From: Archaeoglobales archaeon
GTDB lineage: Archaea > Halobacteriota > Archaeoglobi > Archaeoglobales > Archaeoglobaceae
Direction: 5' to 3'
NCBI GenBank assembly: GCA_011605865.1
Contig: JAAOZI010000003.1
Location: forward strand, 62,001-126,000
DNA length: 64,000 bases
Made by a program: the position numbers and the translations under genes. Below the pieces are notes generated by a model, which searched no databases, was not told where the DNA came from, and worked only from the letters and a program-made list of their open reading frames with translations. The number at the start of each line of letters is the position of its first letter. The first letter of the stretch is position 1. This document shows, piece by piece, positions 1 to 64,000 of this stretch.

Positions 1-567
1 GATGTTCAGGACAAATTTGATACAGGATTTAAGCTTAAATTCTTTGGAGATGGTTATGAGAGAGAAGTAGAGGTTGCAGGTAGGAAATGTTACGCAATAC
101 CAATGATGCAGGGTGAATTCATTGTAGAAAGCCATTTTGGCTATGTAAGTGGAATAGCCGGTGGAAACTTCTTCATTCTTGGCGAAAATCAACCTGCAGC
201 ATTAGCAGCTGCCAAGGCGGCTGTCGATGCGATTGCGGATGTTGAAGGCGTTATAACACCGTTCCCGGGTGGAATAGTGGCTTCCGGATCGAAGGTTGGT
301 GCAAACAAGTACAAGTTCCTGAAAGCCTCGACGAATGAGAAGTTCTGTCCGACACTGAGGGATAAAGTGGAAGGTTCCCAAATCCCGCCTGGAGTAAAAG
401 CGGTGTATGAAATAGTTATAAACGGTCTGAACGTAGAATACGTGAAGAAAGCGATGAAAGTTGGAATTCTTGCAGCCACAAAGATTCCTGGTGTTGTGAA
501 GATCACAGCAGGAAACTATGGAGGAAAACTTGGAAAGCATCTTATATATCTGAAAGATCTATTCTAA
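1..567 (+). CDS. ftr: Formylmethanofuran:tetrahydromethanopterin formyltransferase, C-terminal part
   Basis: This cytosolic enzyme moves the formyl group between formylmethanofuran and tetrahydromethanopterin in the C1 pathway that Archaeoglobales run oxidatively. The frame is open from base 1, so the 5' end lies outside the window; 188 of the usual ~297 residues are present. Recognisable parts are a VESHFGYVSGIAGGNFF block, the PFPGGIVASGSKVG stretch and the family-typical ending GGKLGKHLIYLKDLF. The thiD gene starts only 6 nt after the stop on the same strand. Identification rests on overall sequence recognition and is firm. Confidence 0.95.
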   Translation, partial: DVQDKFDTGFKLKFFGDGYEREVEVAGRKCYAIPMMQGEFIVESHFGYVSGIAGGNFFILGENQPAALAAAKAAVDAIADVEGVITPFPGGIVASGSKVGANKYKFLKASTNEKFCPTLRDKVEGSQIPPGVKAVYEIVINGLNVEYVKKAMKVGILAATKIPGVVKITAGNYGGKLGKHLIYLKDLF

Positions 568-573
568 TTTTTT

Positions 574-1296
574 ATGAAATTTATTCTGACAATATCTGCC
601 CTAGATCCGACAGGTGGTGCAGGAGTTTCTGCAGATATAAAGGTTTCAAAGGTTTTGGGCTTTTTTCCGTGTTCAATAATAACTGCGTTAACAGTTCAAA
701 GTAGTTCAAAGCTTTTTTCGGTTCACCCGGTTGATGCTGGAATAATAGAGAGGCAATTCGATACATTAATTTCAGATTTCGAATTTTCTGCTGTGAAAAT
801 AGGCGTAGTTCCAAAATTGGAGATGGCTAAGGTTATCTCGGATTATTTAGAAAAATTAAAATGTCCGAAAGTTCTCGATCCTGTTATTGAAGCAGGAGTT
901 GGAGGGAAGCTCGGAGAAAAGGAGGCTTATGAGGTTTTGATGAAATCGGTTGAAGTTGTAACGCCCAATTATACTGAAGCTAGTTTATTTGGTATGTCAT
1001 CCGATCCAGAGGAACTTGCGCTAGAAATTCACAGAAAATATGGGTGCAACGTCGTCATAACGGGCGGTGAACTGAAAGGGAGAGATGTGATTTGCGAAAA
1101 AGGGAAAATTTATTCCGTGGAAGCAGATCTTATTCAAGGTGATTTTCACGGTACAGGTTGCGTTTACAGCACGGCGCTAGCTTGCTATCTTGCTGAAAAC
1201 GATTTTGAAAATGCTGTTAGAAAGGCGAGAATATTTGTTTTGGAGAGTGTTAAAAGAGGATTCAAGGTTAGACAAAGACTTTTTACTAACCCCTGA
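574..1296 (+). CDS. thiD: Hydroxymethylpyrimidine/phosphomethylpyrimidine kinase
   Basis: Predicted to phosphorylate hydroxymethylpyrimidine (phosphate) in thiamine biosynthesis. The 240-residue protein has the ribokinase-fold signature SALDPTGGAGVSADIKV at its N-terminus, a VLDPVIEAGVGGKL block in the middle, VTPNYTEA, and the C-terminal anion-hole/catalytic motif HGTGCVYSTALA. The length matches single-domain ThiD, without the ThiN extension found in many archaea. It follows ftr by 6 nt and is probably cotranscribed with it. The motif usually reading PVM is PVI here, a mild variation. Confidence 0.93.
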   Translation: MKFILTISALDPTGGAGVSADIKVSKVLGFFPCSIITALTVQSSSKLFSVHPVDAGIIERQFDTLISDFEFSAVKIGVVPKLEMAKVISDYLEKLKCPKVLDPVIEAGVGGKLGEKEAYEVLMKSVEVVTPNYTEASLFGMSSDPEELALEIHRKYGCNVVITGGELKGRDVICEKGKIYSVEADLIQGDFHGTGCVYSTALACYLAENDFENAVRKARIFVLESVKRGFKVRQRLFTNP

Positions 1297-1440
1297 CTCA
1301 ATTTGCAATCACCAACAGTTTTTCAATCTTCTTCTATTCCAACTTTAAGTCCTGGGCCTTCAAAGACTTAGTATGGTGAAGTTGAAATAAGTTGACTCAT
1401 AACTAGGCATTGCACTTTTTAAATGCTGGGAAATATTGGT

Positions 1441-1460
1441 TTGGCTTTTTAAATAGCCAA
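1441..1460 (+). promoter_or_regulatory. TATA box inside a perfect dyad
   Basis: The 20 bp TTGGCT-TTTTAAAT-AGCCAA is a perfect 6-bp inverted repeat around an archaeal TATA-like core. It lies about 30 nt ahead of the ATG at 1484, where a core promoter is expected. A related weaker dyad (GCA-CTTTTTAAA-TGC, 1412-1426) lies about 30 bp further upstream. A repressor dimer binding here would block TBP. This is inference from symmetry and position. The rest of 1297-1483 shows nothing else recognisable. Confidence 0.5.
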
Positions 1461-1483
1461 TAAATTGAACTTCAGTTGCAAAA

Positions 1484-2449
1484 ATGCAATTAGCAATTGA
1501 TATATCACTTTTCATTTTTCTTAAACTCATGGAATTGCTAAGGATTTTGAAAAACTGCGAAAAAAAGAAAGCGTTAGTCTTTGGCATTGGAGGAGGAGGC
1601 GACATTGTGAGCACAATTCCAGTCTCAAATCTGCTAAGGCTCTTTGATTTTGAGGTGATCAGAGGAGGAGTTATTTGGGATAGACTTGTTGTGGATCCGG
1701 AACCCGGGCCTAGGAGCATAGAAGAACTCCTTAATATCGAAAAAATAGCAGAGACTCTTGCTTTAATAAAAGAAGAAACGAGAACTCACCAAGGAGTTAA
1801 GCCAAATCTTGCAAGGGCAGCTAAATTTTTTGGCAAAGTTCTCGGCTTGGATATAACCAAGGGAGTAAAGCAACTCCGTGAAGACTTAGAGGATTTTGCA
1901 GAAATGGAAGGGATAGAGCTGATCGTAGGAATTGATGCGGGGGGAGATGCCATATCTGTTGGCTATGAATCGGGAGTAAGAAGCCCTCTTGCAGATGCAA
2001 TAAGCGTCGCAGTTCTGGGTTTACTTGACGGCATTGTGGCGGTTTCTGGCTTTGGTAGCGATGGGGAGCTCAAAGTAGAGGAACTGCTTTTGAATATGTC
2101 AGAATTATATAAAAATAAGGGTTTTTTAGGTTGCACTTCACTTAGCCAAAACGATTTTGAAGAAATGCTGAAAATCTGCGAAGAAGTTGTTACCGAGGCT
2201 AGCAGAATTCCGCTGCTAGCTTATCAGGGAGATTTTGGTATCAAAAAGATAAGAAAAGGTAGAACGGTCCTAATAACTCCTTTATCAGCGCTGATATTCT
2301 ATTTCAGGGCAAAAAATGTTCTTGAACTGAATGAATGTGCTAGACTCGTGCTGAACTCAAAGAGCATCGAAGAGGCAAACGAAATCTTAAATAGAAATGG
2401 AATTATGACTGAACTCGACTATGAAAGGATGCTCAGAAAAGATCGTTGA
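1484..2449 (+). CDS. DUF1152 family protein
   Basis: This is an archaeal cytosolic protein of the DUF1152 family, function unknown. The sequence shows a glycine-rich FGIGGGGDIVSTIPV loop near residue 35, suggestive of nucleotide or phosphate binding, and a second GIDAGGDAISV motif near residue 150. The size (up to 321 residues) fits the family. The start is uncertain: ATG at 1484 lies just behind the TATA box, while ATG at 1529 (MELLRILKN) gives the N-terminus more typical of the family; neither has a clear Shine-Dalgarno sequence. The 3' end overlaps the convergent RPA-associated gene by 17 nt. Confidence 0.8.
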   Translation: MQLAIDISLFIFLKLMELLRILKNCEKKKALVFGIGGGGDIVSTIPVSNLLRLFDFEVIRGGVIWDRLVVDPEPGPRSIEELLNIEKIAETLALIKEETRTHQGVKPNLARAAKFFGKVLGLDITKGVKQLREDLEDFAEMEGIELIVGIDAGGDAISVGYESGVRSPLADAISVAVLGLLDGIVAVSGFGSDGELKVEELLLNMSELYKNKGFLGCTSLSQNDFEEMLKICEEVVTEASRIPLLAYQGDFGIKKIRKGRTVLITPLSALIFYFRAKNVLELNECARLVLNSKSIEEANEILNRNGIMTELDYERMLRKDR

Positions 2450-3065
2450 GGTCTAGGATTTCCTCCTCAATGCTCTCTTCTATGCTCTCTTCTCTTTCCT
2501 CTGAAATTTCTACTTCCTCCTTCAGCCTCATCAGGGCTGATACTACCATTTCTTTGTACTCCTCGAGATTTGGATTGTATTTCTCTCTCGCAAGCCTTGC
2601 GAGTTCTGAATCTCCCTTCATCATTTCAATCCTTTTCATAGTAGCCTTTGCGGTTTCGAGGATCCAGTAATCCCTACTTTCGAAATCTGATAGGTTTATA
2701 GTTTCTGGTCTTATGAACGGAATAACTCTCCCGCCTCTCTCTAAGAGTCTTGCTTTTGCGGTTACGGCAACCGTTGATGGAATGTCAATTTCTGTCAACG
2801 AGACTTTGGCCTCGGGATCGAACTTGCCAACGAAACCCAAAAAAGAGCCCGTTGGATCTGCTATCCTTATTCTAAGGACTTCCGAATCCGGCTTAGTTTC
2901 TTCCTTTTCTATTAAAGCTCCGATGATGAATATTCTGTTGCATTTCAAACCAAGGGGAGTCAAAACGTATACGGGTTCTTTTTCAGCATTTCCCCCAAGC
3001 TTATATCTCGATGAATTGAATTCCTTGGCGAAAACCCTTCTCGCTACCTCTCTCCTTGTTCTCAC
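2433..3065 (-). CDS. RPA-associated OB-fold protein (RPA small-subunit family, COG3390)
   Basis: A 210-residue OB-fold protein of the archaeal RPA-associated family, which works with replication protein A in binding single-stranded DNA during replication and repair. Visible features are the basic N-terminus MRTRREVARRVFA, an OB-like segment (NRIFIIGALIEKEE...LRIRIADPTGSFLGFVGKF) at about residues 43-85, and a highly acidic C-terminal tail rich in Glu. It probably starts at a GTG that overlaps the stop of the upstream RPA gene (GTGA), so the two are translationally coupled and probably form one complex. Confidence 0.85.
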   Translation of the reverse strand: MRTRREVARRVFAKEFNSSRYKLGGNAEKEPVYVLTPLGLKCNRIFIIGALIEKEETKPDSEVLRIRIADPTGSFLGFVGKFDPEAKVSLTEIDIPSTVAVTAKARLLERGGRVIPFIRPETINLSDFESRDYWILETAKATMKRIEMMKGDSELARLAREKYNPNLEEYKEMVVSALMRLKEEVEISEEREESIEESIEEEILDLNDLF

Positions 3066-3982
3066 AATGCTTTCACCTCTTCTAAAACCTTGTCAACTTC
3101 CTCTCTAACTTTTGTTTTGAAAAATTCCGCCTTTTTTACATTTACCGTTCTGAACTTTAGATCGCCTGAGATTTTAAGATATCTTCCCAGTAGTTTCTTC
3201 TTCAGTTCAAGCAGAACAATTCCGCGATCTAGGTGTTCAAAAGCCATTTTCTTGGCAGTTCTTAGATCTAGCCCTGTTAACTCTTTTATACAGTTTTCTT
3301 CCATCTCTACATCGTAAGTTCTTTCCCCGTCATCTATAACTCCGCGAAGGCGCAGGACTTCGTTCCATTCGACCTTTCCGTGCTCTTTGCAAATCCCGGC
3401 TTCGATTACCTTACCACAGATTTTGCACACCTGAACGAGACCGCTGTTCTGGGAAATGGAGACGAGAGCGCCTGTTATCTCTATCTCTCCCCAGTTCTCA
3501 CTAACCTCAATATCTTCCTCTATTTCCCTAACTTCGCTTATGCTAGTTACTTTTATGCTTTTAATTCCGCCGAATTCGTCGACGAAAACTCTCTCGAAAA
3601 TGTAGTTCTTTCCCTCTTCGACCTTCCTCTTTGCAGACTTAGCCCAGATAACGAATCTTGCAGTACCCGTTTCATCCCCTATTACTCCCCACTGCGCGAT
3701 TGATTGACTAGTTGGTTCCCAGAGCTGGATTACCTTCGCCTTCACACTCACACCTTTTCCTGGCTCAAGATCTGCTATCTTTGTTAATGGGAATCTGAGG
3801 GCCTCTCTTGAGAGATTCAGATCCCTTCTAAGTCCGTTTATTATTGTTCTTTTTGCCTCATCTTCCGGAACCTTAAACTCAAAGATGAGCAGCTTGAGCC
3901 TTTTTTCTATTTCACTCTTGGAAACGTTATAATCCTTGAATATTTCGTAAATTTCGTTCACGATGGATTGGATTTTTTCCAT
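3062..3982 (-). CDS. Replication protein A (single-stranded DNA-binding, zinc-finger type)
   Basis: This is the main subunit of the archaeal single-stranded DNA-binding RPA complex. The 306-residue protein contains OB-fold segments (KVIQLWEPTSQSIAQWGVIGDETGTARFVIW is the most recognisable stretch, read in parts at about residues 85-115) and a C-terminal zinc-binding motif CKICGKVIEAGICKEHG near residue 190. The ATG at 3982 is preferred over an in-frame TTG 6 nt upstream. The 48-bp gap to the divergent Sua5 gene holds a shared TTTTTAAG/CTTAAAAA TATA element. Confidence 0.9.
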   Translation of the reverse strand: MEKIQSIVNEIYEIFKDYNVSKSEIEKRLKLLIFEFKVPEDEAKRTIINGLRRDLNLSREALRFPLTKIADLEPGKGVSVKAKVIQLWEPTSQSIAQWGVIGDETGTARFVIWAKSAKRKVEEGKNYIFERVFVDEFGGIKSIKVTSISEVREIEEDIEVSENWGEIEITGALVSISQNSGLVQVCKICGKVIEAGICKEHGKVEWNEVLRLRGVIDDGERTYDVEMEENCIKELTGLDLRTAKKMAFEHLDRGIVLLELKKKLLGRYLKISGDLKFRTVNVKKAEFFKTKVREEVDKVLEEVKAL

Positions 3983-4030
3983 GTCCAAAGTTCTAGAAAA
4001 CTTAAAAATCTTTTCTCCAATCTGTTTCCG

Positions 4031-4957
4031 ATGGAGCTACTGCATCCGGATGAAAAAGGAATCAGGAGGGCTGTGGAAATACTTGAAAGAGGCGGTTTAG
4101 TTGCCTTTCCAACGGAAACTGTTTACGGCTTGGGATGCGATGCGATGAATGAAAAGGCTTTGGAAAGACTCTTTGAGGTAAAAAAGAGGCCCAGAAGCAA
4201 GCCTTTAATCGTTGGAGTCTCGAAAATAGAGCAGGTTTACGAAATAGCAGAAGTAAACGAGCTCGCGTTAAAGCTTATGAAGTTATTTTTCCCTGGTCCG
4301 CTTACGTTAATACTGAAGAGGAGAAGAATTCCGGATCTTGTTACTGGAGGAAAGGATAAGGTTGCGGTTAGAATGCCGGGGCATGAAATTCCCCTGAAGC
4401 TAATCCAAGGACTGGGAAGACCGATAGTCGTCCCCTCTGCAAACATTTCTGGAAAATTCACCCCAACAAAGCCTGAACATGTTATTGAGGAGCTCGGTGA
4501 TAAAATAGATGCAATTTTGCTCGGGGATTGCTACCTGGGTTTGGAGTCTACAATACTGGATCTAACAGTTGAACCACCCAGAATCGTTAGGCATGGGGCT
4601 TTAAGCGTTGAAGAACTCAGTAAGTTCTTAGAGGTTCAGTATGAAGAAAAGATTGATTTTGAGGAGAAATTTTCGAGTTCTGCGGAGATATATCTTTTTA
4701 TTGGAAAAGCAAAGGAAAAAATACCAGAATTTTTGGAAAAAAGACCCGATGCTATTGCGATCGCAACTAGGGATTACGGTAGGACAATAGTAGTCGGGAA
4801 GACCGCTGAAGAATATGCGAGAAATCTATTTGATGCGCTGATCAGGGCTGAGAAGATGGGGGCAAAGCTCATCCTTGTTGAGGGAATAGAGGAATTTGGA
4901 ATTGGAAGGGCCGTTATGCACAGACTTTACAAGTCGGCAAGTAAAATATTTCGCTAG
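4031..4957 (+). CDS. L-threonylcarbamoyladenylate synthase (Sua5/YciO/YrdC)
   Basis: Makes threonylcarbamoyl-AMP from threonine, bicarbonate and ATP, the first step of t6A modification at position 37 of ANN-decoding tRNAs. The YrdC domain (about residues 10-185) has the signature [15 protein letters not shown], the KKRPRSKPL basic motif and [14 protein letters not shown]-terminal Sua5 domain follows (about 215-308), so this is the long Sua5 form. ATG 4031 is chosen because longer frames run into the divergent RPA gene and because an AACTTAAAAA TATA element lies about 28 nt upstream (leaderless). The stop overlaps the convergent rps2 stop by 4 nt. Confidence 0.92.
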
Positions 4958-5547
4958 ATCTCGGCTTCAAAGTCCTCGATACTGTATGTAAACGGTTCTC
5001 CCTTCGCTTTCTTTATTTCCCTCGCTATAAGCCAGTAAATCAGTGCTAGGGCCTTTCTTCCTTTGTTGTTCGTCGGTATGACAAGATCGATGTCTGCAGT
5101 TGAGTTGTTCGTGTCACAGAGGGCAATTACAGGTATTCCGACTTTTGTAGCTTCTGCTATGGCTTGCTTGTCTATAGCCGGATCGTTTACAAAGACTATA
5201 TCTGGCTCAATGTATTCTTTTAGATTTGGGTTTGTTAGAGTTCCTGGAACGAATCTGTCTATTATGTATTTTGTCCCCACGACTTCGGAGAACATCTTAA
5301 CAGGTTTGTGTGCATACTGTCTCGCCGCGACGAGCAGTATTTTCGAAGGCTCGTATCTGAGCAGGAGCTTCACACAGGCTCTGATTCTTTCGTCGAGCTT
5401 CTTTATGTCCAGTATATATAATCCGTCCTGTCTGACCTTGAATATGAATTCTCTCATATCCCCAGTTTTTACTTGGGTTCCTATGTGGACTCCTGCTGCC
5501 AGATATTCTTCAGGCGGTATCAGATATTCGTAGCCGGTTTCGATCAT
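4954..5547 (-). CDS. rps2: Small ribosomal subunit protein uS2
   Basis: A 197-residue archaeal uS2, a structural protein of the 30S subunit. Typical blocks are [21 protein letters not shown] at the N-terminus, [37 protein letters not shown], and the [19 protein letters not shown] region. It is the last gene of the minus-strand operon rpl18e to rps2 and starts within the stop of eno (ATGA overlap). The ending is the usual short acidic tail of archaeal uS2. Confidence 0.97.
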
Positions 5548-6740
5548 ATTTTCACCATTTTCGCTTTTAGCATTTCTTCAATCCTTATCATTTCATTTAG
5601 TTTGGATATCCTCTCCCCTCCGACAATCCCTGTCTTTATTAACTTTGCGTTGAAGGCAACAGCAAGATGGGATAGATAGTTATCCTCTGTTTCCCCGCTC
5701 CTGTGGCTCACGACTATATCATACCCATTATTTTTTGCAATCTTTACGGCTTTGAATGTATCCGTTAAAGTCCCGACCTGATTTGGTTTCACGAGCAAAG
5801 TGTTGCCAGCCTTCTTTCTTACCCCTATTTCGACTCTTTTCCAGTTCGTGACAAACAAATCATCTCCGCAGATCATGCAATTTGCGATCTCGGTAAGCTT
5901 TGAAAAACTATCAAAGTCATCCTCGTGGAAAGGATCCTCTACAAATAGCAGCTCGTATTTTTCTATAAGCTTCACTATGAAATCTATCTGCCCCTCTCTG
6001 TCCAGCTTCTTATCTTTGTAGACATATTCTTTACCATTCCAGAGCTCTGTTGCTGCAAAGTCAATACCCATGCGTATTTTTGTTCCCAGCTCCTTTTCCA
6101 CTTTTTCAATGGCCTTGGAAAGGATCTCCAAAGCAATTTCATCGCTTATCTGGGCAGCCCAGGCTCCTTCATCTCCTTTAGCTGCAAAGAAACCTTTAGC
6201 CCTTAGCAGTTTTCCGACCTCTCTATGGACTTCTGAATTTATCTTTTGGGCCTCAAAAAAGTTCTTGGCACCGACTGGTATTACCAGAAACTCTTGAATG
6301 CTTGTTGATCCCTCGGCATGCTTACCTCCTCCGATTACGTTTCCGAGAGGGAAGGGAATCTCCTTTGAAAGCGCTCCTCCAAGATAGAGACACAGAGGCT
6401 GTCCAAGAATCAGTGAAGCGCATTTTGCAACTGCAATGCTTGCAGAAATTGCGAAATTTCCGCCAATATTCGAGAAATTGTCTGTGCCATCTATTTCCTT
6501 CAATTTCTCATCAACTTCTTCTTGGTCAAAGACACTTATTCCTATCAGTGCTTTTGCAACTTTTTCCTCAATTTCATCGCATTTTTTGGGATCCACAACG
6601 GCAGCTTCTTTGCTTCCCCTTGAAGCCCCGCTTGGGGCTGATGCAATTGCTACAAAATCGCCAGCTTCAACCTCGCACTCAACCGTTTCTCTGCCCCTAC
6701 TGTCAAAAACAATCCTGTACCTGACATTTTCAATTATCAA
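5544..6740 (-). CDS. eno: Enolase (phosphopyruvate hydratase)
   Basis: Interconverts 2-phosphoglycerate and phosphoenolpyruvate. The 398-residue protein carries the N-terminal [11 protein letters not shown] motif, the flexible-loop [10 protein letters not shown], the Mg-binding DFAATELW / VEDPFHEDD / CGDDLFVTN acidic residues, [12 protein letters not shown] with the catalytic lysine, and [10 protein letters not shown]. The start is TTG at 6740, supported by a strong Shine-Dalgarno GAGGTGATC just upstream that overlaps the rpoK stop. Some usually conserved positions vary; the protein is somewhat shorter than the usual ~430 residues, as in several archaea. An enolase inside a ribosomal/RNA polymerase operon is a conserved archaeal arrangement. 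Confidence 0.96.
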
Positions 6741-6749
6741 GCGATCACC

Positions 6750-6965
6750 TCAAAACATATCATATCTTTCGAGCCAAACAAATCTGTTGGCCCTTCTTTT
6801 GACCGTTATCGGGATAACACCGCGTTCAAATTCTTCCATCGCTATTTCAAGGGGATCTTTTTTGTTTGTCTCAATCAATACGGGCGCGCCCATTGCTATT
6901 TGGAGCGCCCTTGCCCCTATTATTCGAGCCTTTTCAAATCTCGTATATTTGAAGGGAAATTTAAT
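6750..6965 (-). CDS. rpoK: DNA-directed RNA polymerase subunit K (Rpo6), apparent ATT start
   Basis: This is the archaeal homologue of eukaryotic Rpb6, an assembly subunit of RNA polymerase. The frame encodes [47 protein letters not shown] and ends in [15 protein letters not shown], clearly full-length Rpo6. The frame contains no ATG, GTG or TTG upstream of the internal Met of MGAPV: it opens at TGA (6969-6971), then GGC ATT AAA TTT. A Shine-Dalgarno-like GGGGTGATG ends about 5-7 nt ahead of the ATT at 6965-6963, which is therefore inferred to be the start (71 residues). The alternative, starting at MGAPV, would delete the conserved N-terminus. A sequencing error (ATG read as ATT) is possible. 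Confidence 0.85.
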
Positions 6966-6983
6966 GCCTCATCACCCCTCAAT

Positions 6984-7044
<61 letters not shown>

Positions 7045-7059
<15 letters not shown>

Positions 7060-7269
7060 ATGATATTTTGCGATCTCTTCAATTAAAGATTTGTGGGATA
7101 TGAACATTCTTCTGCAACAGTACCTAGTTATACCAAGAGCATCAAGAGCATCTTTCGGACTTTTGCCCTCTTTCAACATTTCAAGATATTTTGCATAAAT
7201 ATGGCCTATTACGGCACCACAGGAAAAACACCTTATCGGAAAATCGCTTATCTCGTGCAGATACATCAC
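7045..7269 (-). CDS. rpoN: DNA-directed RNA polymerase subunit N (Rpo10)
   Basis: Zinc-binding small subunit of RNA polymerase, homologous to Rpb10. The signature is complete: [16 protein letters not shown] near the N-terminus (the family CFTCG-type motif) and [11 protein letters not shown] near residue 50, together supplying the four zinc-binding cysteines. It overlaps the rps9 stop by 4 nt (ATGA). The coding sequence continues into the tRNA-Pro gene: the last residues GAVG and the TAG stop are the first 15 nt of that tRNA, so maturation of the tRNA would remove the rpoN stop codon. Confidence 0.96.
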
Positions 7270-7673
7270 CTGTAAGAGGTCTGTCTCCTCTTTCTGGCCC
7301 CTCTGCCTCCCTGAACTTTCGGTAACTTTCTCCTAACGTCGTTCACGAGCAGTGTCCTGTCGTACTCGAGGAACGCCTTCTTTAGTTCCTCGTCTCCAAA
7401 GAATTCTACCAGTCCTCTTGCTATAGCGGTTCTAACAGCCTCACTTTGACCCATTACTCCACCGCCTGATACCTTCACGTCTATATCCACTTTGTTTGCA
7501 AGCTCGCCTGCAATTTTCAGAGGTTCCAGCATGACCTTTCTTGGCAACTCCATTGGCCAGATTTCGATTGGAATCTTGTTTATCCTAACCCTCCCGATAC
7601 CCTCCTTTATTACTGCCTTGGCAACAGCGGTTTTTCTCTTCCCGGTTGTAATAATAACCTTCACTTGGCCCAC
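7266..7673 (-). CDS. rps9: Small ribosomal subunit protein uS9
   Basis: A 135-residue uS9 of the 30S subunit. It shows the N-terminal [19 protein letters not shown] motif, [21 protein letters not shown], and the basic, arginine-rich tail [14 protein letters not shown] that reaches the ribosomal P site. The start overlaps rpl13 by 13 nt and the end overlaps rpoN by 4 nt, so it sits in a tightly packed operon. Confidence 0.97.
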
Positions 7674-8128
7674 CCCAGATGTCTGCTAACCTCTTCTAAA
7701 AGCAAAAACTTCTCTGTTTTTGAAACTTTCTCAAACAGTGCGGATTCTATTTTTTCGAAATTAGCATTTTTGAGCTCTTCTGGAACTCCTATGAAAACCC
7801 TTAACCTTTTGAAGGCTTCCCTACCTCTTCTGCTACTCCAAGGAAGCATTCCTCGAACGGTTCTTTTGAATATCTTTTCGGGATGCCTTGGGAAGTATGG
7901 GCCTTTCTCTTTGCTGCCCCTATCGTATTTCTCCTTGTATCTCTGGAATACATTTGCCTTGTTTCCCGTTATTATTGCCTTCTCAGCATTTACCACAACA
8001 ATTCTTTCACCGTTCAACAATCTCTTCGCAATTATGCTGCATAATCTTCCCAATATGTGTCCTTCGGCGTTTATAACTTTATAATCTCCCCCAAGTTTTT
8101 CTAGAGCTCTTTTGACATTAACGCTCAT
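7661..8128 (-). CDS. rpl13: Large ribosomal subunit protein uL13
   Basis: A 155-residue archaeal uL13 of the 50S subunit. Recognisable parts are [34 protein letters not shown], the [20 protein letters not shown] block and the [19 protein letters not shown] stretch. It lies 11 nt behind rpl18e and overlaps rps9, in the conserved archaeal order rpl18e-rpl13-rps9-rpoN. Confidence 0.97.
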
Positions 8129-8139
8129 AGATATACCAC

Positions 8140-8514
8140 CTAGACGAGAATTCTAACCCCACTACCTTTCGGGTTCATTTTCACGAGATCCTCTATTTTT
8201 ATACATTCTCCACCAGCTTCGAGTATTTTATTTTTTGCACTTTCGGAGAAACTAAAGGCTGCAACCTTTACTTTCTTTTTTATTTCTCCTCCAAGGACTT
8301 TTCCGGGAACAACGACAGTCTCTCCATCTTTTGCATATCTCTCTATTTTGTTCAAGCTGACTTCGGCCCAGCTCTTCCTTCTTGAAGCCAACATTTCGGC
8401 TACTACTTTCCAAATTCTTGCGTTATTTTTTGCACTCTCACTCAAAAGTAAGTCGATTAAACTTATGAGCCTCGGGTTAGTTTTCCTCCTCTGCATTTTC
8501 CTTATCTTCCCCAT
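8140..8514 (-). CDS. rpl18e: Large ribosomal subunit protein eL18
   Basis: A 124-residue eL18 of the 50S subunit, first gene of the operon ending with rps2. It shows KTNPRLISLIDLLLSESAKN and the conserved VVVPGKVLGGEIKKKVKVAAF stretch (read in parts), ending in NPKGSGVRILV. The ATG at 8514 is chosen because a GAGGTG Shine-Dalgarno sequence sits 6 nt ahead of it; a GTG 9 nt further upstream overlaps that site. The genes usually upstream in other archaea (rpoD, rps11) are absent, so the operon is split here. Confidence 0.95.
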   Translation of the reverse strand: MGKIRKMQRRKTNPRLISLIDLLLSESAKNNARIWKVVAEMLASRRKSWAEVSLNKIERYAKDGETVVVPGKVLGGEIKKKVKVAAFSFSESAKNKILEAGGECIKIEDLVKMNPKGSGVRILV

Positions 8515-8523
8515 ATTTAGCAC

Positions 8524-8637
8524 CTCTAATTTTGACTAAGCAGCTCTTTTGGTGATGTGGTAATCACTTGGTTGTCATGCGGAATTTAAATTTTTGTGCT
8601 TGGCAAAAAACTTTAATTTTTTAGACAAACAGTTGTT
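8524..8637. promoter_or_regulatory. Divergent promoter region between rpl18e operon and Mth938-like gene
   Basis: On the minus strand an AAATTTAAATT TATA-like element near 8583-8593 can start the ribosomal operon with a leader of some tens of nt and a GAGGTG Shine-Dalgarno. On the plus strand CTTTAATTTTTTAG near 8611-8624 lies about 22-26 nt ahead of the ATG at 8638, fitting a leaderless transcript. Positions were read by eye. Confidence 0.55.
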
Positions 8638-8970
8638 ATGATTGAGAGTTATGAGTTCGGAAAGATAAAGATAGCCGGAAAAGTTTACACGTCCGATGTT
8701 ATCGTTTTTCCAGAAAGAGTTTTGTCAAATTGGTGGAGAAAAGAGGGACACAGGCTGAGCGTTGGAGATTTGAAAGAGATAATCGCCTTCAAACCCGAGG
8801 TTCTCGTTGTCGGGACTGGATACTATGGTAGAATGGAGGTCCCGGAAGAAACAAAGAAGTTCTTGGAAGAGAATGGAATTGAGTTGATCTACGCCCCTAC
8901 CCAACAGGCTGTGAAGATATTTAACGAGATAACCAAAAAGAAAGCGGGAGCATTTCATCTCACCTGTTAG
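8638..8970 (+). CDS. Mth938-like domain protein (DUF498/NDUFAF3 family)
   Basis: A 110-residue single-domain protein of the Mth938/NDUFAF3 family. Its archaeal function is unknown; eukaryotic relatives assist assembly of respiratory complex I. Family hallmarks are the opening IESYEFGKIKIAGKVYTSDVIVF, the W-W-R segment, KPEVLVVGTGYYGRMEV and the closing AGAFHLTC. It lies alone between the ribosomal operon promoter and ileS. There is no signal peptide or membrane segment. Confidence 0.88.
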   Translation: MIESYEFGKIKIAGKVYTSDVIVFPERVLSNWWRKEGHRLSVGDLKEIIAFKPEVLVVGTGYYGRMEVPEETKKFLEENGIELIYAPTQQAVKIFNEITKKKAGAFHLTC

Positions 8971-9003
8971 TAAATCTTTTTAATCCGGATAAAAGCTAAG
9001 GGC

Positions 9004-12000
9004 ATGCTTCCACAGAGATACTCACCGAAAGAAATCGAAGCGGAAGTATTCAAGTTTTGGAAAGATAACAAGATTTATGAAAAATTGAAACAGAGGGAAG
9101 GAAAGAAGTTCTACTTTTTGGACGGCCCTCCATATACAACTGGCAGGATTCATCTGGGAACCGCTTGGAATAAGATCATTAAGGATACTGTTCTCCGCTA
9201 CCTAAGGATGTGCGGTTACAGCCCTACCGATACACCTGGCTGGGACATGCACGGGCTGCCAATCGAAGTAAAAGTCGAACAGGAGCTAGGGTTTAGAACG
9301 AAGAGGGACATAGAGAACTTTGGAGTTGAAAAATTCGTTAAAAAATGTATGGAATACGCCTTGAGGAATAAAGATGCAATGACAGAGCAATTCAGGGCTT
9401 TGGCTGTATGGATGGACTGGGAAAACCCGTACATGACCATTAAGGCAGAATACATGAATTCAGCTTGGTTTACCATAAAAAAAGCTTACGAGAAGGGTTT
9501 GCTCTCAAAAGAGGTTATGGTGGTGAACTGGTGTCCAAGGTGCGAAACAGCTTTGGCAGACGCAGAAGTTGAATACGCTGAAAGAGAAGATCCATCTATC
9601 TATGTGAAATTCAGAACCAAGGACGGCCGCTTCATACTAGTTTGGACCACAACCCCCTGGACGATTCCGGCGAATATGGCTGTTGCTGTCAATCCCAGCT
9701 TAGAGTACGCTTTAGTAAGGGCCTACAGAAATGAAGTCGTTGAGGATGTTATCATAGCAAAGGATCTTGTTCAAGTGCTCAGTAAGGGCTATGAAAGATG
9801 GGAAATACTTGAAGTATTTCCCGGAAGGGATCTTGAAGGATTGGAATACGAACATCCCCTGTCTGAGGAAATTCCAATGCAGAAGAAGTACAACCATAAA
9901 GTAATCCTTGCCGACTTTGTTTCTGCTGAGAATACCGGATGTGTCCATATCGCACCCGCACACGGCCTGGAAGACTTTGAAATAGGTAAAAAGTATCAGC
10001 TGGAGGTTTTCAATCCAGTCGACGAAAGGGGTTACTTCAACGATTTGGCAGGAAAATACGCTGGCATGAGCATAAGAGAGGCAAACGATGCTATAATAGA
10101 GGATTTATACAAAAAAGATCTCCTTCTGGCTAAGGAGAGGATATTCCACCGTTACGGCCATTGCTGGCGGTGTAAAACACCAATAATATTTAGAGCTACA
10201 GAGCAGTGGTTCATAAAAATCAGCCAGCTGAGAGAAAAAATGCTGGAGGAAATAGAAAAAGTTCGCTGGGTTCCTGAATGGGCGGGTAGTGCGAGGTTTA
10301 GGGACTGGATAATGAATGCAAAGGACTGGTGTATAAGCAGACAGCGCTACTGGGGGATCCCCCTTCCGATATGGATATGTGAATGTGGAAGGATGAAGAT
10401 TGTTGGAAGCATAAATGAAATCCCTTGGCAAAGCGATCTGGATCTTCACAGACCCAGAATAGACGAGATAACTTTCAAGTGTGAATGTGGAAAAGAGATG
10501 AGGAGAATTAAAGATGTATTCGACGTCTGGTTTGACAGCGGTGTTGCAAGCTGGGGGAGTATAGGTTATCCACTTTCAGAGGAGAAATTCCATTTATGGC
10601 CTGCAGATTTTATAACCGAGGGCCATGACCAAACTAGGGGCTGGTTTTATTCACAGCTTGGGGCCTCGATGATCTGCTTTGAAAGAGCACCCTACAAAAC
10701 AGTGCTCATGCATGGTTTTACATTGGACGAAATGGGAAGAAAGATGAGCAAAAGCCTGGGAAACGTGGTAGAGCCTGAAGAGGTTGTTGAGCAGATTGGT
10801 GTCGACTGCTTCAGGCTTTATGTATTAAGTTCCGCTGTTTGGGAAGACTTGAAGTTCAGCTGGGATGAGGCTAGGAATGTCTTGAGGAACATGAATATTC
10901 TCTGGAATTCCGTGAGATTTGCATACACTTACATGAGCATAGACAATTTCAGGGCCGGCAGTAAAATAACGACTTTAGAGGACAAATGGATCCTATCAAG
11001 GCTTGAGAATTTCAACAGAGAAGCTGTTGAGGCTATGGAGAGGTATCACCTTCACCGGGTCGTAAAGGCCTTCTTTGATTTCATAATTGAGGATTTCAGC
11101 AGGTGGTACATTCCGCTAATTCGCTCGAGAGTCTGGGAAGAAGCTGAATCTGAGCAGAAGCTTTCGACCTATGAAACTATGCTGAGGGTGATAGATAAAT
11201 CTATAAGGATAATAGCGCCTTTTGCCCCCTTAATAGCTGAATGGCTGTATCAGAATTTTGTAAAGAAATTCAGGGAAGGAAAAGAGAGCGTATTTATGGA
11301 AAGCTTTCCAATGCCGGAAGGGAGCTGGATAGACAGAGATCTTAAGGAGAAGATGAGGATAGCTAGGGAAATAGTTGAGGCTTGCAATTCCGCAAGGAAC
11401 AAGGCGGGAATAAAGCTGAGGTGGCCCCTCAAAGAATTGATAGTTGAAACTGAAGCTGAAGTCAGGGAGATGAAGGATTTAATAGCTCGGATGTGTAATG
11501 TAAAGAACGTAAAATTTGAAAAAATAAAAAAGGAAATCGTTATAAAACCGGATTACAAAAAGGTAGGACCAGTGCTTAAGGGAAAGGCTAAAGCTTTTGC
11601 AGAATTTCTCTCAACTCTGAGGGAATTGCCGGCTGAGCTTGAATTTCAGGGAATTAAGATACCCAAAGACTGGCTCATCGTTGAAGAGAAAATACCCGAT
11701 AACTTCGTCTCCGAGGACTTCTCGCTTGGGAAAGTCTATTTAAATGTCGAAATTGATGAATCGCTGATGAAAGAAGCCTTTGCAAGGGAATTCGTTAGGA
11801 GGATCCAGTTTATGAGAAAGGAGCTTGATTTGAGGGTGGATGAGTTCATAGAAACTTTCATCGAAGCGGATCCTAAAATCGTAGAGGGCTGGATTGATTA
11901 CATAAAGAACGAAACTAGATCTATGAAACTCAGTTTTTCAAAGGCAGAAGGATTCGTAAGGGAGTGGGAGGTTGAGGATTTGAAGGTGAGGATAGGGATA

Positions 12001-12015
12001 AGGAGATGGACCTAG
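9004..12015 (+). CDS. ileS: Isoleucyl-tRNA synthetase
   Basis: Class I synthetase charging tRNA-Ile. The 1003-residue protein has the HIGH-type motif HLGTAWN (about residue 48), the CP1 editing domain with TTTPWTIPANMAVAVNP, a zinc-type CXXC set (CPRCETALA, CRWCKTP-like HCWRCKTP), WFDSGVASWGS, and the KMSKS motif KMSKSLGNVVEPEE (about residue 580), followed by an anticodon-binding domain. Its TATA-like TTTTTAATC lies about 24 nt ahead of the ATG, fitting a leaderless mRNA. The 3' end overlaps the next gene by 10 nt. Confidence 0.97.
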   Translation: MLPQRYSPKEIEAEVFKFWKDNKIYEKLKQREGKKFYFLDGPPYTTGRIHLGTAWNKIIKDTVLRYLRMCGYSPTDTPGWDMHGLPIEVKVEQELGFRTKRDIENFGVEKFVKKCMEYALRNKDAMTEQFRALAVWMDWENPYMTIKAEYMNSAWFTIKKAYEKGLLSKEVMVVNWCPRCETALADAEVEYAEREDPSIYVKFRTKDGRFILVWTTTPWTIPANMAVAVNPSLEYALVRAYRNEVVEDVIIAKDLVQVLSKGYERWEILEVFPGRDLEGLEYEHPLSEEIPMQKKYNHKVILADFVSAENTGCVHIAPAHGLEDFEIGKKYQLEVFNPVDERGYFNDLAGKYAGMSIREANDAIIEDLYKKDLLLAKERIFHRYGHCWRCKTPIIFRATEQWFIKISQLREKMLEEIEKVRWVPEWAGSARFRDWIMNAKDWCISRQRYWGIPLPIWICECGRMKIVGSINEIPWQSDLDLHRPRIDEITFKCECGKEMRRIKDVFDVWFDSGVASWGSIGYPLSEEKFHLWPADFITEGHDQTRGWFYSQLGASMICFERAPYKTVLMHGFTLDEMGRKMSKSLGNVVEPEEVVEQIGVDCFRLYVLSSAVWEDLKFSWDEARNVLRNMNILWNSVRFAYTYMSIDNFRAGSKITTLEDKWILSRLENFNREAVEAMERYHLHRVVKAFFDFIIEDFSRWYIPLIRSRVWEEAESEQKLSTYETMLRVIDKSIRIIAPFAPLIAEWLYQNFVKKFREGKESVFMESFPMPEGSWIDRDLKEKMRIAREIVEACNSARNKAGIKLRWPLKELIVETEAEVREMKDLIARMCNVKNVKFEKIKKEIVIKPDYKKVGPVLKGKAKAFAEFLSTLRELPAELEFQGIKIPKDWLIVEEKIPDNFVSEDFSLGKVYLNVEIDESLMKEAFAREFVRRIQFMRKELDLRVDEFIETFIEADPKIVEGWIDYIKNETRSMKLSFSKAEGFVREWEVEDLKVRIGIRRWT

Positions 12016-12614
12016 GAAAGTGGATGAAGATATACGAGCAGATATTAGCAGACTTCGGATTTTCAAGAGAGAGGGATGAGGAATCGGCGAAATTGCTGGC
12101 CGAACTTGGCAAGGAAAAGCTCTTGGACTGTAGCGTTCTTAACCTCCTCAACGGAAAGGAAGTTGCGGTTATCGGCGGTGCCTATTGTGGTGAGAAAATT
12201 TCTGAAGAAATCATCATAACAGCGGGAAAAGCAGTTGAAAGATTTCCCTTAACGCCATCAGTTCACGTCACGGATCTAGAGGAAAGTGCCGAGACATTGT
12301 TGAAGCTTGAGAGAAGTGGGTGTATCCTCGTGATACACGCTCACGGGGACAACATGCACAGGATAAGGGAGATTGTTCCAAGGTTGAAGTCTTTTGTTGC
12401 AACCACCCAGAGCTATCCTTTTGACAGAGTCTACAACTTCGGGGGCTTTACAGATGGGGACAGGGCGGTTATAATTGCAAAGACTTTTGGTGCTAGGAAA
12501 ATAGGAATTTACGGATTCGATTTTGAAAAGGCAGAGGGTTTAAAGCTTAAAAAATTAAGATGGGCTAGAAAAATACTCGAGATGGAAGGATGCATCCCGC
12601 AAAAGTCCAGCTAA
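12006..12614 (+). CDS. mptE: 6-hydroxymethyl-7,8-dihydropterin pyrophosphokinase, MptE type (DUF115)
   Basis: Predicted to pyrophosphorylate 6-hydroxymethyl-7,8-dihydropterin on the way to tetrahydromethanopterin, in agreement with ftr and the C1 pathway of the host. The 202-residue protein has the DUF115 features VAVIGGAYCGEKI, HVTDLEES, VIHAHGDNMHRI and FGGFTDGDRAVIIAKTFGARKIGIYGFDF. It starts within the last codons of ileS and overlaps the next small gene by 25 nt. The family assignment is good; the enzymatic role is transferred from characterised archaeal MptE. Confidence 0.87.
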   Translation: MDLGKWMKIYEQILADFGFSRERDEESAKLLAELGKEKLLDCSVLNLLNGKEVAVIGGAYCGEKISEEIIITAGKAVERFPLTPSVHVTDLEESAETLLKLERSGCILVIHAHGDNMHRIREIVPRLKSFVATTQSYPFDRVYNFGGFTDGDRAVIIAKTFGARKIGIYGFDFEKAEGLKLKKLRWARKILEMEGCIPQKSS

Positions 12615-12844
12615 GGGGATTCGGGGAAAGAGAGATCGAGAATGTATTGAAAGCGACTAATGCGGAGGTACTGAAGGTTAAAGAGGGAGTGGATCTGTAT
12701 TTCTCAGACGTTAACGATGCGAGGTTTTTTATCTCTAAGCTCAAACGCATTTTCAGGGTTAGGATTAAAATGAGTACGGAGTCGATGGGATTCAAATCCA
12801 GAGGAAAATACCTTTTCGTCTACTGCCTGAGGAGGGAAAAATGA
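12590..12844 (+). CDS. Small uncharacterised protein with NMD3-like segment
   Basis: An 84-residue basic protein between mptE and the LysE gene, overlapping both (25 nt and 4 nt), so it is translated from the same mRNA. The stretch GVDLYFSDVNDARFFISKLKR followed by RIKMSTESMGFKSRGKYLFVYCL resembles the segment of archaeal NMD3 (a 60S/50S export or ribosome-stability factor) that contains the vDvYF...A...vkkL pattern. The zinc-binding N-terminus of NMD3 is missing. The resemblance is by eye only; the gene itself is well supported by its overlaps. Confidence 0.6.
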   Translation: MHPAKVQLRGFGEREIENVLKATNAEVLKVKEGVDLYFSDVNDARFFISKLKRIFRVRIKMSTESMGFKSRGKYLFVYCLRREK

Positions 12845-13449
12845 TAGATTTCATATTGAAAGTCGTTGCAATAAGCTCCTCCGGAGCCCTGGCACCTGGA
12901 CCTTTGAGCGCCGTTACAGCTGCAATAGGTACTAAAGAAGGCTGGAAGGGTGGATTTAAAGTATCTGTTGGTCATTTTATTGTTGAAGCCCCACTCATAT
13001 TTTTCATCGCTTTTTTGCTATCCATTGCAGCCATTGAAAATGTTATGAAGCCTTTGGCAATAGTTGGGGGAGCTTTCCTTCTTATTTTCGGATACCTTAC
13101 AATAAGGGGAGCATCTGAAAATTTGGAAGCTAGAAAATCTAATTTCAGCCCCCTGTTTACCGGGATTCTATTAACGGCATTTAATCCGTTTTTCCTCGTA
13201 TGGTGGTTTAGCATCGGCGGAACACTAATTGCGGAATCTATAATCCTTTTTGGAAAGCTTGGAGCGCTTTTCCTTCTTTTCTCTCATGTTTGGATAGATT
13301 TCGTTTGGCTTTCTGCAATAGCCTATTTTACATCCCTCAGTAGGCTCATTAGATTTCAGAAAACTATCTTGGTAATCTTAGGGATTTTTGTTATACTCTT
13401 CGGTTTAGACTACCTTTATTATGCCTTCTTTGATTCTCATCTGATTTAG
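12841..13449 (+). CDS. LysE/RhtB family amino-acid exporter
   Basis: A 202-residue membrane protein with about six transmembrane segments, of the LysE family that exports amino acids or similar small molecules. The N-terminal ALAPGPLSAVTAAIGTKEGW is the family signature (PGP motif) and GILLTAFNPFFLVWW is the second conserved block. It overlaps the previous gene by ATGA and is the last gene of the ileS-mptE group. The substrate cannot be told from sequence. Confidence 0.88.
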   Translation: MIDFILKVVAISSSGALAPGPLSAVTAAIGTKEGWKGGFKVSVGHFIVEAPLIFFIAFLLSIAAIENVMKPLAIVGGAFLLIFGYLTIRGASENLEARKSNFSPLFTGILLTAFNPFFLVWWFSIGGTLIAESIILFGKLGALFLLFSHVWIDFVWLSAIAYFTSLSRLIRFQKTILVILGIFVILFGLDYLYYAFFDSHLI

Positions 13450-13490
13450 AAATATTGCATTCAAAAATTATAAAAATGTTGCCAGAAAAA

Positions 13491-13748
13491 CCCAAGCTTT
13501 AGCTCTGGGATGAATGGGCAAAGCTCTGTGTTGAAGAGGTCTTGCAGATGCGGGCATGCTGCCCAAGTCAACGGAAGGGAATTCAAATGCCCAAAGTGTG
13601 GGATGGAATACAATAGGGATCTAAATATAGCCCGCAGGTTAAATGCTCTGCGGGATGGGAGCTTAGCTTTTGAACCGGCAGATGAGGTTGGCGGCGTAAA
13701 GCCCCAGCTGAACACCGGAAGCTCCCGGCTTTAGCCGTGGAGCAGCTT
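13491..13748 (+). mobile_element. IS200/IS605-type TnpB relic with both terminal hairpins
   Basis: A short decayed element. A left hairpin (CCCAAGCTTTAGCTCTGGG, 13491-13509) is followed by the tail of a TnpB/OrfB protein (13510-13734): RSCRCGHAAQ, FKCPKCGMEYNRDLNIARRL, which is the C-terminal zinc ribbon plus the last RuvC aspartate motif (NRDLN). A right hairpin of the type GGAAGCTCCCGGCTTTAGCCG ends it. Everything upstream of the zinc ribbon is missing, so it cannot encode an active nuclease. Three further relics of the same type occur in the window. Confidence 0.82.
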
Positions 13749-13808
13749 ACTTGGTATTTCTATCCAGATCTTTAATTTTTACTAATTAAAAAATAAAAAT
13801 TTAGAAAT

Positions 13809-13973
13809 TTAAACGTGTGCTATCATCGACCAGCTTACCCAGTACAGTATAGCAAGCAGTATTATTGCCAGTATTATGCTTCCTGCAACGAGTTTTCTCT
13901 CGACCGGTAGTATTTCTTCCCTTACTGCGAGCTCTTTCTTCAGTTCACCCTCTCCCTTGGCTTCAGTTGCCAT
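13809..13973 (-). CDS. Small single-span membrane protein linked to YeiH-type transporter
   Basis: A 54-residue protein: a charged N-terminus (MATEAKGEGELKKELAVREE) of about 27 residues, one transmembrane segment (AGSIILAIILLAILYWVSW) and a short tail ending MIAHV. It starts 5 nt after the stop of the 497-residue transporter gene; a GAGGTGAT Shine-Dalgarno covers that stop. The spacing and ribosome-binding site argue that it is a real gene and a likely accessory subunit of the transporter. No family is recognised. Confidence 0.75.
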   Translation of the reverse strand: MATEAKGEGELKKELAVREEILPVERKLVAGSIILAIILLAILYWVSWSMIAHV

Positions 13974-13978
13974 TCATA

Positions 13979-15472
13979 TCACCTCAGGAAGAACACATGG
14001 ACGTCGTGGAAGAATAGCCAGCTTATGAATAATCCTATCCATATTATGAAGCCGAAGAGCGCAATGAGGTACACAACTGCAAGTTTGCCTATACCCTCCC
14101 TTCGCAGCGTTGAGAAGTCCGAAATTAGGCCTATGCTGAAGAAGGTAAACGCGAAGAAGAGTTTTCTGAAAACATCCATCTCGCCGGTTGCAAGGCTGAA
14201 GGGTTTCAACGCATCTGCTGTGGCTTTGGATATTGCAGTCCAGTCAGTCAAACCAGCAGTTGCAGCTGAGACGGCTGCCGCGCAGACTGCCCAGAGTAGG
14301 AAGAATGTCAGGAAGTATCCTATAACGAACTTGGGAAATCTGTACCAGATTTCGATTTTCTGAACTTTCTCCCCTGGTCTTTTGTCTATGTAATAAACCC
14401 AGATAACTGCAAGTATAAAGGCCCAGACACCGATGAAGATATCGATGAATATCTTTGTCACAATGCCAGCATTCAGAATCCATCCCTGTAATGGCGCAAA
14501 CTCTGGATGTGTGCCCGTGATCAGAGCATCCACTATCGCACCGCTTGCAGCTGCTGCACCATCTGTTTTAACCGCTAGACCCATCCACGCTCCAGCTACC
14601 AGTGGCTGGTTCCAGAGGAAATAGGCTGCTGCAAAAGGCAATATCAGGAACTCCACAACAGCGAAGACGATAACTAGGGAAGAAACCATAATCGGAACTA
14701 TGGGTCTAGCTCTAATTGCTGCTCCAGTAGCTATTGCAGCGGAGACTCCGCAGATCGAAATTCCCGATGCAAGTGGGGCTGCCCATTCTCTTGTGAAGCC
14801 GAAGTACCTTCGGGCAATCCAGTAAACGAGTGCCCAGTATATTAGATAAGCCTCCACTATTGCGCAAACGCCTCGGAAGAGGAAGTTTGCCAGAACTCTT
14901 GGGTCAATAGTCACAGCCTTAATTCCAACTGTAGCTCCGAGAAGGACAATGGCAGTTTTTATGTACCATTCCGGTCTGGCAGCCTCTTTAAGTTTTGCGG
15001 CAAATCCCTTTGCGAAGTTCCCTATAATCAGGCCGAGTATTAGCGCAAATATGAGTCCCGCTTCGCCTGTCATTCTAAGGGACCAAGGAATTCCAGCTTT
15101 TGCTGGATCCGTTGAAGCTATATATGCATACTGACCAAACCACCAGCAGAGCCATGTTAGGAAGTATATCACTGTAAACCCGGCTGCGTAGCTCTTAACA
15201 TTCCAGCCCATTGCCTTCGCTCCTATGCTCAGCAGAATCAGGAGGACTATGTAAGTTACGATCAGCGAGCCAACCGGGCCAAGGGCGGCATAGGTACCAG
15301 ATGCTGGAACAATGGATTTCGCCGGATCAAGCCATTCCTTAGCATTTGCTGCCCAGCCCATGATGTCAGCTCCATAGGCAGCGGCGAGGCAGAGGAAGAA
15401 CAATAGCATCCCTAACCAGAATGCCCACCAGTCCTCTTTTTTCCACAGCGAGCTCCAATCCACTTTTGCCAT
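13979..15472 (-). CDS. YeiH-type putative anion exporter, long form (UPF0324)
   Basis: A 497-residue membrane protein with about 11-12 transmembrane segments, of the YeiH/UPF0324 family annotated as putative sulfate exporters; the substrate is not proven. Family motifs are EAGLIFALILGLIIGNF, KTAIVLLGATVGIK, GISICGVSAAIATGAAIRA, and a C-terminal FFSIGLISDFSTLRREGIGKL. It is longer than the usual 320-350 residues: an extra N-terminal membrane portion (about residues 1-130) precedes the core. A GGTGGTGGT Shine-Dalgarno precedes the ATG. It lies downstream of a membrane PAS-HTH protein and a second, shorter YeiH gene. Confidence 0.85.
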   Translation of the reverse strand: MAKVDWSSLWKKEDWWAFWLGMLLFFLCLAAAYGADIMGWAANAKEWLDPAKSIVPASGTYAALGPVGSLIVTYIVLLILLSIGAKAMGWNVKSYAAGFTVIYFLTWLCWWFGQYAYIASTDPAKAGIPWSLRMTGEAGLIFALILGLIIGNFAKGFAAKLKEAARPEWYIKTAIVLLGATVGIKAVTIDPRVLANFLFRGVCAIVEAYLIYWALVYWIARRYFGFTREWAAPLASGISICGVSAAIATGAAIRARPIVPIMVSSLVIVFAVVEFLILPFAAAYFLWNQPLVAGAWMGLAVKTDGAAAASGAIVDALITGTHPEFAPLQGWILNAGIVTKIFIDIFIGVWAFILAVIWVYYIDKRPGEKVQKIEIWYRFPKFVIGYFLTFFLLWAVCAAAVSAATAGLTDWTAISKATADALKPFSLATGEMDVFRKLFFAFTFFSIGLISDFSTLRREGIGKLAVVYLIALFGFIIWIGLFISWLFFHDVHVFFLR

Positions 15473-15498
15473 ACCACCACCAAATGAATTGGGATTTC

Positions 15499-15560
15499 AT
15501 TAAATATGAAAATGTTGTCACGAATGCTGTCAAATCGTATCAACTATTATTAAATATGAA
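15499..15560 (-). promoter_or_regulatory. Pair of 12-bp direct repeats upstream of the long YeiH gene
   Basis: ATTAAATATGAA occurs identically at 15499-15510 and 15549-15560, exactly 50 bp apart. Read on the minus strand (TTCATATTTAAT), the copy nearer the gene is also a TATA-like box about 35 nt ahead of the ATG at 15472. The arrangement could be an operator for the HTH protein encoded immediately upstream. This is inference from repetition and position. Confidence 0.45.
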
Positions 15561-15564
15561 TAAA

Positions 15565-17544
15565 TCAGATGGCGTCGATCACGATGGCCTTCCCTTCATC
15601 TGTAATCTCTATAACTTTCTCCCTGCCCTCCTTTACAACCCTTATCAAACCCTTCTCAGTTAGATAGGAAAGTCTTTTCTTTATCGTATTGCGAGTTACG
15701 CCCAATTCGTTCATTATATCCTTTATTGAAAGTTTCTCCCCAAATCTGGCTTTTGTGTACACAAGTTTCAGAATTTCGAAAGCTTCCGGAGGGATGGCTG
15801 AAGCCTTTGCTTTTATCTCCAGACACTCGGCTCTCAGCAAAGCTTCCCCCTCTTTCGAAATAACGGCTGAATGAACGATTATAATTCCCTTGTTTAGTAT
15901 ATAATAAATATCCCTAAGTTTCTGTATTAGCGTGAAAGCTTCGTTGAATTTGCCCTTGATAAGCATGTAGTCCAGATCGATGAGTACCGCATTTCTCCAG
16001 CCCTCTAGTGTGGCTATAAAGTCGTATATCCCCTCGAAATCCATGGATTGATCTGAAAGCCAATAAAACCTCGCGTCTATTTTGAATTCTTCGGGAAACC
16101 TCCTGCTAACTATGACGGCATTGTAGCCAAAGCTTTTTAGATCTTTTAGAACTTCGATTGCCTGATAGATATCTTTTGTAAAGTAAGTCCTTCCACGCTC
16201 AACGTTGAATCTAAACATTCTTTTCTCTAAACTGTCGGCAATAGGTCTAAGAATTACTGAAAAGCCAGAGTTGTCAAGGGGGGAAACTGTTACATCAACG
16301 CTTATAATCTCGCCCCCTTTTGTTAACCTTCTGGTCTCAAATCTGAGCTCTCTCTGCCCATCTCTGATCCTCTGCATTATCACAGCGGTCTCATTTTTAA
16401 TCTCTTCTGGGAGAAGAATCGAGGAATCTTTGCCTATTATTTCTTCTCTCTTCCATCCTAGAAGTTTTTCAGCCGTTCTGTTCCAACTCTTTATTTTTCC
16501 CTCAGCATCAACCGAGTATATTGCATCATTGGAAGTTTCCACTATCCTCGCGAGGTATTCGAGCTCTCTTTGTAGAGAAATCAAATCATTTGTCTTTCTT
16601 TCAAGTTCATCGCAGGTTTCTAGTAGCTTCATCTCCATCTCCTTTCTCTTTGTTATGTCCCTCATTATAGAAACAAAGCCTATTAGTTCGCCTTCATTGT
16701 AAATGCTTGTGAGCGTTTGATCTACAATTATCTTCTCCCCGTTTTTTGCAATTCTTATCGATTCTATGTCCTTGGCGTAGCCTTCAAGTATCGCTTTTTT
16801 GAAGTTCTTTCTGCATGTTTCATGGAATTCTTGAGGTACAATAATAGTGAAAGGCTTTCCTATAACCTCTTCTGCCTTATAGCCGAACATCAATTCGGCT
16901 CCTTTGTTCCAGGAGACGATCTTTGAATCGAGGTCTAGGAGGACGATTGCATCAATTGAGTGCTCGAAAACTGTCTTGAGTAGCGCAAGTTCTCTTTCCA
17001 AATTCTTTCTTCTTTCTATATTCCTTGCGATGAATATGTTGCCTGAGGATTTCAGTTCTACGATTTTTACTTTTCCTTTTACTTCACTCTCTCCGTTGGG
17101 ATTGAATTTAACGAATATATCCTCTATTTTCTTTCCCACAGTTTCCGAATCCTTGATTCCGAGAATATTTTCTGAAAACATCGATTTAACTATCTTATCT
17201 CCCTCAACTTCAAAAATCCATACGTCGAGTTCACTGATTGCACTTAAAATCGATTTAAAGCTATTTTTTGTTTTGTCAAGCTCTTCTATCAAATTCTTTA
17301 CTGAAATCTCAATTGCCTTGAGCTCGTTTTTGCTGCTTATCAGTAAATTTCTGCTCTCGAGAAACTCCTTTATTTCAAAGTAATGTTTGAAAGTACTTCC
17401 AAAAGCAAAGAAACCTATTCCAAAGGTTATTATAATGACGTAAATGAGAAAAGAAAGTGGAAGATTGTTTGAGAGGATTACATATGTCAGGAGTATAGAG
17501 ATGGAGCTTGTTGCTACGAGTATGGGTGCAATTCGGGATATCAT
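15565..17544 (-). CDS. Membrane-anchored PAS / DUF835 / winged-HTH regulator
   Basis: A 659-residue one-component sensor-regulator. Order: two transmembrane segments (about 5-48), a coiled-coil (about 60-90), a degenerate PAS-like region, two clear PAS domains (SIDAIVLLDLDSKIVSWNKGA and SNDAIYSVDAEGKIKSWNRTA starts), a DUF835 domain (about 440-570, with YNAVIVSRRFPEEF and RFYWLSDQ), and a C-terminal winged HTH (LSIKDIMNELGVTRNTIKKRLSYLTEKGLI). There is no histidine kinase domain, so the signal probably passes straight to DNA. The ATG at 17544 overlaps the stop of the upstream YeiH gene (ATGA); longer frames are excluded by that gene. It probably controls the neighbouring transporters. Confidence 0.85.
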   Translation of the reverse strand: MISRIAPILVATSSISILLTYVILSNNLPLSFLIYVIIITFGIGFFAFGSTFKHYFEIKEFLESRNLLISSKNELKAIEISVKNLIEELDKTKNSFKSILSAISELDVWIFEVEGDKIVKSMFSENILGIKDSETVGKKIEDIFVKFNPNGESEVKGKVKIVELKSSGNIFIARNIERRKNLERELALLKTVFEHSIDAIVLLDLDSKIVSWNKGAELMFGYKAEEVIGKPFTIIVPQEFHETCRKNFKKAILEGYAKDIESIRIAKNGEKIIVDQTLTSIYNEGELIGFVSIMRDITKRKEMEMKLLETCDELERKTNDLISLQRELEYLARIVETSNDAIYSVDAEGKIKSWNRTAEKLLGWKREEIIGKDSSILLPEEIKNETAVIMQRIRDGQRELRFETRRLTKGGEIISVDVTVSPLDNSGFSVILRPIADSLEKRMFRFNVERGRTYFTKDIYQAIEVLKDLKSFGYNAVIVSRRFPEEFKIDARFYWLSDQSMDFEGIYDFIATLEGWRNAVLIDLDYMLIKGKFNEAFTLIQKLRDIYYILNKGIIIVHSAVISKEGEALLRAECLEIKAKASAIPPEAFEILKLVYTKARFGEKLSIKDIMNELGVTRNTIKKRLSYLTEKGLIRVVKEGREKVIEITDEGKAIVIDAI

Positions 17545-18500
17545 ACTACACCACCCAGCCATAGGAGTATAAATATGGTGAAAGACGTTATGGCCCCTAT
17601 TGAGACAGCTATAAGCGGTTTTAGACCGACTCTGTATATTTCCTTTAGATCGACAGTCATTCCAATTCCCGCGAGTGTTGAAGCAAATAAGGTGGCTGAG
17701 AATATTCTGAGAAATTCGGCGGTTCCGAAATAGGAGCCGAGAAAAGCTGTTGTAAGAAAAGCCACTATAAACCAAGGAACATAAAACCTTTTTTCGGAAT
17801 ATATAAAAGATATCAAAAAAGCTACGACTGCAATCATTGCAATTCTGATGGATTTTATGCTTAAGGCCTTTTCAACTTCCTCGTTTCCAAAAACAGAGGA
17901 TGATATTTTAACAAGCCCTGTTTGGGGCAAAGTAGAGCCAGCTAGAAGGTATAATTTTTCAGGAAACAGGAGCTTTGCAATTACTGGGTAAAAAACTGTG
18001 CATATCAATCCTACCACTGTTATCGCAATTATTGCACTAGAAAACTCGTATTTTTTTGGTTTCATTATCGAGGAAATGATTGCGATTGCCGAGAGTCCAC
18101 AGATACCACTCCCGCATGATAAGAGTATTGAGAGATCCCTGGTGTTTCCGAGCTTTAGTGAAGATATGTAAACGGATAGGAATATTGTCAGGCTTATTGC
18201 AATTGTAATTAATATTTTTTCGGGATTTATGCTAAGCGTTGGAGTGTAAATGTTGAATCCGTACAGTGCAATTGCAATAGGCAGCATTATCTTCAGAATC
18301 CGGTTTACGCAATGCCTTTCTTCATTGCCCATAAAGTGTCCCAAAACAATTCCCAGAAAGAAAGCTATGAAAAGGGCATCAAGTCCGCTGTCTATAGTGT
18401 TTACGGCAAATCCAATCGCGCCCAACATTATTAAGAGTGCTAGTATTTTTATGTCATTTTTTGCGTATGTGAATTTTTTGACGTCAATTTCAAATCTCAC
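17541..18500 (-). CDS. YeiH-type putative anion exporter, short form (UPF0324)
   Basis: A 319-residue integral membrane protein with about ten predicted transmembrane segments, of the family-typical length. Motifs are FLGIVLGHFMG, KIMLPIAIALYGFNIY, LLSCGSGICGLSAIAIISS, TLPQTGLVKISS and the C-terminal LAGIGMTVDLKEIYRVGLKPL. Its start appears to be GTG at 18500, with an A/T-rich TATA-like TTTTTTAAATTC upstream. It is translationally coupled to the PAS-DUF835-HTH gene. It is a diverged paralogue of the 497-residue protein downstream; the substrate is unknown. Confidence 0.85.
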   Translation of the reverse strand: MRFEIDVKKFTYAKNDIKILALLIMLGAIGFAVNTIDSGLDALFIAFFLGIVLGHFMGNEERHCVNRILKIMLPIAIALYGFNIYTPTLSINPEKILITIAISLTIFLSVYISSLKLGNTRDLSILLSCGSGICGLSAIAIISSIMKPKKYEFSSAIIAITVVGLICTVFYPVIAKLLFPEKLYLLAGSTLPQTGLVKISSSVFGNEEVEKALSIKSIRIAMIAVVAFLISFIYSEKRFYVPWFIVAFLTTAFLGSYFGTAEFLRIFSATLFASTLAGIGMTVDLKEIYRVGLKPLIAVSIGAITSFTIFILLWLGGVV

Positions 18501-18551
18501 AATAAATGTTTATTTCAGAATTTAAAAAACTGTTGATAAACGCTCTGCAAC

Positions 18552-19115
18552 TCACTCTGTTATTTTGAAGCTCGCATTTAGATACATAAATGGTGTATCC
18601 AGCAACGCTATGACGAACTTCATCGCATATGAGGTTATGAATATGTCGAATATCCCCTTCCATCCAAGTGTTGCAAGAAATTCGGGATTGAAGACGACAA
18701 AGAATAGGAGAGTGAATGTTACATTGTCTATAAACTGCGAGACCATCGTTGAAGCGTTGTTTCTTAACCATAGAAATTTACCTTTTGTTCTGCGTCTCCA
18801 CATCTCAAAGGCCCAAACGTCGTGCAGCTGCGAGATAATATAGGCAGTTAAGCTCGCAACCATCGCTGATGGCATGAACTGAAAAACCATCGCCATTGCC
18901 CCGCTTACGAAATCGCTTTCGTGCGGTTTGAATAGTAGGGTTATTTGCATTATTATTGTTGCAAAAACCATTGCAAAGAAGCCTATGAGCACGGCTTTTT
19001 TTGCCTCTTTAACACCATGTTTCTCTGCCAGAATATCGGTAACGAGGAATGTTGAACCGTAGATGACGTTGCCCATTGCTGTTACTAGGCCAAAGACCAG
19101 AATCTCGTTCAGCAT
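18552..19115 (-). CDS. Queuosine-precursor transporter family protein (YhhQ/VUT)
   Basis: A 187-residue protein with about five or six membrane segments of the YhhQ (COG1738) family, which takes up 7-deazaguanine precursors such as preQ0; in archaea these feed archaeosine synthesis. Family features are [57 protein letters not shown] and QFIDNVTF (each read in parts). It overlaps the end of valS by 7 nt and is probably expressed with it, which would couple two tRNA-related functions. Confidence 0.9.
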
Positions 19116-21664
19116 AGCACGAAGACAACACTATTCTCGGTATTTATTATTTCAGCTTCAGCCCCTTCGACAAACCTTTTAACTTCGAAATCGAACCATT
19201 CTGGCATGAGCGTGATTTTATCACCGCCAATTTCAACTTCCAATCCCTCTTTCTGAAGTCTTAGCTTCTGATCGTTGCTTAAAGACTCCACTATTTTTGA
19301 CACTTCCTTCGCTCTCTCTTTGAGCATCGGTCCAATTATTGCAAATTTTGGTTTTACTTTTACGACTTCTTCCCTTATCTCTGGGCTTTCCGCTGTGATT
19401 TCAACCTTGGAATTCGTCGCAAAGCTCAGATCGAGGGGATCTATCTTAAGGTTCGTGTAGATTATTACCTTTTTCAGGGGTGCATTCAGAGCCATTCCCC
19501 TGTCATGTTTGAGCTTTCTGATGGCAGAGAGTATTTCTTTCATCTCCTCTCCAGCTCTCTCAGCTTCATCATCGATGAATTTGCTCTCAACTGTTGGATA
19601 ACTTTGCAGATGAATGCTGCCGTTCCTGAATTTGCTCCAAATCTCTTCCGTAATAAAAGGCGTTATTGGTGCGAGAAGTCTCAGTATTCTATCTAGAGCG
19701 TATTCCAGTGTGAATTTCGCTGATGCTGCTTCTTTACCCGAGTATAGCCTTCCTTTGACTAACTCTATGTAGTTGTCTGCTAGATCGTACCATACGAAAG
19801 TTCTTATTGCTTTTAGGGCTTCATCAAATCTGTATTTTTCCATGCTCTCTCTTACGAAGGCTATCAGCTTGTTCAGCTTCGAGAGAATCCATCTGTCCGC
19901 AACCCTAAGATTTTCAGCACTGCCGTTCCCTATGTGCATCAGTGCAAATCTTGCAACGCTCCATAGCTTTTGTTGGAATCTGCTCGATGCAACTACCTCC
20001 CTCCAGCTGAAAATGAGGTCTTCCCCAATTACTCCGCTTGCAGCCCATTGCCTTAACGCATCAGCTCCGTATTTCTCAACAACTTCTTCTGGGCTGATGA
20101 CGTTTCCAATGCTCTTGCTCATCTTTCTACCATCTTCTCCGAAAACGATGCCGTTTATTACTATCTCTCTCCATGGAATCTCGTTTACCAGTGCGATTGA
20201 ACGGAGAATTGTGTAGAAGGCCCAGGTTCTTATTATATCGTGTCCCTGTGGCCGGAGGGAAACGGGATATTCCTTCAGTTCTGGCCAGCCAGCTATGAAG
20301 AGAGGCGTTATGCTTGAATCCATCCATGTGTCTAAAACATCTTTTTCTCCTTCGAATTCGTCGCTTCCGCATTCGCATCTTTTCCTCGGCTTATCTTTTG
20401 TTGGATCTACGGGTAGCCAATCCTCTTCTGCAACTATTATTCTTTCACAGTTTTTACAGTACCATGCGGGAATGGGGGTAGCGAATATTCTCTGCCTACT
20501 TATTACCCAGTCCCATTCCATTGCTTCAACCCAGTTCTTCAGCCTCTCGAACATGTATTCCGGAACCCATTTTATCTTTGCGGCCATTTCCAGTATCCTT
20601 TCCTTGTCGACTTTAACAAACCATTGCTCGGCTGGAAATATCTCTACAGGAGTTTTGCATCTCCAGCAAACACCAACATTGTGTTCTATCTCCACACGCT
20701 TCAGCAACCTCCCCTCTTTCCTGAAATCCTCGATTATTTTCTCCCTCGCCTCTCTTATCTTCAAACCTTTGTATTTCCCAGCGAGTTCATTCAGAGTCCC
20801 GTCTCTGTTAATTACCACTCTTAAATCGAGCTCGTGCTTCTTCCACCACTTTACATCTTGTCTATCTCCAAAGGTGCAGATCATCACAATTCCGGTACCG
20901 AAGCTTGGGTCTACCGCTTCGTCGGCGATTATTTCGACTTCCTGCTCCGATATCGGTACTTTTACTTTTTTCCCGATCAAGTTCGCGTTTCTTTCGTCTT
21001 TAGGATTAACAGCCAAAGCAACGCATGCTGGAATCAGTTCGGGACGAGTTGTTGCGATTACAACGTCATCCGAGAACTTTATGAAGTTCAAACTTGTTTT
21101 CTCTTTTCGATACTCAATTTCCGCAAGTGCAATTGTTGTCTCGCATCTGGGACAGATGATAACGGGATGGTAATCTCGGTAAATTAACCCTTTTTTGAAC
21201 ATTCTCACAAAGGACAGCTGAGTTTTGGAGTAGTATTCTGGGTACATCGTAATGTACTCCTTGCTCCAGTCTATGCTGAATCCCAGTCTTTTCGCTGTAG
21301 CCTTCATTTTTCTTATGTTCTCTTCAGTGAATTTTATGCAGAGCTCCCGGAATTTTTCTCTGTCTATCTCGTTCTTTTTTATTCCATACTTTTCCTCAAC
21401 CTTAACTTCTGTCGGCAATCCGTGGCAATCCCAGCCTTGAGGAAACATGACTTCATAGCCGTTCATTCTCTTGTAGCGCGCTATAAAATCGATTATACAC
21501 CAGTTTAGCGCATGGCCTATGTGAAATGAGCCCGTAGGATATGGTGGTGGTGTGTCGATGATGTAATGCGGTTTCTTTGAGTTCCAGTCAAAATAGTACA
21601 TCTTTTCATCCCACTGCTTTAGCCATTTTTCTTCTATTTCGATGCTTTTGCACTCTTTTTCCAT
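19109..21664 (-). CDS. valS: Valyl-tRNA synthetase
   Basis: Class I synthetase charging tRNA-Val, 851 residues. Motifs: [16 protein letters not shown] (HIGH region), [15 protein letters not shown], editing-domain [17 protein letters not shown], a CXXC pair (CENCERIIV-like CKNCERII and [10 protein letters not shown]), and [27 protein letters not shown] (read in parts). The start [18 protein letters not shown] at 21664 matches the family; a longer frame to 21724 would begin at or before the likely transcription start, since a TTTATAAAG box lies only about 15 nt ahead of it. Confidence 0.95.
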
Positions 21665-21734
21665 GCCCTTGCATATATTCTGTGAATATATCTTTTGCCC
21701 GCGATTGGGGTATAGAAACTTCATTCTAGCGTAA

Positions 21735-21905
21735 CTTTATAAACTAACTTTAATTTATTTTCAAGCTGTTCCGATATGTGGGAAAGCTAAGCCCGAATGT
21801 GTACATATTGATAAAGATGTATGTGGAGCATCCATTCATCCGAAAACTCCCCCCATGAAATTGGAAAGGGATGAAAAAGCTGGACTGGGACTGTTGATTA
21901 CTTGA
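21735..21905 (+). other. Open stretch without start codon, probable gene fragment
   Basis: Between the divergent valS and Agl23-like genes, one plus frame is open for 56 codons up to a TGA at 21903-21905. It reads like protein (AVPICGKAKPECVHIDKDVCG, then PKTPPMKLERDEKAG) with three cysteines, but has no start codon near its beginning. It may be a decayed fragment of a larger gene. No family is recognised. The rest of 21906-21984 is A/T-rich promoter sequence. Confidence 0.3.
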
Positions 21906-21984
21906 GAGAATTTTTATTTTTAAAAAATTTTAACTTAACTTTTTGGAGCCTCTAAATCCAAAAAATTTTAAAACCCCCAAATCC

Positions 21985-23373
21985 ATGGCTTTTGTGAAAA
22001 AAGTGGCTATTGTGCTGATCTTCATAGCAATTCTCACAAGACTGGCCTTTCTAGATCTCCGGCCTATGGATCACGATGAAAGCGTGCATGCATGGATCTC
22101 TTTGAAAAACGTCGTCGAAAACCCTAGCTACAGGTATGATCCAGCCTTTCACGGCCCCTTTATTTATTTCATAATTTCCACTTCTTTCATGTTGTTTGGT
22201 GACAGCGACTTTTCTGCAAGACTTCCAGTTGCGCTTTTCAGCATTCTTGGAATTTATTTTGCGCTTAAATTTGAAAGATGGTATGGAAAGTCTGCATACA
22301 TTTTGGGCATTTTCATGTTAATTTCTCCCTCAATCCTTTACTATTCCCGATATGCTAGGGATGATGTTGTGGTGGTATCCTCATTCTTGGCATTCGCTTA
22401 CTTTTATTTTTTATATAAGGAAGACACAAAGCTTAAAAACGCGCTCATGGCGAGTCTTTTCCTCGCTATAATCTTCACTTCTAAGGAGAATTGGACGCAG
22501 TATTTTGCAGTTTTTCTGGCATCCGTTTTGCTATACAGACTTTTGCGGAGAGATTTTAGTTTTGACAGGAATTTTATTCCTTCTGCGGTTTTGTTCATCT
22601 TTTTCTCGTCATTCCTTTACTCTTCAGCCTTTGCCTATGTAATTCACTTTAAATGGCCAGAAGTGATGTTCAGTTTCGATTGGATAGCGAGATTCTTTGA
22701 GAAGTCTTTACCCTACTGGCTCTCTCAGGGTGTCAGCTCACCACACGAGAAACCAATTTATTATTACTCCAACATTCTCCTTAGATACGAATTTCTCCCA
22801 ATTGCTTTTGCTGTTGCAGCAGTCAGAAAGAAGAACCTCGGTTTTCACGAAATATTTGCAATCTGCTGGCTGGTTTTGGCATTTTTATTTTACCATGCAA
22901 TGGCTTACAAAACGCCTTGGCTTGTAGTTCATCTTGCAACTCCGCTTTGCTTTTTTGGAATGGTTTTTATGAGAAAAGAGATATTAGAAAAAAAGGAGAT
23001 AAAAGCTGTACTCGCGATCGGCATTGTTGCGACTTCAGTTGTGTCCGTCCATGTTGTCTACTTCGATTACGACAATGTCGGTCAACCTCTTATATATGTT
23101 CAAACCCAGAGAGGGGCGATAGAGATGGCTGAAAAGATAAAAGATCTGCTCAATCATGGATACAGAGTTGCAGTTTATGCCGCCGATGGTCATTACTGGC
23201 CGCTTCCTTGGATTCTGAGGAACGAAAATGTTTTCTTTACAACTCAGTGTCCTCAGGGTTACGAATATGTTTTTGCAGTTTACAGGGATTACCAATGCCT
23301 TCAGGGATACGAAATAGTTGCGAAATACGAGCTAAGGAAATACTGGGATTTTTATGAGCTGAAGAAATTATGA
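21985..23373 (+). CDS. Agl23-like membrane protein (TIGR03663, PMT/ArnT-type fold)
   Basis: A 462-residue multi-span membrane protein of the TIGR03663 family (also called flippase activity-associated protein Agl23), related to dolichyl-phosphate mannosyltransferases and ArnT, thought to act in lipid-linked glycan handling. The N-terminal pattern RLAFLDLRPMDHDESVHAWIS contains the acidic DHDE motif of the fold; HGPFIYFIIS and YYSRYARDDV are further hallmarks; a soluble C-terminal domain follows. An in-frame TTG at 21943 would add 14 residues; ATG at 21985 gives the common N-terminus. The next gene overlaps by ATGA. The many N-glycosylation sequons on nearby surface proteins fit this role. Confidence 0.85.
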   Translation: MAFVKKVAIVLIFIAILTRLAFLDLRPMDHDESVHAWISLKNVVENPSYRYDPAFHGPFIYFIISTSFMLFGDSDFSARLPVALFSILGIYFALKFERWYGKSAYILGIFMLISPSILYYSRYARDDVVVVSSFLAFAYFYFLYKEDTKLKNALMASLFLAIIFTSKENWTQYFAVFLASVLLYRLLRRDFSFDRNFIPSAVLFIFFSSFLYSSAFAYVIHFKWPEVMFSFDWIARFFEKSLPYWLSQGVSSPHEKPIYYYSNILLRYEFLPIAFAVAAVRKKNLGFHEIFAICWLVLAFLFYHAMAYKTPWLVVHLATPLCFFGMVFMRKEILEKKEIKAVLAIGIVATSVVSVHVVYFDYDNVGQPLIYVQTQRGAIEMAEKIKDLLNHGYRVAVYAADGHYWPLPWILRNENVFFTTQCPQGYEYVFAVYRDYQCLQGYEIVAKYELRKYWDFYELKKL

Positions 23374-23960
23374 TATTTAAAGTTGGAGGAAGCGTCGCTG
23401 GAGAGTTGGGAATAGTATTCGAGGCCTTGGAAATTCTTGATGAAGCGAAAGTAATTCCAGGAGGATGGATTTTTGCGGACATTGTCGAAAAATTGAAGCT
23501 GAATGATGAAATCTCCCATTGGATGGCAATTCTTTCCATGCATCTTTACGGCTACTACATGCTGGGCTACACCAAAAGTTTTGCGCTCCTTGAGCCAGAA
23601 AACTTCGAGGAAATCAAAGAAAGGGGAAGGTTTATAGTACTCCCCTACAGAATCCTTAAAAAATATGACGAGCTGCCGCATTCTTGGGAGGTTACTTCTG
23701 ACTCGATTGCCGTATGGCTTGCCGGGAAAATTGGGGAAAAGATGGTTGTCAAGGTAAACGCAGCGGGCGGTGTAATAAGGGGTGGCAGAATAGTTGAACT
23801 TGCGAGTTCTGAGGAAGCTGTAAGGGCCGGAATTATCGATAGCTATACGCCGATACTTATGAAAAATCATGGTATAGATCTCTTTATTTGCTCGCCAAAG
23901 GAGCTAAAAAATTATATATTGGGAGGGAAAGCACTGGGAACATTCATAAGAGGTGATTAG
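23370..23960 (+). CDS. mfnE: Amino-acid-kinase-family protein, probable MfnE-type kinase
   Basis: A 196-residue amino acid kinase fold protein beginning IFKVGGSV (the phosphate-binding K-GGS loop) with PGGWIFAD and a C-terminal MKNHGIDLFICSP region. The best match by eye is MfnE, which phosphorylates 5-(aminomethyl)furan-3-yl methyl phosphate in methanofuran biosynthesis; that agrees with the methanofuran-dependent Ftr in this window. It overlaps the Agl23-like gene by 4 nt. Other small amino acid kinases cannot be excluded. Confidence 0.7.
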   Translation: MIFKVGGSVAGELGIVFEALEILDEAKVIPGGWIFADIVEKLKLNDEISHWMAILSMHLYGYYMLGYTKSFALLEPENFEEIKERGRFIVLPYRILKKYDELPHSWEVTSDSIAVWLAGKIGEKMVVKVNAAGGVIRGGRIVELASSEEAVRAGIIDSYTPILMKNHGIDLFICSPKELKNYILGGKALGTFIRGD

Positions 23961-24119
23961 ATGGTAATCGCAAGATGCATAAGCTGCGGGGCCGTGCTGA
24001 TGGGCACAGAATATGTTTCATTTCCATGTCCGAACTGTGGGGAGAGAATCTATCGTTGCAAGAAGTGCAGAAGATTATCGAACAAGTATCGGTGCTCCTG
24101 TGGTTTCATCGGACCGTGA
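23961..24119 (+). CDS. Small double zinc-ribbon protein (DUF1610/HVO_2753 type)
   Basis: A 52-residue protein with four cysteine pairs: CISCG, CPNCGE, CKKC and CSCG, giving two zinc sites ([12 protein letters not shown] ... [19 protein letters not shown] ... [11 protein letters not shown]). It belongs to the archaeal zinc-ribbon family placed next to aEF1B in many genomes and predicted to act in translation. It starts directly at the stop of the previous gene (AGGTGATTAG ATG, with the Shine-Dalgarno inside that gene) and is followed 11 nt later by aEF1B. Confidence 0.88.
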
Positions 24120-24130
24120 GGTGGAGGAGA

Positions 24131-24397
24131 ATGGGGAGAGTTTTCGTTAAACTCAGGGTAATGCCGAGCGATGTTGACGTCGATCTAAACAGGGTGAAAG
24201 ATGAGATTGCAAGGATAAAGATTTCGGATGTCGAAATCAAAGACATGGCAATAAAGCCGATAGCCTTTGGACTGAAGGCAATAGCTGTTCTTGCGGTAAT
24301 GTCGGATGCTGAGGGTGTGGTTGACTCTTTCATCGCTGAAATTGGAAAGATCGAGGGAGTAGAGAGCGTGGAAGTTGAGGATATGGAGTTACTATGA
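24131..24397 (+). CDS. ef1b: Elongation factor 1-beta (aEF1B)
   Basis: The 88-residue guanine-nucleotide exchange factor for aEF1A. The sequence VFVKLRVMPSDVDVDLNRVKDEI, IKPIAFGLKAIAVLAVMSD (read in parts) and the ending GVESVEVEDMELL are typical. The start is ATG 24131, preceded by GGAGGAG; a longer frame upstream would overlap the zinc-ribbon gene. The stop overlaps the next gene by 4 nt. aEF1A, its partner, is encoded one gene downstream. Confidence 0.95.
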   Translation: MGRVFVKLRVMPSDVDVDLNRVKDEIARIKISDVEIKDMAIKPIAFGLKAIAVLAVMSDAEGVVDSFIAEIGKIEGVESVEVEDMELL

Positions 24398-25020
24398 AGC
24401 TAATTCGTATCGTTGCCCCTCCGCTAGCTGCGAACTGCTATCTGATAATTGACGAAAAGAGGGCAATAATAGACGTTGGAGGGGATCCGGAGTTTATAAT
24501 AAGGGCGATAAGAAAATACATGGATCCAAAGGAGCTAGAATACGTTTTTCTGACGCATTCTCACTACGATCACGCGTCTGCAGCGGGCTTTTTCAAGGGC
24601 ATTGCGAAAATTGCGATACATGAAGATGAGCTAAATCTCATGAAAATGCAGAGCTTTGCATCGGTTTTCGGTTTAAGATTCAAGCCTTTTGATCCGGATA
24701 TTGTTCTGAAGGGCGGCGAAAAATTTGAGCTTGGGGAAACAGTGCTTGAGGTTATTCACACTCCCGGTCACTCTCCTGGCAGTGTATGCTTTTACGAGCC
24801 GAATAAGAAATGGCTTTTTAGTGGGGACACGGTTTTTGCCTACGGAAGCTTTGGTAGGTACGATTTGCCTGGGGGTAATGCGCTGGAGCTCCTGAAATCG
24901 CTGGAAATGCTCTCGAAACTTGACGTCGAGAACCTTTATCCCGGGCATGAGGATGTGGTTGAGGGGAATGCAAGGGAAAGCATTCTTGAATCGTTAAGAA
25001 TAGCAAAAATGTTCATCTAG
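24394..25020 (+). CDS. MBL-fold metallo-hydrolase (glyoxalase II-like)
   Basis: A 208-residue metallo-beta-lactamase-fold hydrolase. The metal ligands are visible: HSHYDH near residue 52, the histidine in VIHTPGHSPGSVCFY, the aspartate in LFSGDTVFAYGSFGR and a final PGHEDV. These match the glyoxalase II / hydroxyacylglutathione hydrolase subgroup, but the substrate is unknown in this organism. It overlaps aEF1B by ATGA, so it is part of the same operon. Confidence 0.9.
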   Translation: MKLIRIVAPPLAANCYLIIDEKRAIIDVGGDPEFIIRAIRKYMDPKELEYVFLTHSHYDHASAAGFFKGIAKIAIHEDELNLMKMQSFASVFGLRFKPFDPDIVLKGGEKFELGETVLEVIHTPGHSPGSVCFYEPNKKWLFSGDTVFAYGSFGRYDLPGGNALELLKSLEMLSKLDVENLYPGHEDVVEGNARESILESLRIAKMFI

Positions 25021-25075
25021 TGAAAGATTTATATGCACTTCTTAGAGTTGTTTGTATCAAAAAAGGGGTGGTAAT

Positions 25076-26347
25076 ATGCCTAAGGAAAAGGAACACATCA
25101 ACGTTGCCTTTATAGGGCACGTGGATCATGGGAAGAGCACAACAATTGGAAGACTGCTTTATGAAGTTGGAGAAATCCCGGAACATATTATAGAAAAGTA
25201 CAGAAAAGAGGCTCAGGAGAAAGGTAAGGCAACCTTTGAGTTTGCATGGGTAATGGACAGACTGAAAGAGGAGAGAGAAAGAGGATTAACTATAGACGTC
25301 GCTCACAGAAAATTCCAGACAGATAAGTACTACATCACAATTGTCGACTGCCCTGGACACAGGGACTTCATAAAGAACATGATTACAGGCGCTTCGCAGG
25401 CTGATGCGGCTGTATTGGTAATGGATGTAGTCGAAAAAGTTCAGCCGCAGACAAGGGAGCACATATTCCTTGCAAGAACACTAGGAATAAACCAGCTGAT
25501 AGTTCTAATAAACAAGATGGACAGGGTGAATTATGACAAAAAGGAATATGAAGCGGCAAAGGAGGCGCTATCGAAGCTTTTGAAGGGTGTTGGTTACAAA
25601 GTTGAGGAAATACCCTTCATCCCAGTATCGGCTTATTATGGAGAGAACATAACCAAGAAGAGCCAGAAGATGCCTTGGTACAACGGGCCAACTCTGCTTG
25701 AGGCATTTAATTTGCTTAAACCTCCTCAGAAACTTGTAGACAAACCGCTCAGAATCCCGATTCAGGATGTTTACTCCATAAGCGGTGTTGGAACCGTGCC
25801 CGTTGGAAGGGTAGAAAGCGGAGTTCTCAAAGTTGGAGACAAGGTTGTCTTCGAACCAGCCGGTGTCAGCGGTGAGGTTAAGAGCATAGAGATGCACCAC
25901 GAACCAATTCCAGAAGCCTATCCGGGAGATAACATAGGCTTTAACGTGAGGGGTGTGGCGAAGAAGGATCTCAAGAGGGGAGATGTTGCAGGACATCCGA
26001 CCAATCCTCCAACAGTCGTGAAGGATTTCACAGCGCAGATAGTCGTTCTGCAGCATCCAACAGCAATTGCAGTTGGCTATACTCCAGTTATCCATGCACA
26101 CACAGCTCAGGTGGCTTGTAAATTTGTTCAGCTGATAAAGAAAATAGATCCAAGGACCGGACAGGTTAAGGAAGAAAATCCGCAGTTCCTGAAGACCGGC
26201 GATGCTGCAATAGTAAAGCTGGAACCCACAAAGCCAATGGTTGTTGAGAGGGTCAGAGACATCCCGCCCTTGGGCAGGTTTGCGATTAGGGACATGGGAA
26301 TGACAATCGGTGCCGGAATGGTTCTTGAGGTAACTCCTAAGAAGTAA
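25076..26347 (+). CDS. tuf: Elongation factor 1-alpha (aEF1A)
   Basis: The GTPase that delivers aminoacyl-tRNA to the ribosome, 423 residues. G-motifs: GHVDHGKST (G1), the switch-[18 protein letters not shown] (G3), NKMDRV (G4) and SAYYG (G5), followed by the two beta-barrel domains. The ATG at 25076 is supported by the GGGGTGG Shine-Dalgarno and by a TTTATATGC TATA box about 45 nt upstream. uS10 follows 26 nt later. Confidence 0.98.
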
Positions 26348-26373
26348 TTTCTATCTATTTTTTTGGTGGTTTT

Positions 26374-26694
26374 ATGGCTATAAAAGGGCCAAAGGCGAGG
26401 ATAAAACTTTCGAGCCTGAATCCGGCTGATTTGGACAGGATATGCAATCAGATAAAGGAGATCGCAATGAAAACGGGTGTTGAAATAAGCGGACCAATTC
26501 CGTTGCCAACAAAGAGGCTCGTCGTTCCCGTAAGGAAATCCCCGGATGGAGAGGGTAGCAATACTTGGGATCACTGGGAGATGAGGATACACAAGAGGTT
26601 AATCGACATAGCAGCAGACGAAAGAACTCTGAGACAGATAATGAGAATCCAGGTGCCGAGAGATGTGAACATAGAGATAGTTCTTGAATCCTGA
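26374..26694 (+). CDS. rps10: Small ribosomal subunit protein uS10
   Basis: A 106-residue uS10 of the 30S subunit. It contains [42 protein letters not shown] and the family signature [12 protein letters not shown]. It follows aEF1A in the usual archaeal tuf-rps10 pair and is preceded by GGTGG; its last base starts the rnz gene (TGATG overlap). Confidence 0.97.
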
Positions 26695-27590
26695 TGCTTA
26701 AAATAGTTTTTCTCGGAACGGCTGGTACTGTTCCTTCAGTAGATAGAAATACTTCTGCTGTTTTTGTTCAATATTCTGGTTATAGATTCCTTTTCGATTG
26801 CGGCGAAGGTGCGCAAAGACAGATGATGATAGCAAGACTTGGCTTTAGGAATCTCGATCACATCTTCATCACTCACATGCACACGGATCATTTTATCGGA
26901 ATTTTTGGTCTGATCGAAACACTTTCGTTGAATGGCAGAAAGAAGGATCTGAATTTTTATACGCCAAAACCAGACATCCTCAAGGCCCTTTTCGAAATAT
27001 TTGGCTATGAAAATCTGGACTTTGAGCTTAAAGTTAAAAAAGTCTCTGACGGGGATGAAGTCGATTTCTCGGATTTTAAAGTAGTTGCATTCGAAACCGA
27101 GCACATAGTTGAGAGCGTTGGCTATGCGCTGATCGAAAGGGATAGCAGAAAGTTCGATCGAGAAAAGGCTTTATCCCTTGGAATCCCCCCGGGACCCATT
27201 TATGCTAGGCTGAAGAGGGGAGAAACTATTGTCTGGCAGGGGAAACTAGTTACACCTGAAATGGTTCTGGGGGAAATAAGGAAGGGGCGGAAGATTGTGT
27301 ATACCGGAGATACTAGGCCGTGCGAAAAAACAGTTGAAATCTCGAGGGATGCAGATTTACTGATACATGATGCTGCTTTCAGCGAGGAATTAAAGGACTG
27401 GGCAGTTGAAAGCGGGCATTCGACTGCTAAGGAAGCTGCAGAAGTTGCTCGGAAAGCCAATGTAAAGAAACTTGTGCTAACGCACATAAGTGCGAGGTAT
27501 TCAAAGAATCCCGAAATGCTGCTCGAAGAAGCTAGACCTATTTTTGAAAATGTCGAACTAGCCCGAGATTTTCTGGAGCTAAGGGTCTAA
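26694..27590 (+). CDS. rnz: Ribonuclease Z
   Basis: tRNA 3' processing endonuclease, 298 residues of the short RNase Z form. Signature: the N-terminal FLGTAGTVPSVDRNTSA, the zinc motif FITHMHTDHFIG (HxHxDH), the PGPIYARLKRGE segment, VYTGDTRPC, ESGHSTAKEAA and LTHISARY with the later histidine ligands. It overlaps rps10 by one base, so it is expressed with translation genes. It would process the four CCA-less tRNAs in this window. Confidence 0.95.
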   Translation: MLKIVFLGTAGTVPSVDRNTSAVFVQYSGYRFLFDCGEGAQRQMMIARLGFRNLDHIFITHMHTDHFIGIFGLIETLSLNGRKKDLNFYTPKPDILKALFEIFGYENLDFELKVKKVSDGDEVDFSDFKVVAFETEHIVESVGYALIERDSRKFDREKALSLGIPPGPIYARLKRGETIVWQGKLVTPEMVLGEIRKGRKIVYTGDTRPCEKTVEISRDADLLIHDAAFSEELKDWAVESGHSTAKEAAEVARKANVKKLVLTHISARYSKNPEMLLEEARPIFENVELARDFLELRV

Positions 27591-27594
27591 AAAA

Positions 27595-27681
27595 TCAGAT
27601 AAATGCAAACTGAATAGCCAGTAAGAGTAGGGTTATTAACGTGAGCAGGACTATATCCAATCTATCTACCGCAAGTCCCAT
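27595..27681 (-). CDS. 28-residue single-span membrane peptide (putative)
   Basis: A very short frame, MGLAVDRLDIVLLTLITLLLLAIQFAFI read in two parts: a charged start (MGLAVDRLD) followed by an unbroken hydrophobic segment. A TTTATATAG TATA box is centred about 27 nt ahead of the ATG, exactly where a leaderless promoter should be, which is the main support. There is no Shine-Dalgarno. It is convergent to rnz. It could be a small membrane subunit or a chance frame. Confidence 0.45.
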   Translation of the reverse strand: MGLAVDRLDIVLLTLITLLLLAIQFAFI

Positions 27682-27758
27682 GATGATAATGTCGTGACAC
27701 TCTATATAAAGCTTTCTCTTATGTGAAAAAATTTATTGTTACAATCATCATTATCATG
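27682..27758. promoter_or_regulatory. Inverted repeat flanking a bidirectional TATA element
   Basis: ATGATAATG (27682-27691 region) and its complement CATTATCAT (27750-27758) lie on the two sides of CTCTATATAAAG near 27700-27711. The TATA element reads in both directions, serving the minus-strand 28-residue peptide and possibly a plus-strand transcript. The symmetrical sites could bind a regulator. The rest of 27892-28022 holds an A/T-rich promoter with TAATATAATAAA near 27963-27974 for the hme operon. Confidence 0.35.
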
Positions 27759-27765
27759 TCTTAAT

Positions 27766-27891
27766 ATGAATCAAGGGTTGGATTGGTTCTTGTTGAACTC
27801 GCTCGATAGCCTTACTTTGCGAAAGTTTTTGAAAAATAATATAGAAATAATAGAAATAATTATAAAATATATAATAACTCATAAAAGTTAA
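27766..27891 (+). CDS. 41-residue open frame of uncertain reality
   Basis: A short frame beginning MNQGLDWFLLNSLDSLTLRKFL and ending in an isoleucine-rich A/T-biased stretch (IIEIIIKYIITHKS). It lies about 55-60 nt behind the plus-strand TATA element and ahead of the hme operon. There is no clear Shine-Dalgarno sequence and base composition is extremely A/T-rich, so it may not be translated. Confidence 0.2.
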   Translation: MNQGLDWFLLNSLDSLTLRKFLKNNIEIIEIIIKYIITHKS

Positions 27892-28022
27892 TGCTGAATC
27901 GGAAAGGATGTCGCTAACCCTCTTCAGCCCTAAGGCTTTTAGTTGTAAAAAACCAAAAAGCTAATATAATAAACTCCATAACTCCGTTAACCTTCCACTA
28001 GGCTTGTTTAAGGGGGATCAGT

Positions 28023-28808
28023 ATGATTTCAAGAAGGAGATTTCTAGTGCTAGTTGGAGCAAGCGCCGCAATGGCAATGCTACCTTTGCAGATTTCCGCA
28101 AAGAGCATTGGAAGCGAAGCGAAGAATGAAGCAAAGAGAAGATGGGCAATGGTGGCAGACATAGAGAAATGCACTGAATGCATGAGGGAGCTGATTAAAA
28201 AAACTGGAAACGAAGAAGTAAAACCCCCATGTGTTGTTGCATGCGATAGGGAGAACAATGTACCGGAGTTTGAGGAAAAGGAAATTGATCCTCAGTGGAT
28301 GAGAATTGTGAAGTTCAAAAATAAGTTTGGTGAGGAGTTCTATGTCCCATTACTCTGCAATCACTGCGAGAATCCACCATGTGCACAAGTTTGTCTGACT
28401 CAGGCCACTTTCAAGAGGAGCGATGGCATAGTAGAAGTTGACATGCATCGCTGCATAGGCTGCAGATACTGCATGATAGCCTGCCCTTATGGTTCGAGGA
28501 GCTACAACTTTAAGGATCCTAGGGAAGGGCTGAGGGAGGTGAACCCGAAGGTGCCCATGAGAACAAAAGGCGTTGTTGAAAAGTGCACTTTCTGCGTCCA
28601 CAGGGTGGACGAAGCCATTGCAAACGGAAGGGAACCAGAGCCAGCTTGTGTCGAGGCTTGCAGAAAATATGGAAAGAACTCGCTCGTTTTTGGTAATGTG
28701 AATGATCCAAATAGCGGAATATCTAGGATTTTAAAGGAAAGCATTGTCATCCAGCTAAGACCTGAGCTGGGCACAGATCCCCACGTTTACTACTTACCGA
28801 AGAGGTGA
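28023..28808 (+). CDS. hmeA: Hme complex Fe-S subunit HmeA (DsrO-like)
   Basis: Extracytoplasmic ferredoxin-like subunit of the Hme (DsrMKJOP-type) complex, 261 residues. The N-terminus MISRRRFLVLVGASAAMAM is a twin-arginine signal (SRRRFL). Cysteine clusters for several [4Fe-4S] centres follow: CTECMRELI, CNHCENPPCAQVC, CIGCRYCMIACPYG and CTFCVHRV...CVEACRKYG. The GGGGGATC Shine-Dalgarno precedes the ATG and a TATA element lies near 27968. First gene of a five-gene operon whose order matches the characterised A. fulgidus hmeABCDE set. Confidence 0.93.
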   Translation: MISRRRFLVLVGASAAMAMLPLQISAKSIGSEAKNEAKRRWAMVADIEKCTECMRELIKKTGNEEVKPPCVVACDRENNVPEFEEKEIDPQWMRIVKFKNKFGEEFYVPLLCNHCENPPCAQVCLTQATFKRSDGIVEVDMHRCIGCRYCMIACPYGSRSYNFKDPREGLREVNPKVPMRTKGVVEKCTFCVHRVDEAIANGREPEPACVEACRKYGKNSLVFGNVNDPNSGISRILKESIVIQLRPELGTDPHVYYLPKR

Positions 28809-28812
28809 TTTT

Positions 28813-30015
28813 ATGCCGGAAAATTTGGAACCTAAAAAGATAGAATTCAAGAAAATTGACGGATCATCTTTCGGCTATTTTGCATTAGTTGCCATTTTAG
28901 CGCTGCTCACGGCTGCAGGGATTGCTGCATATGCTCTGGATCGAATGTATCATTTGAGCGGCCTGAGCAACAGGGTGCCCTGGGGAGTTGTGAACGCGGG
29001 GATCCCGTACTTCATAGGCCTAAGCGCAGGATCTCTGATTGTATCCGCTTTGGCGGGAGTTTTTAAGATAAAAAGGTTCAAAGTCTTCAGCAGAATTGCA
29101 GCATTTTTCGCGGCTGCGTACATTGTGGCTGCAATTTCCAGCATCGTATTCGATATAGGGAAACTGTACCATTTTGCAAATGCTATAGTTTACTTCAACC
29201 CGACTTCAATCTTCTCCTGGAACGCCTTCTTTTACTCGAGCTACTTCGTAATCTGTGCGCTTTACCTTCTTGCCCAGTTCGAGGAAATGGAGAGACTAAC
29301 AAGGTTCTTTGCCTGTCTGGCTGTTTTCTGGGCAGTCCTCGTCCACAGTGGAACTGGGGCTATCTACAGCTTCATGTACTCTAGGGAACTTTACCACTCA
29401 GCCCTCACCCCGCCGATGTTCATCGTTTGCGCTATAACTTCCGGTTTAGGGCTGCTCATAGCGACGCTTTACTTCACCTTCAAGTTCACAAAGCGCGATC
29501 TGGAGATAAGATTACTGAGGGAGCTTGGTTTAATCTTTGCAGGTTTGACAGCTGTTTTAGGATACATGCTGGCCGTTGAAGGACTGGAAAAGGGATACAT
29601 TCCAGCTGTAGCTCCAGCTACCAAGTTTGTTTATCTCAATCCGTATCATGGAATCTTCTGGAGTTTCTGGTTGCTAGTAATCTTTGGCATAATAATACCG
29701 TTTCTGATAGTCGTCTACCCAAGAACGGGTTTCGATCCGAGGTTCTTGAGCCTCGCTGGAATTCTGCATGCTGCAATGGTTATGGCGGAGCGCTTCTTCT
29801 TAATAGTCCCTGGCCAGGTTTATCCGAGTGAATACCTTCCGGGATACGAGATTGAGTCACTCCACACGCTTGAAGGGTACATAGTCAGCTACACGCCAAC
29901 GATATTCGAATGGCTTCAGGTCATCGGATTGCTTTCCGGGGCATTTCTGGCCTTTGTTGTAGCCGCGAAGCTTTTGCCAATAATACCTGAGAAGGCAGTG
30001 GTGGTGGAAGAATGA
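28813..30015 (+). CDS. hmeB: Hme complex membrane subunit HmeB (DsrP/NrfD-like)
   Basis: A 400-residue integral membrane protein of the NrfD/DsrP family with about ten transmembrane segments, thought to exchange electrons between menaquinone and the periplasmic Fe-S subunit. Recognisable are the N-terminal SNRVPWGVVNAGIPYFIGLSAGS (read in parts), the SFMYSRELYHSALTPPMFIVCA region typical of NrfD proteins, and a C-terminal ERFFLIVPGQVYP. It starts 4 nt after hmeA and overlaps hmeC by ATGA. Confidence 0.93.
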   Translation: MPENLEPKKIEFKKIDGSSFGYFALVAILALLTAAGIAAYALDRMYHLSGLSNRVPWGVVNAGIPYFIGLSAGSLIVSALAGVFKIKRFKVFSRIAAFFAAAYIVAAISSIVFDIGKLYHFANAIVYFNPTSIFSWNAFFYSSYFVICALYLLAQFEEMERLTRFFACLAVFWAVLVHSGTGAIYSFMYSRELYHSALTPPMFIVCAITSGLGLLIATLYFTFKFTKRDLEIRLLRELGLIFAGLTAVLGYMLAVEGLEKGYIPAVAPATKFVYLNPYHGIFWSFWLLVIFGIIIPFLIVVYPRTGFDPRFLSLAGILHAAMVMAERFFLIVPGQVYPSEYLPGYEIESLHTLEGYIVSYTPTIFEWLQVIGLLSGAFLAFVVAAKLLPIIPEKAVVVEE

Positions 30016-30959
30016 TCGGGATAATCTTCGGCGTAATTATTCCATACATAGCGTTTGCAATATTCGTTGTCGGAGTCGTTTACAAGTTCATCTACTGGGC
30101 AAAGAGTGCCGTTCCCTTAAAAATTCCAACAACGAGCGGACAGCAAAAATCGCTGAAATTCATTAAGCGCACAATTTACGACCGTTTTGATTCTCCATAC
30201 ACAAAATGGGAAACAGCGGTTAGAATGATTTTGGAGATCTTTGCATTCAGGAGCCTTCTCAAGAACACCCGCTATTATCTGGACAGGCTATCGCAGAGGG
30301 ATGCAAGATGGCTCTGGCTCTTCGCAATCCTCTTCCACTACTGTCTCCTTCTCGTGCTGATAAGGCACACAAAGTTCTTCCTAGAACCCGTTCCGTCATT
30401 TGTTGAGATGATCTCAGAGCTAGAAGCGTTTAAGGGCGTTTTTATACCTTCCGTTTACGTTTCGGGAGTAACAATAATCGCCGCCCTGTTCCTTCTCTGG
30501 TTCAGGAGAATATTCCTTTCTAGAGAGCGCTGCATAAGCTTGCCGAGCGATCATTTCGCCCTTTTACTGCTACTTGCAATCGTGATATCGGGAAATGTGA
30601 TGAGATACTTCATCAAGGTTGACATCTCCGCGGTTAAAGGGCTTCTGCTGAGCCTTATGGCCTTCAACATTCCCCAGGCGGTGGAATTTGCCAACTCAAT
30701 AGAGCCGATGTTTTACATACACTTTGCGCTTGGGAGCTTTTTGCTTGCCTATTTCCCCTTCAGCAAGCTGATGCATGCCGGTGGCATATTCTTCTCCCCG
30801 ACTAGGAACATGCCGAACAACAACAGGGCTGAAAGGCATGTTAATCCTTGGAATCCTCCGTACAAGGGCATAACTTGGCAGGAGTACTATGAAGCATACA
30901 AGGATCAGCTTGATGAAATTGCTGAGAGCGGATACAAGGTTAAGCCGGAGGTGTTGTGA
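30012..30959 (+). CDS. hmeC: Hme complex cytochrome b subunit HmeC (DsrM-like)
   Basis: A 315-residue membrane protein of the NarI/DsrM type that binds b-type haems and passes electrons from menaquinol to HmeD. Several membrane segments (about five or six) carry histidines placed as haem ligands (LFHYCLLLVLIRHTKFF; MFYIHFALGSFLLAYFPFSKLMHAGG). The C-terminus is cytoplasmic (NPPYKGITWQEYYEAYKDQL). It overlaps both neighbours by 4 nt, so the complex is translationally coupled. Confidence 0.92.
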   Translation: MIGIIFGVIIPYIAFAIFVVGVVYKFIYWAKSAVPLKIPTTSGQQKSLKFIKRTIYDRFDSPYTKWETAVRMILEIFAFRSLLKNTRYYLDRLSQRDARWLWLFAILFHYCLLLVLIRHTKFFLEPVPSFVEMISELEAFKGVFIPSVYVSGVTIIAALFLLWFRRIFLSRERCISLPSDHFALLLLLAIVISGNVMRYFIKVDISAVKGLLLSLMAFNIPQAVEFANSIEPMFYIHFALGSFLLAYFPFSKLMHAGGIFFSPTRNMPNNNRAERHVNPWNPPYKGITWQEYYEAYKDQLDEIAESGYKVKPEVL

Positions 30960-32554
30960 TGGAAAAGCATGTTGCTGAAAAAGTTAGGATCGAGCAAAGA
31001 TTTCCAAGCTGGAGGGAGTTGCTGAAGCCAACTACTGAATTCAAACACGGATACTATCACTATCCATTCCGCATCAGCGATGCAAAATACTTGGAACTTC
31101 CCTTTGTTAGGGAATGGAATCCGCTGGATAAGGACTGGAAGCTGCCTCCAAACTGGAAGGAGATATTCCTTACGAAGATGAAGGAATATCTGGAGAAGTT
31201 CAGGAGCTTCAAGCTCTTCATGGATATCTGTGTCCGCTGCGGAGCCTGCGCTGACAAATGCCATTACTACATTGGCACCGGAGATCCCAAGAACATGCCC
31301 GTGGCAAGAGCGGAGCTGATAAGGTCGGTTTACAGGCGCTATTTTACACCAGCCGGAAAGCTAGGAAAAATTGCTGGAGCAAGGGATTTAACTGAGGATG
31401 TCATAAAGGAGCTTTACTACTATGCCTATCAGTGCTCCCTTTGCAGGCGCTGCAGCGTTTTTTGCCCGTATGGCATAGATACTGCGGAGGTTACATGGAT
31501 AGTAAGGATGCTCCTCAAGGAAATAGGGGTCGTTCACAGGTTTTCGCTTATATCGATAGCGAGCTCTGCCAGAACAGGAAACCATCTTGGACTTCTCCCC
31601 GGGGGTATAGCTGGGGCTCTGCAGAGTATTGCTGAGGACATCTACAACCTTACCGGGATCGAAATAGAGGTTCCGATAAACAAGAAAGGGGCGGAGATTC
31701 TCTTCGTTGCACCCTCAGCCGATTACTTTGCAACTCCCCACTGGTATGTATGCATGGGCTATCTCATGCTCTTCCACGAAATAGGCCTTGATTACACATG
31801 GTCAACTTATGCCAGCGAAGGCGGCAACTTCGGCACATTCATAAGCTATGAACTGGCGCAGAAGCTGAACGCAAAGATTTACCAGGAGGCAGAAAGGCTT
31901 GGGGTTAAATGGATTCTCGGTGGAGAATGCGGGCACATGTGGAGGGACAAGCATCAGTACCTTGCAACGATGAACGAACCTCCAAAAACGCTCGAGGATC
32001 CGGTAAGTCCTATAACCGGAACATATTTCGAGAATGCTGCCAGCACAAAAATGGTCCATATAGCAGAATTTGTTGCAGACCTGATTGCGCACAAGAAGCT
32101 CAAGCTCGATCCTAGGAGAAACGATAAGTGGATAGTAACTCTTCACGATGCGTGCAACTATGCTAGGGCAATGGGACTCCTTGAGGAGCCGAGATATGTG
32201 ATAAAGAACGTTTGCAGGTTCTTCTACGAAATGCCAGAGCATACGATAAGGGAGAAAAGCTACTGCTGCGGCAGCGGTGGAGGTTTGCTAACCGAGGAGG
32301 TTATGGATCTCAGGATGAGAGGAGGAATGCCAAGGGCAATGGCGCTGAGGGAGGTGCACAGAAAATACGGTGTAAACTACCTTTGCACCCTGTGCGCGAT
32401 AGACAAGGCAGCATTTCCGCATTTGCTTGAGTACTGGAGGCTACCAGTTGCGGTCGGCGGAATGATGGAGCTTGTCGGCAATGCGTTGATCATGAAGGGA
32501 GAAAAGGAAAGGACAACCGATCTTAGGGGAGAACCCCTGATAAGGAGGGATTGA
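30956..32554 (+). CDS. hmeD: Hme complex catalytic-type subunit HmeD (DsrK/HdrD-like)
   Basis: A 532-residue cytoplasmic Fe-S protein related to heterodisulfide reductase HdrD and DsrK. Two ferredoxin-type clusters (CVRCGACADKCHYYIG near residue 90 and CSLCRRCSVFCPYGID near residue 162) precede two cysteine-rich CCG-type regions (GGECGHMW near 322; SYCCGSGGGL near 440, with CTLCAIDKA), which bind the special [4Fe-4S] centre that reacts with disulfides or trisulfides. In sulfate reducers the partner is DsrC. It is translationally coupled to hmeC and hmeE lies 1 nt downstream. Confidence 0.94.
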   Translation: MMEKHVAEKVRIEQRFPSWRELLKPTTEFKHGYYHYPFRISDAKYLELPFVREWNPLDKDWKLPPNWKEIFLTKMKEYLEKFRSFKLFMDICVRCGACADKCHYYIGTGDPKNMPVARAELIRSVYRRYFTPAGKLGKIAGARDLTEDVIKELYYYAYQCSLCRRCSVFCPYGIDTAEVTWIVRMLLKEIGVVHRFSLISIASSARTGNHLGLLPGGIAGALQSIAEDIYNLTGIEIEVPINKKGAEILFVAPSADYFATPHWYVCMGYLMLFHEIGLDYTWSTYASEGGNFGTFISYELAQKLNAKIYQEAERLGVKWILGGECGHMWRDKHQYLATMNEPPKTLEDPVSPITGTYFENAASTKMVHIAEFVADLIAHKKLKLDPRRNDKWIVTLHDACNYARAMGLLEEPRYVIKNVCRFFYEMPEHTIREKSYCCGSGGGLLTEEVMDLRMRGGMPRAMALREVHRKYGVNYLCTLCAIDKAAFPHLLEYWRLPVAVGGMMELVGNALIMKGEKERTTDLRGEPLIRRD

Positions 32555-32555
32555 G

Positions 32556-32951
32556 ATGTACCACAAGAAATACGTTATCCCGCTTATAGTCGTTTTCCTT
32601 GCACTTGCTTTCAGTCCCCTGATTTACAATGCAATGGCCAAAAGCCTAGGGCATTATCCGGAGATAACAAAGCCGAAGGGAGAATGCGTGGAGAGCGCGG
32701 AATGGATGAGGGCAAACCACATGCTTCTGCTTCAGGAATGGAGGATTAACGCCATAAGGCACGGTGCCGAGGGGGGCAGGATTTACCACAGCTTCACGTA
32801 CGGCAAGGAATTCCATGCTTCCACCAACACCTGCTGGGAATGCCATCAGGATAAGACAGTTTTCTGCGACAAGTGCCACAATTACGTTGGAATAAAGCCG
32901 GAATGCTGGGACTGCCACTGGAATCCAAGCCTTGAAATACCGGTTAGATAA
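32556..32951 (+). CDS. hmeE: Hme complex triheme cytochrome c subunit HmeE (DsrJ-like)
   Basis: A 131-residue cytochrome c with an uncleaved N-terminal membrane anchor (YVIPLIVVFLALAFSPLIY) and three haem-binding motifs, CWECH, CDKCH and CWDCH, all in the last 45 residues. This matches DsrJ, the extracytoplasmic triheme subunit of DsrMKJOP. It begins one base after the hmeD stop and ends the operon. Haem attachment needs a cytochrome c assembly system; a CcmC-like gene lies at 50.4-51.0 kb. Confidence 0.93.
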   Translation: MYHKKYVIPLIVVFLALAFSPLIYNAMAKSLGHYPEITKPKGECVESAEWMRANHMLLLQEWRINAIRHGAEGGRIYHSFTYGKEFHASTNTCWECHQDKTVFCDKCHNYVGIKPECWDCHWNPSLEIPVR

Positions 32952-32954
32952 TTT

Positions 32955-33554
32955 TTAAAATTTTTTAAGCTTTTTCAGCGCGAAACTCTTTTCTATTTCC
33001 CCTCCGTGGCCGGGGAAGGCTGTTTTCCACTCAAGATTTAAAAAGGTTCTGACTGAATCCAGATATTTTCCATAGTCGCTGCAGAAGCTTTTGTGCGATA
33101 ACTTTGCATTTCCCCTCAGCAAGTCTCCGCAGTAGACCTTTTCACCCTCGAAAATGCAAATACTTCCTGGCGTATGACCAGGGGTGTGCAAAATCTTTAT
33201 CTCCCTCAAATCCAGAACGCTTTTCAAGTTTTCCGGAAGGCTGAACTTGGTCATTTTCTCTACAAATTTTACTATTTTCCCTAAAATACCGGAATAAGTG
33301 AAATCTTTCTCCCTCAGTATATATGGGATATCATCGGGATGAGCAAAAACCGGACAGCCGAACGTTCTCTCTATATCTCTCGCTCCTGCGATGTGATCGA
33401 AGTGAGCATGCGTAATTATTATTCCGTCAAGCTCTTTTATCTGTTCTGCAACCATTTTTCCATCCATTCCAGTATCTATAAGGAAAATCCTTTCATTCAG
33501 TCTTGTGAGATATACGTTGCAGCCCTTGGATTTCAGCTTCATCATTTCACGCAA
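32955..33554 (-). CDS. MBL-fold metallo-hydrolase
   Basis: A 199-residue metallo-beta-lactamase-fold hydrolase. Metal ligands are visible: IITHAHFDHIAGA (HxHxDH) near residue 52, HTPGHTPGSICIF near 123, YCGDLLRG and PGHGGEI. It lies convergent to the hme operon and overlaps the universal stress gene upstream by 13 nt. The substrate is unknown. It is a paralogue of the hydrolase at 24.4-25.0 kb, but sequence resemblance is limited to the motifs. Confidence 0.9.
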   Translation of the reverse strand: MREMMKLKSKGCNVYLTRLNERIFLIDTGMDGKMVAEQIKELDGIIITHAHFDHIAGARDIERTFGCPVFAHPDDIPYILREKDFTYSGILGKIVKFVEKMTKFSLPENLKSVLDLREIKILHTPGHTPGSICIFEGEKVYCGDLLRGNAKLSHKSFCSDYGKYLDSVRTFLNLEWKTAFPGHGGEIEKSFALKKLKKF

Positions 33555-33937
33555 ACAACAGGTTTAGTTGCGTGCAGAATCACATCCTGAGCAACGCTGC
33601 CGAATATGACTTTTCCGGCAGGTCTTCTCTTTCTAACTCCGATCACTATCATGCTTGCGTTTATCTCGTCCGCAAATTCTATTATGTCCTCTGCGGGCTG
33701 CTTTCCCCTGACAAGGAGCTTTGTTTCGAATTCGATTCCCTCCTTCTTCGCAATCTCTTCCGCCCATTTAAGAAGTTTCTCTCCCTCCTCTATCTCCTTT
33801 GGACTCGTTTTATCTCCTCCGTAAAGCGAGTGAACGAAAATTATTTTTTCCTTTCTGAGCTTCGCTTCGGATATTGAAAAAGCTATGACTCTTTCGCTTC
33901 TGTCTGATTTTGCGTCCAAAGCGACGAGCAATACCAT
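33542..33937 (-). CDS. Universal stress protein (UspA family)
   Basis: A 131-residue single-domain UspA-fold protein. It shows VLLVALDAKSDRSERVIAFSISEA at the N-terminus, a middle ASMIVIGVRKRRP and the ATP-binding G-2x-G-9x-G(S/T)-like loop GVRKRRPAGKVIFGS, then VILHATKPVVCVK. Such proteins bind nucleotides and respond to stress; the specific role is unknown. It is the first gene of a pair with the metallo-hydrolase. Confidence 0.9.
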   Translation of the reverse strand: MVLLVALDAKSDRSERVIAFSISEAKLRKEKIIFVHSLYGGDKTSPKEIEEGEKLLKWAEEIAKKEGIEFETKLLVRGKQPAEDIIEFADEINASMIVIGVRKRRPAGKVIFGSVAQDVILHATKPVVCVK

Positions 33938-33958
33938 GCTTTAAAATCAAGCATATTT

Positions 33959-34516
33959 TCATAAACTTTTCGATGGAATTTCGACAATCTCGTCCGCTGT
34001 GAGGATCTCAACTCCGGCTGCTTTCATCTTTTTAGTGCTTACAACCTTTGCCCTTATTTTTTTTGCACCTGCAATGGCATAGGAAAGTTCTTCGCCGAAC
34101 TTCGCATATTTTTCGGCCTCCTCTTTGTCAACCTCGATTATCTGAAGGTTTGCCCTGAGGCCAAATTTTGGCGGTATCCTTCTGTAGGTTTCCCTTGTCA
34201 CAAAAATCCTTCCACTGTATCCCTTTTCAAGCAGTTTTGCAATTCCTTGGGAATCCGCAACAATTCTGGGCGGAAGGGGGGGAATTGGTATGGATGTGAG
34301 CAGGTAAATTCCGGAGACCATCAAAACCCATGCCAGAACTAAAAGAAAGATAGACACGGCCGTTTTGAATGCTAGGGAAACGAAGATGACATCCAGAAGG
34401 ATTAGTATTAGAATTCCGAATGCGACGAATGCCGTTGAAATTGCCACCGCGGCAACTGTATCCCTGAACCTTATCTTCCTCAAAACCTCTTCCATCAGCT
34501 CATCGATGTTTTCCAT
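33959..34516 (-). CDS. Uncharacterised two-span membrane protein with cytosolic C-domain
   Basis: A 185-residue protein with two transmembrane segments (about residues 23-45 and 50-75), a proline stretch (PIPPLPPR), then a soluble alpha/beta domain of about 100 residues beginning RIVADSQGIAKLLEKGYSG and containing VTRETYRRIPPKF. The order of that domain vaguely resembles PIN-like folds, but no catalytic acidic set is clear. It overlaps the next upstream gene by 17 nt and is the last of a three-gene group. No family is recognised. Confidence 0.7.
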   Translation of the reverse strand: MENIDELMEEVLRKIRFRDTVAAVAISTAFVAFGILILILLDVIFVSLAFKTAVSIFLLVLAWVLMVSGIYLLTSIPIPPLPPRIVADSQGIAKLLEKGYSGRIFVTRETYRRIPPKFGLRANLQIIEVDKEEAEKYAKFGEELSYAIAGAKKIRAKVVSTKKMKAAGVEILTADEIVEIPSKSL

Positions 34517-35906
34517 ACAGTATCACCGGTATGCCAAGCTTTAGTGCAATTCTGGCGACATCTTCCCTTTCTACAATCAATGGCTTTTTAACTTTTGCCG
34601 CAACGGCTATCGCTTCAGCATAATTCCTAGGAATTCCATTCTCCATCAATGCCGAAACGATATCTCCGTCTGGTTCAACAACTATTCCGAAGCTTATCGG
34701 ACTAGATGGCGGACAGTAAACGCGGAATCTCGGTGAAAAAATTCTCGCTGCTTCTTGATCTCTAGTTGCAACTACACCCCTTCTCGATCTTATCGGGAAG
34801 AAAACCGTTACAAAGAAGAGACCAAAGAAGGAGGGGAACATTGCGACAAAATAGGGGATCACGAGCTCTCTGGGAACCCTTTCGAAAGGAATCCTGAATT
34901 CCAGAGATATCCTTTCCTCTCTTTTGGCAGTAGTTGCGGGTGTCGGGATTGTTGTTGGTGGAGTTGGCAGTACAGGAGTTTCCACAGATGGCGGCAAACC
35001 AGCCGGAAGCGCAGCCGGAAGCGGAAATGCGGGATGATAGCTAAATCCCTTAAGCAGGGCCTGGCCTATGATGAATCTTCCCTCAGCTTCGTAAGCAGGA
35101 AGAATCTTTAGCCTGCAGAAATCCGAAACCCTTGCGCTTATCTTGAATATGAATATCGGAACCTCCTCGCTCTCTATTTCCACGTATCTGCTGAAATTTT
35201 CGCCTTTTTTCAGAACAAAGGTTTCTTTGAACAATTCAGTCCTGCTTCCGTTCTGGAAATCCGCAAAAGCCGCAGCCCTGACCTCTATTTCACGGTCGAT
35301 CGTGTTGGTTACGTTGAAGAACCCCATCCATTTGTCCGATCTTCCCTTTACAACGCTCACCGGTATGTTGGCCGTGAAGTTCAGGCTGAAAGGTTCATCA
35401 TAGCTGAAGCCGATCGTTGCATCTGGAACTGAAAAAGCTCTGTTTGTGATCAGCCTGAAGTTTGCAGTCTCATTTTTTTCCAGAATTTTCCTGAATATTA
35501 TGCTACCGTTTGAAATCTCGCAGTTCTCGCAGGATATGAGATCGCTGAATGCCGGGAAGGATATCTCGATCTCGGTCGAATTCCCGAGATTTGTAACGCT
35601 GTATTCTATTTCGCTTCTGTCCGCGAAAACACGGGTGCTCGCGCTTATGGTTATCGGGAAATTCTGGGGTGTGACGATTCTGTAGGGATCTATTCTCACC
35701 CTCTCCCCTTTTTTGATAACGGGAACGTGTGCGATGTCTCCGAATTCGACATCGAACAGATCGTAACCGTAGCTGTTCTCGAAGTCCACGATCAGCCAGT
35801 CCCTGCTTATTTCCTGCGTTCCATTTGGATAGAAGACAGCGCTCCTTATCTCGAAAACGCAGGCCTGCGATGCTGCGATAAGCAGTAGCAGTAAAACGAC
35901 TCTCAT
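34500..35906 (-). CDS. Uncharacterised secreted/membrane protein with beta-rich ectodomain
   Basis: A 468-residue protein: signal peptide (MRVVLLLLLIAASQACVF), a large extracytoplasmic beta-rich region with several N-glycosylation sequons, a proline/threonine linker (TPPTTIPTPATTAKRE), a transmembrane segment (VIPYFVAMFPSFFGLFFVTVFF) and a cytosolic domain of about 90 residues with VAAKVKKPLIVEREDVARIA. It overlaps both neighbours (4 and 17 nt). The family is not recognised; the cytosolic part resembles the tail domain of the next protein in layout. Confidence 0.7.
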   Translation of the reverse strand: MRVVLLLLLIAASQACVFEIRSAVFYPNGTQEISRDWLIVDFENSYGYDLFDVEFGDIAHVPVIKKGERVRIDPYRIVTPQNFPITISASTRVFADRSEIEYSVTNLGNSTEIEISFPAFSDLISCENCEISNGSIIFRKILEKNETANFRLITNRAFSVPDATIGFSYDEPFSLNFTANIPVSVVKGRSDKWMGFFNVTNTIDREIEVRAAAFADFQNGSRTELFKETFVLKKGENFSRYVEIESEEVPIFIFKISARVSDFCRLKILPAYEAEGRFIIGQALLKGFSYHPAFPLPAALPAGLPPSVETPVLPTPPTTIPTPATTAKREERISLEFRIPFERVPRELVIPYFVAMFPSFFGLFFVTVFFPIRSRRGVVATRDQEAARIFSPRFRVYCPPSSPISFGIVVEPDGDIVSALMENGIPRNYAEAIAVAAKVKKPLIVEREDVARIALKLGIPVILYGKHR

Positions 35907-36574
35907 AGCCTTCTAATAACAAAGAGAACAGCCAGCGCGAGGGCTAAAACTGTTATCCAGAAGAGAACATAGCCGCGGGTGGGGAGCGATGGAAGCGGCA
36001 GCATGGAAAATTCCGCTGTAAAGAATGCGATGTGGTTGGCCGGTATGGATTTTGCATCCCCTTCCCTGTAGCAGAGATTCCAGTCGGATGAAATCGAGAT
36101 CTGCAGGTTCCTTACTTCGATATCTGAGCCGACCGGGAAGGTGATACTCTTGAAAAGCAGTCCTTTTTCAACTATGTCTGCATCGAATTCCACAACAACT
36201 GTTCTCTCTCCAAGTGGTTCTATGGGATACCAGATCTCGTAGTAAATTGATGAATAGTCTCCGTGCTTCTCGTAATACGATTTGAAGTTCATGTTTCCGG
36301 AATATGCTTTCAGATTCTCTACATCAACTTCGCCCCTTCTCTCTCCGATGGGTATTGGAAAAATGAGAAACTTCGGATTTTCAACTTTCTGAAGCCTCAG
36401 TTCGGAAACTCCGGGGACAAGCGGTTTATCTATCAAATTCCTGAGGGTTATCTCGTATTTGAAGTGGGCTTTTTCTGCAACATGAACTGTTATCTTCATA
36501 TCTGAAATCTCCAACACCGCTCCTTGGGCTGCAGGAATGAGAAGGAGAATTAGGAGCAGTATGAGGAATCTCAT
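35903..36574 (-). CDS. Uncharacterised secreted protein with C-terminal membrane anchor
   Basis: A 223-residue protein with an N-terminal signal peptide (FLILLLILLLIPAAQG), a beta-rich extracytoplasmic domain of about 170 residues and a C-terminal transmembrane anchor (GYVLFWITVLALALAVLFVI) followed by RRL. It is the first gene of the three-gene minus-strand group 36574-33959 and overlaps the next by ATGA. It may form a complex with the two downstream membrane proteins. No family is recognised. Confidence 0.7.
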   Translation of the reverse strand: MRFLILLLILLLIPAAQGAVLEISDMKITVHVAEKAHFKYEITLRNLIDKPLVPGVSELRLQKVENPKFLIFPIPIGERRGEVDVENLKAYSGNMNFKSYYEKHGDYSSIYYEIWYPIEPLGERTVVVEFDADIVEKGLLFKSITFPVGSDIEVRNLQISISSDWNLCYREGDAKSIPANHIAFFTAEFSMLPLPSLPTRGYVLFWITVLALALAVLFVIRRL

Positions 36575-36699
36575 CGATTTTTCAATGAATCCGATTTTAA
36601 AAACTTGTCGATGATGAACCGACTAGTTATAATTACCATAAAATCCAAATCATTCAAATCGCGAAAAATTTTATATAGCGTTTGGTTGGAATTTTGGCC

Positions 36700-38706
36700 A
36701 TGAATGGAGCCTTCGAATTGGCAAAGAAGGTAGAGATAGTGATGTTTGTAGTGATAACAATAATAACTATGGCAAGTGCAGCGCCGCTGGAAATAAGGAT
36801 AGAAGAGAAAGTGAACACAACTGTTGAACTTGAATACACTATATGGGAGAAATTCAATTTACAAATAGAACATAATGTTACCGGTTACGTTAACATCACA
36901 AACACTGGAAACGACCCGATTTACGATGTATGGATTGCCTTGAATCTAAAAAATATTACGGGCAATTGTGTTCTCTCCGTTAACAATACGCTTTCCGCTG
37001 TTAGTGTTAGCAATTTGGCAAGCTTTGTTCCCGACAGGATAAACAAAATCGGAGTTTTCAACACGAGCGGAGCGAACTGCTTTGTCCACATTCCGCTGCT
37101 CAACACCAGTGGTTCTGTTTCCATTTTCTACGACGTTAACGATAGTGCAATGGGCATTGACAATGGAGCGCCGTTTGACATCAGCGAAAAATATGTTCCA
37201 TCAAAGATACCCGCAGGGGGCAATTACACATGGACCGTTTACTTTAACGTCAGCCTCAACAATACATGGTGGACGAAGACTGCGCTTGGCAGTTTAAGCG
37301 GTAACAACGTAACGCTGAACATAACGAAGTATCTGAGCAACAGCAGTAGCCACTACGGAAGTCCAAACTGGACATATCTGAATTTAAGCTCTTGCTCCAC
37401 AGATAAAGGCTCTTGTAATATCTTTAACAGCCCCTACAGCGATGCAACGGATACAGACGCTTTTAACGTGACGAATATAGTCCTCAACACCACGAACCCA
37501 TATGTTAACATCACTTTCAACGTTACAGGAAACTACACGAATAGCAGTGCGGCCCCATACTACATCGCGCCATTTGGCTTTGCGGTGTTTGAGTTCAACC
37601 TCAGCTATGTAAACATCAGCGGAAGCTATGTTGTTGACGTGTTTGCAATGGGAAACGCAAGCATCAACGTTACGAAAGACGGGCCGTATTATGACAGTGG
37701 ATATACTTGGTGGAGGGGGAATGTAACGATAACGAACAAAGCTAGTGGTCTGAGTTATGTTGTCACAAACGTTACGATGTGGGCCACGAATCAGAGCAGT
37801 TTTAGCGACTATGTTTCCGAAACCTTCAAATGCAATCAATCTGAAAGTCCAAGTACTGGTAATGTCATCTGTGAATACAACAGCTCAAATTCAAATTTGC
37901 CCTGGGAGCTCAACAGCACAAGTCCATCAGTCACGCTGCCCGGTAGTAGCGATTGGATGAACTTCAGCTATGACAAAGTCCCGATAATCTGGGCAAACGC
38001 AACCTTCAAGCTGATTAAAGATTCTAATAAAGGCTGGGGAACAAACAACACGACATCCAACGACTACAACGTAACATACGGAAGCAACTTCATAGTCATT
38101 GAAAAAATCTACATCATAGGCACCTACTTGGTCAAGGTTACCAAACATGTGCTCTACAACAGCAGTGCTAGCAGTCCAGAAAACGGTAGCGTTTTTGACA
38201 TCTACCTCGTCGTCGAAAACATCGGCGGAAATATGTCGCCTTACGTCTACGTCTACGATCTTATTCCGACGAATTTCAGCGAATTCAATTGGAACAACAC
38301 ATGGACTGATACTGGAAAGGATGGAAACTGGGTGAACAATTCATCTATGCTAGCAGGAAACGGTTCCCAAGATCTCTCTGGAATATACAGGAAAGGATAC
38401 TGGTGGCGCCTGATGCCCCTGAATGGAGGCGCTGACGGAAATGGCTCATACGAGGATTGGGGAGAAATCGCTGATAACAAAACAGTCGTCATATTCTACC
38501 AGCTAAACGGAACCGGTGACTTCAGAGTCCTTGATGTGTTCATAGTTGGCATAGATCCAATGTATTCGCTCAACGAGCAGACGTCGCCGAAGATAACACT
38601 AGTTAGCGGTGCAAAGGCCACAAATTACGAGAGCACATTAGCTGCAGCTGTTTTTGCAGCAATAGGAACCGCTGCGCTTATTGTTAGAAGGAACGGAAGA
38701 AGGTGA
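36700..38706 (+). CDS. Cell-surface glycoprotein (S-layer-like), single C-terminal anchor
   Basis: A 668-residue secreted protein: N-terminal signal (VEIVMFVVITIITMASAA), a long beta-rich ectodomain crowded with N-X-S/T sequons, and a C-terminal membrane anchor (STLAAAVFAAIGTAALIV) with RRNGRR. A segment around KVTKHVLYNSSASSPENGSV and VVENIGGN resembles DUF11-type surface repeats. TATATA at 36672-36677 lies 25 nt ahead of the ATG at 36700, giving a leaderless start; an in-frame TTG upstream is less likely. It could be the S-layer protein or a major surface glycoprotein. Confidence 0.75.
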   Translation: MNGAFELAKKVEIVMFVVITIITMASAAPLEIRIEEKVNTTVELEYTIWEKFNLQIEHNVTGYVNITNTGNDPIYDVWIALNLKNITGNCVLSVNNTLSAVSVSNLASFVPDRINKIGVFNTSGANCFVHIPLLNTSGSVSIFYDVNDSAMGIDNGAPFDISEKYVPSKIPAGGNYTWTVYFNVSLNNTWWTKTALGSLSGNNVTLNITKYLSNSSSHYGSPNWTYLNLSSCSTDKGSCNIFNSPYSDATDTDAFNVTNIVLNTTNPYVNITFNVTGNYTNSSAAPYYIAPFGFAVFEFNLSYVNISGSYVVDVFAMGNASINVTKDGPYYDSGYTWWRGNVTITNKASGLSYVVTNVTMWATNQSSFSDYVSETFKCNQSESPSTGNVICEYNSSNSNLPWELNSTSPSVTLPGSSDWMNFSYDKVPIIWANATFKLIKDSNKGWGTNNTTSNDYNVTYGSNFIVIEKIYIIGTYLVKVTKHVLYNSSASSPENGSVFDIYLVVENIGGNMSPYVYVYDLIPTNFSEFNWNNTWTDTGKDGNWVNNSSMLAGNGSQDLSGIYRKGYWWRLMPLNGGADGNGSYEDWGEIADNKTVVIFYQLNGTGDFRVLDVFIVGIDPMYSLNEQTSPKITLVSGAKATNYESTLAAAVFAAIGTAALIVRRNGRR

Positions 38707-38746
38707 AATTTTTTAATCCATCTCTCACAAATTTTTTGTGGAATCG

Positions 38747-41700
38747 ATGAAAAATTTGGTTCCATTCATCCTTCTGATCCTCATCCTTCCCTTTTCCGCA
38801 GATCTTGAGCAATATTCGAACTCAACAATAGAGCTTGATGAATTCTATTCTCCAGGGGATACTGTTTTCATAAAGACGAATTTCAAGCCAGAAAAAGCTT
38901 TCATAATTTCACCCGCAAACGAAACTTTCGAGCTGAGATTTTCCAGAGATAACGGCTCTTATTCTGCGAAATTTGAGTTGAGGGAGAGGGTTGTCCTCGG
39001 GGAATACAGGGTTTTCATCGATGGCATGGAAAGGGGTTTCATCGTTGACCAATGCAATCTAAGCTTGAAGTATTCCGAAGGTGTTCTTAGAATATCGGCA
39101 AAAACTTACTACTTGGAGCCCAGAATAGAGTACCTCCTGGATTCGGAGCATGGAAAAGCGGTTGGAGAAGCTTTTTTCAATCTCTCGCCCGGGAAGCATG
39201 AGATATCCGCCTCATGCCTTAAGTCGAGGATAAATGAAACCGTCGACGTTGACTTCAGAATTTCATACAACGGATCGATTTTCGCGGAGCTGGATGGGAA
39301 GTTCGTTAATGCAAGGCTTAAAGTATTCGCAGACAGGGAATACGAATTCTCTGGGATTTTTGATCCTAGAAAGATCAATGCAACGGAATTTTCTGTCGAA
39401 GCAGAATACGGGCATTTAAGGACTTCAAAACACTTCAACTTCAGCGTTGATATAGGGAAGGTGCACTTCCCGGGAGAATCGATCGAGTTGAGTGGCAACT
39501 TCACTTCGGGCAAGCTGGTCGATCCCTCGGGGAGGGAATATGAGATCCGCTTCGAAAATGGCCTTGCAACTGTTGAGCTGAAGAAAAACGTGATCCTTGG
39601 GAAGTACAGATTGATCCTTGACGGTTTTGAATTCGAATTCTTCGTCGACAGCTACGAGATAAACGCAACTTTCCTCGAAAACGAGATAGTCGGGAACGTT
39701 AGCTACTACTTCTTTGAGCCAAAGGAGGTTCTTTACACAGTAAACGGCACGGAGGGGAAAGTAAAAGTTGATAACGGAACTTTCACAATCCCCCTGAACT
39801 TGAGCGAGGGGAATTATACCGCAAAGCTAAGGGCTGGGAATGCTGAGTTCTCCCTCAGCTTCCAGATTTTGGAAAGGAAGATATACGCTGAGAAGCTTTA
39901 CTTCCCCGGAGAAAAAGTAAAGATCCGGATAAGTTTTAAGCCTGAGAAGGTAATCCTGGAAAAGCCTTCAGGAACTTTTGAGCTCAACTTGAGCTACGAT
40001 AAAGACTACTTCGTCGAGTTTAATGCGGAGGAAATAGGAAAGTACAGGATCCTCGCAGACGGCGCGGAATTCGAATTCTTCGTCGACAGCTACGAGATAA
40101 ACGCTGAATTCGCGGAAAAGCTGGTTGGAAAGGTAACATGGCATGTTTTCGAGCCTAGTTTTATTGAGGTCTTCGATGGAGAATGGATAAAGCTCCCGCT
40201 TTTGAATGGCAGCTTTGAGTTCTATCCTAAAAACAGTTTTGTTATCCTGAAGTGCGGAAATGCGGAAATAACCGTGATTAGGGAACCAAGAAATTACTAC
40301 TTTGTCGGTGAACTTGTTGAAATATTCTCGAAGGAGAAACCGCTGGTCAGGCTCAATGAATCGGAAATAGAAGTAAACACAAGCAAAATAAATGGGGTAA
40401 TACATTCCAGTTTTCCTGCAAAGAGGGCGGGAATTTACGAGGTTCAGATTGGAGAGAAGAAGATAAACATAGTCGTAGATGAATGCAGAATCGAGGCAAA
40501 TGTTGGAAATGTGATTGAGGGCAGAATTTTCTGCCTTTTCAGGGAACCAGAATACATCGAGGTTTGGAGGGTTAATCGGACGGAAAAAATCCCGCTCAGC
40601 AACGGTAGCTTTAGCGTTGAGGCTGAGGGAGTTCTTAAGCTCGTCTATGGAAACGCCGAGCTAGTTTTGAAGAAGCCCGATTTGAAGGATCTGTACTTCG
40701 TTGGCGAGAGGCTTGAGATGGAAATCAAGGGAGCAAAGGCAAGGCTTTTCACGCCATCAAGCCTTCTGGAATTTTCCGATGAGGTCGAATACGTTTTTAA
40801 GGAAATGGGGAAATACAGGATAGAGATTGGAAGCTTTTCAAAAGAGTTCTTCGTTGATAGCTACGAAATCGAAGCTTCAGTCAACGGCAGCGTTTTGAAG
40901 GGGAATGTGAGCTGGCATTTCGTCAGGCCAAATTCTTTAAGCTACAGGACAAAATTAGCGGAGGGAATGCTTAATCTTTCGGAAAACGGAGAATTCTCAA
41001 TAGCCTTGAAGGATGGCTGGGAATTCATTGAGCTCAGGTGCGGAAACGCATTTCTTAAGCTGATCGAAAAGAGGATTGAGGTTGGAAGGATTTACTTCGT
41101 CGGGGAAAAAATTTTGATAAAGACGAACTTCAGGCCTGAGGAGAGTTATGTCCTTTTCAATGGAGAAAAGATCCCTATCGAGTTTTACGAAAGGAACGGA
41201 AGCTGGATATGCGATTTTCTTGCTGAAAAGGTTGGAGCCTACAGGCTTTTTGTTGACGGAATTGAGAGGGAGTTCTTCGTCGATTCATGCAGCCTTGAAG
41301 CTTGGATTGAGGGGAAAAAGGTTTACGGAAAAGCATCGGCAAATTTCACCGATGCCGAAGTTAGCTTCTTAATTCTCCCATCGAATTCGAGCGGATTGGC
41401 TGCCATGGAAAACGGAACTTTCAAGCTAGATCTGCCAGAGGGGGCTGAGGAAGTCATTCTGATATGCAATAACTCTGAAATTAGGCTAAAGCCCGCAATT
41501 TCGGACTTCAGAAGCATCGAGTTCGCCGGAAAGATCTTCAACATCTCCCTCAGCAAGGGAAAGTTCGAGGAGCTAAGCTTCGACGGTGAAAACGCAAGCC
41601 TGAGGATTTCTGGGATAGGCATCGGGGAGAAGGTTGAAGTTATTATCGATCTACCCTTCGAAATCCCGGATGGATTGCATGTATACTACTGGAAAGAAAT

Positions 41701-44700
41701 CAACGGAAGCTTTGTTCCCGTGAACTATACGCTCAGCGAGAAAAGGAGGCTGACTTTCACGCTCCAAGATGGTGTGATCGACGAGGATGGAGAGGCAAAT
41801 GGAGTGATAGTGGATCCGATAAAGCTATACATCCCGAAGTTCAGCGTTGAAAAGGAGATTGAAGCGAAAAAGGGGAAGCTGAAGGTCAAGGGCGAAAATG
41901 ATTTTGAAATCCGTGTCGAAACGGGCGGAAGACTCGACTACCTCGCCTTCGTGGATCCGGAGAATCTTCCATCTAGACCGGCTGAGTTTCCCTACGGGCT
42001 GATTAAGTTCAGAATCGAAGTCGAAAAGGGCGGAGAAGCTGAAGTGAGGATTCTATATCCCTCCCTTGAAGGTCTTCTGGACGATGAGGGGAATGCCACG
42101 TTTTTCAAGTTCAATCCGAGAACTCTCGAGTGGAGTTCCTTCAAGGCCAAAGTTGAGGGTAGCTATGTAGTCCTGCATTTTAAAGACGGCGGCTTCGGTG
42201 ATGAGGACGGAGAGGAGAACGGGGTAATTTCAGATGATGGCGGCGTCGGATGGGTCGGTTTCATAGGAACCTACGGTGCGGGGATTATAAAGAGCAGTTC
42301 CCCTCACGTTTACTGGCTCTACGTCCCTTCTGGGGACTATTTCAATATAACCGCAAATGTTTCTGGGGGTGGTATAACTTTGAACGTCTACGACCCAAGC
42401 AATAATCTGCCTACTACATCAAAATTGTCAATCCCAACCAATAACACGTTTGGTTGGTGGAGGCTTGAATTTAGTACAAACGCCAATTCATGGAAATATT
42501 ACGGTCTCAACGTAACAGGGGCAGAGGAGATAAACTTAAGGGCGAACACAACGCATATTATAAGTGGCGAGACATTTTACGGTACCAATGACTCTATGAT
42601 AGTGAGTGCAAGCAGCACTGATGTTTCAAAGAGCAGGTATTTTTATGTCTATGCCTGCAACTTCAAGCTCGCAATCTACGATCCCGATTCGAATCTCAGC
42701 GTGATGGTAACGGCCCCCGACGGAAGCCAGAGTGTATGGAATCCAACTGGAAATAATGCATGGAATATAACTTCTTATTCTGGTGATTGCGGGGTCTGGG
42801 AGATAAACGTAACACAGCTTTCAACTGTAGGACAAGACTATTCAACATACAATCACTTTAGAATTGCAGTGAACCTCAGCGAGGGGCTTTACTTCAAGCC
42901 GCCGGTTGTTCTCAACATAAAAGGCAGAGTCTTTCATGATCTATTCCCGCTGGGGAGAAACGATGGCGAAGACATGCCGATAAGTGGCGTGGAAGTTCTG
43001 TTAGTTGAGGACATGAATGGAAACAGAATTCCAGACAGCGGAGACAGGATTGTAGGAGGAAAATTGACGGATTCAAACGGTAACTTCAGCTTCAGAGTTG
43101 TGAAGGACATAACTAAGACTTACTTCGTTGTTGTGAATTCAAAGAGCATAAACGCAACAAATGCGAGCCTTAATTACAATTCAGGCTACAGCATCGGCCA
43201 CGTATGGGCTGAGCAGACTTTTCAGACGAATGATAGCAATTACTCACAGCTGATCCCATTCTTTGGCGGAAGAACTGAGCTGAGCGACAACGTGAGCTAC
43301 AGCGGAAACATCTTTGCTGGCAGAGCGGAGCATTTCATCACAATAAACTGCTCGAGCTACAACAACGAAACCCTCTACTTCGGCTTCAACTTCAGCGTGG
43401 TCACAAATACAAGGGATGCTGACGACGATACGGCAAATCCTAGATTCTGCCAGGGTTGCTTCAGGCAGTTCGTGCTAAATTCAAACGCGATCAGCGGGAA
43501 GCAGAGAAGCTACTTCGTGATGAGCGTTCCCGCAAATGCTTACGATTCAAATGGCTCTTGGTGGTTTATACCCCTAAACGCAAGCCTTGGAAGCTTAGAC
43601 ATTTCGGATCCCGTCGAAATAAACGGAACCTTGCTTAGGGCGGATATGAGCGTCAATGATAGCAACCAAGGTTACGTGATCTACGATTACGAAACGAAAG
43701 ACCTTAAGAGCGTCGATTCGCGGGAAAGCATCCCCGTGGGTGTTGGAATCGATGGAATTCCTTTCAGCGGAGATGAGGCGATGCTTTACGCAATTCCAAA
43801 GCCAGAGGTTGAGATATACGGATCAAATCTGAATCCCGTGCTTAATCTTAGCTCTTCAGCTTCGAATTCCGAAATCCGGAATATTTCGATCTTCGGAAGC
43901 AATTACAACCAGTATCCAGGAGTTCTGCGAAGCTATGCAGAAAACCTAACGATCGAGAATGTTTTCGCCGGCTTAAGGGCGAATGGAACAGATCCGAAAT
44001 CCAGCGGGCTGAACAGAACTGGAGGGGCAAATCTTTGGCTTGAAGGAAACAACACCACTGTCCTAAACTCGATTGTCGCCTTTGCAGAGCGCTACGGATT
44101 GCTTTTCTACAATAGCAGTGTCAAAGCAGGAAGGGCTGAGAATGTGATCGCCTTCAGAAATGCCCTTACTTTCGCTGGGGGCGACAACATAGGCATGGAA
44201 AATTCCGCATCGAATGTAACAATCGAAAGATGCGTTTCGGCAAAGGCTGCAGCGCAGGGGATAGAGAGCTGGTATGGGGGTAAAGGGATAAGGATTCTTA
44301 ACTGTTCCGTGGAGGCAAACGCCTTTGGAAATGAAACTGGTAGCATAGGTGAAACTGCTGGAATAAGGATACATGCGAACGACAGTTTAGTTGCCTACAG
44401 CCTGATAAGGGATAACTTCGGCCACGGAATTGCTGTTGTGCGCTACAACAAGGACGTTTTCAACGTCACTATAACGAGGAACTCGATATACAACAACACA
44501 AAGCTCGGAATAGATCTGGTGAATGCAGATAATCCGGAAATTGCGCATCGCGGGGACAACGTAACTCTGAACGACGGGCTGCTGAACTGCAGCATGGCCA
44601 ACTGCGGTGTGGATTATCCTGTTATCACGATTTCCGAGCTGGACGGAGATCAGCTTTATGTTGGGGGCTTTATCGGAAATGAGAGCATTGGAGGTAGCTC

Positions 44701-45259
44701 GAATTTTGCAAATGCAAACATCGAAATTTACCTGGTCAGGAATTCAACAAATGGAGACAGTCTTATCGGAAACAACTGGAGCAACAGCTCGCAGCTTCCC
44801 AGATACTATGGAGAGGGGTGGATATACCTTGGAAGTCTAAATGCAGACAGCAGCGGATACTTCAGCGGATACATCAATGTTGCTGGAAAGGGTGTGGACA
44901 GCGGTTCGATTATCACAGCTATGACAATCTTCAGAGGCAACAGCTCAGAATTCGGGCCAAATGCGAGGATCTCGAAGAAGCTAAACGTTTCCGCCGAAAT
45001 TTCGCTTTACGGAATGAATGCAACGATAAAGGTTAGGGCTCATGAAAATGCGAGGAATGTGACTGTGTACTGGATCAAGCCCTACGGACTATCTGTAACC
45101 TTCAGCGGTGACTATAACAGCAACGGCTCAAGCGGGAGTGTTTACTGGTGGAAATTCAATTCGATAAACAGAGGTGAGGAGAAGTACGTCAATCTTGGCT
45201 TTAGCGGAACCAATTTCATGCTCAGCGAATCTCTGAACATCGGCTTGGATCCGGATTGA
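38747..45259 (+). CDS. Giant repetitive secreted surface protein (~2170 residues)
   Basis: A signal peptide (NLVPFILLILILPFSA) is followed by six modules of about 130-145 residues beginning at roughly 38846, 39460, 39897, 40296, 40693 and 41090. Each opens with a [FY][PV]GE-type strand (SPGDTVFIKTNFKPE, FPGEKVKIRISFKPE, FVGEKILIKTNFRPE) and most close with FFVDSYEINA-like strands. Next come two choice-of-anchor-U-like motifs (DEDGEANGVIVDP, DEDGEENGVI), a pre-peptidase-like region, an SdrD/Cna-B-like domain (IKGRVFHDLFPLGRNDGED) and a right-handed beta-helix (about 43.8-44.6 kb). No C-terminal anchor or sorting signal is seen. ATG 38747 is preferred over GTG 38738. Probably an adhesin or matrix protein. 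Confidence 0.8.
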   Translation: MKNLVPFILLILILPFSADLEQYSNSTIELDEFYSPGDTVFIKTNFKPEKAFIISPANETFELRFSRDNGSYSAKFELRERVVLGEYRVFIDGMERGFIVDQCNLSLKYSEGVLRISAKTYYLEPRIEYLLDSEHGKAVGEAFFNLSPGKHEISASCLKSRINETVDVDFRISYNGSIFAELDGKFVNARLKVFADREYEFSGIFDPRKINATEFSVEAEYGHLRTSKHFNFSVDIGKVHFPGESIELSGNFTSGKLVDPSGREYEIRFENGLATVELKKNVILGKYRLILDGFEFEFFVDSYEINATFLENEIVGNVSYYFFEPKEVLYTVNGTEGKVKVDNGTFTIPLNLSEGNYTAKLRAGNAEFSLSFQILERKIYAEKLYFPGEKVKIRISFKPEKVILEKPSGTFELNLSYDKDYFVEFNAEEIGKYRILADGAEFEFFVDSYEINAEFAEKLVGKVTWHVFEPSFIEVFDGEWIKLPLLNGSFEFYPKNSFVILKCGNAEITVIREPRNYYFVGELVEIFSKEKPLVRLNESEIEVNTSKINGVIHSSFPAKRAGIYEVQIGEKKINIVVDECRIEANVGNVIEGRIFCLFREPEYIEVWRVNRTEKIPLSNGSFSVEAEGVLKLVYGNAELVLKKPDLKDLYFVGERLEMEIKGAKARLFTPSSLLEFSDEVEYVFKEMGKYRIEIGSFSKEFFVDSYEIEASVNGSVLKGNVSWHFVRPNSLSYRTKLAEGMLNLSENGEFSIALKDGWEFIELRCGNAFLKLIEKRIEVGRIYFVGEKILIKTNFRPEESYVLFNGEKIPIEFYERNGSWICDFLAEKVGAYRLFVDGIEREFFVDSCSLEAWIEGKKVYGKASANFTDAEVSFLILPSNSSGLAAMENGTFKLDLPEGAEEVILICNNSEIRLKPAISDFRSIEFAGKIFNISLSKGKFEELSFDGENASLRISGIGIGEKVEVIIDLPFEIPDGLHVYYWKEINGSFVPVNYTLSEKRRLTFTLQDGVIDEDGEANGVIVDPIKLYIPKFSVEKEIEAKKGKLKVKGENDFEIRVETGGRLDYLAFVDPENLPSRPAEFPYGLIKFRIEVEKGGEAEVRILYPSLEGLLDDEGNATFFKFNPRTLEWSSFKAKVEGSYVVLHFKDGGFGDEDGEENGVISDDGGVGWVGFIGTYGAGIIKSSSPHVYWLYVPSGDYFNITANVSGGGITLNVYDPSNNLPTTSKLSIPTNNTFGWWRLEFSTNANSWKYYGLNVTGAEEINLRANTTHIISGETFYGTNDSMIVSASSTDVSKSRYFYVYACNFKLAIYDPDSNLSVMVTAPDGSQSVWNPTGNNAWNITSYSGDCGVWEINVTQLSTVGQDYSTYNHFRIAVNLSEGLYFKPPVVLNIKGRVFHDLFPLGRNDGEDMPISGVEVLLVEDMNGNRIPDSGDRIVGGKLTDSNGNFSFRVVKDITKTYFVVVNSKSINATNASLNYNSGYSIGHVWAEQTFQTNDSNYSQLIPFFGGRTELSDNVSYSGNIFAGRAEHFITINCSSYNNETLYFGFNFSVVTNTRDADDDTANPRFCQGCFRQFVLNSNAISGKQRSYFVMSVPANAYDSNGSWWFIPLNASLGSLDISDPVEINGTLLRADMSVNDSNQGYVIYDYETKDLKSVDSRESIPVGVGIDGIPFSGDEAMLYAIPKPEVEIYGSNLNPVLNLSSSASNSEIRNISIFGSNYNQYPGVLRSYAENLTIENVFAGLRANGTDPKSSGLNRTGGANLWLEGNNTTVLNSIVAFAERYGLLFYNSSVKAGRAENVIAFRNALTFAGGDNIGMENSASNVTIERCVSAKAAAQGIESWYGGKGIRILNCSVEANAFGNETGSIGETAGIRIHANDSLVAYSLIRDNFGHGIAVVRYNKDVFNVTITRNSIYNNTKLGIDLVNADNPEIAHRGDNVTLNDGLLNCSMANCGVDYPVITISELDGDQLYVGGFIGNESIGGSSNFANANIEIYLVRNSTNGDSLIGNNWSNSSQLPRYYGEGWIYLGSLNADSSGYFSGYINVAGKGVDSGSIITAMTIFRGNSSEFGPNARISKKLNVSAEISLYGMNATIKVRAHENARNVTVYWIKPYGLSVTFSGDYNSNGSSGSVYWWKFNSINRGEEKYVNLGFSGTNFMLSESLNIGLDPD

Positions 45260-46114
45260 TCATTTCTGCAATTCACCCTTTTTCAAATATGGGCAGAAAT
45301 GAATGGAAACGTGCTTTATTTCGGGGAATTCCGATCTGAGCTTTCTTGCAATTTCACCGGAAATCTTTTCCGCATCTTCAACCCTCATTCTCCCGTCTAT
45401 TGTGACATGCAGGTCAAGGTGTATCTCGTTCTCCGCAGTATAAACCGCCAGCAAGTTGTGCACACCATCAACCCCTCTGACTTCCATCACGGATTTTTCG
45501 ATCTTTGAATAAAATTCCGAAGGCGGCGAAAGGCCGAGAAGGAATGTTGCGTTCTCCTTAAACAACCTGAAAGAGTTGAATGCTATCAGAATTGCGACGA
45601 AAATTGCGGATATACCGTCAAAAGCTTTGTAGCCGGCCATAACTGCCGTTATTCCTACTATCGCGGCGAGAGTTGAAAGGGAATCGTTAACTGTTTCCAT
45701 AAGCGCCGTTCTGTTCAGGATCCCGCCCTCTTTTCTCAAAACCGGTAGGGCGAGGAGGAGCAGAATTAGAACCAGAAGTTCTGCAAAAAGGGCCGTTTCA
45801 ACATTTTCGTAGTTTGCGGGGTTGAAAATTCTCTCTATCCCCTCTTTTGCCAGTTCGAAGGAAATCAGCGTTATGAAGGCCACAGAAACAACTAGGGAGG
45901 CGAGGTTCTTTATTAGGCCATGGCCGAATGGATGCCTCTCATCTGCATCCTTTTTCGATACATGCGAGGCTGCTATCAGAATTAGCAGGAGTGCTATGTC
46001 CGCAAGTGAATGCATCACATCCGCAAGAATCACCAGAAGCCCGGAAAGTAGATAGACGAAAATTTTGACAAGGAGTGTTGCTATGTAAACAGCGAGAACG
46101 AAGTTTAACTTCAT
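45260..46114 (-). CDS. Cation diffusion facilitator family transporter
   Basis: A 284-residue CDF transporter expelling divalent metal ions such as zinc or iron. Six membrane segments; metal-site residues appear in SGLLVILADVMHSLADIALL (HxxxD) and in the second DxxxD/N site TALMETVNDSLSTLAAIVG; HPFGHGLIKNLASL is the family linker. The C-terminal cytosolic domain has HLDLHVTIDGRM and HVSIHFCPY. It begins inside the serB stop (ATGA) and its stop abuts the convergent giant surface gene. Confidence 0.93.
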   Translation of the reverse strand: MKLNFVLAVYIATLLVKIFVYLLSGLLVILADVMHSLADIALLLILIAASHVSKKDADERHPFGHGLIKNLASLVVSVAFITLISFELAKEGIERIFNPANYENVETALFAELLVLILLLLALPVLRKEGGILNRTALMETVNDSLSTLAAIVGITAVMAGYKAFDGISAIFVAILIAFNSFRLFKENATFLLGLSPPSEFYSKIEKSVMEVRGVDGVHNLLAVYTAENEIHLDLHVTIDGRMRVEDAEKISGEIARKLRSEFPEIKHVSIHFCPYLKKGELQK

Positions 46115-47268
46115 TCGAGCCTTTTCCTGAATTCTGAAGGCAGCTTCAGTATTCCTGCAAGTCCTATAAGATTTTCCTTGGAAATGCTTCCATCTGCTAT
46201 TTCCTTAAGAACCTGTTTTGCGTTGAAGGCAATTCCAAGCCCGGCTTTTTCGATCATTATCTTGTCATTCGCTCCATCGCCCACGGCAACAACTTTGTCC
46301 ATGCTAATTCCTTCCCTTTTGGCTATCTCCTCTATTATTTTGGCCTTTTCTTGGGCATCTATTATCCTTCCCTTTATCCTGCCAGTGAGCTTTCCATCGA
46401 CTATTTCGAGCTCGTTGCCAAACGCGTAGTCGAGTCCAAGCTCTTCCTTTATTCTGTTCGTGAAATACGTAAAGCTCCCGCTTACCAGTGCAACCTTGTA
46501 TCCTGCCCTCTTAAGCGCGGAAATCAGCTCTCTAGCTCCCTCGGTGAATTCGATCTTGGAGTATATCCTTTCAAGGACTTCAACCGGAAGACCTTTTAGC
46601 AGCTTAATCCTCTGCTCTAGAGCCTCTCTGAAGCTAAACTCGCCGTTCATAGCTTTTCTCGTTAACTCCTGTACTTCCTTCTCTACTCCCGCCTCTTTGG
46701 CGAGCTCGTCGATTATCTCCGTCTCGATGAGGGTTGAATCTAGATCGAAGACGACAAGCCTTTTCTCTTTCATTGCCGTTTCGTAATCCTGAAGGACGAT
46801 ATCGAGACCTAGCCTTTCTCCCTCCTTCAGCAGCTCCCTTCTAAGGCTCTGAAGATCGGAATCTCCGATGTCAACTACGAATTCTATCATTATGAGCTTG
46901 TCCCTTGCCATTAAGCTTGTCCTCTCAATGTTTATTCCGTGTTTAAGGAAAATCGCAGTAATATCCCTGACTATCCCGACTTTGTCCTTTCCTATTACGC
47001 TTACGACGAAAAGATTCTTCTTTTTTCCCTCCTTTCTTTCGAAGGGATTGAGGCTTATTTTCAGATTAAGGGATCTTTCAACTTCTTTCAGGTTCTTTTC
47101 AACGCATTCAATGTTTTCTGCTTCAGCAACTATGAACATCGCAAAAATTCCCTGCAGAACTGTCTGCTCTATATCCACTATGTTTGCATTGCAGCTGGCA
47201 AGGGCCTTTGAAACGGCATGCACTATTCCTATCCTGTCCTCACCGTAAACGGAAACTGCGATCAGCAC
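46111..47268 (-). CDS. serB: Phosphoserine phosphatase with two ACT domains
   Basis: Last step of serine biosynthesis from 3-phosphoglycerate. The 385-residue protein has two N-terminal ACT domains (about 1-75, GEDRIGIVHAVSKAL; about 87-160, GKDKVGIVRDITAIF) that probably bind serine, and a HAD phosphatase domain with VVFDLDSTLIE (motif I), ALVSGSFTYF (motif II), and VVAVGDGANDKIMI (motif III/IV). It is translationally coupled to the downstream CDF transporter. Confidence 0.95.
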   Translation of the reverse strand: MLIAVSVYGEDRIGIVHAVSKALASCNANIVDIEQTVLQGIFAMFIVAEAENIECVEKNLKEVERSLNLKISLNPFERKEGKKKNLFVVSVIGKDKVGIVRDITAIFLKHGINIERTSLMARDKLIMIEFVVDIGDSDLQSLRRELLKEGERLGLDIVLQDYETAMKEKRLVVFDLDSTLIETEIIDELAKEAGVEKEVQELTRKAMNGEFSFREALEQRIKLLKGLPVEVLERIYSKIEFTEGARELISALKRAGYKVALVSGSFTYFTNRIKEELGLDYAFGNELEIVDGKLTGRIKGRIIDAQEKAKIIEEIAKREGISMDKVVAVGDGANDKIMIEKAGLGIAFNAKQVLKEIADGSISKENLIGLAGILKLPSEFRKRLE

Positions 47269-47289
47269 AGCTGCATTGGTTCTCGAATA

Positions 47290-47778
47290 TTAAGAACTTT
47301 GCGAGATGATCACAAAGAACTTGTTGAGCTCGTAGAGCGGTGCCCGTGCTTTTCCGAAGGCCCCGCATCCAACGGTTGGACTTATCAGCCCCGAACCCTT
47401 TAGCTCGGAAATCAAAGCTCCCGGCTCTTTTCCGTGCTTCATGGCTATGTCAACAAGGTCCTCCGCGCAGATTAGCAAGTTTTTTGCCCTATCTTTTATT
47501 TCCTCAAATATTTCCACGAATTCCTCGGCCTTTTCCTCGCCTATTTCCCTGAAATATTCTACTATTGCCTTTTTCCAGTCCATGAATCTGAAGAAGAACC
47601 TCACAATGTACGGTATCTCCATGTCCTCCCCGAACTGCCTTGAAATCCAGGCAAGGGAATCTTTTTCGGATTTTATTGGCAAGGCAAGTTTTAAATCTTC
47701 GAGTATTATCATGGTTTCTTCATCCAGTTCCTCCTTTGGAATTATCCCTTTTTCGCTGTATCTTTTTACCAACTCCAT
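47290..47778 (-). CDS. Uncharacterised protein paired with a ferredoxin
   Basis: A 162-residue helical cytosolic protein (MELVKRYSEKGIIPKEELDEE...) with CAEDLVDIAMKHGKEPGALISEL and a cysteine in SPTVGCGAFGKAR. The start at 47778 is chosen because it is 5 nt behind the stop of the ferredoxin gene; longer frames overlap the ferredoxin. The two are probably cotranscribed and may act together in electron transfer. The family is not recognised. Confidence 0.7.
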   Translation of the reverse strand: MELVKRYSEKGIIPKEELDEETMIILEDLKLALPIKSEKDSLAWISRQFGEDMEIPYIVRFFFRFMDWKKAIVEYFREIGEEKAEEFVEIFEEIKDRAKNLLICAEDLVDIAMKHGKEPGALISELKGSGLISPTVGCGAFGKARAPLYELNKFFVIISQSS

Positions 47779-47783
47779 CGCTT

Positions 47784-47957
47784 TCAGTCCATAACTATCA
47801 ATGCCCCGTATGGACATGCCCTCACGCAGTCGTAGCATTTCTTGCACACCTCCTCATTTATCCTTAAAACCTTTCCTCCATTTCTCACTATCGCATTTGG
47901 AACGGGGCAGACCCTGCTGCATGTTCCGCAACCCTTGCAGCCTAATACCGCGATCAA
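47784..47957 (-). CDS. 2[4Fe-4S] ferredoxin, TTG start
   Basis: A 57-residue ferredoxin missed by ATG-only searching. Two complete cluster motifs are present: CKGCGTCSRVCPVPNA and CKKCYDCVRACPYGA, separated by the usual NGGKVLRINEEV linker. The frame opens with a TGA and has TTG at 47957 behind a GGGGGATC Shine-Dalgarno sequence (5-nt gap), so TTG is the inferred start. It lies 5 nt ahead of the 162-residue gene. It could donate electrons to, or accept them from, that partner. Confidence 0.85.
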   Translation of the reverse strand: MIAVLGCKGCGTCSRVCPVPNAIVRNGGKVLRINEEVCKKCYDCVRACPYGALIVMD

Positions 47958-47984
47958 AAAGATCCCCCATCATCTTTTCGGGGA

Positions 47985-48125
47985 GGAAAGCTTAGGATTT
48001 GCCCAAGCCGAGGGAAGGATTAGCATAACAATGCTTTGGCAAGGTAGGAAATTGGCTTTTGAAAGCGGAATAAAAGAAGAGTGAAGCCTTAAAGCCGGAA
48101 ACTTCACCTTTAAAGGGGTGGCTAA
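47985..48125 (+). mobile_element. Short IS200/IS605-type relic (tail and right hairpin)
   Basis: The plus strand encodes a degenerate tail (LWQGRKLAFESGIKEE) that resembles the LRDGSLAFEPADEV tail of the relic at 13.5 kb, then a right-end hairpin of the type GGAAACTTCACCTTTAAAGG and GGTGGCTAAC. No zinc ribbon remains and the left hairpin is unclear. It lies between the ferredoxin promoter and the end of the thioredoxin gene. It is the weakest of the four relics. Confidence 0.55.
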
Positions 48126-48131
48126 CCGAAA

Positions 48132-48446
48132 TCATAACCCCAGTGCTCTTTCCAGTTCCTCTCTTATCATGTTTTCCGGCATAGCCCCCACAAATCCGCC
48201 TACTACCCTCCCCCTTCTGAAGAAAAGCACTGTTGGTATGCTTGAAATTCCGTATTCAAAGGCCAGTTCCTGATTTTCATCAACGTTTATCTTGTAGAAT
48301 TCAACTTCTTTGTATTCCTTAGATAGCTTTTCCAGCAGAGGGCTGAGGAACCTGCAGGGCATGCACCAGTCTGCATAGAAATCCACGACGACCAGTTTGT
48401 CGCTGTTTATCACCTGAAGGAATTCCCTCTCATCTATCTTCCTCAT
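48132..48446 (-). CDS. Thioredoxin
   Basis: A 104-residue thioredoxin-fold disulfide reductase. The active site is WCMPC in VVDFYADWCMPCRFLSPLLEK, and the cis-proline loop is ISSIPTVLFFRRG. The WCMPC dipeptide differs from the usual GP. There is no signal peptide, so it is cytosolic. It stands alone; a small A/T-rich gap separates it from the DRG GTPase gene. Confidence 0.94.
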   Translation of the reverse strand: MRKIDEREFLQVINSDKLVVVDFYADWCMPCRFLSPLLEKLSKEYKEVEFYKINVDENQELAFEYGISSIPTVLFFRRGRVVGGFVGAMPENMIREELERALGL

Positions 48447-48519
48447 AATACCACCATCTTCAAGGAATTGCTTTGGACAATATAACTTTTATCGGTTTAT
48501 CCAAAACCGTTCAATTCCG

Positions 48520-49572
48520 CTATGTGTAGATCGATACAACATCTCCGTCGCTCAGTACGTGGTCCAGTCCAACTCTCTGCCCCTCATGCTTTACAGATCT
48601 TCCCCACACCCTCGCGTACTTGAAATTTTCAACGAAGTCGTTGTGTATCTTCCTGCACACATCCTCGATTCTTGCCCCCTCCCTCAGAATCATTGGTTTT
48701 TCGCTCATTTTTTCACCGGGCGGTTTTAGATAAACCTTTATGAACCTCAGTTTTCTGTAAATTTCTTCCTTGAGCAGATCCAGGTTTATCCCCTTTGTTG
48801 CGGATACCTTTATTGCGTTAACGTCAACATCCATGATATCTATCTTGTTCACCACGGTTATCGAGGGAATGTAAACGCAGTTCCCGTTTAGGGCATCGAT
48901 CAGCCTCTCCATCGTTATGTTCTCTCTTATGAGCACGTCTGCATTGTGAATCTTGTATTCCTTCAGAATTTCGGCAATTGTCCTCTCATCGAGGCCCAGT
49001 GGTACGGTTGAACTTATCTTTACCCCTCCCCGGTCCTTTTTCCTTATCACAACATCCGGCGGTTTCTGGTCGAGCCTTATCCCCGCTTCATAGAGTTCCC
49101 TTTTTACAATTTCTATTGAATCCAGTTTGAAAACGTCTGCAACTATAACTATGAGATCGGCAATTCTAACGGCTGAAAGGACTTCTTTCTCCCTCCCTTT
49201 TCCGCTAGCTGCACCCTCAACGATTCCCGGCATATCGATGATCTGTATAGTTGCGTGTTTGTATTCCATTATTCCGGGAACTGGCTTCTTTGTCGTGAAA
49301 TCGTAATCTCCAACCTCGCTTTTTGCATTCGTTAAAGCGTTTAGAAGGCTAGACTTCCCGACAGATGGAAAGCCTACTAGGGCAACGGTTGCATCCCCCT
49401 CTTTTTTTATGGAAATCGTCTGCCTTGCACTTTTCCTTTTCTCCTTTTCAAGCTCCTCCTTTAGCCTTGCAAGCTTCGCTTTAAGTCTTCCGACGTGATG
49501 TTCTGTTGCCTTGTTGTATGGAGTCCTTTTTATTTCCTCCTCGAGCTGTTTTATCTGCTGGAGTAAGTCCAC
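48520..49572 (-). CDS. DRG/Obg-family GTPase with TGS domain
   Basis: A 350-residue archaeal DRG GTPase associated with translating ribosomes. Order: N-terminal helical part (LEEEIKRTPYNKATEHHVGRLKAKLARLKEEL, read in parts), G domain with GFPSVGKSSLLN (G1), DMPGIVEGA (G3) and NKIDI (G4), then a C-terminal TGS domain (PMILREGARIEDVCRKIHNDFVENFKYARVWG region). The length is slightly below the usual ~365. It is probably monocistronic. Confidence 0.94.
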   Translation of the reverse strand: MDLLQQIKQLEEEIKRTPYNKATEHHVGRLKAKLARLKEELEKEKRKSARQTISIKKEGDATVALVGFPSVGKSSLLNALTNAKSEVGDYDFTTKKPVPGIMEYKHATIQIIDMPGIVEGAASGKGREKEVLSAVRIADLIVIVADVFKLDSIEIVKRELYEAGIRLDQKPPDVVIRKKDRGGVKISSTVPLGLDERTIAEILKEYKIHNADVLIRENITMERLIDALNGNCVYIPSITVVNKIDIMDVDVNAIKVSATKGINLDLLKEEIYRKLRFIKVYLKPPGEKMSEKPMILREGARIEDVCRKIHNDFVENFKYARVWGRSVKHEGQRVGLDHVLSDGDVVSIYT

Positions 49573-49602
49573 ATTTTTAGAATCATCTCAGAATTAAAAA
49601 GT

Positions 49603-50181
49603 TCAACGCATTTCGAGGCTGTCGCTAACAATCGTAACACCCCCCTTCATCGAAAACGTGAGCTTGGCAACATAATTGTGGTACGCGATAAAGGAGTCCT
49701 CACTCTTTATTATATCTATCTGAACGTCGTGAAAGGCTGTTAGACCTTCGGGGATTTTTCCGATGACGGCGTTGATGAGAATTCCCCTGTCGATTTCTAT
49801 AAGCGACTCTATCGCCTTCGATGCATCTATTCCGTAGAATGATAGGAAGTTCATACCAAAGGAAAGAATCAGTCTGTTTTCAGGCAAAAAACTTTTCAAT
49901 CTGTTTATTTCCTCAATTTTAAGCTTTTCCAGTATTTTTAGGGGAAAGCAATCCTTTTCTGATGCAATCAAAACGGCTTCCCCATGTTTTGGGAAACCGT
50001 ATTTTTTTCCGAGATGATTTATCCTCTCAACGGCTGCATCTGTCCATAGAATCCAAAAAAAGTCTCCAAAGTTCTGGTTAAGCCACGAGCAAACTGTGTA
50101 GAAGCTGTAAAGATCCGGAAAAGTTATCAGCAGTTTATCCCCTTCTTCAGCCTCTTCGATAACACTCTGAATTATCTTCAT
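49603..50181 (-). CDS. Uncharacterised protein, possible degenerate RecA-like fold
   Basis: A 192-residue cytosolic protein. Alternating hydrophobic strands (KLLITFPDLYSFY, FFWILWTDAA, RLILSFGMNFLSFYGID, RGILINAVIG) suggest an alpha/beta Rossmann- or RecA-like fold, but there is no Walker A motif. It lies 30 nt upstream of the DRG gene on the same strand and may share its transcript. A TATA-like A/T block lies upstream (near 50205). The family is not recognised. Confidence 0.65.
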   Translation of the reverse strand: MKIIQSVIEEAEEGDKLLITFPDLYSFYTVCSWLNQNFGDFFWILWTDAAVERINHLGKKYGFPKHGEAVLIASEKDCFPLKILEKLKIEEINRLKSFLPENRLILSFGMNFLSFYGIDASKAIESLIEIDRGILINAVIGKIPEGLTAFHDVQIDIIKSEDSFIAYHNYVAKLTFSMKGGVTIVSDSLEMR

Positions 50182-50346
50182 GGTGAAAGAAAGGGAGCGG
50201 TATAAATAAAATTTTCCTTAAGTAATAAAATTTCTTTTCTGTAATTTCAACGCCCTCCTAATTTTCTTTGGCCCTCTAGTTTGTTCAAGATTTAGATAAG
50301 AACCTTAAATTTGCTGGGACTGCGAGCATGAAATAAGAGTTTTTAG

Positions 50347-50421
50347 CGGGCTCGGCGGGATTTGAACCCGCGACCTGCAGCTTAGGAGGCTGCCGCCATA
50401 TCCGTGCTAGGCCACGAGCCC
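50347..50421 (-). tRNA. tRNA-Arg (CCT anticodon)
   Basis: Minus-strand cloverleaf: acceptor GGGCTCG/CGAGCCC, anticodon arm GCAGC-CTCCTAA-GCTGC with anticodon CCT, T arm GTTCAAATC, discriminator G at 50347. No intron and no encoded CCA. It decodes AGG. The 50182-50346 gap otherwise holds only an A/T-rich stretch. Confidence 0.96.
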
Positions 50422-50437
50422 TCAAGAAAAGATGTTT

Positions 50438-51046
50438 TTAAGTTTTATGAGCTTTTTGGTTTATCTTCCTAGTTTCTTTGAGCATGTAGGATGCGTAGAT
50501 TAGGGCAAAGGATATAATCATTAGAATCAAATTCAGCCTCCATTCGGGTGAGAATTCAGCCTCGAATGGCCTGGGATGGAGTGGGGAGAAAAATCCGGAA
50601 ATGTAGCTGAGGGGAACAGTAATATACGCGATTATGAGGTAAATCGCAGAAATTCTTGCCTTTTCTTCAACGAGGTTTCTCAGTGAGAAATAGACGGCAT
50701 ATATGAAGAGCATGAGCAGGACAATGACTTCCCTGATCTCGTACCATGTAAAATAGGCTCCCCAGGTTTCTTTAGCCCATATTGCCCCGCTTATGAATGC
50801 AACTATTGCCATAATGAATCCGAACTTTGCCGATCTGCTTGCAATTTCATCACTTTTCGGACTGCTATTCCTGAGGAAGGATATTGAATAGATGAAGGAA
50901 ACTGTAAAGGCGAGGTATGAGGCGATTGCGGAGGGAACATGGAGGAATACTATTCTGTAGCTCTCTATTTTCGCCGGAAGGGAAAATGAATTGTATATGC
51001 CGAACAGGAGCATTGCTATCGCAATCAGAAGGATCAGCCTGAACAT
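50438..51046 (-). CDS. CcmC-like cytochrome c assembly protein
   Basis: A 202-residue protein with six transmembrane segments, of the CcmC branch of the haem-handling protein superfamily. Visible are FLHVPSAIASYLAFTVSF (haem-ligand histidine 1), the tryptophan-rich motif WAKETWGAYFTWYEIRE, and SPLHPRPFEAE (histidine 2). The tryptophan motif is altered (family WGxxWxWD; here WGAYFTWYE). It likely provides haem for the multihaem cytochromes hmeE and the octahaem protein; no ccmE/F/A/B genes are in this window. Confidence 0.85.
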   Translation of the reverse strand: MFRLILLIAIAMLLFGIYNSFSLPAKIESYRIVFLHVPSAIASYLAFTVSFIYSISFLRNSSPKSDEIASRSAKFGFIMAIVAFISGAIWAKETWGAYFTWYEIREVIVLLMLFIYAVYFSLRNLVEEKARISAIYLIIAYITVPLSYISGFFSPLHPRPFEAEFSPEWRLNLILMIISFALIYASYMLKETRKINQKAHKT

Positions 51047-51113
51047 GTCTCAAATAGATCACGGATTAAAAAGTTTTTTAACCTTGAGGGCAAAAATGCT
51101 TTATAACCGAAAA

Positions 51114-51330
51114 CCTCGTCCTTCAGGGCGGGGATGAAAAAGCTTAAACAAATGGAACAGGGAATTCAGATGCCCCGAAACGCGGGCTTGTTTACAACAA
51201 ATATAGCCCATGCCTTAGCGAGAGGCATGGGATGGGGGAGCTGTGAACCCCCCGAACCGGCAGATGAGGGGAAGAGCGTAAAGCCTCCCTTAACGCCGGA
51301 AGCCTCGCCTTTAAAGGCGGGACAGCTCAC
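51114..51330 (+). mobile_element. IS200/IS605-type relic with two terminal hairpins
   Basis: The left hairpin CCTCGTCCTTCAGGGCGGGG (51114-51133) and right hairpin of the type AAGCCTCGCCTTTAAAGGCG (about 51299-51320) enclose a damaged TnpB tail: FRCPETRACL is a decayed zinc ribbon, then NIAHALARGMGWGSCEPPEPADEG and TPEASPLKAG. The relic lies between tRNA-Arg and tRNA-Leu and ends where the SpoIIM-family coding region begins. Confidence 0.75.
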
Positions 51331-51862
51331 GTTAAAGCTGATCTTTGCTCTTCTTTCAATCCTTTTTCTTGGCTCCTGTTACCTGGGATACTTTTTGGCG
51401 GAAGCATATCCTGATTTGGCAAAGAAGGAAATGGAAGACCTGAGAGAATTTTTCAGGACATTTGTTTCCAGAGACATCTCCCCACTGGAAATATTCCTTA
51501 TAATATTCTTAAACAATTCGATAAAGTCGTTTTTTGCCATGATTCTGGGAGTATTTTTTGGAATAGTGCCTGTCCTCTTCATTTTCTTAAACGGACTCAT
51601 AATCGGTTTCTTTGCGAAATTTCTGGGGGAAGAAATGGGAATTTTGAAATTTGTTTTTTTGCTTCTTCCCCACGGAATACTGGAAATACCGGCAGTTATA
51701 CTCGCCTGCAGTTACGGTGTACAGCTCGGAATCTCGCTCATAAAGGATAGAAAGGGTCTGGGAAAGAAAATAAAGGTCTCTGTTATAAAATTCTTCAAAA
51801 TCGTGGTTCCAATGTTATTCGTTGCGGCTGCCATAGAAACCCTTCTGATCGTGATAAGGTAG
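51134..51862 (+). CDS. SpoIIM/DUF95-family membrane protein with start inside an IS relic
   Basis: From about residue 65 this frame encodes a SpoIIM-family (stage II sporulation protein M/DUF95) membrane protein with about five membrane segments (LKLIFALLSILFLGSCYLGYF, FLNNSIKSFFAMILGVFFGIVPVLF, LLPHGILEIPAVILACSYG read in parts). The first ~64 residues come from the insertion-sequence relic. No ATG, GTG or TTG lies at the expected domain start, so translation must begin in the relic (ATG 51134, with GGGCGGGG touching it, or a later relic Met), or the gene is damaged. The archaeal function of the family is unclear. The end overlaps the convergent hjc by 48 nt. Confidence 0.75.
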   Translation: MKKLKQMEQGIQMPRNAGLFTTNIAHALARGMGWGSCEPPEPADEGKSVKPPLTPEASPLKAGQLTLKLIFALLSILFLGSCYLGYFLAEAYPDLAKKEMEDLREFFRTFVSRDISPLEIFLIIFLNNSIKSFFAMILGVFFGIVPVLFIFLNGLIIGFFAKFLGEEMGILKFVFLLLPHGILEIPAVILACSYGVQLGISLIKDRKGLGKKIKVSVIKFFKIVVPMLFVAAAIETLLIVIR

Positions 51863-52252
51863 ACGGGTCTGAATGATTCCCTTAAGGTCATGGAAATCTT
51901 TTCCCATCGCGTAAACATCCTCATCGATCCTGAACCCCTTGGGCGTCTTTTTTAGGTCTTCAATTCTGAAAAACCTCCACTTCTCTCTTGGAAGTTTTAG
52001 CGCTATGTATCCGCTTGCCCCAAATGCCTTTGAAAATTCTTGAAGCTTTTTTATTTCTTCGGAGGATAAATAAAGTGGCAGATTCTTTCTCATTTTTACT
52101 TCGAATGCGAAGAAAGCAGATCCATCTCCTGCAACAATGTCCGGGCAAGGAAAATGTGAGGCCCCGCTACCGGCTACCCTGACAGCTGCAAAACCGTTTT
52201 CCCACAGTTCCTCAATTAATTCCCTTTCAAATCTCGAACCCTTTCTTTTCAT
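51815..52252 (-). CDS. hjc: Holliday junction resolvase Hjc
   Basis: A 145-residue structure-specific endonuclease resolving four-way DNA junctions in recombination and fork repair. Catalytic residues are visible: RFERELIEELWENGFAAVRVAGSG (Glu and basic residues), CPDIVAGD (Asp), FEVKMRKN (E-x-K), all in the expected order. The ATG at 52252 (MKRKGSRFERE) fits the family; longer frames run towards the tRNA-Leu gene. The C-terminal tail overlaps the convergent SpoIIM gene by 48 nt and seems longer than usual by about 20 residues. Confidence 0.92.
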   Translation of the reverse strand: MKRKGSRFERELIEELWENGFAAVRVAGSGASHFPCPDIVAGDGSAFFAFEVKMRKNLPLYLSSEEIKKLQEFSKAFGASGYIALKLPREKWRFFRIEDLKKTPKGFRIDEDVYAMGKDFHDLKGIIQTRLPYHDQKGFYGSRNE

Positions 52253-52416
52253 CAAACAAAATTTTTGATCTATATTTAAATAAATCGCCCAAGCAGTTTC
52301 AAATCCTTTTCCAACATTTGGCCGGGTATAATTTGAATCTAGAACATCTTTCTCTTGAAGCAATTTGAGCCTTAAGAAGCGAAAAGCTGATAACCTTAAG
52401 ATACACTTTGCTTTTA

Positions 52417-52499
52417 GCGGGGGTTGCCGAGTGGACAAAGGCGGTGGATTCAGGGTCCACTCCCGTAGGGGTTCGAGGGTTCGAATCCCTCCCCCCGCA
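52417..52499 (+). tRNA. tRNA-Leu (CAG anticodon)
   Basis: Plus-strand class II cloverleaf: acceptor GCGGGGG/CCCCCGC, anticodon arm GTGGA-TTCAGGG-TCCAC with anticodon CAG, a long variable arm (TCCCGTAGGGGTT), T arm GTTCGAATC and discriminator A at 52499. No intron and no encoded CCA. The btuD stop codon lies directly after it on the opposite strand. Confidence 0.97.
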
Positions 52500-53747
52500 T
52501 TAATTTACAAAACCTCGCCCTTTAGGTAGCCTGCCGGCAAGATCTCGGATTGCATTCAGAATCTCGCTTTCGTTTTTTACAATTATGGACTTCGAACTGA
52601 TTTCTGAATAGATTTTTTCGGCCATCTCTCCTGCGAAATTCCTACTCCTAATTTCACTTCTTTCGACTACAATCAGCTTTCCGAGCTTTGCCGCCAGATT
52701 TGCGGCAATTAGATTTTTCAAGTTTCCCCTTCCAATGCTCAGATTTGCCAGAATGACAAAGTCAGCTTCTTCAACCATTTTCAGGTTTTTTTCATGGTTC
52801 TCATCGCTTATATCGCTGAAGGGAGCTTCTGAAACTACCTCGCATCCGAGCTCGGTTGCAATTTCCCAGTCGCTGTCGAGGACATTGAGAACTCCGGCGG
52901 AAACTCTGTATCCGGCCTCCACGAGCGTCTGTATTATTTCCGCCCCGCTTCCGCCACCGCAGATTACATGAACGCGAATACCGTTTTTCGAACTCTTTGC
53001 GACCGGAATCACTATAACGGATTTTCCAATCTTCCTGACAGCCACGTCAACACCGTAAACTTCCCTGACGGATTCAGGAGTTATGACGTCTTCAGCCTTC
53101 CCCGCGCGATGGACTTCCCCGTTTTTGAGCATCAAAATCTTGTCGGAAAACGTCGCCGCCAGATTTATGTCATGCATGGCTATTATTGCTGAGCAGCCGT
53201 TTTCAACTCGCCGCTTGATCAACCTCATTACCTCTATCTGGGATGAAAGATCCAGATGTGCAGTTGGTTCATCTAGGAGCATCACTCTAGGTTCCTGCGC
53301 AAAAAGCCTTGCTAGCATCACCTTCTGTTTTTCTCCGCCGCTCAGCTCATCGAATATCCTTTCCTCAAATCCCCGAAGTCCCACCTCATTCAGCGCATTC
53401 AAAGCTATTTCGTAATCCTCCTTTTTGGCCCTCCTTATTCCGCTGAGATGCGGTGTTCTGCCGAGCAAAACAATGTCTATAACCCTCAACCTCGTCTGCG
53501 GTATTTCCTGTGGAAGGTAGGCTGCGATTTTTGCAATATCATCGAATTCGAGTCTTTTCCCGTCGAATAGAACAACGCCCTTCAGAGGTTTTAGAATCCC
53601 GAAAATTGTCCTGAGCAAGGTTGATTTTCCGCTTCCGTTCGGGCCCAGAATGGACAGAATCTCCCCTTCCTCGAGTTTGAGCGTAACGTTTTTCAGTATC
53701 TCCCTACTCCTCAGTTCGACTCCAAGATCCCTTATTTCAAGCCTCAT
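52500..53747 (-). CDS. btuD: ABC transporter ATP-binding protein, BtuD type, with C-terminal extra domain
   Basis: ATPase of a FecCD/BtuCD-type importer, 415 residues. The first ~255 form a normal ATP-binding domain: GPNGSGKST (Walker A), DELSGGEKQKVMLARL (signature), MLLDEPTAHLD (Walker B) and HDINLAATF (switch His). The last ~150 form a separate Rossmann-like domain starting VHVICGGGSGAEI, as in archaeal BtuD relatives; its role is unknown. ATG 53747 overlaps the stop of the permease (ATGA). A longer frame upstream lies inside the permease gene. The neighbouring btuF and DUF4430 genes point to corrinoids, although iron chelates are not excluded. Confidence 0.88.
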   Translation of the reverse strand: MRLEIRDLGVELRSREILKNVTLKLEEGEILSILGPNGSGKSTLLRTIFGILKPLKGVVLFDGKRLEFDDIAKIAAYLPQEIPQTRLRVIDIVLLGRTPHLSGIRRAKKEDYEIALNALNEVGLRGFEERIFDELSGGEKQKVMLARLFAQEPRVMLLDEPTAHLDLSSQIEVMRLIKRRVENGCSAIIAMHDINLAATFSDKILMLKNGEVHRAGKAEDVITPESVREVYGVDVAVRKIGKSVIVIPVAKSSKNGIRVHVICGGGSGAEIIQTLVEAGYRVSAGVLNVLDSDWEIATELGCEVVSEAPFSDISDENHEKNLKMVEEADFVILANLSIGRGNLKNLIAANLAAKLGKLIVVERSEIRSRNFAGEMAEKIYSEISSKSIIVKNESEILNAIRDLAGRLPKGRGFVN

Positions 53748-54682
53748 AGCCCGCGTTTCAGTATGTAAAGGAAGAAGGGTGAACCGAGGATCGCGGTCAT
53801 GGCTCCAACAGGGATTTCCCCGCTTGTGCATGTTCTTGCAAGCAGATCTACCAGAGGCATCAATGTGGCGCCGAACAGAATCGCGGAGGGCAGCAGTCTT
53901 TGATGGGCCTCGCCGAAAATCAGCCTCATTGTGTGAGGAACGATTATTCCAACAAAACCTATAATCCCGCAGACGGCAACGGTTGCAGACGTTAAAAGCG
54001 ATGTTACGGCAATGAGCTCTTTTCTGAACCTCTCAACATTTATCCCAACCGATCTTGCATGCTCTTCGCCCAGCAGTATTGCATTTAGGTTCCAGGAATT
54101 GAGCAGCAGATAGGTAATTCCTATGAAAAATGGGATTATTATAAGCCATATCTTCTGCCATACGGCCCTTGAAAAACTGCCCATTATCCAGAAGATGATT
54201 TCATGAGCGCTTTGTTGCGAGAAGTATATAATTATTGCGGTAAGCCCGGAAAGAAATGAAGAAACTGCAATTCCGGCCAGAAGCACCGCATAACTTTCTC
54301 CATGCCTTCCGAGTCTGTAGACAGTGAAGGAGACGATCAATGAGGTTATGAAGGCTGAAATTACGATGTTCCACGTGCTTCCTATTCCTAGGGAGATAAC
54401 GAGTGCAGCACCAACACTGGCTGCGCTGGAAACACCCAGAATGTATGGGTCGGCAAGGGGATTGCGGAAGAACGCCTGCATTGCGCATCCAGCAGATGCC
54501 AGCGATGCTCCGACCAGCATCGCTAGAAGAACTCTCGGCAGCCTGTAGTCGAGGACAACTGTTTGCATTAGGGGATCCTTAAAGTCAATAAATCCCGCTG
54601 GGCCGAAAGATATGCCTAGAATTAGTGAGATCGCGCATGCGAGCAGCAGCGCAGCGGTTTTTGCAAATTTCACAAGTAACAT
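53744..54682 (-). CDS. btuC: ABC transporter permease, FecCD/BtuC type
   Basis: A 312-residue membrane permease of the FecCD family with about nine or ten transmembrane segments. Signatures: DYRLPRVLLAMLVGASLASAGCAMQAFFRNPLADPYILG (read in parts; the classic RLPR and NPLADP blocks), GIVVPHTMRL-like GIIVPHTMRLIFG, and GEIPVGAMTAILGSPFFLYIL at the end. It is the first gene of the minus-strand btuC-btuD pair and diverges from the surface-protein genes. Confidence 0.92.
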   Translation of the reverse strand: MLLVKFAKTAALLLACAISLILGISFGPAGFIDFKDPLMQTVVLDYRLPRVLLAMLVGASLASAGCAMQAFFRNPLADPYILGVSSAASVGAALVISLGIGSTWNIVISAFITSLIVSFTVYRLGRHGESYAVLLAGIAVSSFLSGLTAIIIYFSQQSAHEIIFWIMGSFSRAVWQKIWLIIIPFFIGITYLLLNSWNLNAILLGEEHARSVGINVERFRKELIAVTSLLTSATVAVCGIIGFVGIIVPHTMRLIFGEAHQRLLPSAILFGATLMPLVDLLARTCTSGEIPVGAMTAILGSPFFLYILKRGL

Positions 54683-54773
54683 GAAGCATGAGTCAAATAA
54701 ACTTTACTATGGAAATAAAAAAATCTTGATTTCAAACCAAAAAGTTTTTAATTCATGAGTCCTCTTTTCCTTC
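54683..54773. promoter_or_regulatory. Divergent btu promoter with repeated CATGAGTC
   Basis: CATGAGTC occurs at 54689-54696 and 54753-54760, once in each promoter between the TATA-like element and the start codon (AGTTTATTTG for btuC on the minus strand, AGTTTTTAATTC for the plus-strand gene at 54774). The first copy extends to the palindrome TGAGTCA. Sites at equivalent positions of both promoters suggest a common repressor. No cobalamin riboswitch-like structure was recognised. Read by eye; inference. Confidence 0.45.
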
Positions 54774-56603
54774 ATGAAGCTCGCAATCGCATACCTAATA
54801 CTTCTTTCACTGGCATCTTTAGCCAGTGCGAATGCTTTCCAAGGAGATGTATCGCATCTTGGGAACTTTTCATCGAGCATCGATGGGCAGGTAATCCCAA
54901 AACTCGAGTGGAAGACTTATATAAGCGGGCTCGTGGGAGCACAGCCAGTGTATAGCAATGGAAAAATTTTCGTGACAAATTGGTATGGCTGGAGCGAATG
55001 GGAACCGGGATTATATGTTTTGAATGCGAGTAACGGAGAAATTTTGAAGAATTTCAGCAACATCCAGGGGGCATCAACGCCATTCGTTTATGAGGACAAG
55101 GTTATAGTCGGTGGAATGAAAGGAAAAGGGGGTTATTTGGGTTACCTTTACATAGTAAACCTAACAACTTCCGAAGTTAAAGAAATTCTGCTCGATACGC
55201 AGGAATCGTGGTACGGTGTAGCCTCTTCTCCAGTTGTCCACAATGGGAACATTTACGTTTTAACGCACTCGAATGGAACTCTCTGGAAAATTTCGATTGA
55301 TGGAAATATTCTCAACAAATTTACCACGGGAGGAGAAATAAAACCCTATACTTCCCCTGTTGTCGGCAATGACTTGATATGCTTCGCTGGAAACAGGAGC
55401 GGAAATGCCATTTTCTGCGTTAACGAAAGCCTTTATGAAATCTTCAATATAAGCGTTGACTCCAAGATAACGAATACGCCTACGCTTTACAACGACCTTC
55501 TGATCTTTGCAACAGAAAAGAAGCTTTATTTTGTAAACGTTACAGAAGGAAATGTTGTTAAAACAATGGATTTCAATGGATCCCTTTCTAGCGCTGCGAT
55601 TGGAGATTTCATCTATATTGGCTCCAGAGATGGAAAACTTTACGCGATAAACAAGACAACGCTTGAAGTTAATTGGACTTTTGAAGCGAATGGGAAAATA
55701 GACTCCTCACCGGCCTTTGCAAATGGTGTTGTTTACTTTGCAACGAACGTTCAGGAAGGTACAATCTATGCTGTCAGGAATGGCAAAGAGCTCTGGCATT
55801 ACACCTTGAAACCCCCTGAAAATAAATACTACAACATAATGTCATCCCCCTTCATTGCTGAAGGAAAACTGTTTATCGGAGCTGATAGCGGCTATGTTTA
55901 CTGCTTCAACTCAACTGGAACGATGGAGTTCAAAGTTACGCTTTCCCCTGGAAATATAACCTTGGATGGGAGAAAAATCAGCGGGACGTCAGCGCTTGCT
56001 GCACTTTACGAGGCATCGAGATATCGGCTAGAAGACGCCGAAATCGTCTTTAGCTTGAATGTCAGCTGGTATAACAATTCTGCTTTTGTCAATTCCATAA
56101 TGGGTCTCGAGCCAAGCCCTGATTGGTTATGGGGGTGGTCTATCTGGAATTCGACAGCTCCACTTGTCTCTGCCAGCTCATATCTCTTGCAGAATGGTGA
56201 AACGATCTATTACTGCTACGGATGCTCCACACTTCCCGGGCCTGGGAATTCGACGGTTGTTCTGGAGATAACAGCGAATGTTAGACCTCTGGGAATCAAT
56301 GATTTCGTGGTTTCAAATGGAGCAAGGGGAGGAAATGCTACAGCTTACATTAATGTAACAGCAGCCGAGGAAAACTGGTTCCTGGCAGTTGTCAGCGGCA
56401 TTAACGAAAAAGGAGATTACGTTGCCGGGATATCAACTTTTTATCTCAGCAAAGGCGGTGAGTTTAGCGTTCCCGTTCTGATACACATCCCGCAGAGAAA
56501 TGAAGCGGGAAATTACACTCTTTATGCAGCGGTTTACAGGCTGAATGAGTATCCAAACAATTTCATAGCAATTTCTCAGCCCAGAATTTGTAGGGTGAGC
56601 TGA
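54774..56603 (+). CDS. Secreted PQQ-type beta-propeller protein with DUF4430-like C-domain
   Basis: A 609-residue extracytoplasmic protein: signal peptide (KLAIAYLILLSLASLASANA), a PQQ/quinoprotein-type beta-propeller (about 40-390; repeated blades such as GKIFVTNWYG, GNIYVLTHSNGTLWKI, DGKLYAINKTT, SGYVYCFNSTG-like GYVYCFNS), then a domain (about 405-500) matching the DUF4430 pattern: ITLDGRKISGTSALAALYEAS ... WLWGWSIWN ... ETIYYCYG. A final beta domain follows. It is cotranscribed with the next two genes (1-nt and 4-nt overlaps) and divergent from btuCD. A role in capturing corrinoids at the surface is inferred. Confidence 0.75.
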   Translation: MKLAIAYLILLSLASLASANAFQGDVSHLGNFSSSIDGQVIPKLEWKTYISGLVGAQPVYSNGKIFVTNWYGWSEWEPGLYVLNASNGEILKNFSNIQGASTPFVYEDKVIVGGMKGKGGYLGYLYIVNLTTSEVKEILLDTQESWYGVASSPVVHNGNIYVLTHSNGTLWKISIDGNILNKFTTGGEIKPYTSPVVGNDLICFAGNRSGNAIFCVNESLYEIFNISVDSKITNTPTLYNDLLIFATEKKLYFVNVTEGNVVKTMDFNGSLSSAAIGDFIYIGSRDGKLYAINKTTLEVNWTFEANGKIDSSPAFANGVVYFATNVQEGTIYAVRNGKELWHYTLKPPENKYYNIMSSPFIAEGKLFIGADSGYVYCFNSTGTMEFKVTLSPGNITLDGRKISGTSALAALYEASRYRLEDAEIVFSLNVSWYNNSAFVNSIMGLEPSPDWLWGWSIWNSTAPLVSASSYLLQNGETIYYCYGCSTLPGPGNSTVVLEITANVRPLGINDFVVSNGARGGNATAYINVTAAEENWFLAVVSGINEKGDYVAGISTFYLSKGGEFSVPVLIHIPQRNEAGNYTLYAAVYRLNEYPNNFIAISQPRICRVS

Positions 56604-58999
56604 TGAAGGTCTTGAAGATTTTGATATTCCTCTCCCTTATTTCAATTCCAGTTTCGGCCCTCCAGCTGCAAGTCGTTGGAAACTGCGTCGGGGAGGAATT
56701 CAGAATTTCCGTGGAAAAGCAATCAATTTTCGTAATTAGAATAAATAACGGAACACCGATTTTTGCCGAGGGAAAGGAGGTCGTTTTCAGACCGCAGGTC
56801 GAGGGATATTTGAGGATCACTGCGATTTCCGGAAACGAAATCGAGGAAAAGGTCGTGAACGTTTCACTGTGTCCTCAGCCTCAGAGGACAGTTACCGGCA
56901 CAACTACTGGAATCCAGTCGCTCCCTTCCGGGAGCTTTGAAAAAGTGGTCGACGGAAAAAGCTACAGCATCGAATGGAGAACAGCATTAGGAGCTTTGGA
57001 GATGGCATCAAGGATAAAAGGTTTTTCGTACAGCCTGAAGGCAACGGACTGGGGTCTTTTTGTTGACTGCATAAAGGGCATCTGCTCAGGCTATGCTGGA
57101 AAAACGTCTGGATGGATGTACTGGGTGAACTATCCGAAGGATCCGCTTCCCGGAACTGCTGCACAGAACTACAGAATAAAGCCGGGAGACGTTGTGACAT
57201 GGTACTTCTCTATGGGAATGAGCGATACACCTGAAACCTCGCAGTTCATAGTTAGGATTTACATTGGAACAGACTACGGAATTTCCGTGCAGCTCAAATG
57301 GGAAGAGAACATTAAGCCCATAGCGGACTTCGACTTTTATCCGGAGAATCCTGTTGAGGGCGAGGAAATTGTATTCAACGCTTCTAAATCCTTCGATCCC
57401 GATGGATTCATAACCGACTATTTGTGGGAGTTTGGCGATGGCGAAATTGCATCTGGAGAAGTCGTGAAGCATGCTTACAAAAAAGCCGGGTTCTATAGGG
57501 TTAATCTGACCGTTTGGGATAACAACGGTGCATCGAATTCCGTTTCAAGAACACTGAAAGTGGGAGAAAAGAAGAAGGAAGTGGAATGGCTTGAATTTCG
57601 CGGAATTTCGATAGAGACGAATCTGGGAACTTTAAAGAGGATAGAATTCAAAGCTACTCAGCCGCTTGAGGTTAAAATTCGGAAAGCGGGTGTTCCAGAA
57701 ATAATCTATGCGGATATCTACGAATGCTTTGAAATCCGGGTAAAAGATAGCGTTCAGGCCGAACTGTTTTTCGAGATTCCGAAATCCTGGGGAGAAGTGG
57801 ATTTTTACAAGTACAACGGCAGCTGGGTGAAGCTGAAAGCTGAGCTCATAGAGAAGGATGAAAATCTCACATTCAAGGTTTTCATTGATTCTTTCAGCTA
57901 TATAGCCGTAGCAAAGGATTGGAAGAACTTCCCGCTGAAGGAAGGGGATTTGAGGATAGTTAAAGCCTTGGAATATCTGAAGGGTCTGCAGAGAAGCAGC
58001 GGAGGTTTTGCAAATCCGGGTGAGGAGGAAAGCATCGCAAAGACTTCATGGGCCATCATGGCAATTGCTGCAGCAGGCCAAGATCCGAGAAGCTGGACTA
58101 AAGAGGGCAAAAATCCGCTGGACTACATCAGAGAAAAGCTTCCTGAAGAAATTGATAGAATGGGTACGGCCGACTATGCAAGAACAATTCTTGCCCTATA
58201 CGCGGCAGGAGAGGATCCGAGGAATTTTTCGGGAATCGATTTAGTTGCTAAGCTGAAGGGGAGAATGAGGGAGAACGGGCAGATAGGAGACTTCGTTTAC
58301 ACAACGATCTGGGAGATAATAGCACTTTCGGCAGTAGGAGAGAACGTTAGCAAGTCTGCTGAATGGCTAAAGGCTCAGCAGAATCCGGATGGAGGTTTCC
58401 CCTGGACACCAGGTGAGCAGAGCGATTTCGATGACACTGCAGCTGCAATTCAAGCCCTTGTGGCTGCAAAAGAGCCAAGAAACTCTGAGGTGATTAAGAG
58501 GGCCGTTGAATACCTCAAAACGGGCCAGAATGATGACGGAGGAATGAGATATTTCGGAAGCTCTGCGAGCAATGCTGCAAGCGATGCTTGGACAATTCAG
58601 GCTTTGGTTGCCGTTGGGATAAATCCGATGGAATGGAGGGCAAACAACTCGAGCGTTGTCGATCATCTGCTTGCTTTGCAGACAGAACAGGGATATTTCA
58701 GGTATACCAGTTACAGCGATGAAAATCCCGGATATATGACTGTCTGCGCGGTAATATCGCTGCTGGGAAAACCCTTCCCAATAAAACCTGTAAAAGTTTT
58801 GGAAGTCAAAGAAATACAGATAGAAAAAACAACTCCGGCCCCTCTGGAAACTCCGGCTGTTCAACCGACTCCAGAAAAAACAGAAACTCCGGTAAACATA
58901 ACATCCAAGACTCCAGTTGAAAGAACGCCTGGATTTGAGGTCTTTGCGGCATTACTAGCAATTGCATTTGTCATCGCTTTGAGGGCTGTGAGGAGATGA
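56603..58999 (+). CDS. Surface protein: DUF4430, PKD, PGF-pre-PGF, prenyltransferase-like barrel, PGF-CTERM
   Basis: A 798-residue exported protein. Order: signal peptide (VLKILIFLSLISIPVSA); DUF4430 (about 112-206: TALGALEMASRIKGFSY, SGWMYWVNY, YRIKPGDVVTWYFS); PKD (about 232-325: FNASKSFDPDGFITDYLWEFGDG); a PGF-pre-PGF-like domain (about 335-440); an alpha/alpha-barrel of prenyltransferase/squalene-cyclase repeats (about 448-715: LKGLQRSSGGFANP, LKAQQNPDGGFPW, LKTGQNDDGGMRYF); a Pro/Thr linker; and a PGF-CTERM signal (TPGFEVFAALLAIAFVIAL, then RAVRR) for archaeosortase processing. DUF4430 plus an alpha/alpha-barrel are the two domain types of intrinsic factor and transcobalamin. It is overlapped by btuF. 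The function (corrinoid binding at the surface) is inferred. Confidence 0.8.
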   Translation: MKVLKILIFLSLISIPVSALQLQVVGNCVGEEFRISVEKQSIFVIRINNGTPIFAEGKEVVFRPQVEGYLRITAISGNEIEEKVVNVSLCPQPQRTVTGTTTGIQSLPSGSFEKVVDGKSYSIEWRTALGALEMASRIKGFSYSLKATDWGLFVDCIKGICSGYAGKTSGWMYWVNYPKDPLPGTAAQNYRIKPGDVVTWYFSMGMSDTPETSQFIVRIYIGTDYGISVQLKWEENIKPIADFDFYPENPVEGEEIVFNASKSFDPDGFITDYLWEFGDGEIASGEVVKHAYKKAGFYRVNLTVWDNNGASNSVSRTLKVGEKKKEVEWLEFRGISIETNLGTLKRIEFKATQPLEVKIRKAGVPEIIYADIYECFEIRVKDSVQAELFFEIPKSWGEVDFYKYNGSWVKLKAELIEKDENLTFKVFIDSFSYIAVAKDWKNFPLKEGDLRIVKALEYLKGLQRSSGGFANPGEEESIAKTSWAIMAIAAAGQDPRSWTKEGKNPLDYIREKLPEEIDRMGTADYARTILALYAAGEDPRNFSGIDLVAKLKGRMRENGQIGDFVYTTIWEIIALSAVGENVSKSAEWLKAQQNPDGGFPWTPGEQSDFDDTAAAIQALVAAKEPRNSEVIKRAVEYLKTGQNDDGGMRYFGSSASNAASDAWTIQALVAVGINPMEWRANNSSVVDHLLALQTEQGYFRYTSYSDENPGYMTVCAVISLLGKPFPIKPVKVLEVKEIQIEKTTPAPLETPAVQPTPEKTETPVNITSKTPVERTPGFEVFAALLAIAFVIALRAVRR

Positions 59000-59916
59000 A
59001 GAAGGCAGTTTTAATATTCCTATTTGTTTTCCTATCCTTTTGCGTTTCTGAAAATTTGCCGGATAAGGCATACGTAGTCGATGATACAAATTATACGGTC
59101 AAGGTTGAGGGAATTCCGAAAAGGATAGTCTCTCTCGCTCCAAGCAACACGGAAATACTCTTCGCAATAGGTGCTGGTGAGCAGGTTGTTGGAGTTACCG
59201 ACTACTGCAATTACCCCCCGGAGGTCCTCGAGCTTAAAAAAGAGGGAAAGCTGAAAACTGTTGGTGGGTATTCCACTGTCAACATCGAGCGGGTTATGGC
59301 ACTGAAGCCGGATCTCGTTGTTGGAGCCTATGGCAATGGGCTTCAGACGATAGAGACGATGAGGGCTTTCGGACTGAAAGTTGTGGCATTCAATCCAAAG
59401 AATCTATCCGATGTTATGGAAAGCATAGTTAAGATTGGAAAGCTAACAGGTCACGATCGGGAAGCATCGGAAGTTGTGGAGGATATGAAAAGAAAAATAG
59501 AAGCTGTAAAAAATGCTGTTTCTGGAAAAAAGAGGGTTAAAGTTGCGCACATTTTATGGCACGATCCAATTTTTGTGAGCGGGAGAAACACATTTATAGA
59601 CGAGTTGATCCAGGTTGCGGGAGGGGAAAACGCGTTTGCATTCGACGGCTGGAGAGCTGTAAGCGTTGAAGACATAATTTCCGCAAATCCTGAGTTGATA
59701 GTCGTCAGCAGCGGAACCGGAATGGGCAGGGGTGAAGATGTGGTATACAAATGGGTTATAAGCGATCCCTGGCTAAAAAATGTTGAAGCTGTGAAGAATG
59801 GAAGAGTTTTTGTCATCGATGCGGACATAATATCGAGGCCCTCTCAAAGATTGGGCGATGCTGCAGTTGAGCTTGCAAGGATTATCCATGGAGTTGTAGT
59901 TTCAAATTCCCAGTAG
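58996..59916 (+). CDS. btuF: ABC transporter substrate-binding protein, BtuF type
   Basis: A 306-residue periplasmic-binding protein of the BtuF/FecB fold, delivering corrinoids (or another chelate) to BtuCD. N-terminal signal with a cysteine (FLFVFLSFCVSENL, lipoprotein-like). Fold markers: PKRIVSLAPSNTEILFAIGAGEQVVGVTDYCNYPPEV (read in parts), KPDLVVGAYGNG, and ANPELIVVSSGTGMG with ISRPSQRLGDAAVELARII at the end. The ATG overlaps the previous gene by 4 nt, so binding protein and surface proteins are coexpressed. Confidence 0.9.
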   Translation: MKKAVLIFLFVFLSFCVSENLPDKAYVVDDTNYTVKVEGIPKRIVSLAPSNTEILFAIGAGEQVVGVTDYCNYPPEVLELKKEGKLKTVGGYSTVNIERVMALKPDLVVGAYGNGLQTIETMRAFGLKVVAFNPKNLSDVMESIVKIGKLTGHDREASEVVEDMKRKIEAVKNAVSGKKRVKVAHILWHDPIFVSGRNTFIDELIQVAGGENAFAFDGWRAVSVEDIISANPELIVVSSGTGMGRGEDVVYKWVISDPWLKNVEAVKNGRVFVIDADIISRPSQRLGDAAVELARIIHGVVVSNSQ

Positions 59917-59974
59917 AAAAAAAGAAAAAATAACGTTAAAATCCTTGGAGAATTTTAAAGAAGAAATATTTCGA

Positions 59975-60016
59975 AAGCTTTGTGAAGCTTAATAAAGCAT
60001 GGTAAAGCTTTAAAGC
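59975..60016 (+). promoter_or_regulatory. AAGC motifs at 10-bp spacing upstream of a TATA box
   Basis: AAGC begins at 59975, 59985, 59995 and 60005, exactly 10 bp apart, with another at 60013. The array ends about 20 bp ahead of CTATATATTT (60035-60044), the TATA box for the gene at 60077. Helically phased sites on one DNA face suggest a cooperative activator or bent DNA. Nothing else is recognised in 59917-60030. Confidence 0.5.
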
Positions 60017-60076
60017 ATTGAAGTTGGAAAGTTTCTATATATTTAACAAAGATGCAATTGAACTTTGGTGAGGGGG

Positions 60077-61054
60077 ATGAGGTGGGTGCTGCTTGTAGTT
60101 GCATTAGCGTTACTCGCAACGGTTCCGGCAATCGCGGCAAGTCCGGATGAAAAACCGGGAGTAGGAAAGGCATTTGGTGCCGGAAAGGGAGATGAAATCA
60201 GGGAAAAAATGTTCCAGGAGCGTAAGGAGATGATGACGACATGGCTGCAGAATTGCGATAGATGGATGGAGAGACTTCGAGCGAGGGTTGAGGAATCAAA
60301 CATCGGTCAGGAATCAAAGCTAAGGATACAGGAGAGAATAAACAATGTGGAGAACAGGATAAATGAAATCAAGGCCAGAATAGGGAGTGCAAAAGACTAC
60401 GATGAACTCAGAAATGCAACGAGAGAAAGCAAGGAAATATGGCTGGGAATTTCTAAAGAGATGAGAATGATAGCGTATGAAAATTACGTCTCGCACATTG
60501 ATAATGTTCTTCGAAAACTCGATGAAATTGCTGACCGCTTTGAGAGCTATGGACTGGATACTACGCAGTTGAGAAATGCCATAAACGAAGCAAATTCAAC
60601 ATTGCAAAGTGTCAGGGAAAAGATGGCCGGAGGCACTGTTACACCGAAGGACATTGCGGAGCTGAATAAGAAGGTGATGAACGCTTTTAATGAAGCGAAG
60701 AGACTTGCTAGGGAGTACAAGCCCAAGCCCAGCGACGGAATCCTTATGGCAAATGTTAATGGAAACTTCACCCTTACCGGAAACATGACGGCGCTTATAA
60801 AGGGAAATGGAGAGCTCCATGCTACTGCAACTGCCAAAAGCGAGTCAAAAGGAGCGGCAGAAAGGATTGAGGCTCTCGTTGTAAGGGGAAATGTAAATGT
60901 TAATGGCAATGGTACTTTCAAGATAGTGGCGCATGGAAACGGAACCCTTACCTTAAACGATGGGAGCGCGAGTTATGTATTCAAGCAATGCGTAAACCAG
61001 AAGTTTGTAAATGGGACTTTGAGCAAAGGAGAATCTATAAGCTTCGGGTGTTGA
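60077..61054 (+). CDS. Secreted coiled-coil protein, uncharacterised
   Basis: A 325-residue exported protein: signal peptide (WVLLVVALALLATVPAIAA), a long charged helical region of about 190 residues (EKMFQERKEMMTTWLQNCDRWMERLRARVEE... read in parts) likely forming coiled coils, then a C-terminal beta-rich region with repeated N-G sequences (VNGNFTLTGNMTALIKGNGE, VNVNGNGTFKIVAHGNGTL) and a final cysteine. ATG 60077 has the GGTGAGGGGG Shine-Dalgarno; the phased AAGC array and TATA lie upstream. A lipoprotein gene follows by 3 nt. Confidence 0.75.
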   Translation: MRWVLLVVALALLATVPAIAASPDEKPGVGKAFGAGKGDEIREKMFQERKEMMTTWLQNCDRWMERLRARVEESNIGQESKLRIQERINNVENRINEIKARIGSAKDYDELRNATRESKEIWLGISKEMRMIAYENYVSHIDNVLRKLDEIADRFESYGLDTTQLRNAINEANSTLQSVREKMAGGTVTPKDIAELNKKVMNAFNEAKRLAREYKPKPSDGILMANVNGNFTLTGNMTALIKGNGELHATATAKSESKGAAERIEALVVRGNVNVNGNGTFKIVAHGNGTLTLNDGSASYVFKQCVNQKFVNGTLSKGESISFGC

Positions 61055-61057
61055 TCG

Positions 61058-61309
61058 ATGAAGCGATTCAGCATTTTTTTAATAACCATATCACTGCTTT
61101 TTCTTGGCTGTTCCTCACCTGAAGGTGGAAAGGCGCCTGTAACGCCGGCCACAACTCCTTCAAAGCCGACTCCAACTCCCACGCAAACTCCGGCTGAACA
61201 GAGTACCGGGAGTGATCTGGGAATTGAAGATATCCAGAAAGATCTAGAAGAGCTCGAGAAAATGCTTTCGGAGCTTGAAGAGCTTGAAAACGTAACGTTT
61301 GAGGTTTGA
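61058..61309 (+). CDS. Small secreted lipoprotein-like protein
   Basis: An 83-residue protein: signal with lipobox-like LLFLGCSS (cysteine near residue 18), a Pro/Thr linker (TPATTPSKPTPTPTQTPAE) and an acidic C-terminal helix with heptad leucines (LEELEKMLSELEELENV). It starts 3 nt after the coiled-coil protein gene and may attach to it at the cell surface through the acidic helix. The family is not recognised. Confidence 0.75.
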   Translation: MKRFSIFLITISLLFLGCSSPEGGKAPVTPATTPSKPTPTPTQTPAEQSTGSDLGIEDIQKDLEELEKMLSELEELENVTFEV

Positions 61310-61333
61310 GCTTTTGCAAGATATTGCGGATTT

Positions 61334-61506
<173 letters not shown>

Positions 61507-61580
61507 GTTCTGTATCCAACTACCTAGGCTCTGAGTTTTTTTCTTTTTTGTGGCAAAAAGATTTCAAAATGTTTGGAATA

Positions 61581-61662
61581 TGCGGGGGGCGGGATTCGAA
61601 CCCGCGGACCCCTACGGGACAGGGTCTTAAGCCCTGCGCCTTTTCCGCTCGGCAACCCCCGC
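61581..61662 (-). tRNA. tRNA-Leu (TAA anticodon)
   Basis: Minus-strand class II cloverleaf: acceptor GCGGGGG/CCCCCGC, anticodon arm CAGGG-CTTAAGA-CCCTG with anticodon TAA, long variable arm (TCCCGTAGGGGT), T arm GTTCGAATC, discriminator A at 61581. TTTTATAAG (about 61687-61695) lies 26-30 nt ahead and is its likely TATA box. The remaining 61700-61949 region holds no convincing gene apart from promoter sequence. Confidence 0.97.
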
Positions 61663-61949
61663 ATGCCATTAAATCTGCAACCCTCAACTTATAAAACCTT
61701 TGTTGAAATTCTTAATGGACTATGAAGCTGAGGAGGGCAAAGGAAAGACTTGAAAGGAATGAACCTATCTTAACTAGAAGGAAGAATATTTGACATCTTT
61801 GAGCTTCATTGTGCAATATTTAGGCTTTCAGTTGCAAGTCTGAACCAGACAACCCATCAGTAGGGAATTTCATAAAAAGTTTATGAGCTTTATGTACAAA
61901 ATAGGTGATAGATAAAAAAGTATAAATAGTTCTAAGTGTCATTTAAAAC

Positions 61950-62282
61950 ATGTCAGCTTGGAGTGATATGAGAAGAGAGATCGTTTTTTCAGTTGTGATG
62001 GTTTTTTCTGCTGCAGGCCTCGTTTACAAATGGCTATCCCTTAATGAGAGGGTAGATTTTGTAGTAGTTTTCCTTGCGGCCCTACTTGTAGCAAGCCTAG
62101 CATTGCTACTGATAAGCGTGGAGCTTAGAATGCAGTCCATGACTGAGGAGTTCCAGAACGTCAGGAGAACTATTGCGATAAGTTCCGACGAGCTCGAAGA
62201 CAGGATCTATAGGACTATAAGACCGGAAATTAGGGAACTCGGTGAGAGAATAGATTCTCTACAGAGAAAGCTGTTTAGATAA
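61950..62282 (+). CDS. Small two-span membrane protein with coiled-coil tail
   Basis: A 110-residue protein: two transmembrane segments (IVFSVVMVFSAAGLVYKWL and FVVVFLAALLVASLALLLI) and a cytosolic coiled-coil (ELRMQSMTEEFQNVRRTI, ELEDRIYRTIRPEIRELGERI read in parts). TATAAATA at 61921-61928 lies 25 nt ahead of the ATG, fitting a leaderless start. It sits 40 nt ahead of aIF1A on the same strand. No family is recognised; it might be a scaffold or sensor. Confidence 0.75.
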   Translation: MSAWSDMRREIVFSVVMVFSAAGLVYKWLSLNERVDFVVVFLAALLVASLALLLISVELRMQSMTEEFQNVRRTIAISSDELEDRIYRTIRPEIRELGERIDSLQRKLFR

Positions 62283-62322
62283 ATTATTTAAACAAAGTCA
62301 AGACGTCTTTTGAGGTGTCGCT

Positions 62323-62613
62323 CTGGGCGAGGAGGAGGTAATAAGGGTCCGGCTTCCGGATAGGGAAAAAGGAGAAATGTTCGGAATTGTCTCTTCCATG
62401 CTGGGAGCGGGACATATAAAGGTCAAATGCGAGGACGGGGTAGAGAGGCTTGGAAGAATTCCGGGTAAAATGAGGAAGAAGATCTGGATAAAGGAAGGGG
62501 ATGTAGTGATAGTTGTTCCTTGGAGCTTCCAGAAAGATCGGGCGGATATAATTTGGAGGTACACGAATCCTCAGGTTGAGTGGCTCGAAAGAAAAGGATA
62601 TCTGAAATTCTGA
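62323..62613 (+). CDS. Translation initiation factor aIF1A, apparent CTG start
   Basis: Archaeal homologue of eIF1A/IF1, binding the ribosomal A site during initiation. The frame reads [61 protein letters not shown] and ends [10 protein letters not shown]: a complete OB-fold factor of 96 residues. Ahead of GGC GAG GAG the frame has TGA (62311-62313), GGT GTC GCT CTG, with no ATG, GTG or TTG. GAGGTG (62312-62317) is 5 nt ahead of the CTG at 62323, so CTG is the inferred start. ATG 62377 would cut the first OB strand. A base error (ATG to CTG) is possible. Confidence 0.88.
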
Positions 62614-62614
62614 A

Positions 62615-63709
62615 TCACTTTTTTCCGAATTCCTTAGCGAGTTTCTCTATCTGATCCCTTGTTAAGGGTTCTGCACAGCATATCTGCATGGCGTCCGAGC
62701 TGCTCTTCAGGTACGTCCAGTTATATGGCTCGGGTTTTACCGGATTGGACGGATCGCCAATGTATGTGATGTAGTCAAACTTCAGCGCATCTTTCCAGTC
62801 TGGCGGTAGTGGAACGACTCCTTTTACGGAGGACATCATTTTTCCGCTCTCGTTCCACTTTGTCATGGTTATCTTTCCGGTGCTTAGGTACTCCTTTAGT
62901 GGTTCGCTTCCGTGGCACTCGCTGCACTCCTTTGGCTTGCCTATTGCATGGGTGTAGAAGGGCTGGATCGTTACAAAAGTCTTATTTCTATACACCGCAG
63001 TCATGTAATTTGCAGGATAAACCTTTCCCTGGAAGTTCACGAGTATTTCGAATCCCGCTAGCGGTCTGAAGGATCTCTTTTGGTGTTTCTCCGCACTATC
63101 GAGATGGCAGTTGTAGCAGCTTATAACAGAGGTTTGATGGCATGATGTACAGTAAACCTTTCCGTGCAATATATGTGCGGGATTGCTCTTGTATTCGTGG
63201 CAGTTCTCGCATTTCACCATAGTCTCTCTTTTAAGCAGAGTCGGATAGTGCTTTCCGTCCCCCATTATATCTTCTTTGCTATGGCAATCAATGCACTTCA
63301 TACCGGCCGATCTGTGAACGTCGGTGAGGTTTAGAACGGCTATCTCTGTTTTCTGTCTAGCATGGCAAGCTAGGCACCTCGAATCGTCAACTTTGTCTCC
63401 GGGGGTTACATGGCAATCGTAGCAGTCCGGGACATAATTTTCAGTTACAATCGGCTCTCCATTTGCCTTCTTTTCTGCATGGCATTTTATGCAGCCAAAC
63501 TCGTCAATCGGTTTTCCGGTTATCAGTTCTGCACCTCCGTTTTGGGCGGAATAAAAAGTGATCTTGCCCTGTCTTGTGTAATGGAGACTTGTAGGAAAAT
63601 TCTTGGCCCAATCTGTTTTCTTCTCAACCTGTACTTGCGGTTGAGGTTGAGCGCAGGCGAAAAGCAGTGCAATTGGAATCAAAATCAGGGCAATTTTCCA
63701 TTTCCTCAC
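62615..63709 (-). CDS. Octahaem c-type cytochrome lipoprotein
   Basis: A 364-residue multihaem cytochrome with eight CxxCH motifs: CIKCH, CYDCH, CLACH, CIDCH, CENCH, CTSCH, CYNCH and CSECH. The N-terminus (KIALILIPIALLFACAQ) is a signal with a lipobox-like cysteine. A GTG at 63709 is the likely start, with CTTATATAC about 28 nt upstream. A 62-nt gap separates it from the upstream membrane cytochrome gene, which probably passes electrons to it from the quinone pool; the terminal acceptor is unknown. It converges on aIF1A, 1 nt apart. Confidence 0.9.
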   Translation of the reverse strand: MRKWKIALILIPIALLFACAQPQPQVQVEKKTDWAKNFPTSLHYTRQGKITFYSAQNGGAELITGKPIDEFGCIKCHAEKKANGEPIVTENYVPDCYDCHVTPGDKVDDSRCLACHARQKTEIAVLNLTDVHRSAGMKCIDCHSKEDIMGDGKHYPTLLKRETMVKCENCHEYKSNPAHILHGKVYCTSCHQTSVISCYNCHLDSAEKHQKRSFRPLAGFEILVNFQGKVYPANYMTAVYRNKTFVTIQPFYTHAIGKPKECSECHGSEPLKEYLSTGKITMTKWNESGKMMSSVKGVVPLPPDWKDALKFDYITYIGDPSNPVKPEPYNWTYLKSSSDAMQICCAEPLTRDQIEKLAKEFGKK

Positions 63710-63772
63710 GTTTTTTGTAGTTAAAAAACTGTATATAAGCTCTTCTCTCTTCTGATGAACTTCGGAAAAACG

Positions 63773-64000
63773 CTATAATTTCTTTAGAGTGTCGATATAA
63801 AGCTTTATGGATTTTCTGTTTACAATTAGATGTATTAGAATAGCCAGAATCGAAATTAAAGACAGATACGTATGTATCTCTCCCCAGGTTTGTTTATCTA
63901 GTCCATACAACACTATCCAGCCAGCTCTTGGACCTCTTGGCCAGAAATACAGTATTAGTCCAGTGATCAAACTCAAAAACCCAAAAATTGTTGCAATTAC
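63773..64000 (-). CDS. DUF4405-type membrane cytochrome b, C-terminal part
   Basis: The minus-strand frame is open to the window edge, so the N-terminus lies outside. The visible 75 residues contain a membrane segment (GFLSLITGLILYFW), the stretch PRGPRAGWIVLYGLDKQTWGEIHTYLSLISILAILIHLIV (read in parts) with histidines spaced as haem ligands (IHTYL and LIHLIVNRKS), typical of DUF4405/cytochrome b561-like proteins. It precedes the octahaem cytochrome gene and is a plausible quinol-side partner. Confidence 0.8.
   Translation of the reverse strand, partial: VIATIFGFLSLITGLILYFWPRGPRAGWIVLYGLDKQTWGEIHTYLSLISILAILIHLIVNRKSIKLYIDTLKKL

Follow-up and report, generated by a model that had tools for sequence, protein, structure and literature searches.

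The membrane-anchored surface protein described here, encoded in a stretch of 64,000 nucleotides from an Archaeoglobales genome (“the window”), is likely to be the capture protein of an archaeal uptake system for corrinoids (B12-type compounds). Its sequence and genomic context make extracellular capture of B12-like molecules very probable. The protein unites a DUF4430 domain and an alpha/alpha toroid, which are the domain types that bind cobalamin in transcobalamin. To our knowledge, corrinoid collection by archaea with an S-layer and without an outer membrane is little studied beyond BtuCDF. Hosts of the system include Archaeoglobus, ANME-1 relatives and methanogens, the core carbon metabolism of which is corrinoid-dependent. 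The system constitutes a defined protein set, several members of which occur as natural fusions, that is open to direct testing and is relevant to the ligand of the archaeal versions, which was called into doubt in 2007.

Domain Architecture and Predicted Fold

The toroid protein and its genomic surroundings are compiled in Table 1.

Table 1. Features of the corrinoid uptake locus predicted in the window (positions in the window).
Feature	Position	Strand	Details
BtuD-type ATPase	52500..53747	-	Best model “corrinoid ABC transporter ATPase”
BtuC-type permease (FecCD family)	53744..54682	-	Best permease model BtuC
Divergent intergenic region between btuC and propeller gene, 91 bp	54683..54773		Without Rfam riboswitch
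Partner protein, 609 aa	54774..56603	+	Signal peptide, PQQ-type propeller, DUF4430-like domain, C-terminal beta domain
Surface (toroid) protein, 798 aa	56603..58999	+	Signal peptide, N-terminal beta domain, DUF4430, PKD, beta domain, toroid, PGF-CTERM-like tail
Signal peptide, residues 1–19, MKVLKILIFLSLISIPVSA	56603..56659	+	Position inferred; helix 2–13 in the model
DUF4430/SLBB domain, residues 104–226	56912..57280	+	Cys pair C156/C161
PKD domain, residues 238–317	57314..57553	+	Pfam; only part of the family has PKD
PGF-pre-PGF-like beta domain, residues 330–439	57590..57919	+	AlphaFold2 model; TIGR04213 in relatives
Alpha/alpha toroid, residues 440–732	57920..58798	+	Pfam and model; SDxDDT motif at 607–612
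PGF-CTERM-like sorting and membrane tail, residues 775–798	58925..58996	+	Sequence; PGF_CTERM in relatives
BtuF-type substrate-binding protein (Peripla_BP_2)	58996..59916	+	Pfam

Pfam matches above the respective cut-offs were obtained for DUF4430 (PF14478; residues 127–203, E 2.9e-8, 34.5 bits against 23.8), PKD_4 (residues 238–317, E 1.1e-21) and, at about residues 576–720, SQHop_cyclase_C (1.8e-11) and Prenyltrans (1.2e-10). The toroid contains Q-x3-G-G/Y-F repeats (LQRSSGGF, QQNPDGGF, GQNDDGGM, LQTEQGYF). The AlphaFold2 model, calculated from 19 input sequences (mean pLDDT 83), resolves the DUF4430 region, the PKD sandwich and the beta domain at residues 330–439, and has 12 helices at residues 450–720, which is the count of an alpha6/alpha6 barrel; given a pTM of 0.57, the relative placement of the domains is unsure. 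Pfam and AlphaFold2 agree in placing DUF4430 and an alpha/alpha barrel with QxxxGGF-type repeats in one protein, as the initial annotation had read from the sequence, and an attempt at refuting this pairing failed, since the predicted fold contains both parts. The toroid is the best-kept part of the family (75% mean column identity versus 64% for DUF4430); in its own genome, a profile search found a single DUF4430 above the threshold.

The remaining modules of the initial annotation fared somewhat differently. While PKD stands on the Pfam match, PGF-pre-PGF is supported by family evidence, TIGR04213 being matched in 18 of the 19 family members (best 2e-16), although the window protein taken alone gives no call. 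The PGF-CTERM-type end is evident from a PGF motif followed by a hydrophobic stretch and basic residues, and PGF_CTERM is matched in 6 of the 19 family members.

When the DUF4430 profile is compared with solved structures, transcobalamin-1 (4kki) ranks first (E 0.0068), by virtue of a WGxYIxCIxGxC stretch, the two Cys residues of which hardly vary among the archaeal sequences; the motif CIKGIC of the window protein is common to human transcobalamin-1. Cobalamin_bind (PF01122) matches 15 of the 19 toroids at E values up to 10 (best 4e-5), with the window toroid remaining below the cut-off (17.7 bits versus 25). The best 50 Foldseek matches of the full-length model comprise cyclases, prenyltransferases and thioester domains, but not transcobalamin; with its list taken up by generic toroids and Ig-rich complement proteins, this search has little power to detect transcobalamin. 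We infer that the toroid protein may be likened to transcobalamin in function, while by threshold it is not a PF01122 member. The best NCBIfam relative of the toroid is SCO2321, for which the literature searched yielded no useful publication. One family member also gave weak matches to models of unrelated small domains, which were taken as chance.

Operon Organization and the Propeller Partner

The propeller gene shares its final base with the start of the toroid gene, and the toroid gene overlaps btuF by 4 bp; the overlap of the latter two and the divergence of the toroid gene from btuCD, both noted before, are confirmed by the coordinates. Peripla_BP_2, FecCD permease and ABC ATPase genes are present together at the locus, the start of btuD probably being Met29 of the listed open reading frame, where relatives start.

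The upstream propeller-DUF4430 gene is a part of the operon that the first reading missed. Its product consists of a propeller (about residues 30–385), a DUF4430-like domain (about 386–503) and a C-terminal beta domain, without a membrane tail. In the window, this DUF4430-like domain is a divergent second DUF4430 domain; among relatives it exceeds the Pfam threshold, with two copies in the protein of locus L044 and four in that of L052. The propeller resembles BamB, tetrathionate hydrolase and 8-bladed designs, the best structural matches being 8-bladed.

Further genes in the window include one for an exported, coiled-coil-rich protein of 329 aa without a confident family just 3' of btuF (60065–61054, plus strand) and one for a multihaem cytochrome c (Cytochrome_C7-like, 364 aa; 62615–63709, minus strand).

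A Conserved Archaeal Cluster

Some part of the toroid protein is matched in 47 of 60 related genomes, in many of them via PKD only. Across 29 neighbourhoods, the propeller, toroid and BtuF genes recur together, joined in many Archaeoglobaceae by BtuC, BtuD and a gene for a protein of 186–208 aa. The latter is CbiZ (adenosylcobinamide amidohydrolase), by which archaea salvage corrinoids (PMC3541065).

Of the 72 loci retrieved from 84,980 species genomes, 43 are archaeal. According to the locus DNA, BtuF lies at most 1.3 kb downstream of the toroid, or in the same chain, in 39 of the 43 archaeal loci (nine fused), an outcome in favour of the co-occurrence with btu genes that had been proposed as a check. 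Within the same DNA, the propeller is likewise found in 39 loci, BtuC in 22, BtuD in 15 and CbiZ in nine, where it is located between BtuD and the propeller gene. Two of the four archaeal loci without BtuF stop at contig ends (L071, L102); the real exceptions, L062 and L070 (from the relatives G008 and Mnemosynella), have BtuF-type genes elsewhere in the genome, not beside the toroid. In two single-contig genomes, the BtuF of the operon is the sole Peripla_BP_2 gene, so that its adjacency to the toroid is not due to chance, and, because relatives in several archaeal orders keep the same gene order, this order is far beyond chance.

The distribution of the domains over polypeptide chains varies. 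ANME-type archaea carry DUF4430 and toroid on separate, adjoining genes (L086, L088, L089), and in Methanomicrobiales (L090–L097, L103) the toroid is fused to BtuF, with the DUF4430 domains on the propeller protein. This shuffling of the same parts between chains argues that DUF4430, toroid, BtuF and propeller act together. The single toroid-BtuF chains of L090, L091, L093–L097 and L103 mostly measure 651–688 aa, and the propeller proteins beside the fusions of Methanomicrobiales bear up to four DUF4430 domains. An ANME-like propeller/DUF4430/toroid/BtuF cluster is also present in a record titled Candidatus Nitrosotalea (L100); it nests with Methanophagales in the tree, and the contig is probably mis-binned.

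The toroid-BtuF fusions, together with the PKD/PGF-type scaffold domains, could alternatively indicate that DUF4430 and toroid are structural or docking modules which hold BtuF at the S-layer, with the corrinoid bound by BtuF only; the capture step is, after all, a prediction. We consider such a purely structural role very improbable, given that both domain types bind cobalamin in transcobalamin, that the conservation of the toroid exceeds the needs of a scaffold, and that bacterial toroids and DUF4430 domains are found beside ECF-like ATPases without a BtuF match.

Bacterial Relatives and Regulatory Evidence

The bacterial loci supply evidence for a corrinoid role that is regulatory in nature and independent of the archaeal importer annotation, since cobalamin riboswitches precede the bacterial relatives. 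Rfam detects this riboswitch in 14 bacterial loci, 11 of which belong to the group of 16 bacterial loci that match the toroid strongly, and the gene directly 3' of it is usually that of the toroid; in the window itself, none is found at the gathering threshold. The gene order in L106 (Syntrophomonadaceae) is riboswitch, DUF4430-SLH, DUF4430, toroid, membrane protein and double ATPase, the membrane protein occupying, and being assigned by, the CbiQ position; the double ATPase of L111 carries a fused CbiQ domain. Across the two domains of life, one and the same capture module is combined with ECF-like transporters in bacteria and with BtuFCD in archaea.

In the toroid tree, the archaeal sequences group together with a support of 82/59, which is not strong. 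Nearest to them are Clostridia and Syntrophomonadaceae; the riboswitch-linked toroids of Chloroflexota/Actinomycetota are further off. An Anaerolineae locus (L109:649-3696) encodes three tandem toroids (917 aa) directly 3' of a cobalamin riboswitch.

The toroid sequence is nearer to squalene-hopene cyclases (E 6e-21), which are its closest solved sequences, than to intrinsic factor (about 1), and its SDxDDT motif (SDFDDT; 58421–58438), which does not vary among the Archaeoglobi sequences compared, falls on the catalytic DXDD of these cyclases in the alignment. Given this alignment, the toroid might be an enzyme, e.g., class II terpene-cyclase-like, a proposal to which we attach hardly any credence. 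The toroid protein is exported and membrane-anchored, in methanogens it is fused with BtuF, and no prenyl-substrate gene occurs among the neighbours tested; moreover, the motif is lost in several riboswitch-linked bacterial relatives, which have DTNTT instead, while the riboswitch-controlled toroid of L106 retains it (SDADDTA) beside an ECF-like transporter. The squalene-hopene cyclase models remain far below their cut-offs (TIGR01507, 27.2 bits versus 431; TIGR01787, 42.7 versus 322.7). On the basis of genomic context, export signal and these family cut-offs, a terpene cyclase identity was rejected.

Host Corrinoid Metabolism and the Nature of the Ligand

The host genome (84% complete) contains CbiC and CbiB as well as CdhD/E-type subunits and B12-binding domains, which are users of corrinoids; no CbiZ was detected. 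CbiC is present in most relatives; as regards auxotrophy, these are mixed. The organism may, thus, make its own corrinoid and, because it keeps CbiC, the system more likely serves salvage or remodelling than the needs of an auxotroph; with CbiC and CbiB encoded, this genome does not support an explanation by auxotrophy. We infer that importing and rebuilding foreign corrinoids can still spare a producer some cost, and the CbiZ genes within the operons of relatives speak for corrinoids despite own synthesis. Two genomes of one class (G038 and G039, Candidatus Mnemosynella; L046, L070) contain the propeller and the toroid gene and lack a CbiC match, BtuF not being adjacent in G038; these could be true corrinoid scavengers.

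That the host and most of its relatives encode CbiC would also suit another metallo-ligand or cofactor (heme, siderophore, F420 precursor, cobalt chelate) in conjunction with a FecBCD-like importer. Such a ligand is in line with the doubt concerning B12-making archaea found in the accessible text of Burroughs et al. (PMC1796856), and homologs of BtuF and BtuC are hard to separate from siderophore or heme systems (PMC2667541). F420-0 and heme ABC models match, too. The equivalog cut-offs for BtuFCD-type genes are not reached; the best permease model is BtuC and the best ATPase model the corrinoid ATPase. These best models speak against a different ligand, as do CbiZ, which is specific to corrinoid salvage and lies inside the cluster in nine loci, and the cobalamin riboswitches of the bacterial relatives; we, therefore, regard it as unlikely and retain a corrinoid as the predicted ligand.

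Proposed Mechanism of Corrinoid Capture

The anchored corrinoid-capturing role that had been predicted from the outset finds support in genomics, i.e., btu linkage, BtuF fusions and bacterial cobalamin riboswitches. Outside the membrane, DUF4430 and toroid would close around the corrinoid as in transcobalamin, within one chain in the window protein and between chains where the domains sit on separate proteins. The propeller-DUF4430 protein would join as a secreted partner, and the corrinoid would be handed to BtuF, docked next to the toroid, for import by BtuCD. In relatives with CbiZ, imported foreign corrinoids may then be cut back to cobyric acid and rebuilt. To the full version of this scheme we assign about an even chance: a three-part machine in which propeller-DUF4430 and DUF4430-toroid close round the corrinoid, partly between chains, with direct handover to a docked or fused BtuF, amounting to a carrier of the transcobalamin type that feeds an ABC importer.

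Relation to Previous Work and Known Systems

As far as its accessible text goes, the study of Burroughs et al. 2007 (PMC1796856) describes the fusion of SLBB (DUF4430) and toroid in either order in extracellular proteins with Ig-like and propeller fusions, includes an Archaeoglobus member with Ig-fold domains, predicts B12 scavenging for the family, and suggests that the archaeal ligand is perhaps not B12, since archaea make B12. The swapped domain order emphasized by the initial annotation is, hence, real and was already published in that text. The annotation's statement that no characterised example is known is fair for archaea, but the pairing, the swapped order, the Archaeoglobus member and, as a prediction, the scavenging role were already in print (PMC1796856). 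The same text ties the SLBB family to CbiO/CbiQ (ECF) genes and contains neither a btuCDF/cbiZ linkage nor a toroid-BtuF fusion. Relevant work retrieved under the name DUF4430 concerns vertebrate B12 binders only, subscription papers and preprints being outside the scope of the search. As far as the open literature shows, the archaeal btuCDF/cbiZ link, the toroid-BtuF fusions, the exchange of ECF for BtuFCD and the conserved propeller-DUF4430 partner are apparently new.

Human transcobalamin, intrinsic factor and haptocorrin are composed of the same two domain types as the window protein. In contrast to these carriers, the latter has the reversed order, the two domains being separated by about 240 residues that comprise PKD and a beta domain, is membrane-anchored and coupled to an ABC importer, and its toroid is nearer to squalene-hopene cyclases by sequence.

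BtuG of Bacteroides, a 7-bladed lipoprotein occurring only in Bacteroidetes (PMC6143338), is, like the partner protein, a surface propeller in a B12 uptake locus; this likeness is restricted to the way of working. The partner propeller is PQQ/BamB-like with 8-bladed designs as best matches, and homology to BtuG was rejected, BtuG2 (3DSM) being absent among the best 60 sequence and best 50 structure matches listed.

Closest on the importer side is the BtuCDF system that Halobacterium sp. NRC-1 possesses (Woodson et al. 2005, as cited in PMC5282855), reported to be an archaeal type II ABC corrinoid importer, a type to which the window importer is predicted to belong; in the window, the importer is accompanied by surface DUF4430, toroid and propeller proteins.
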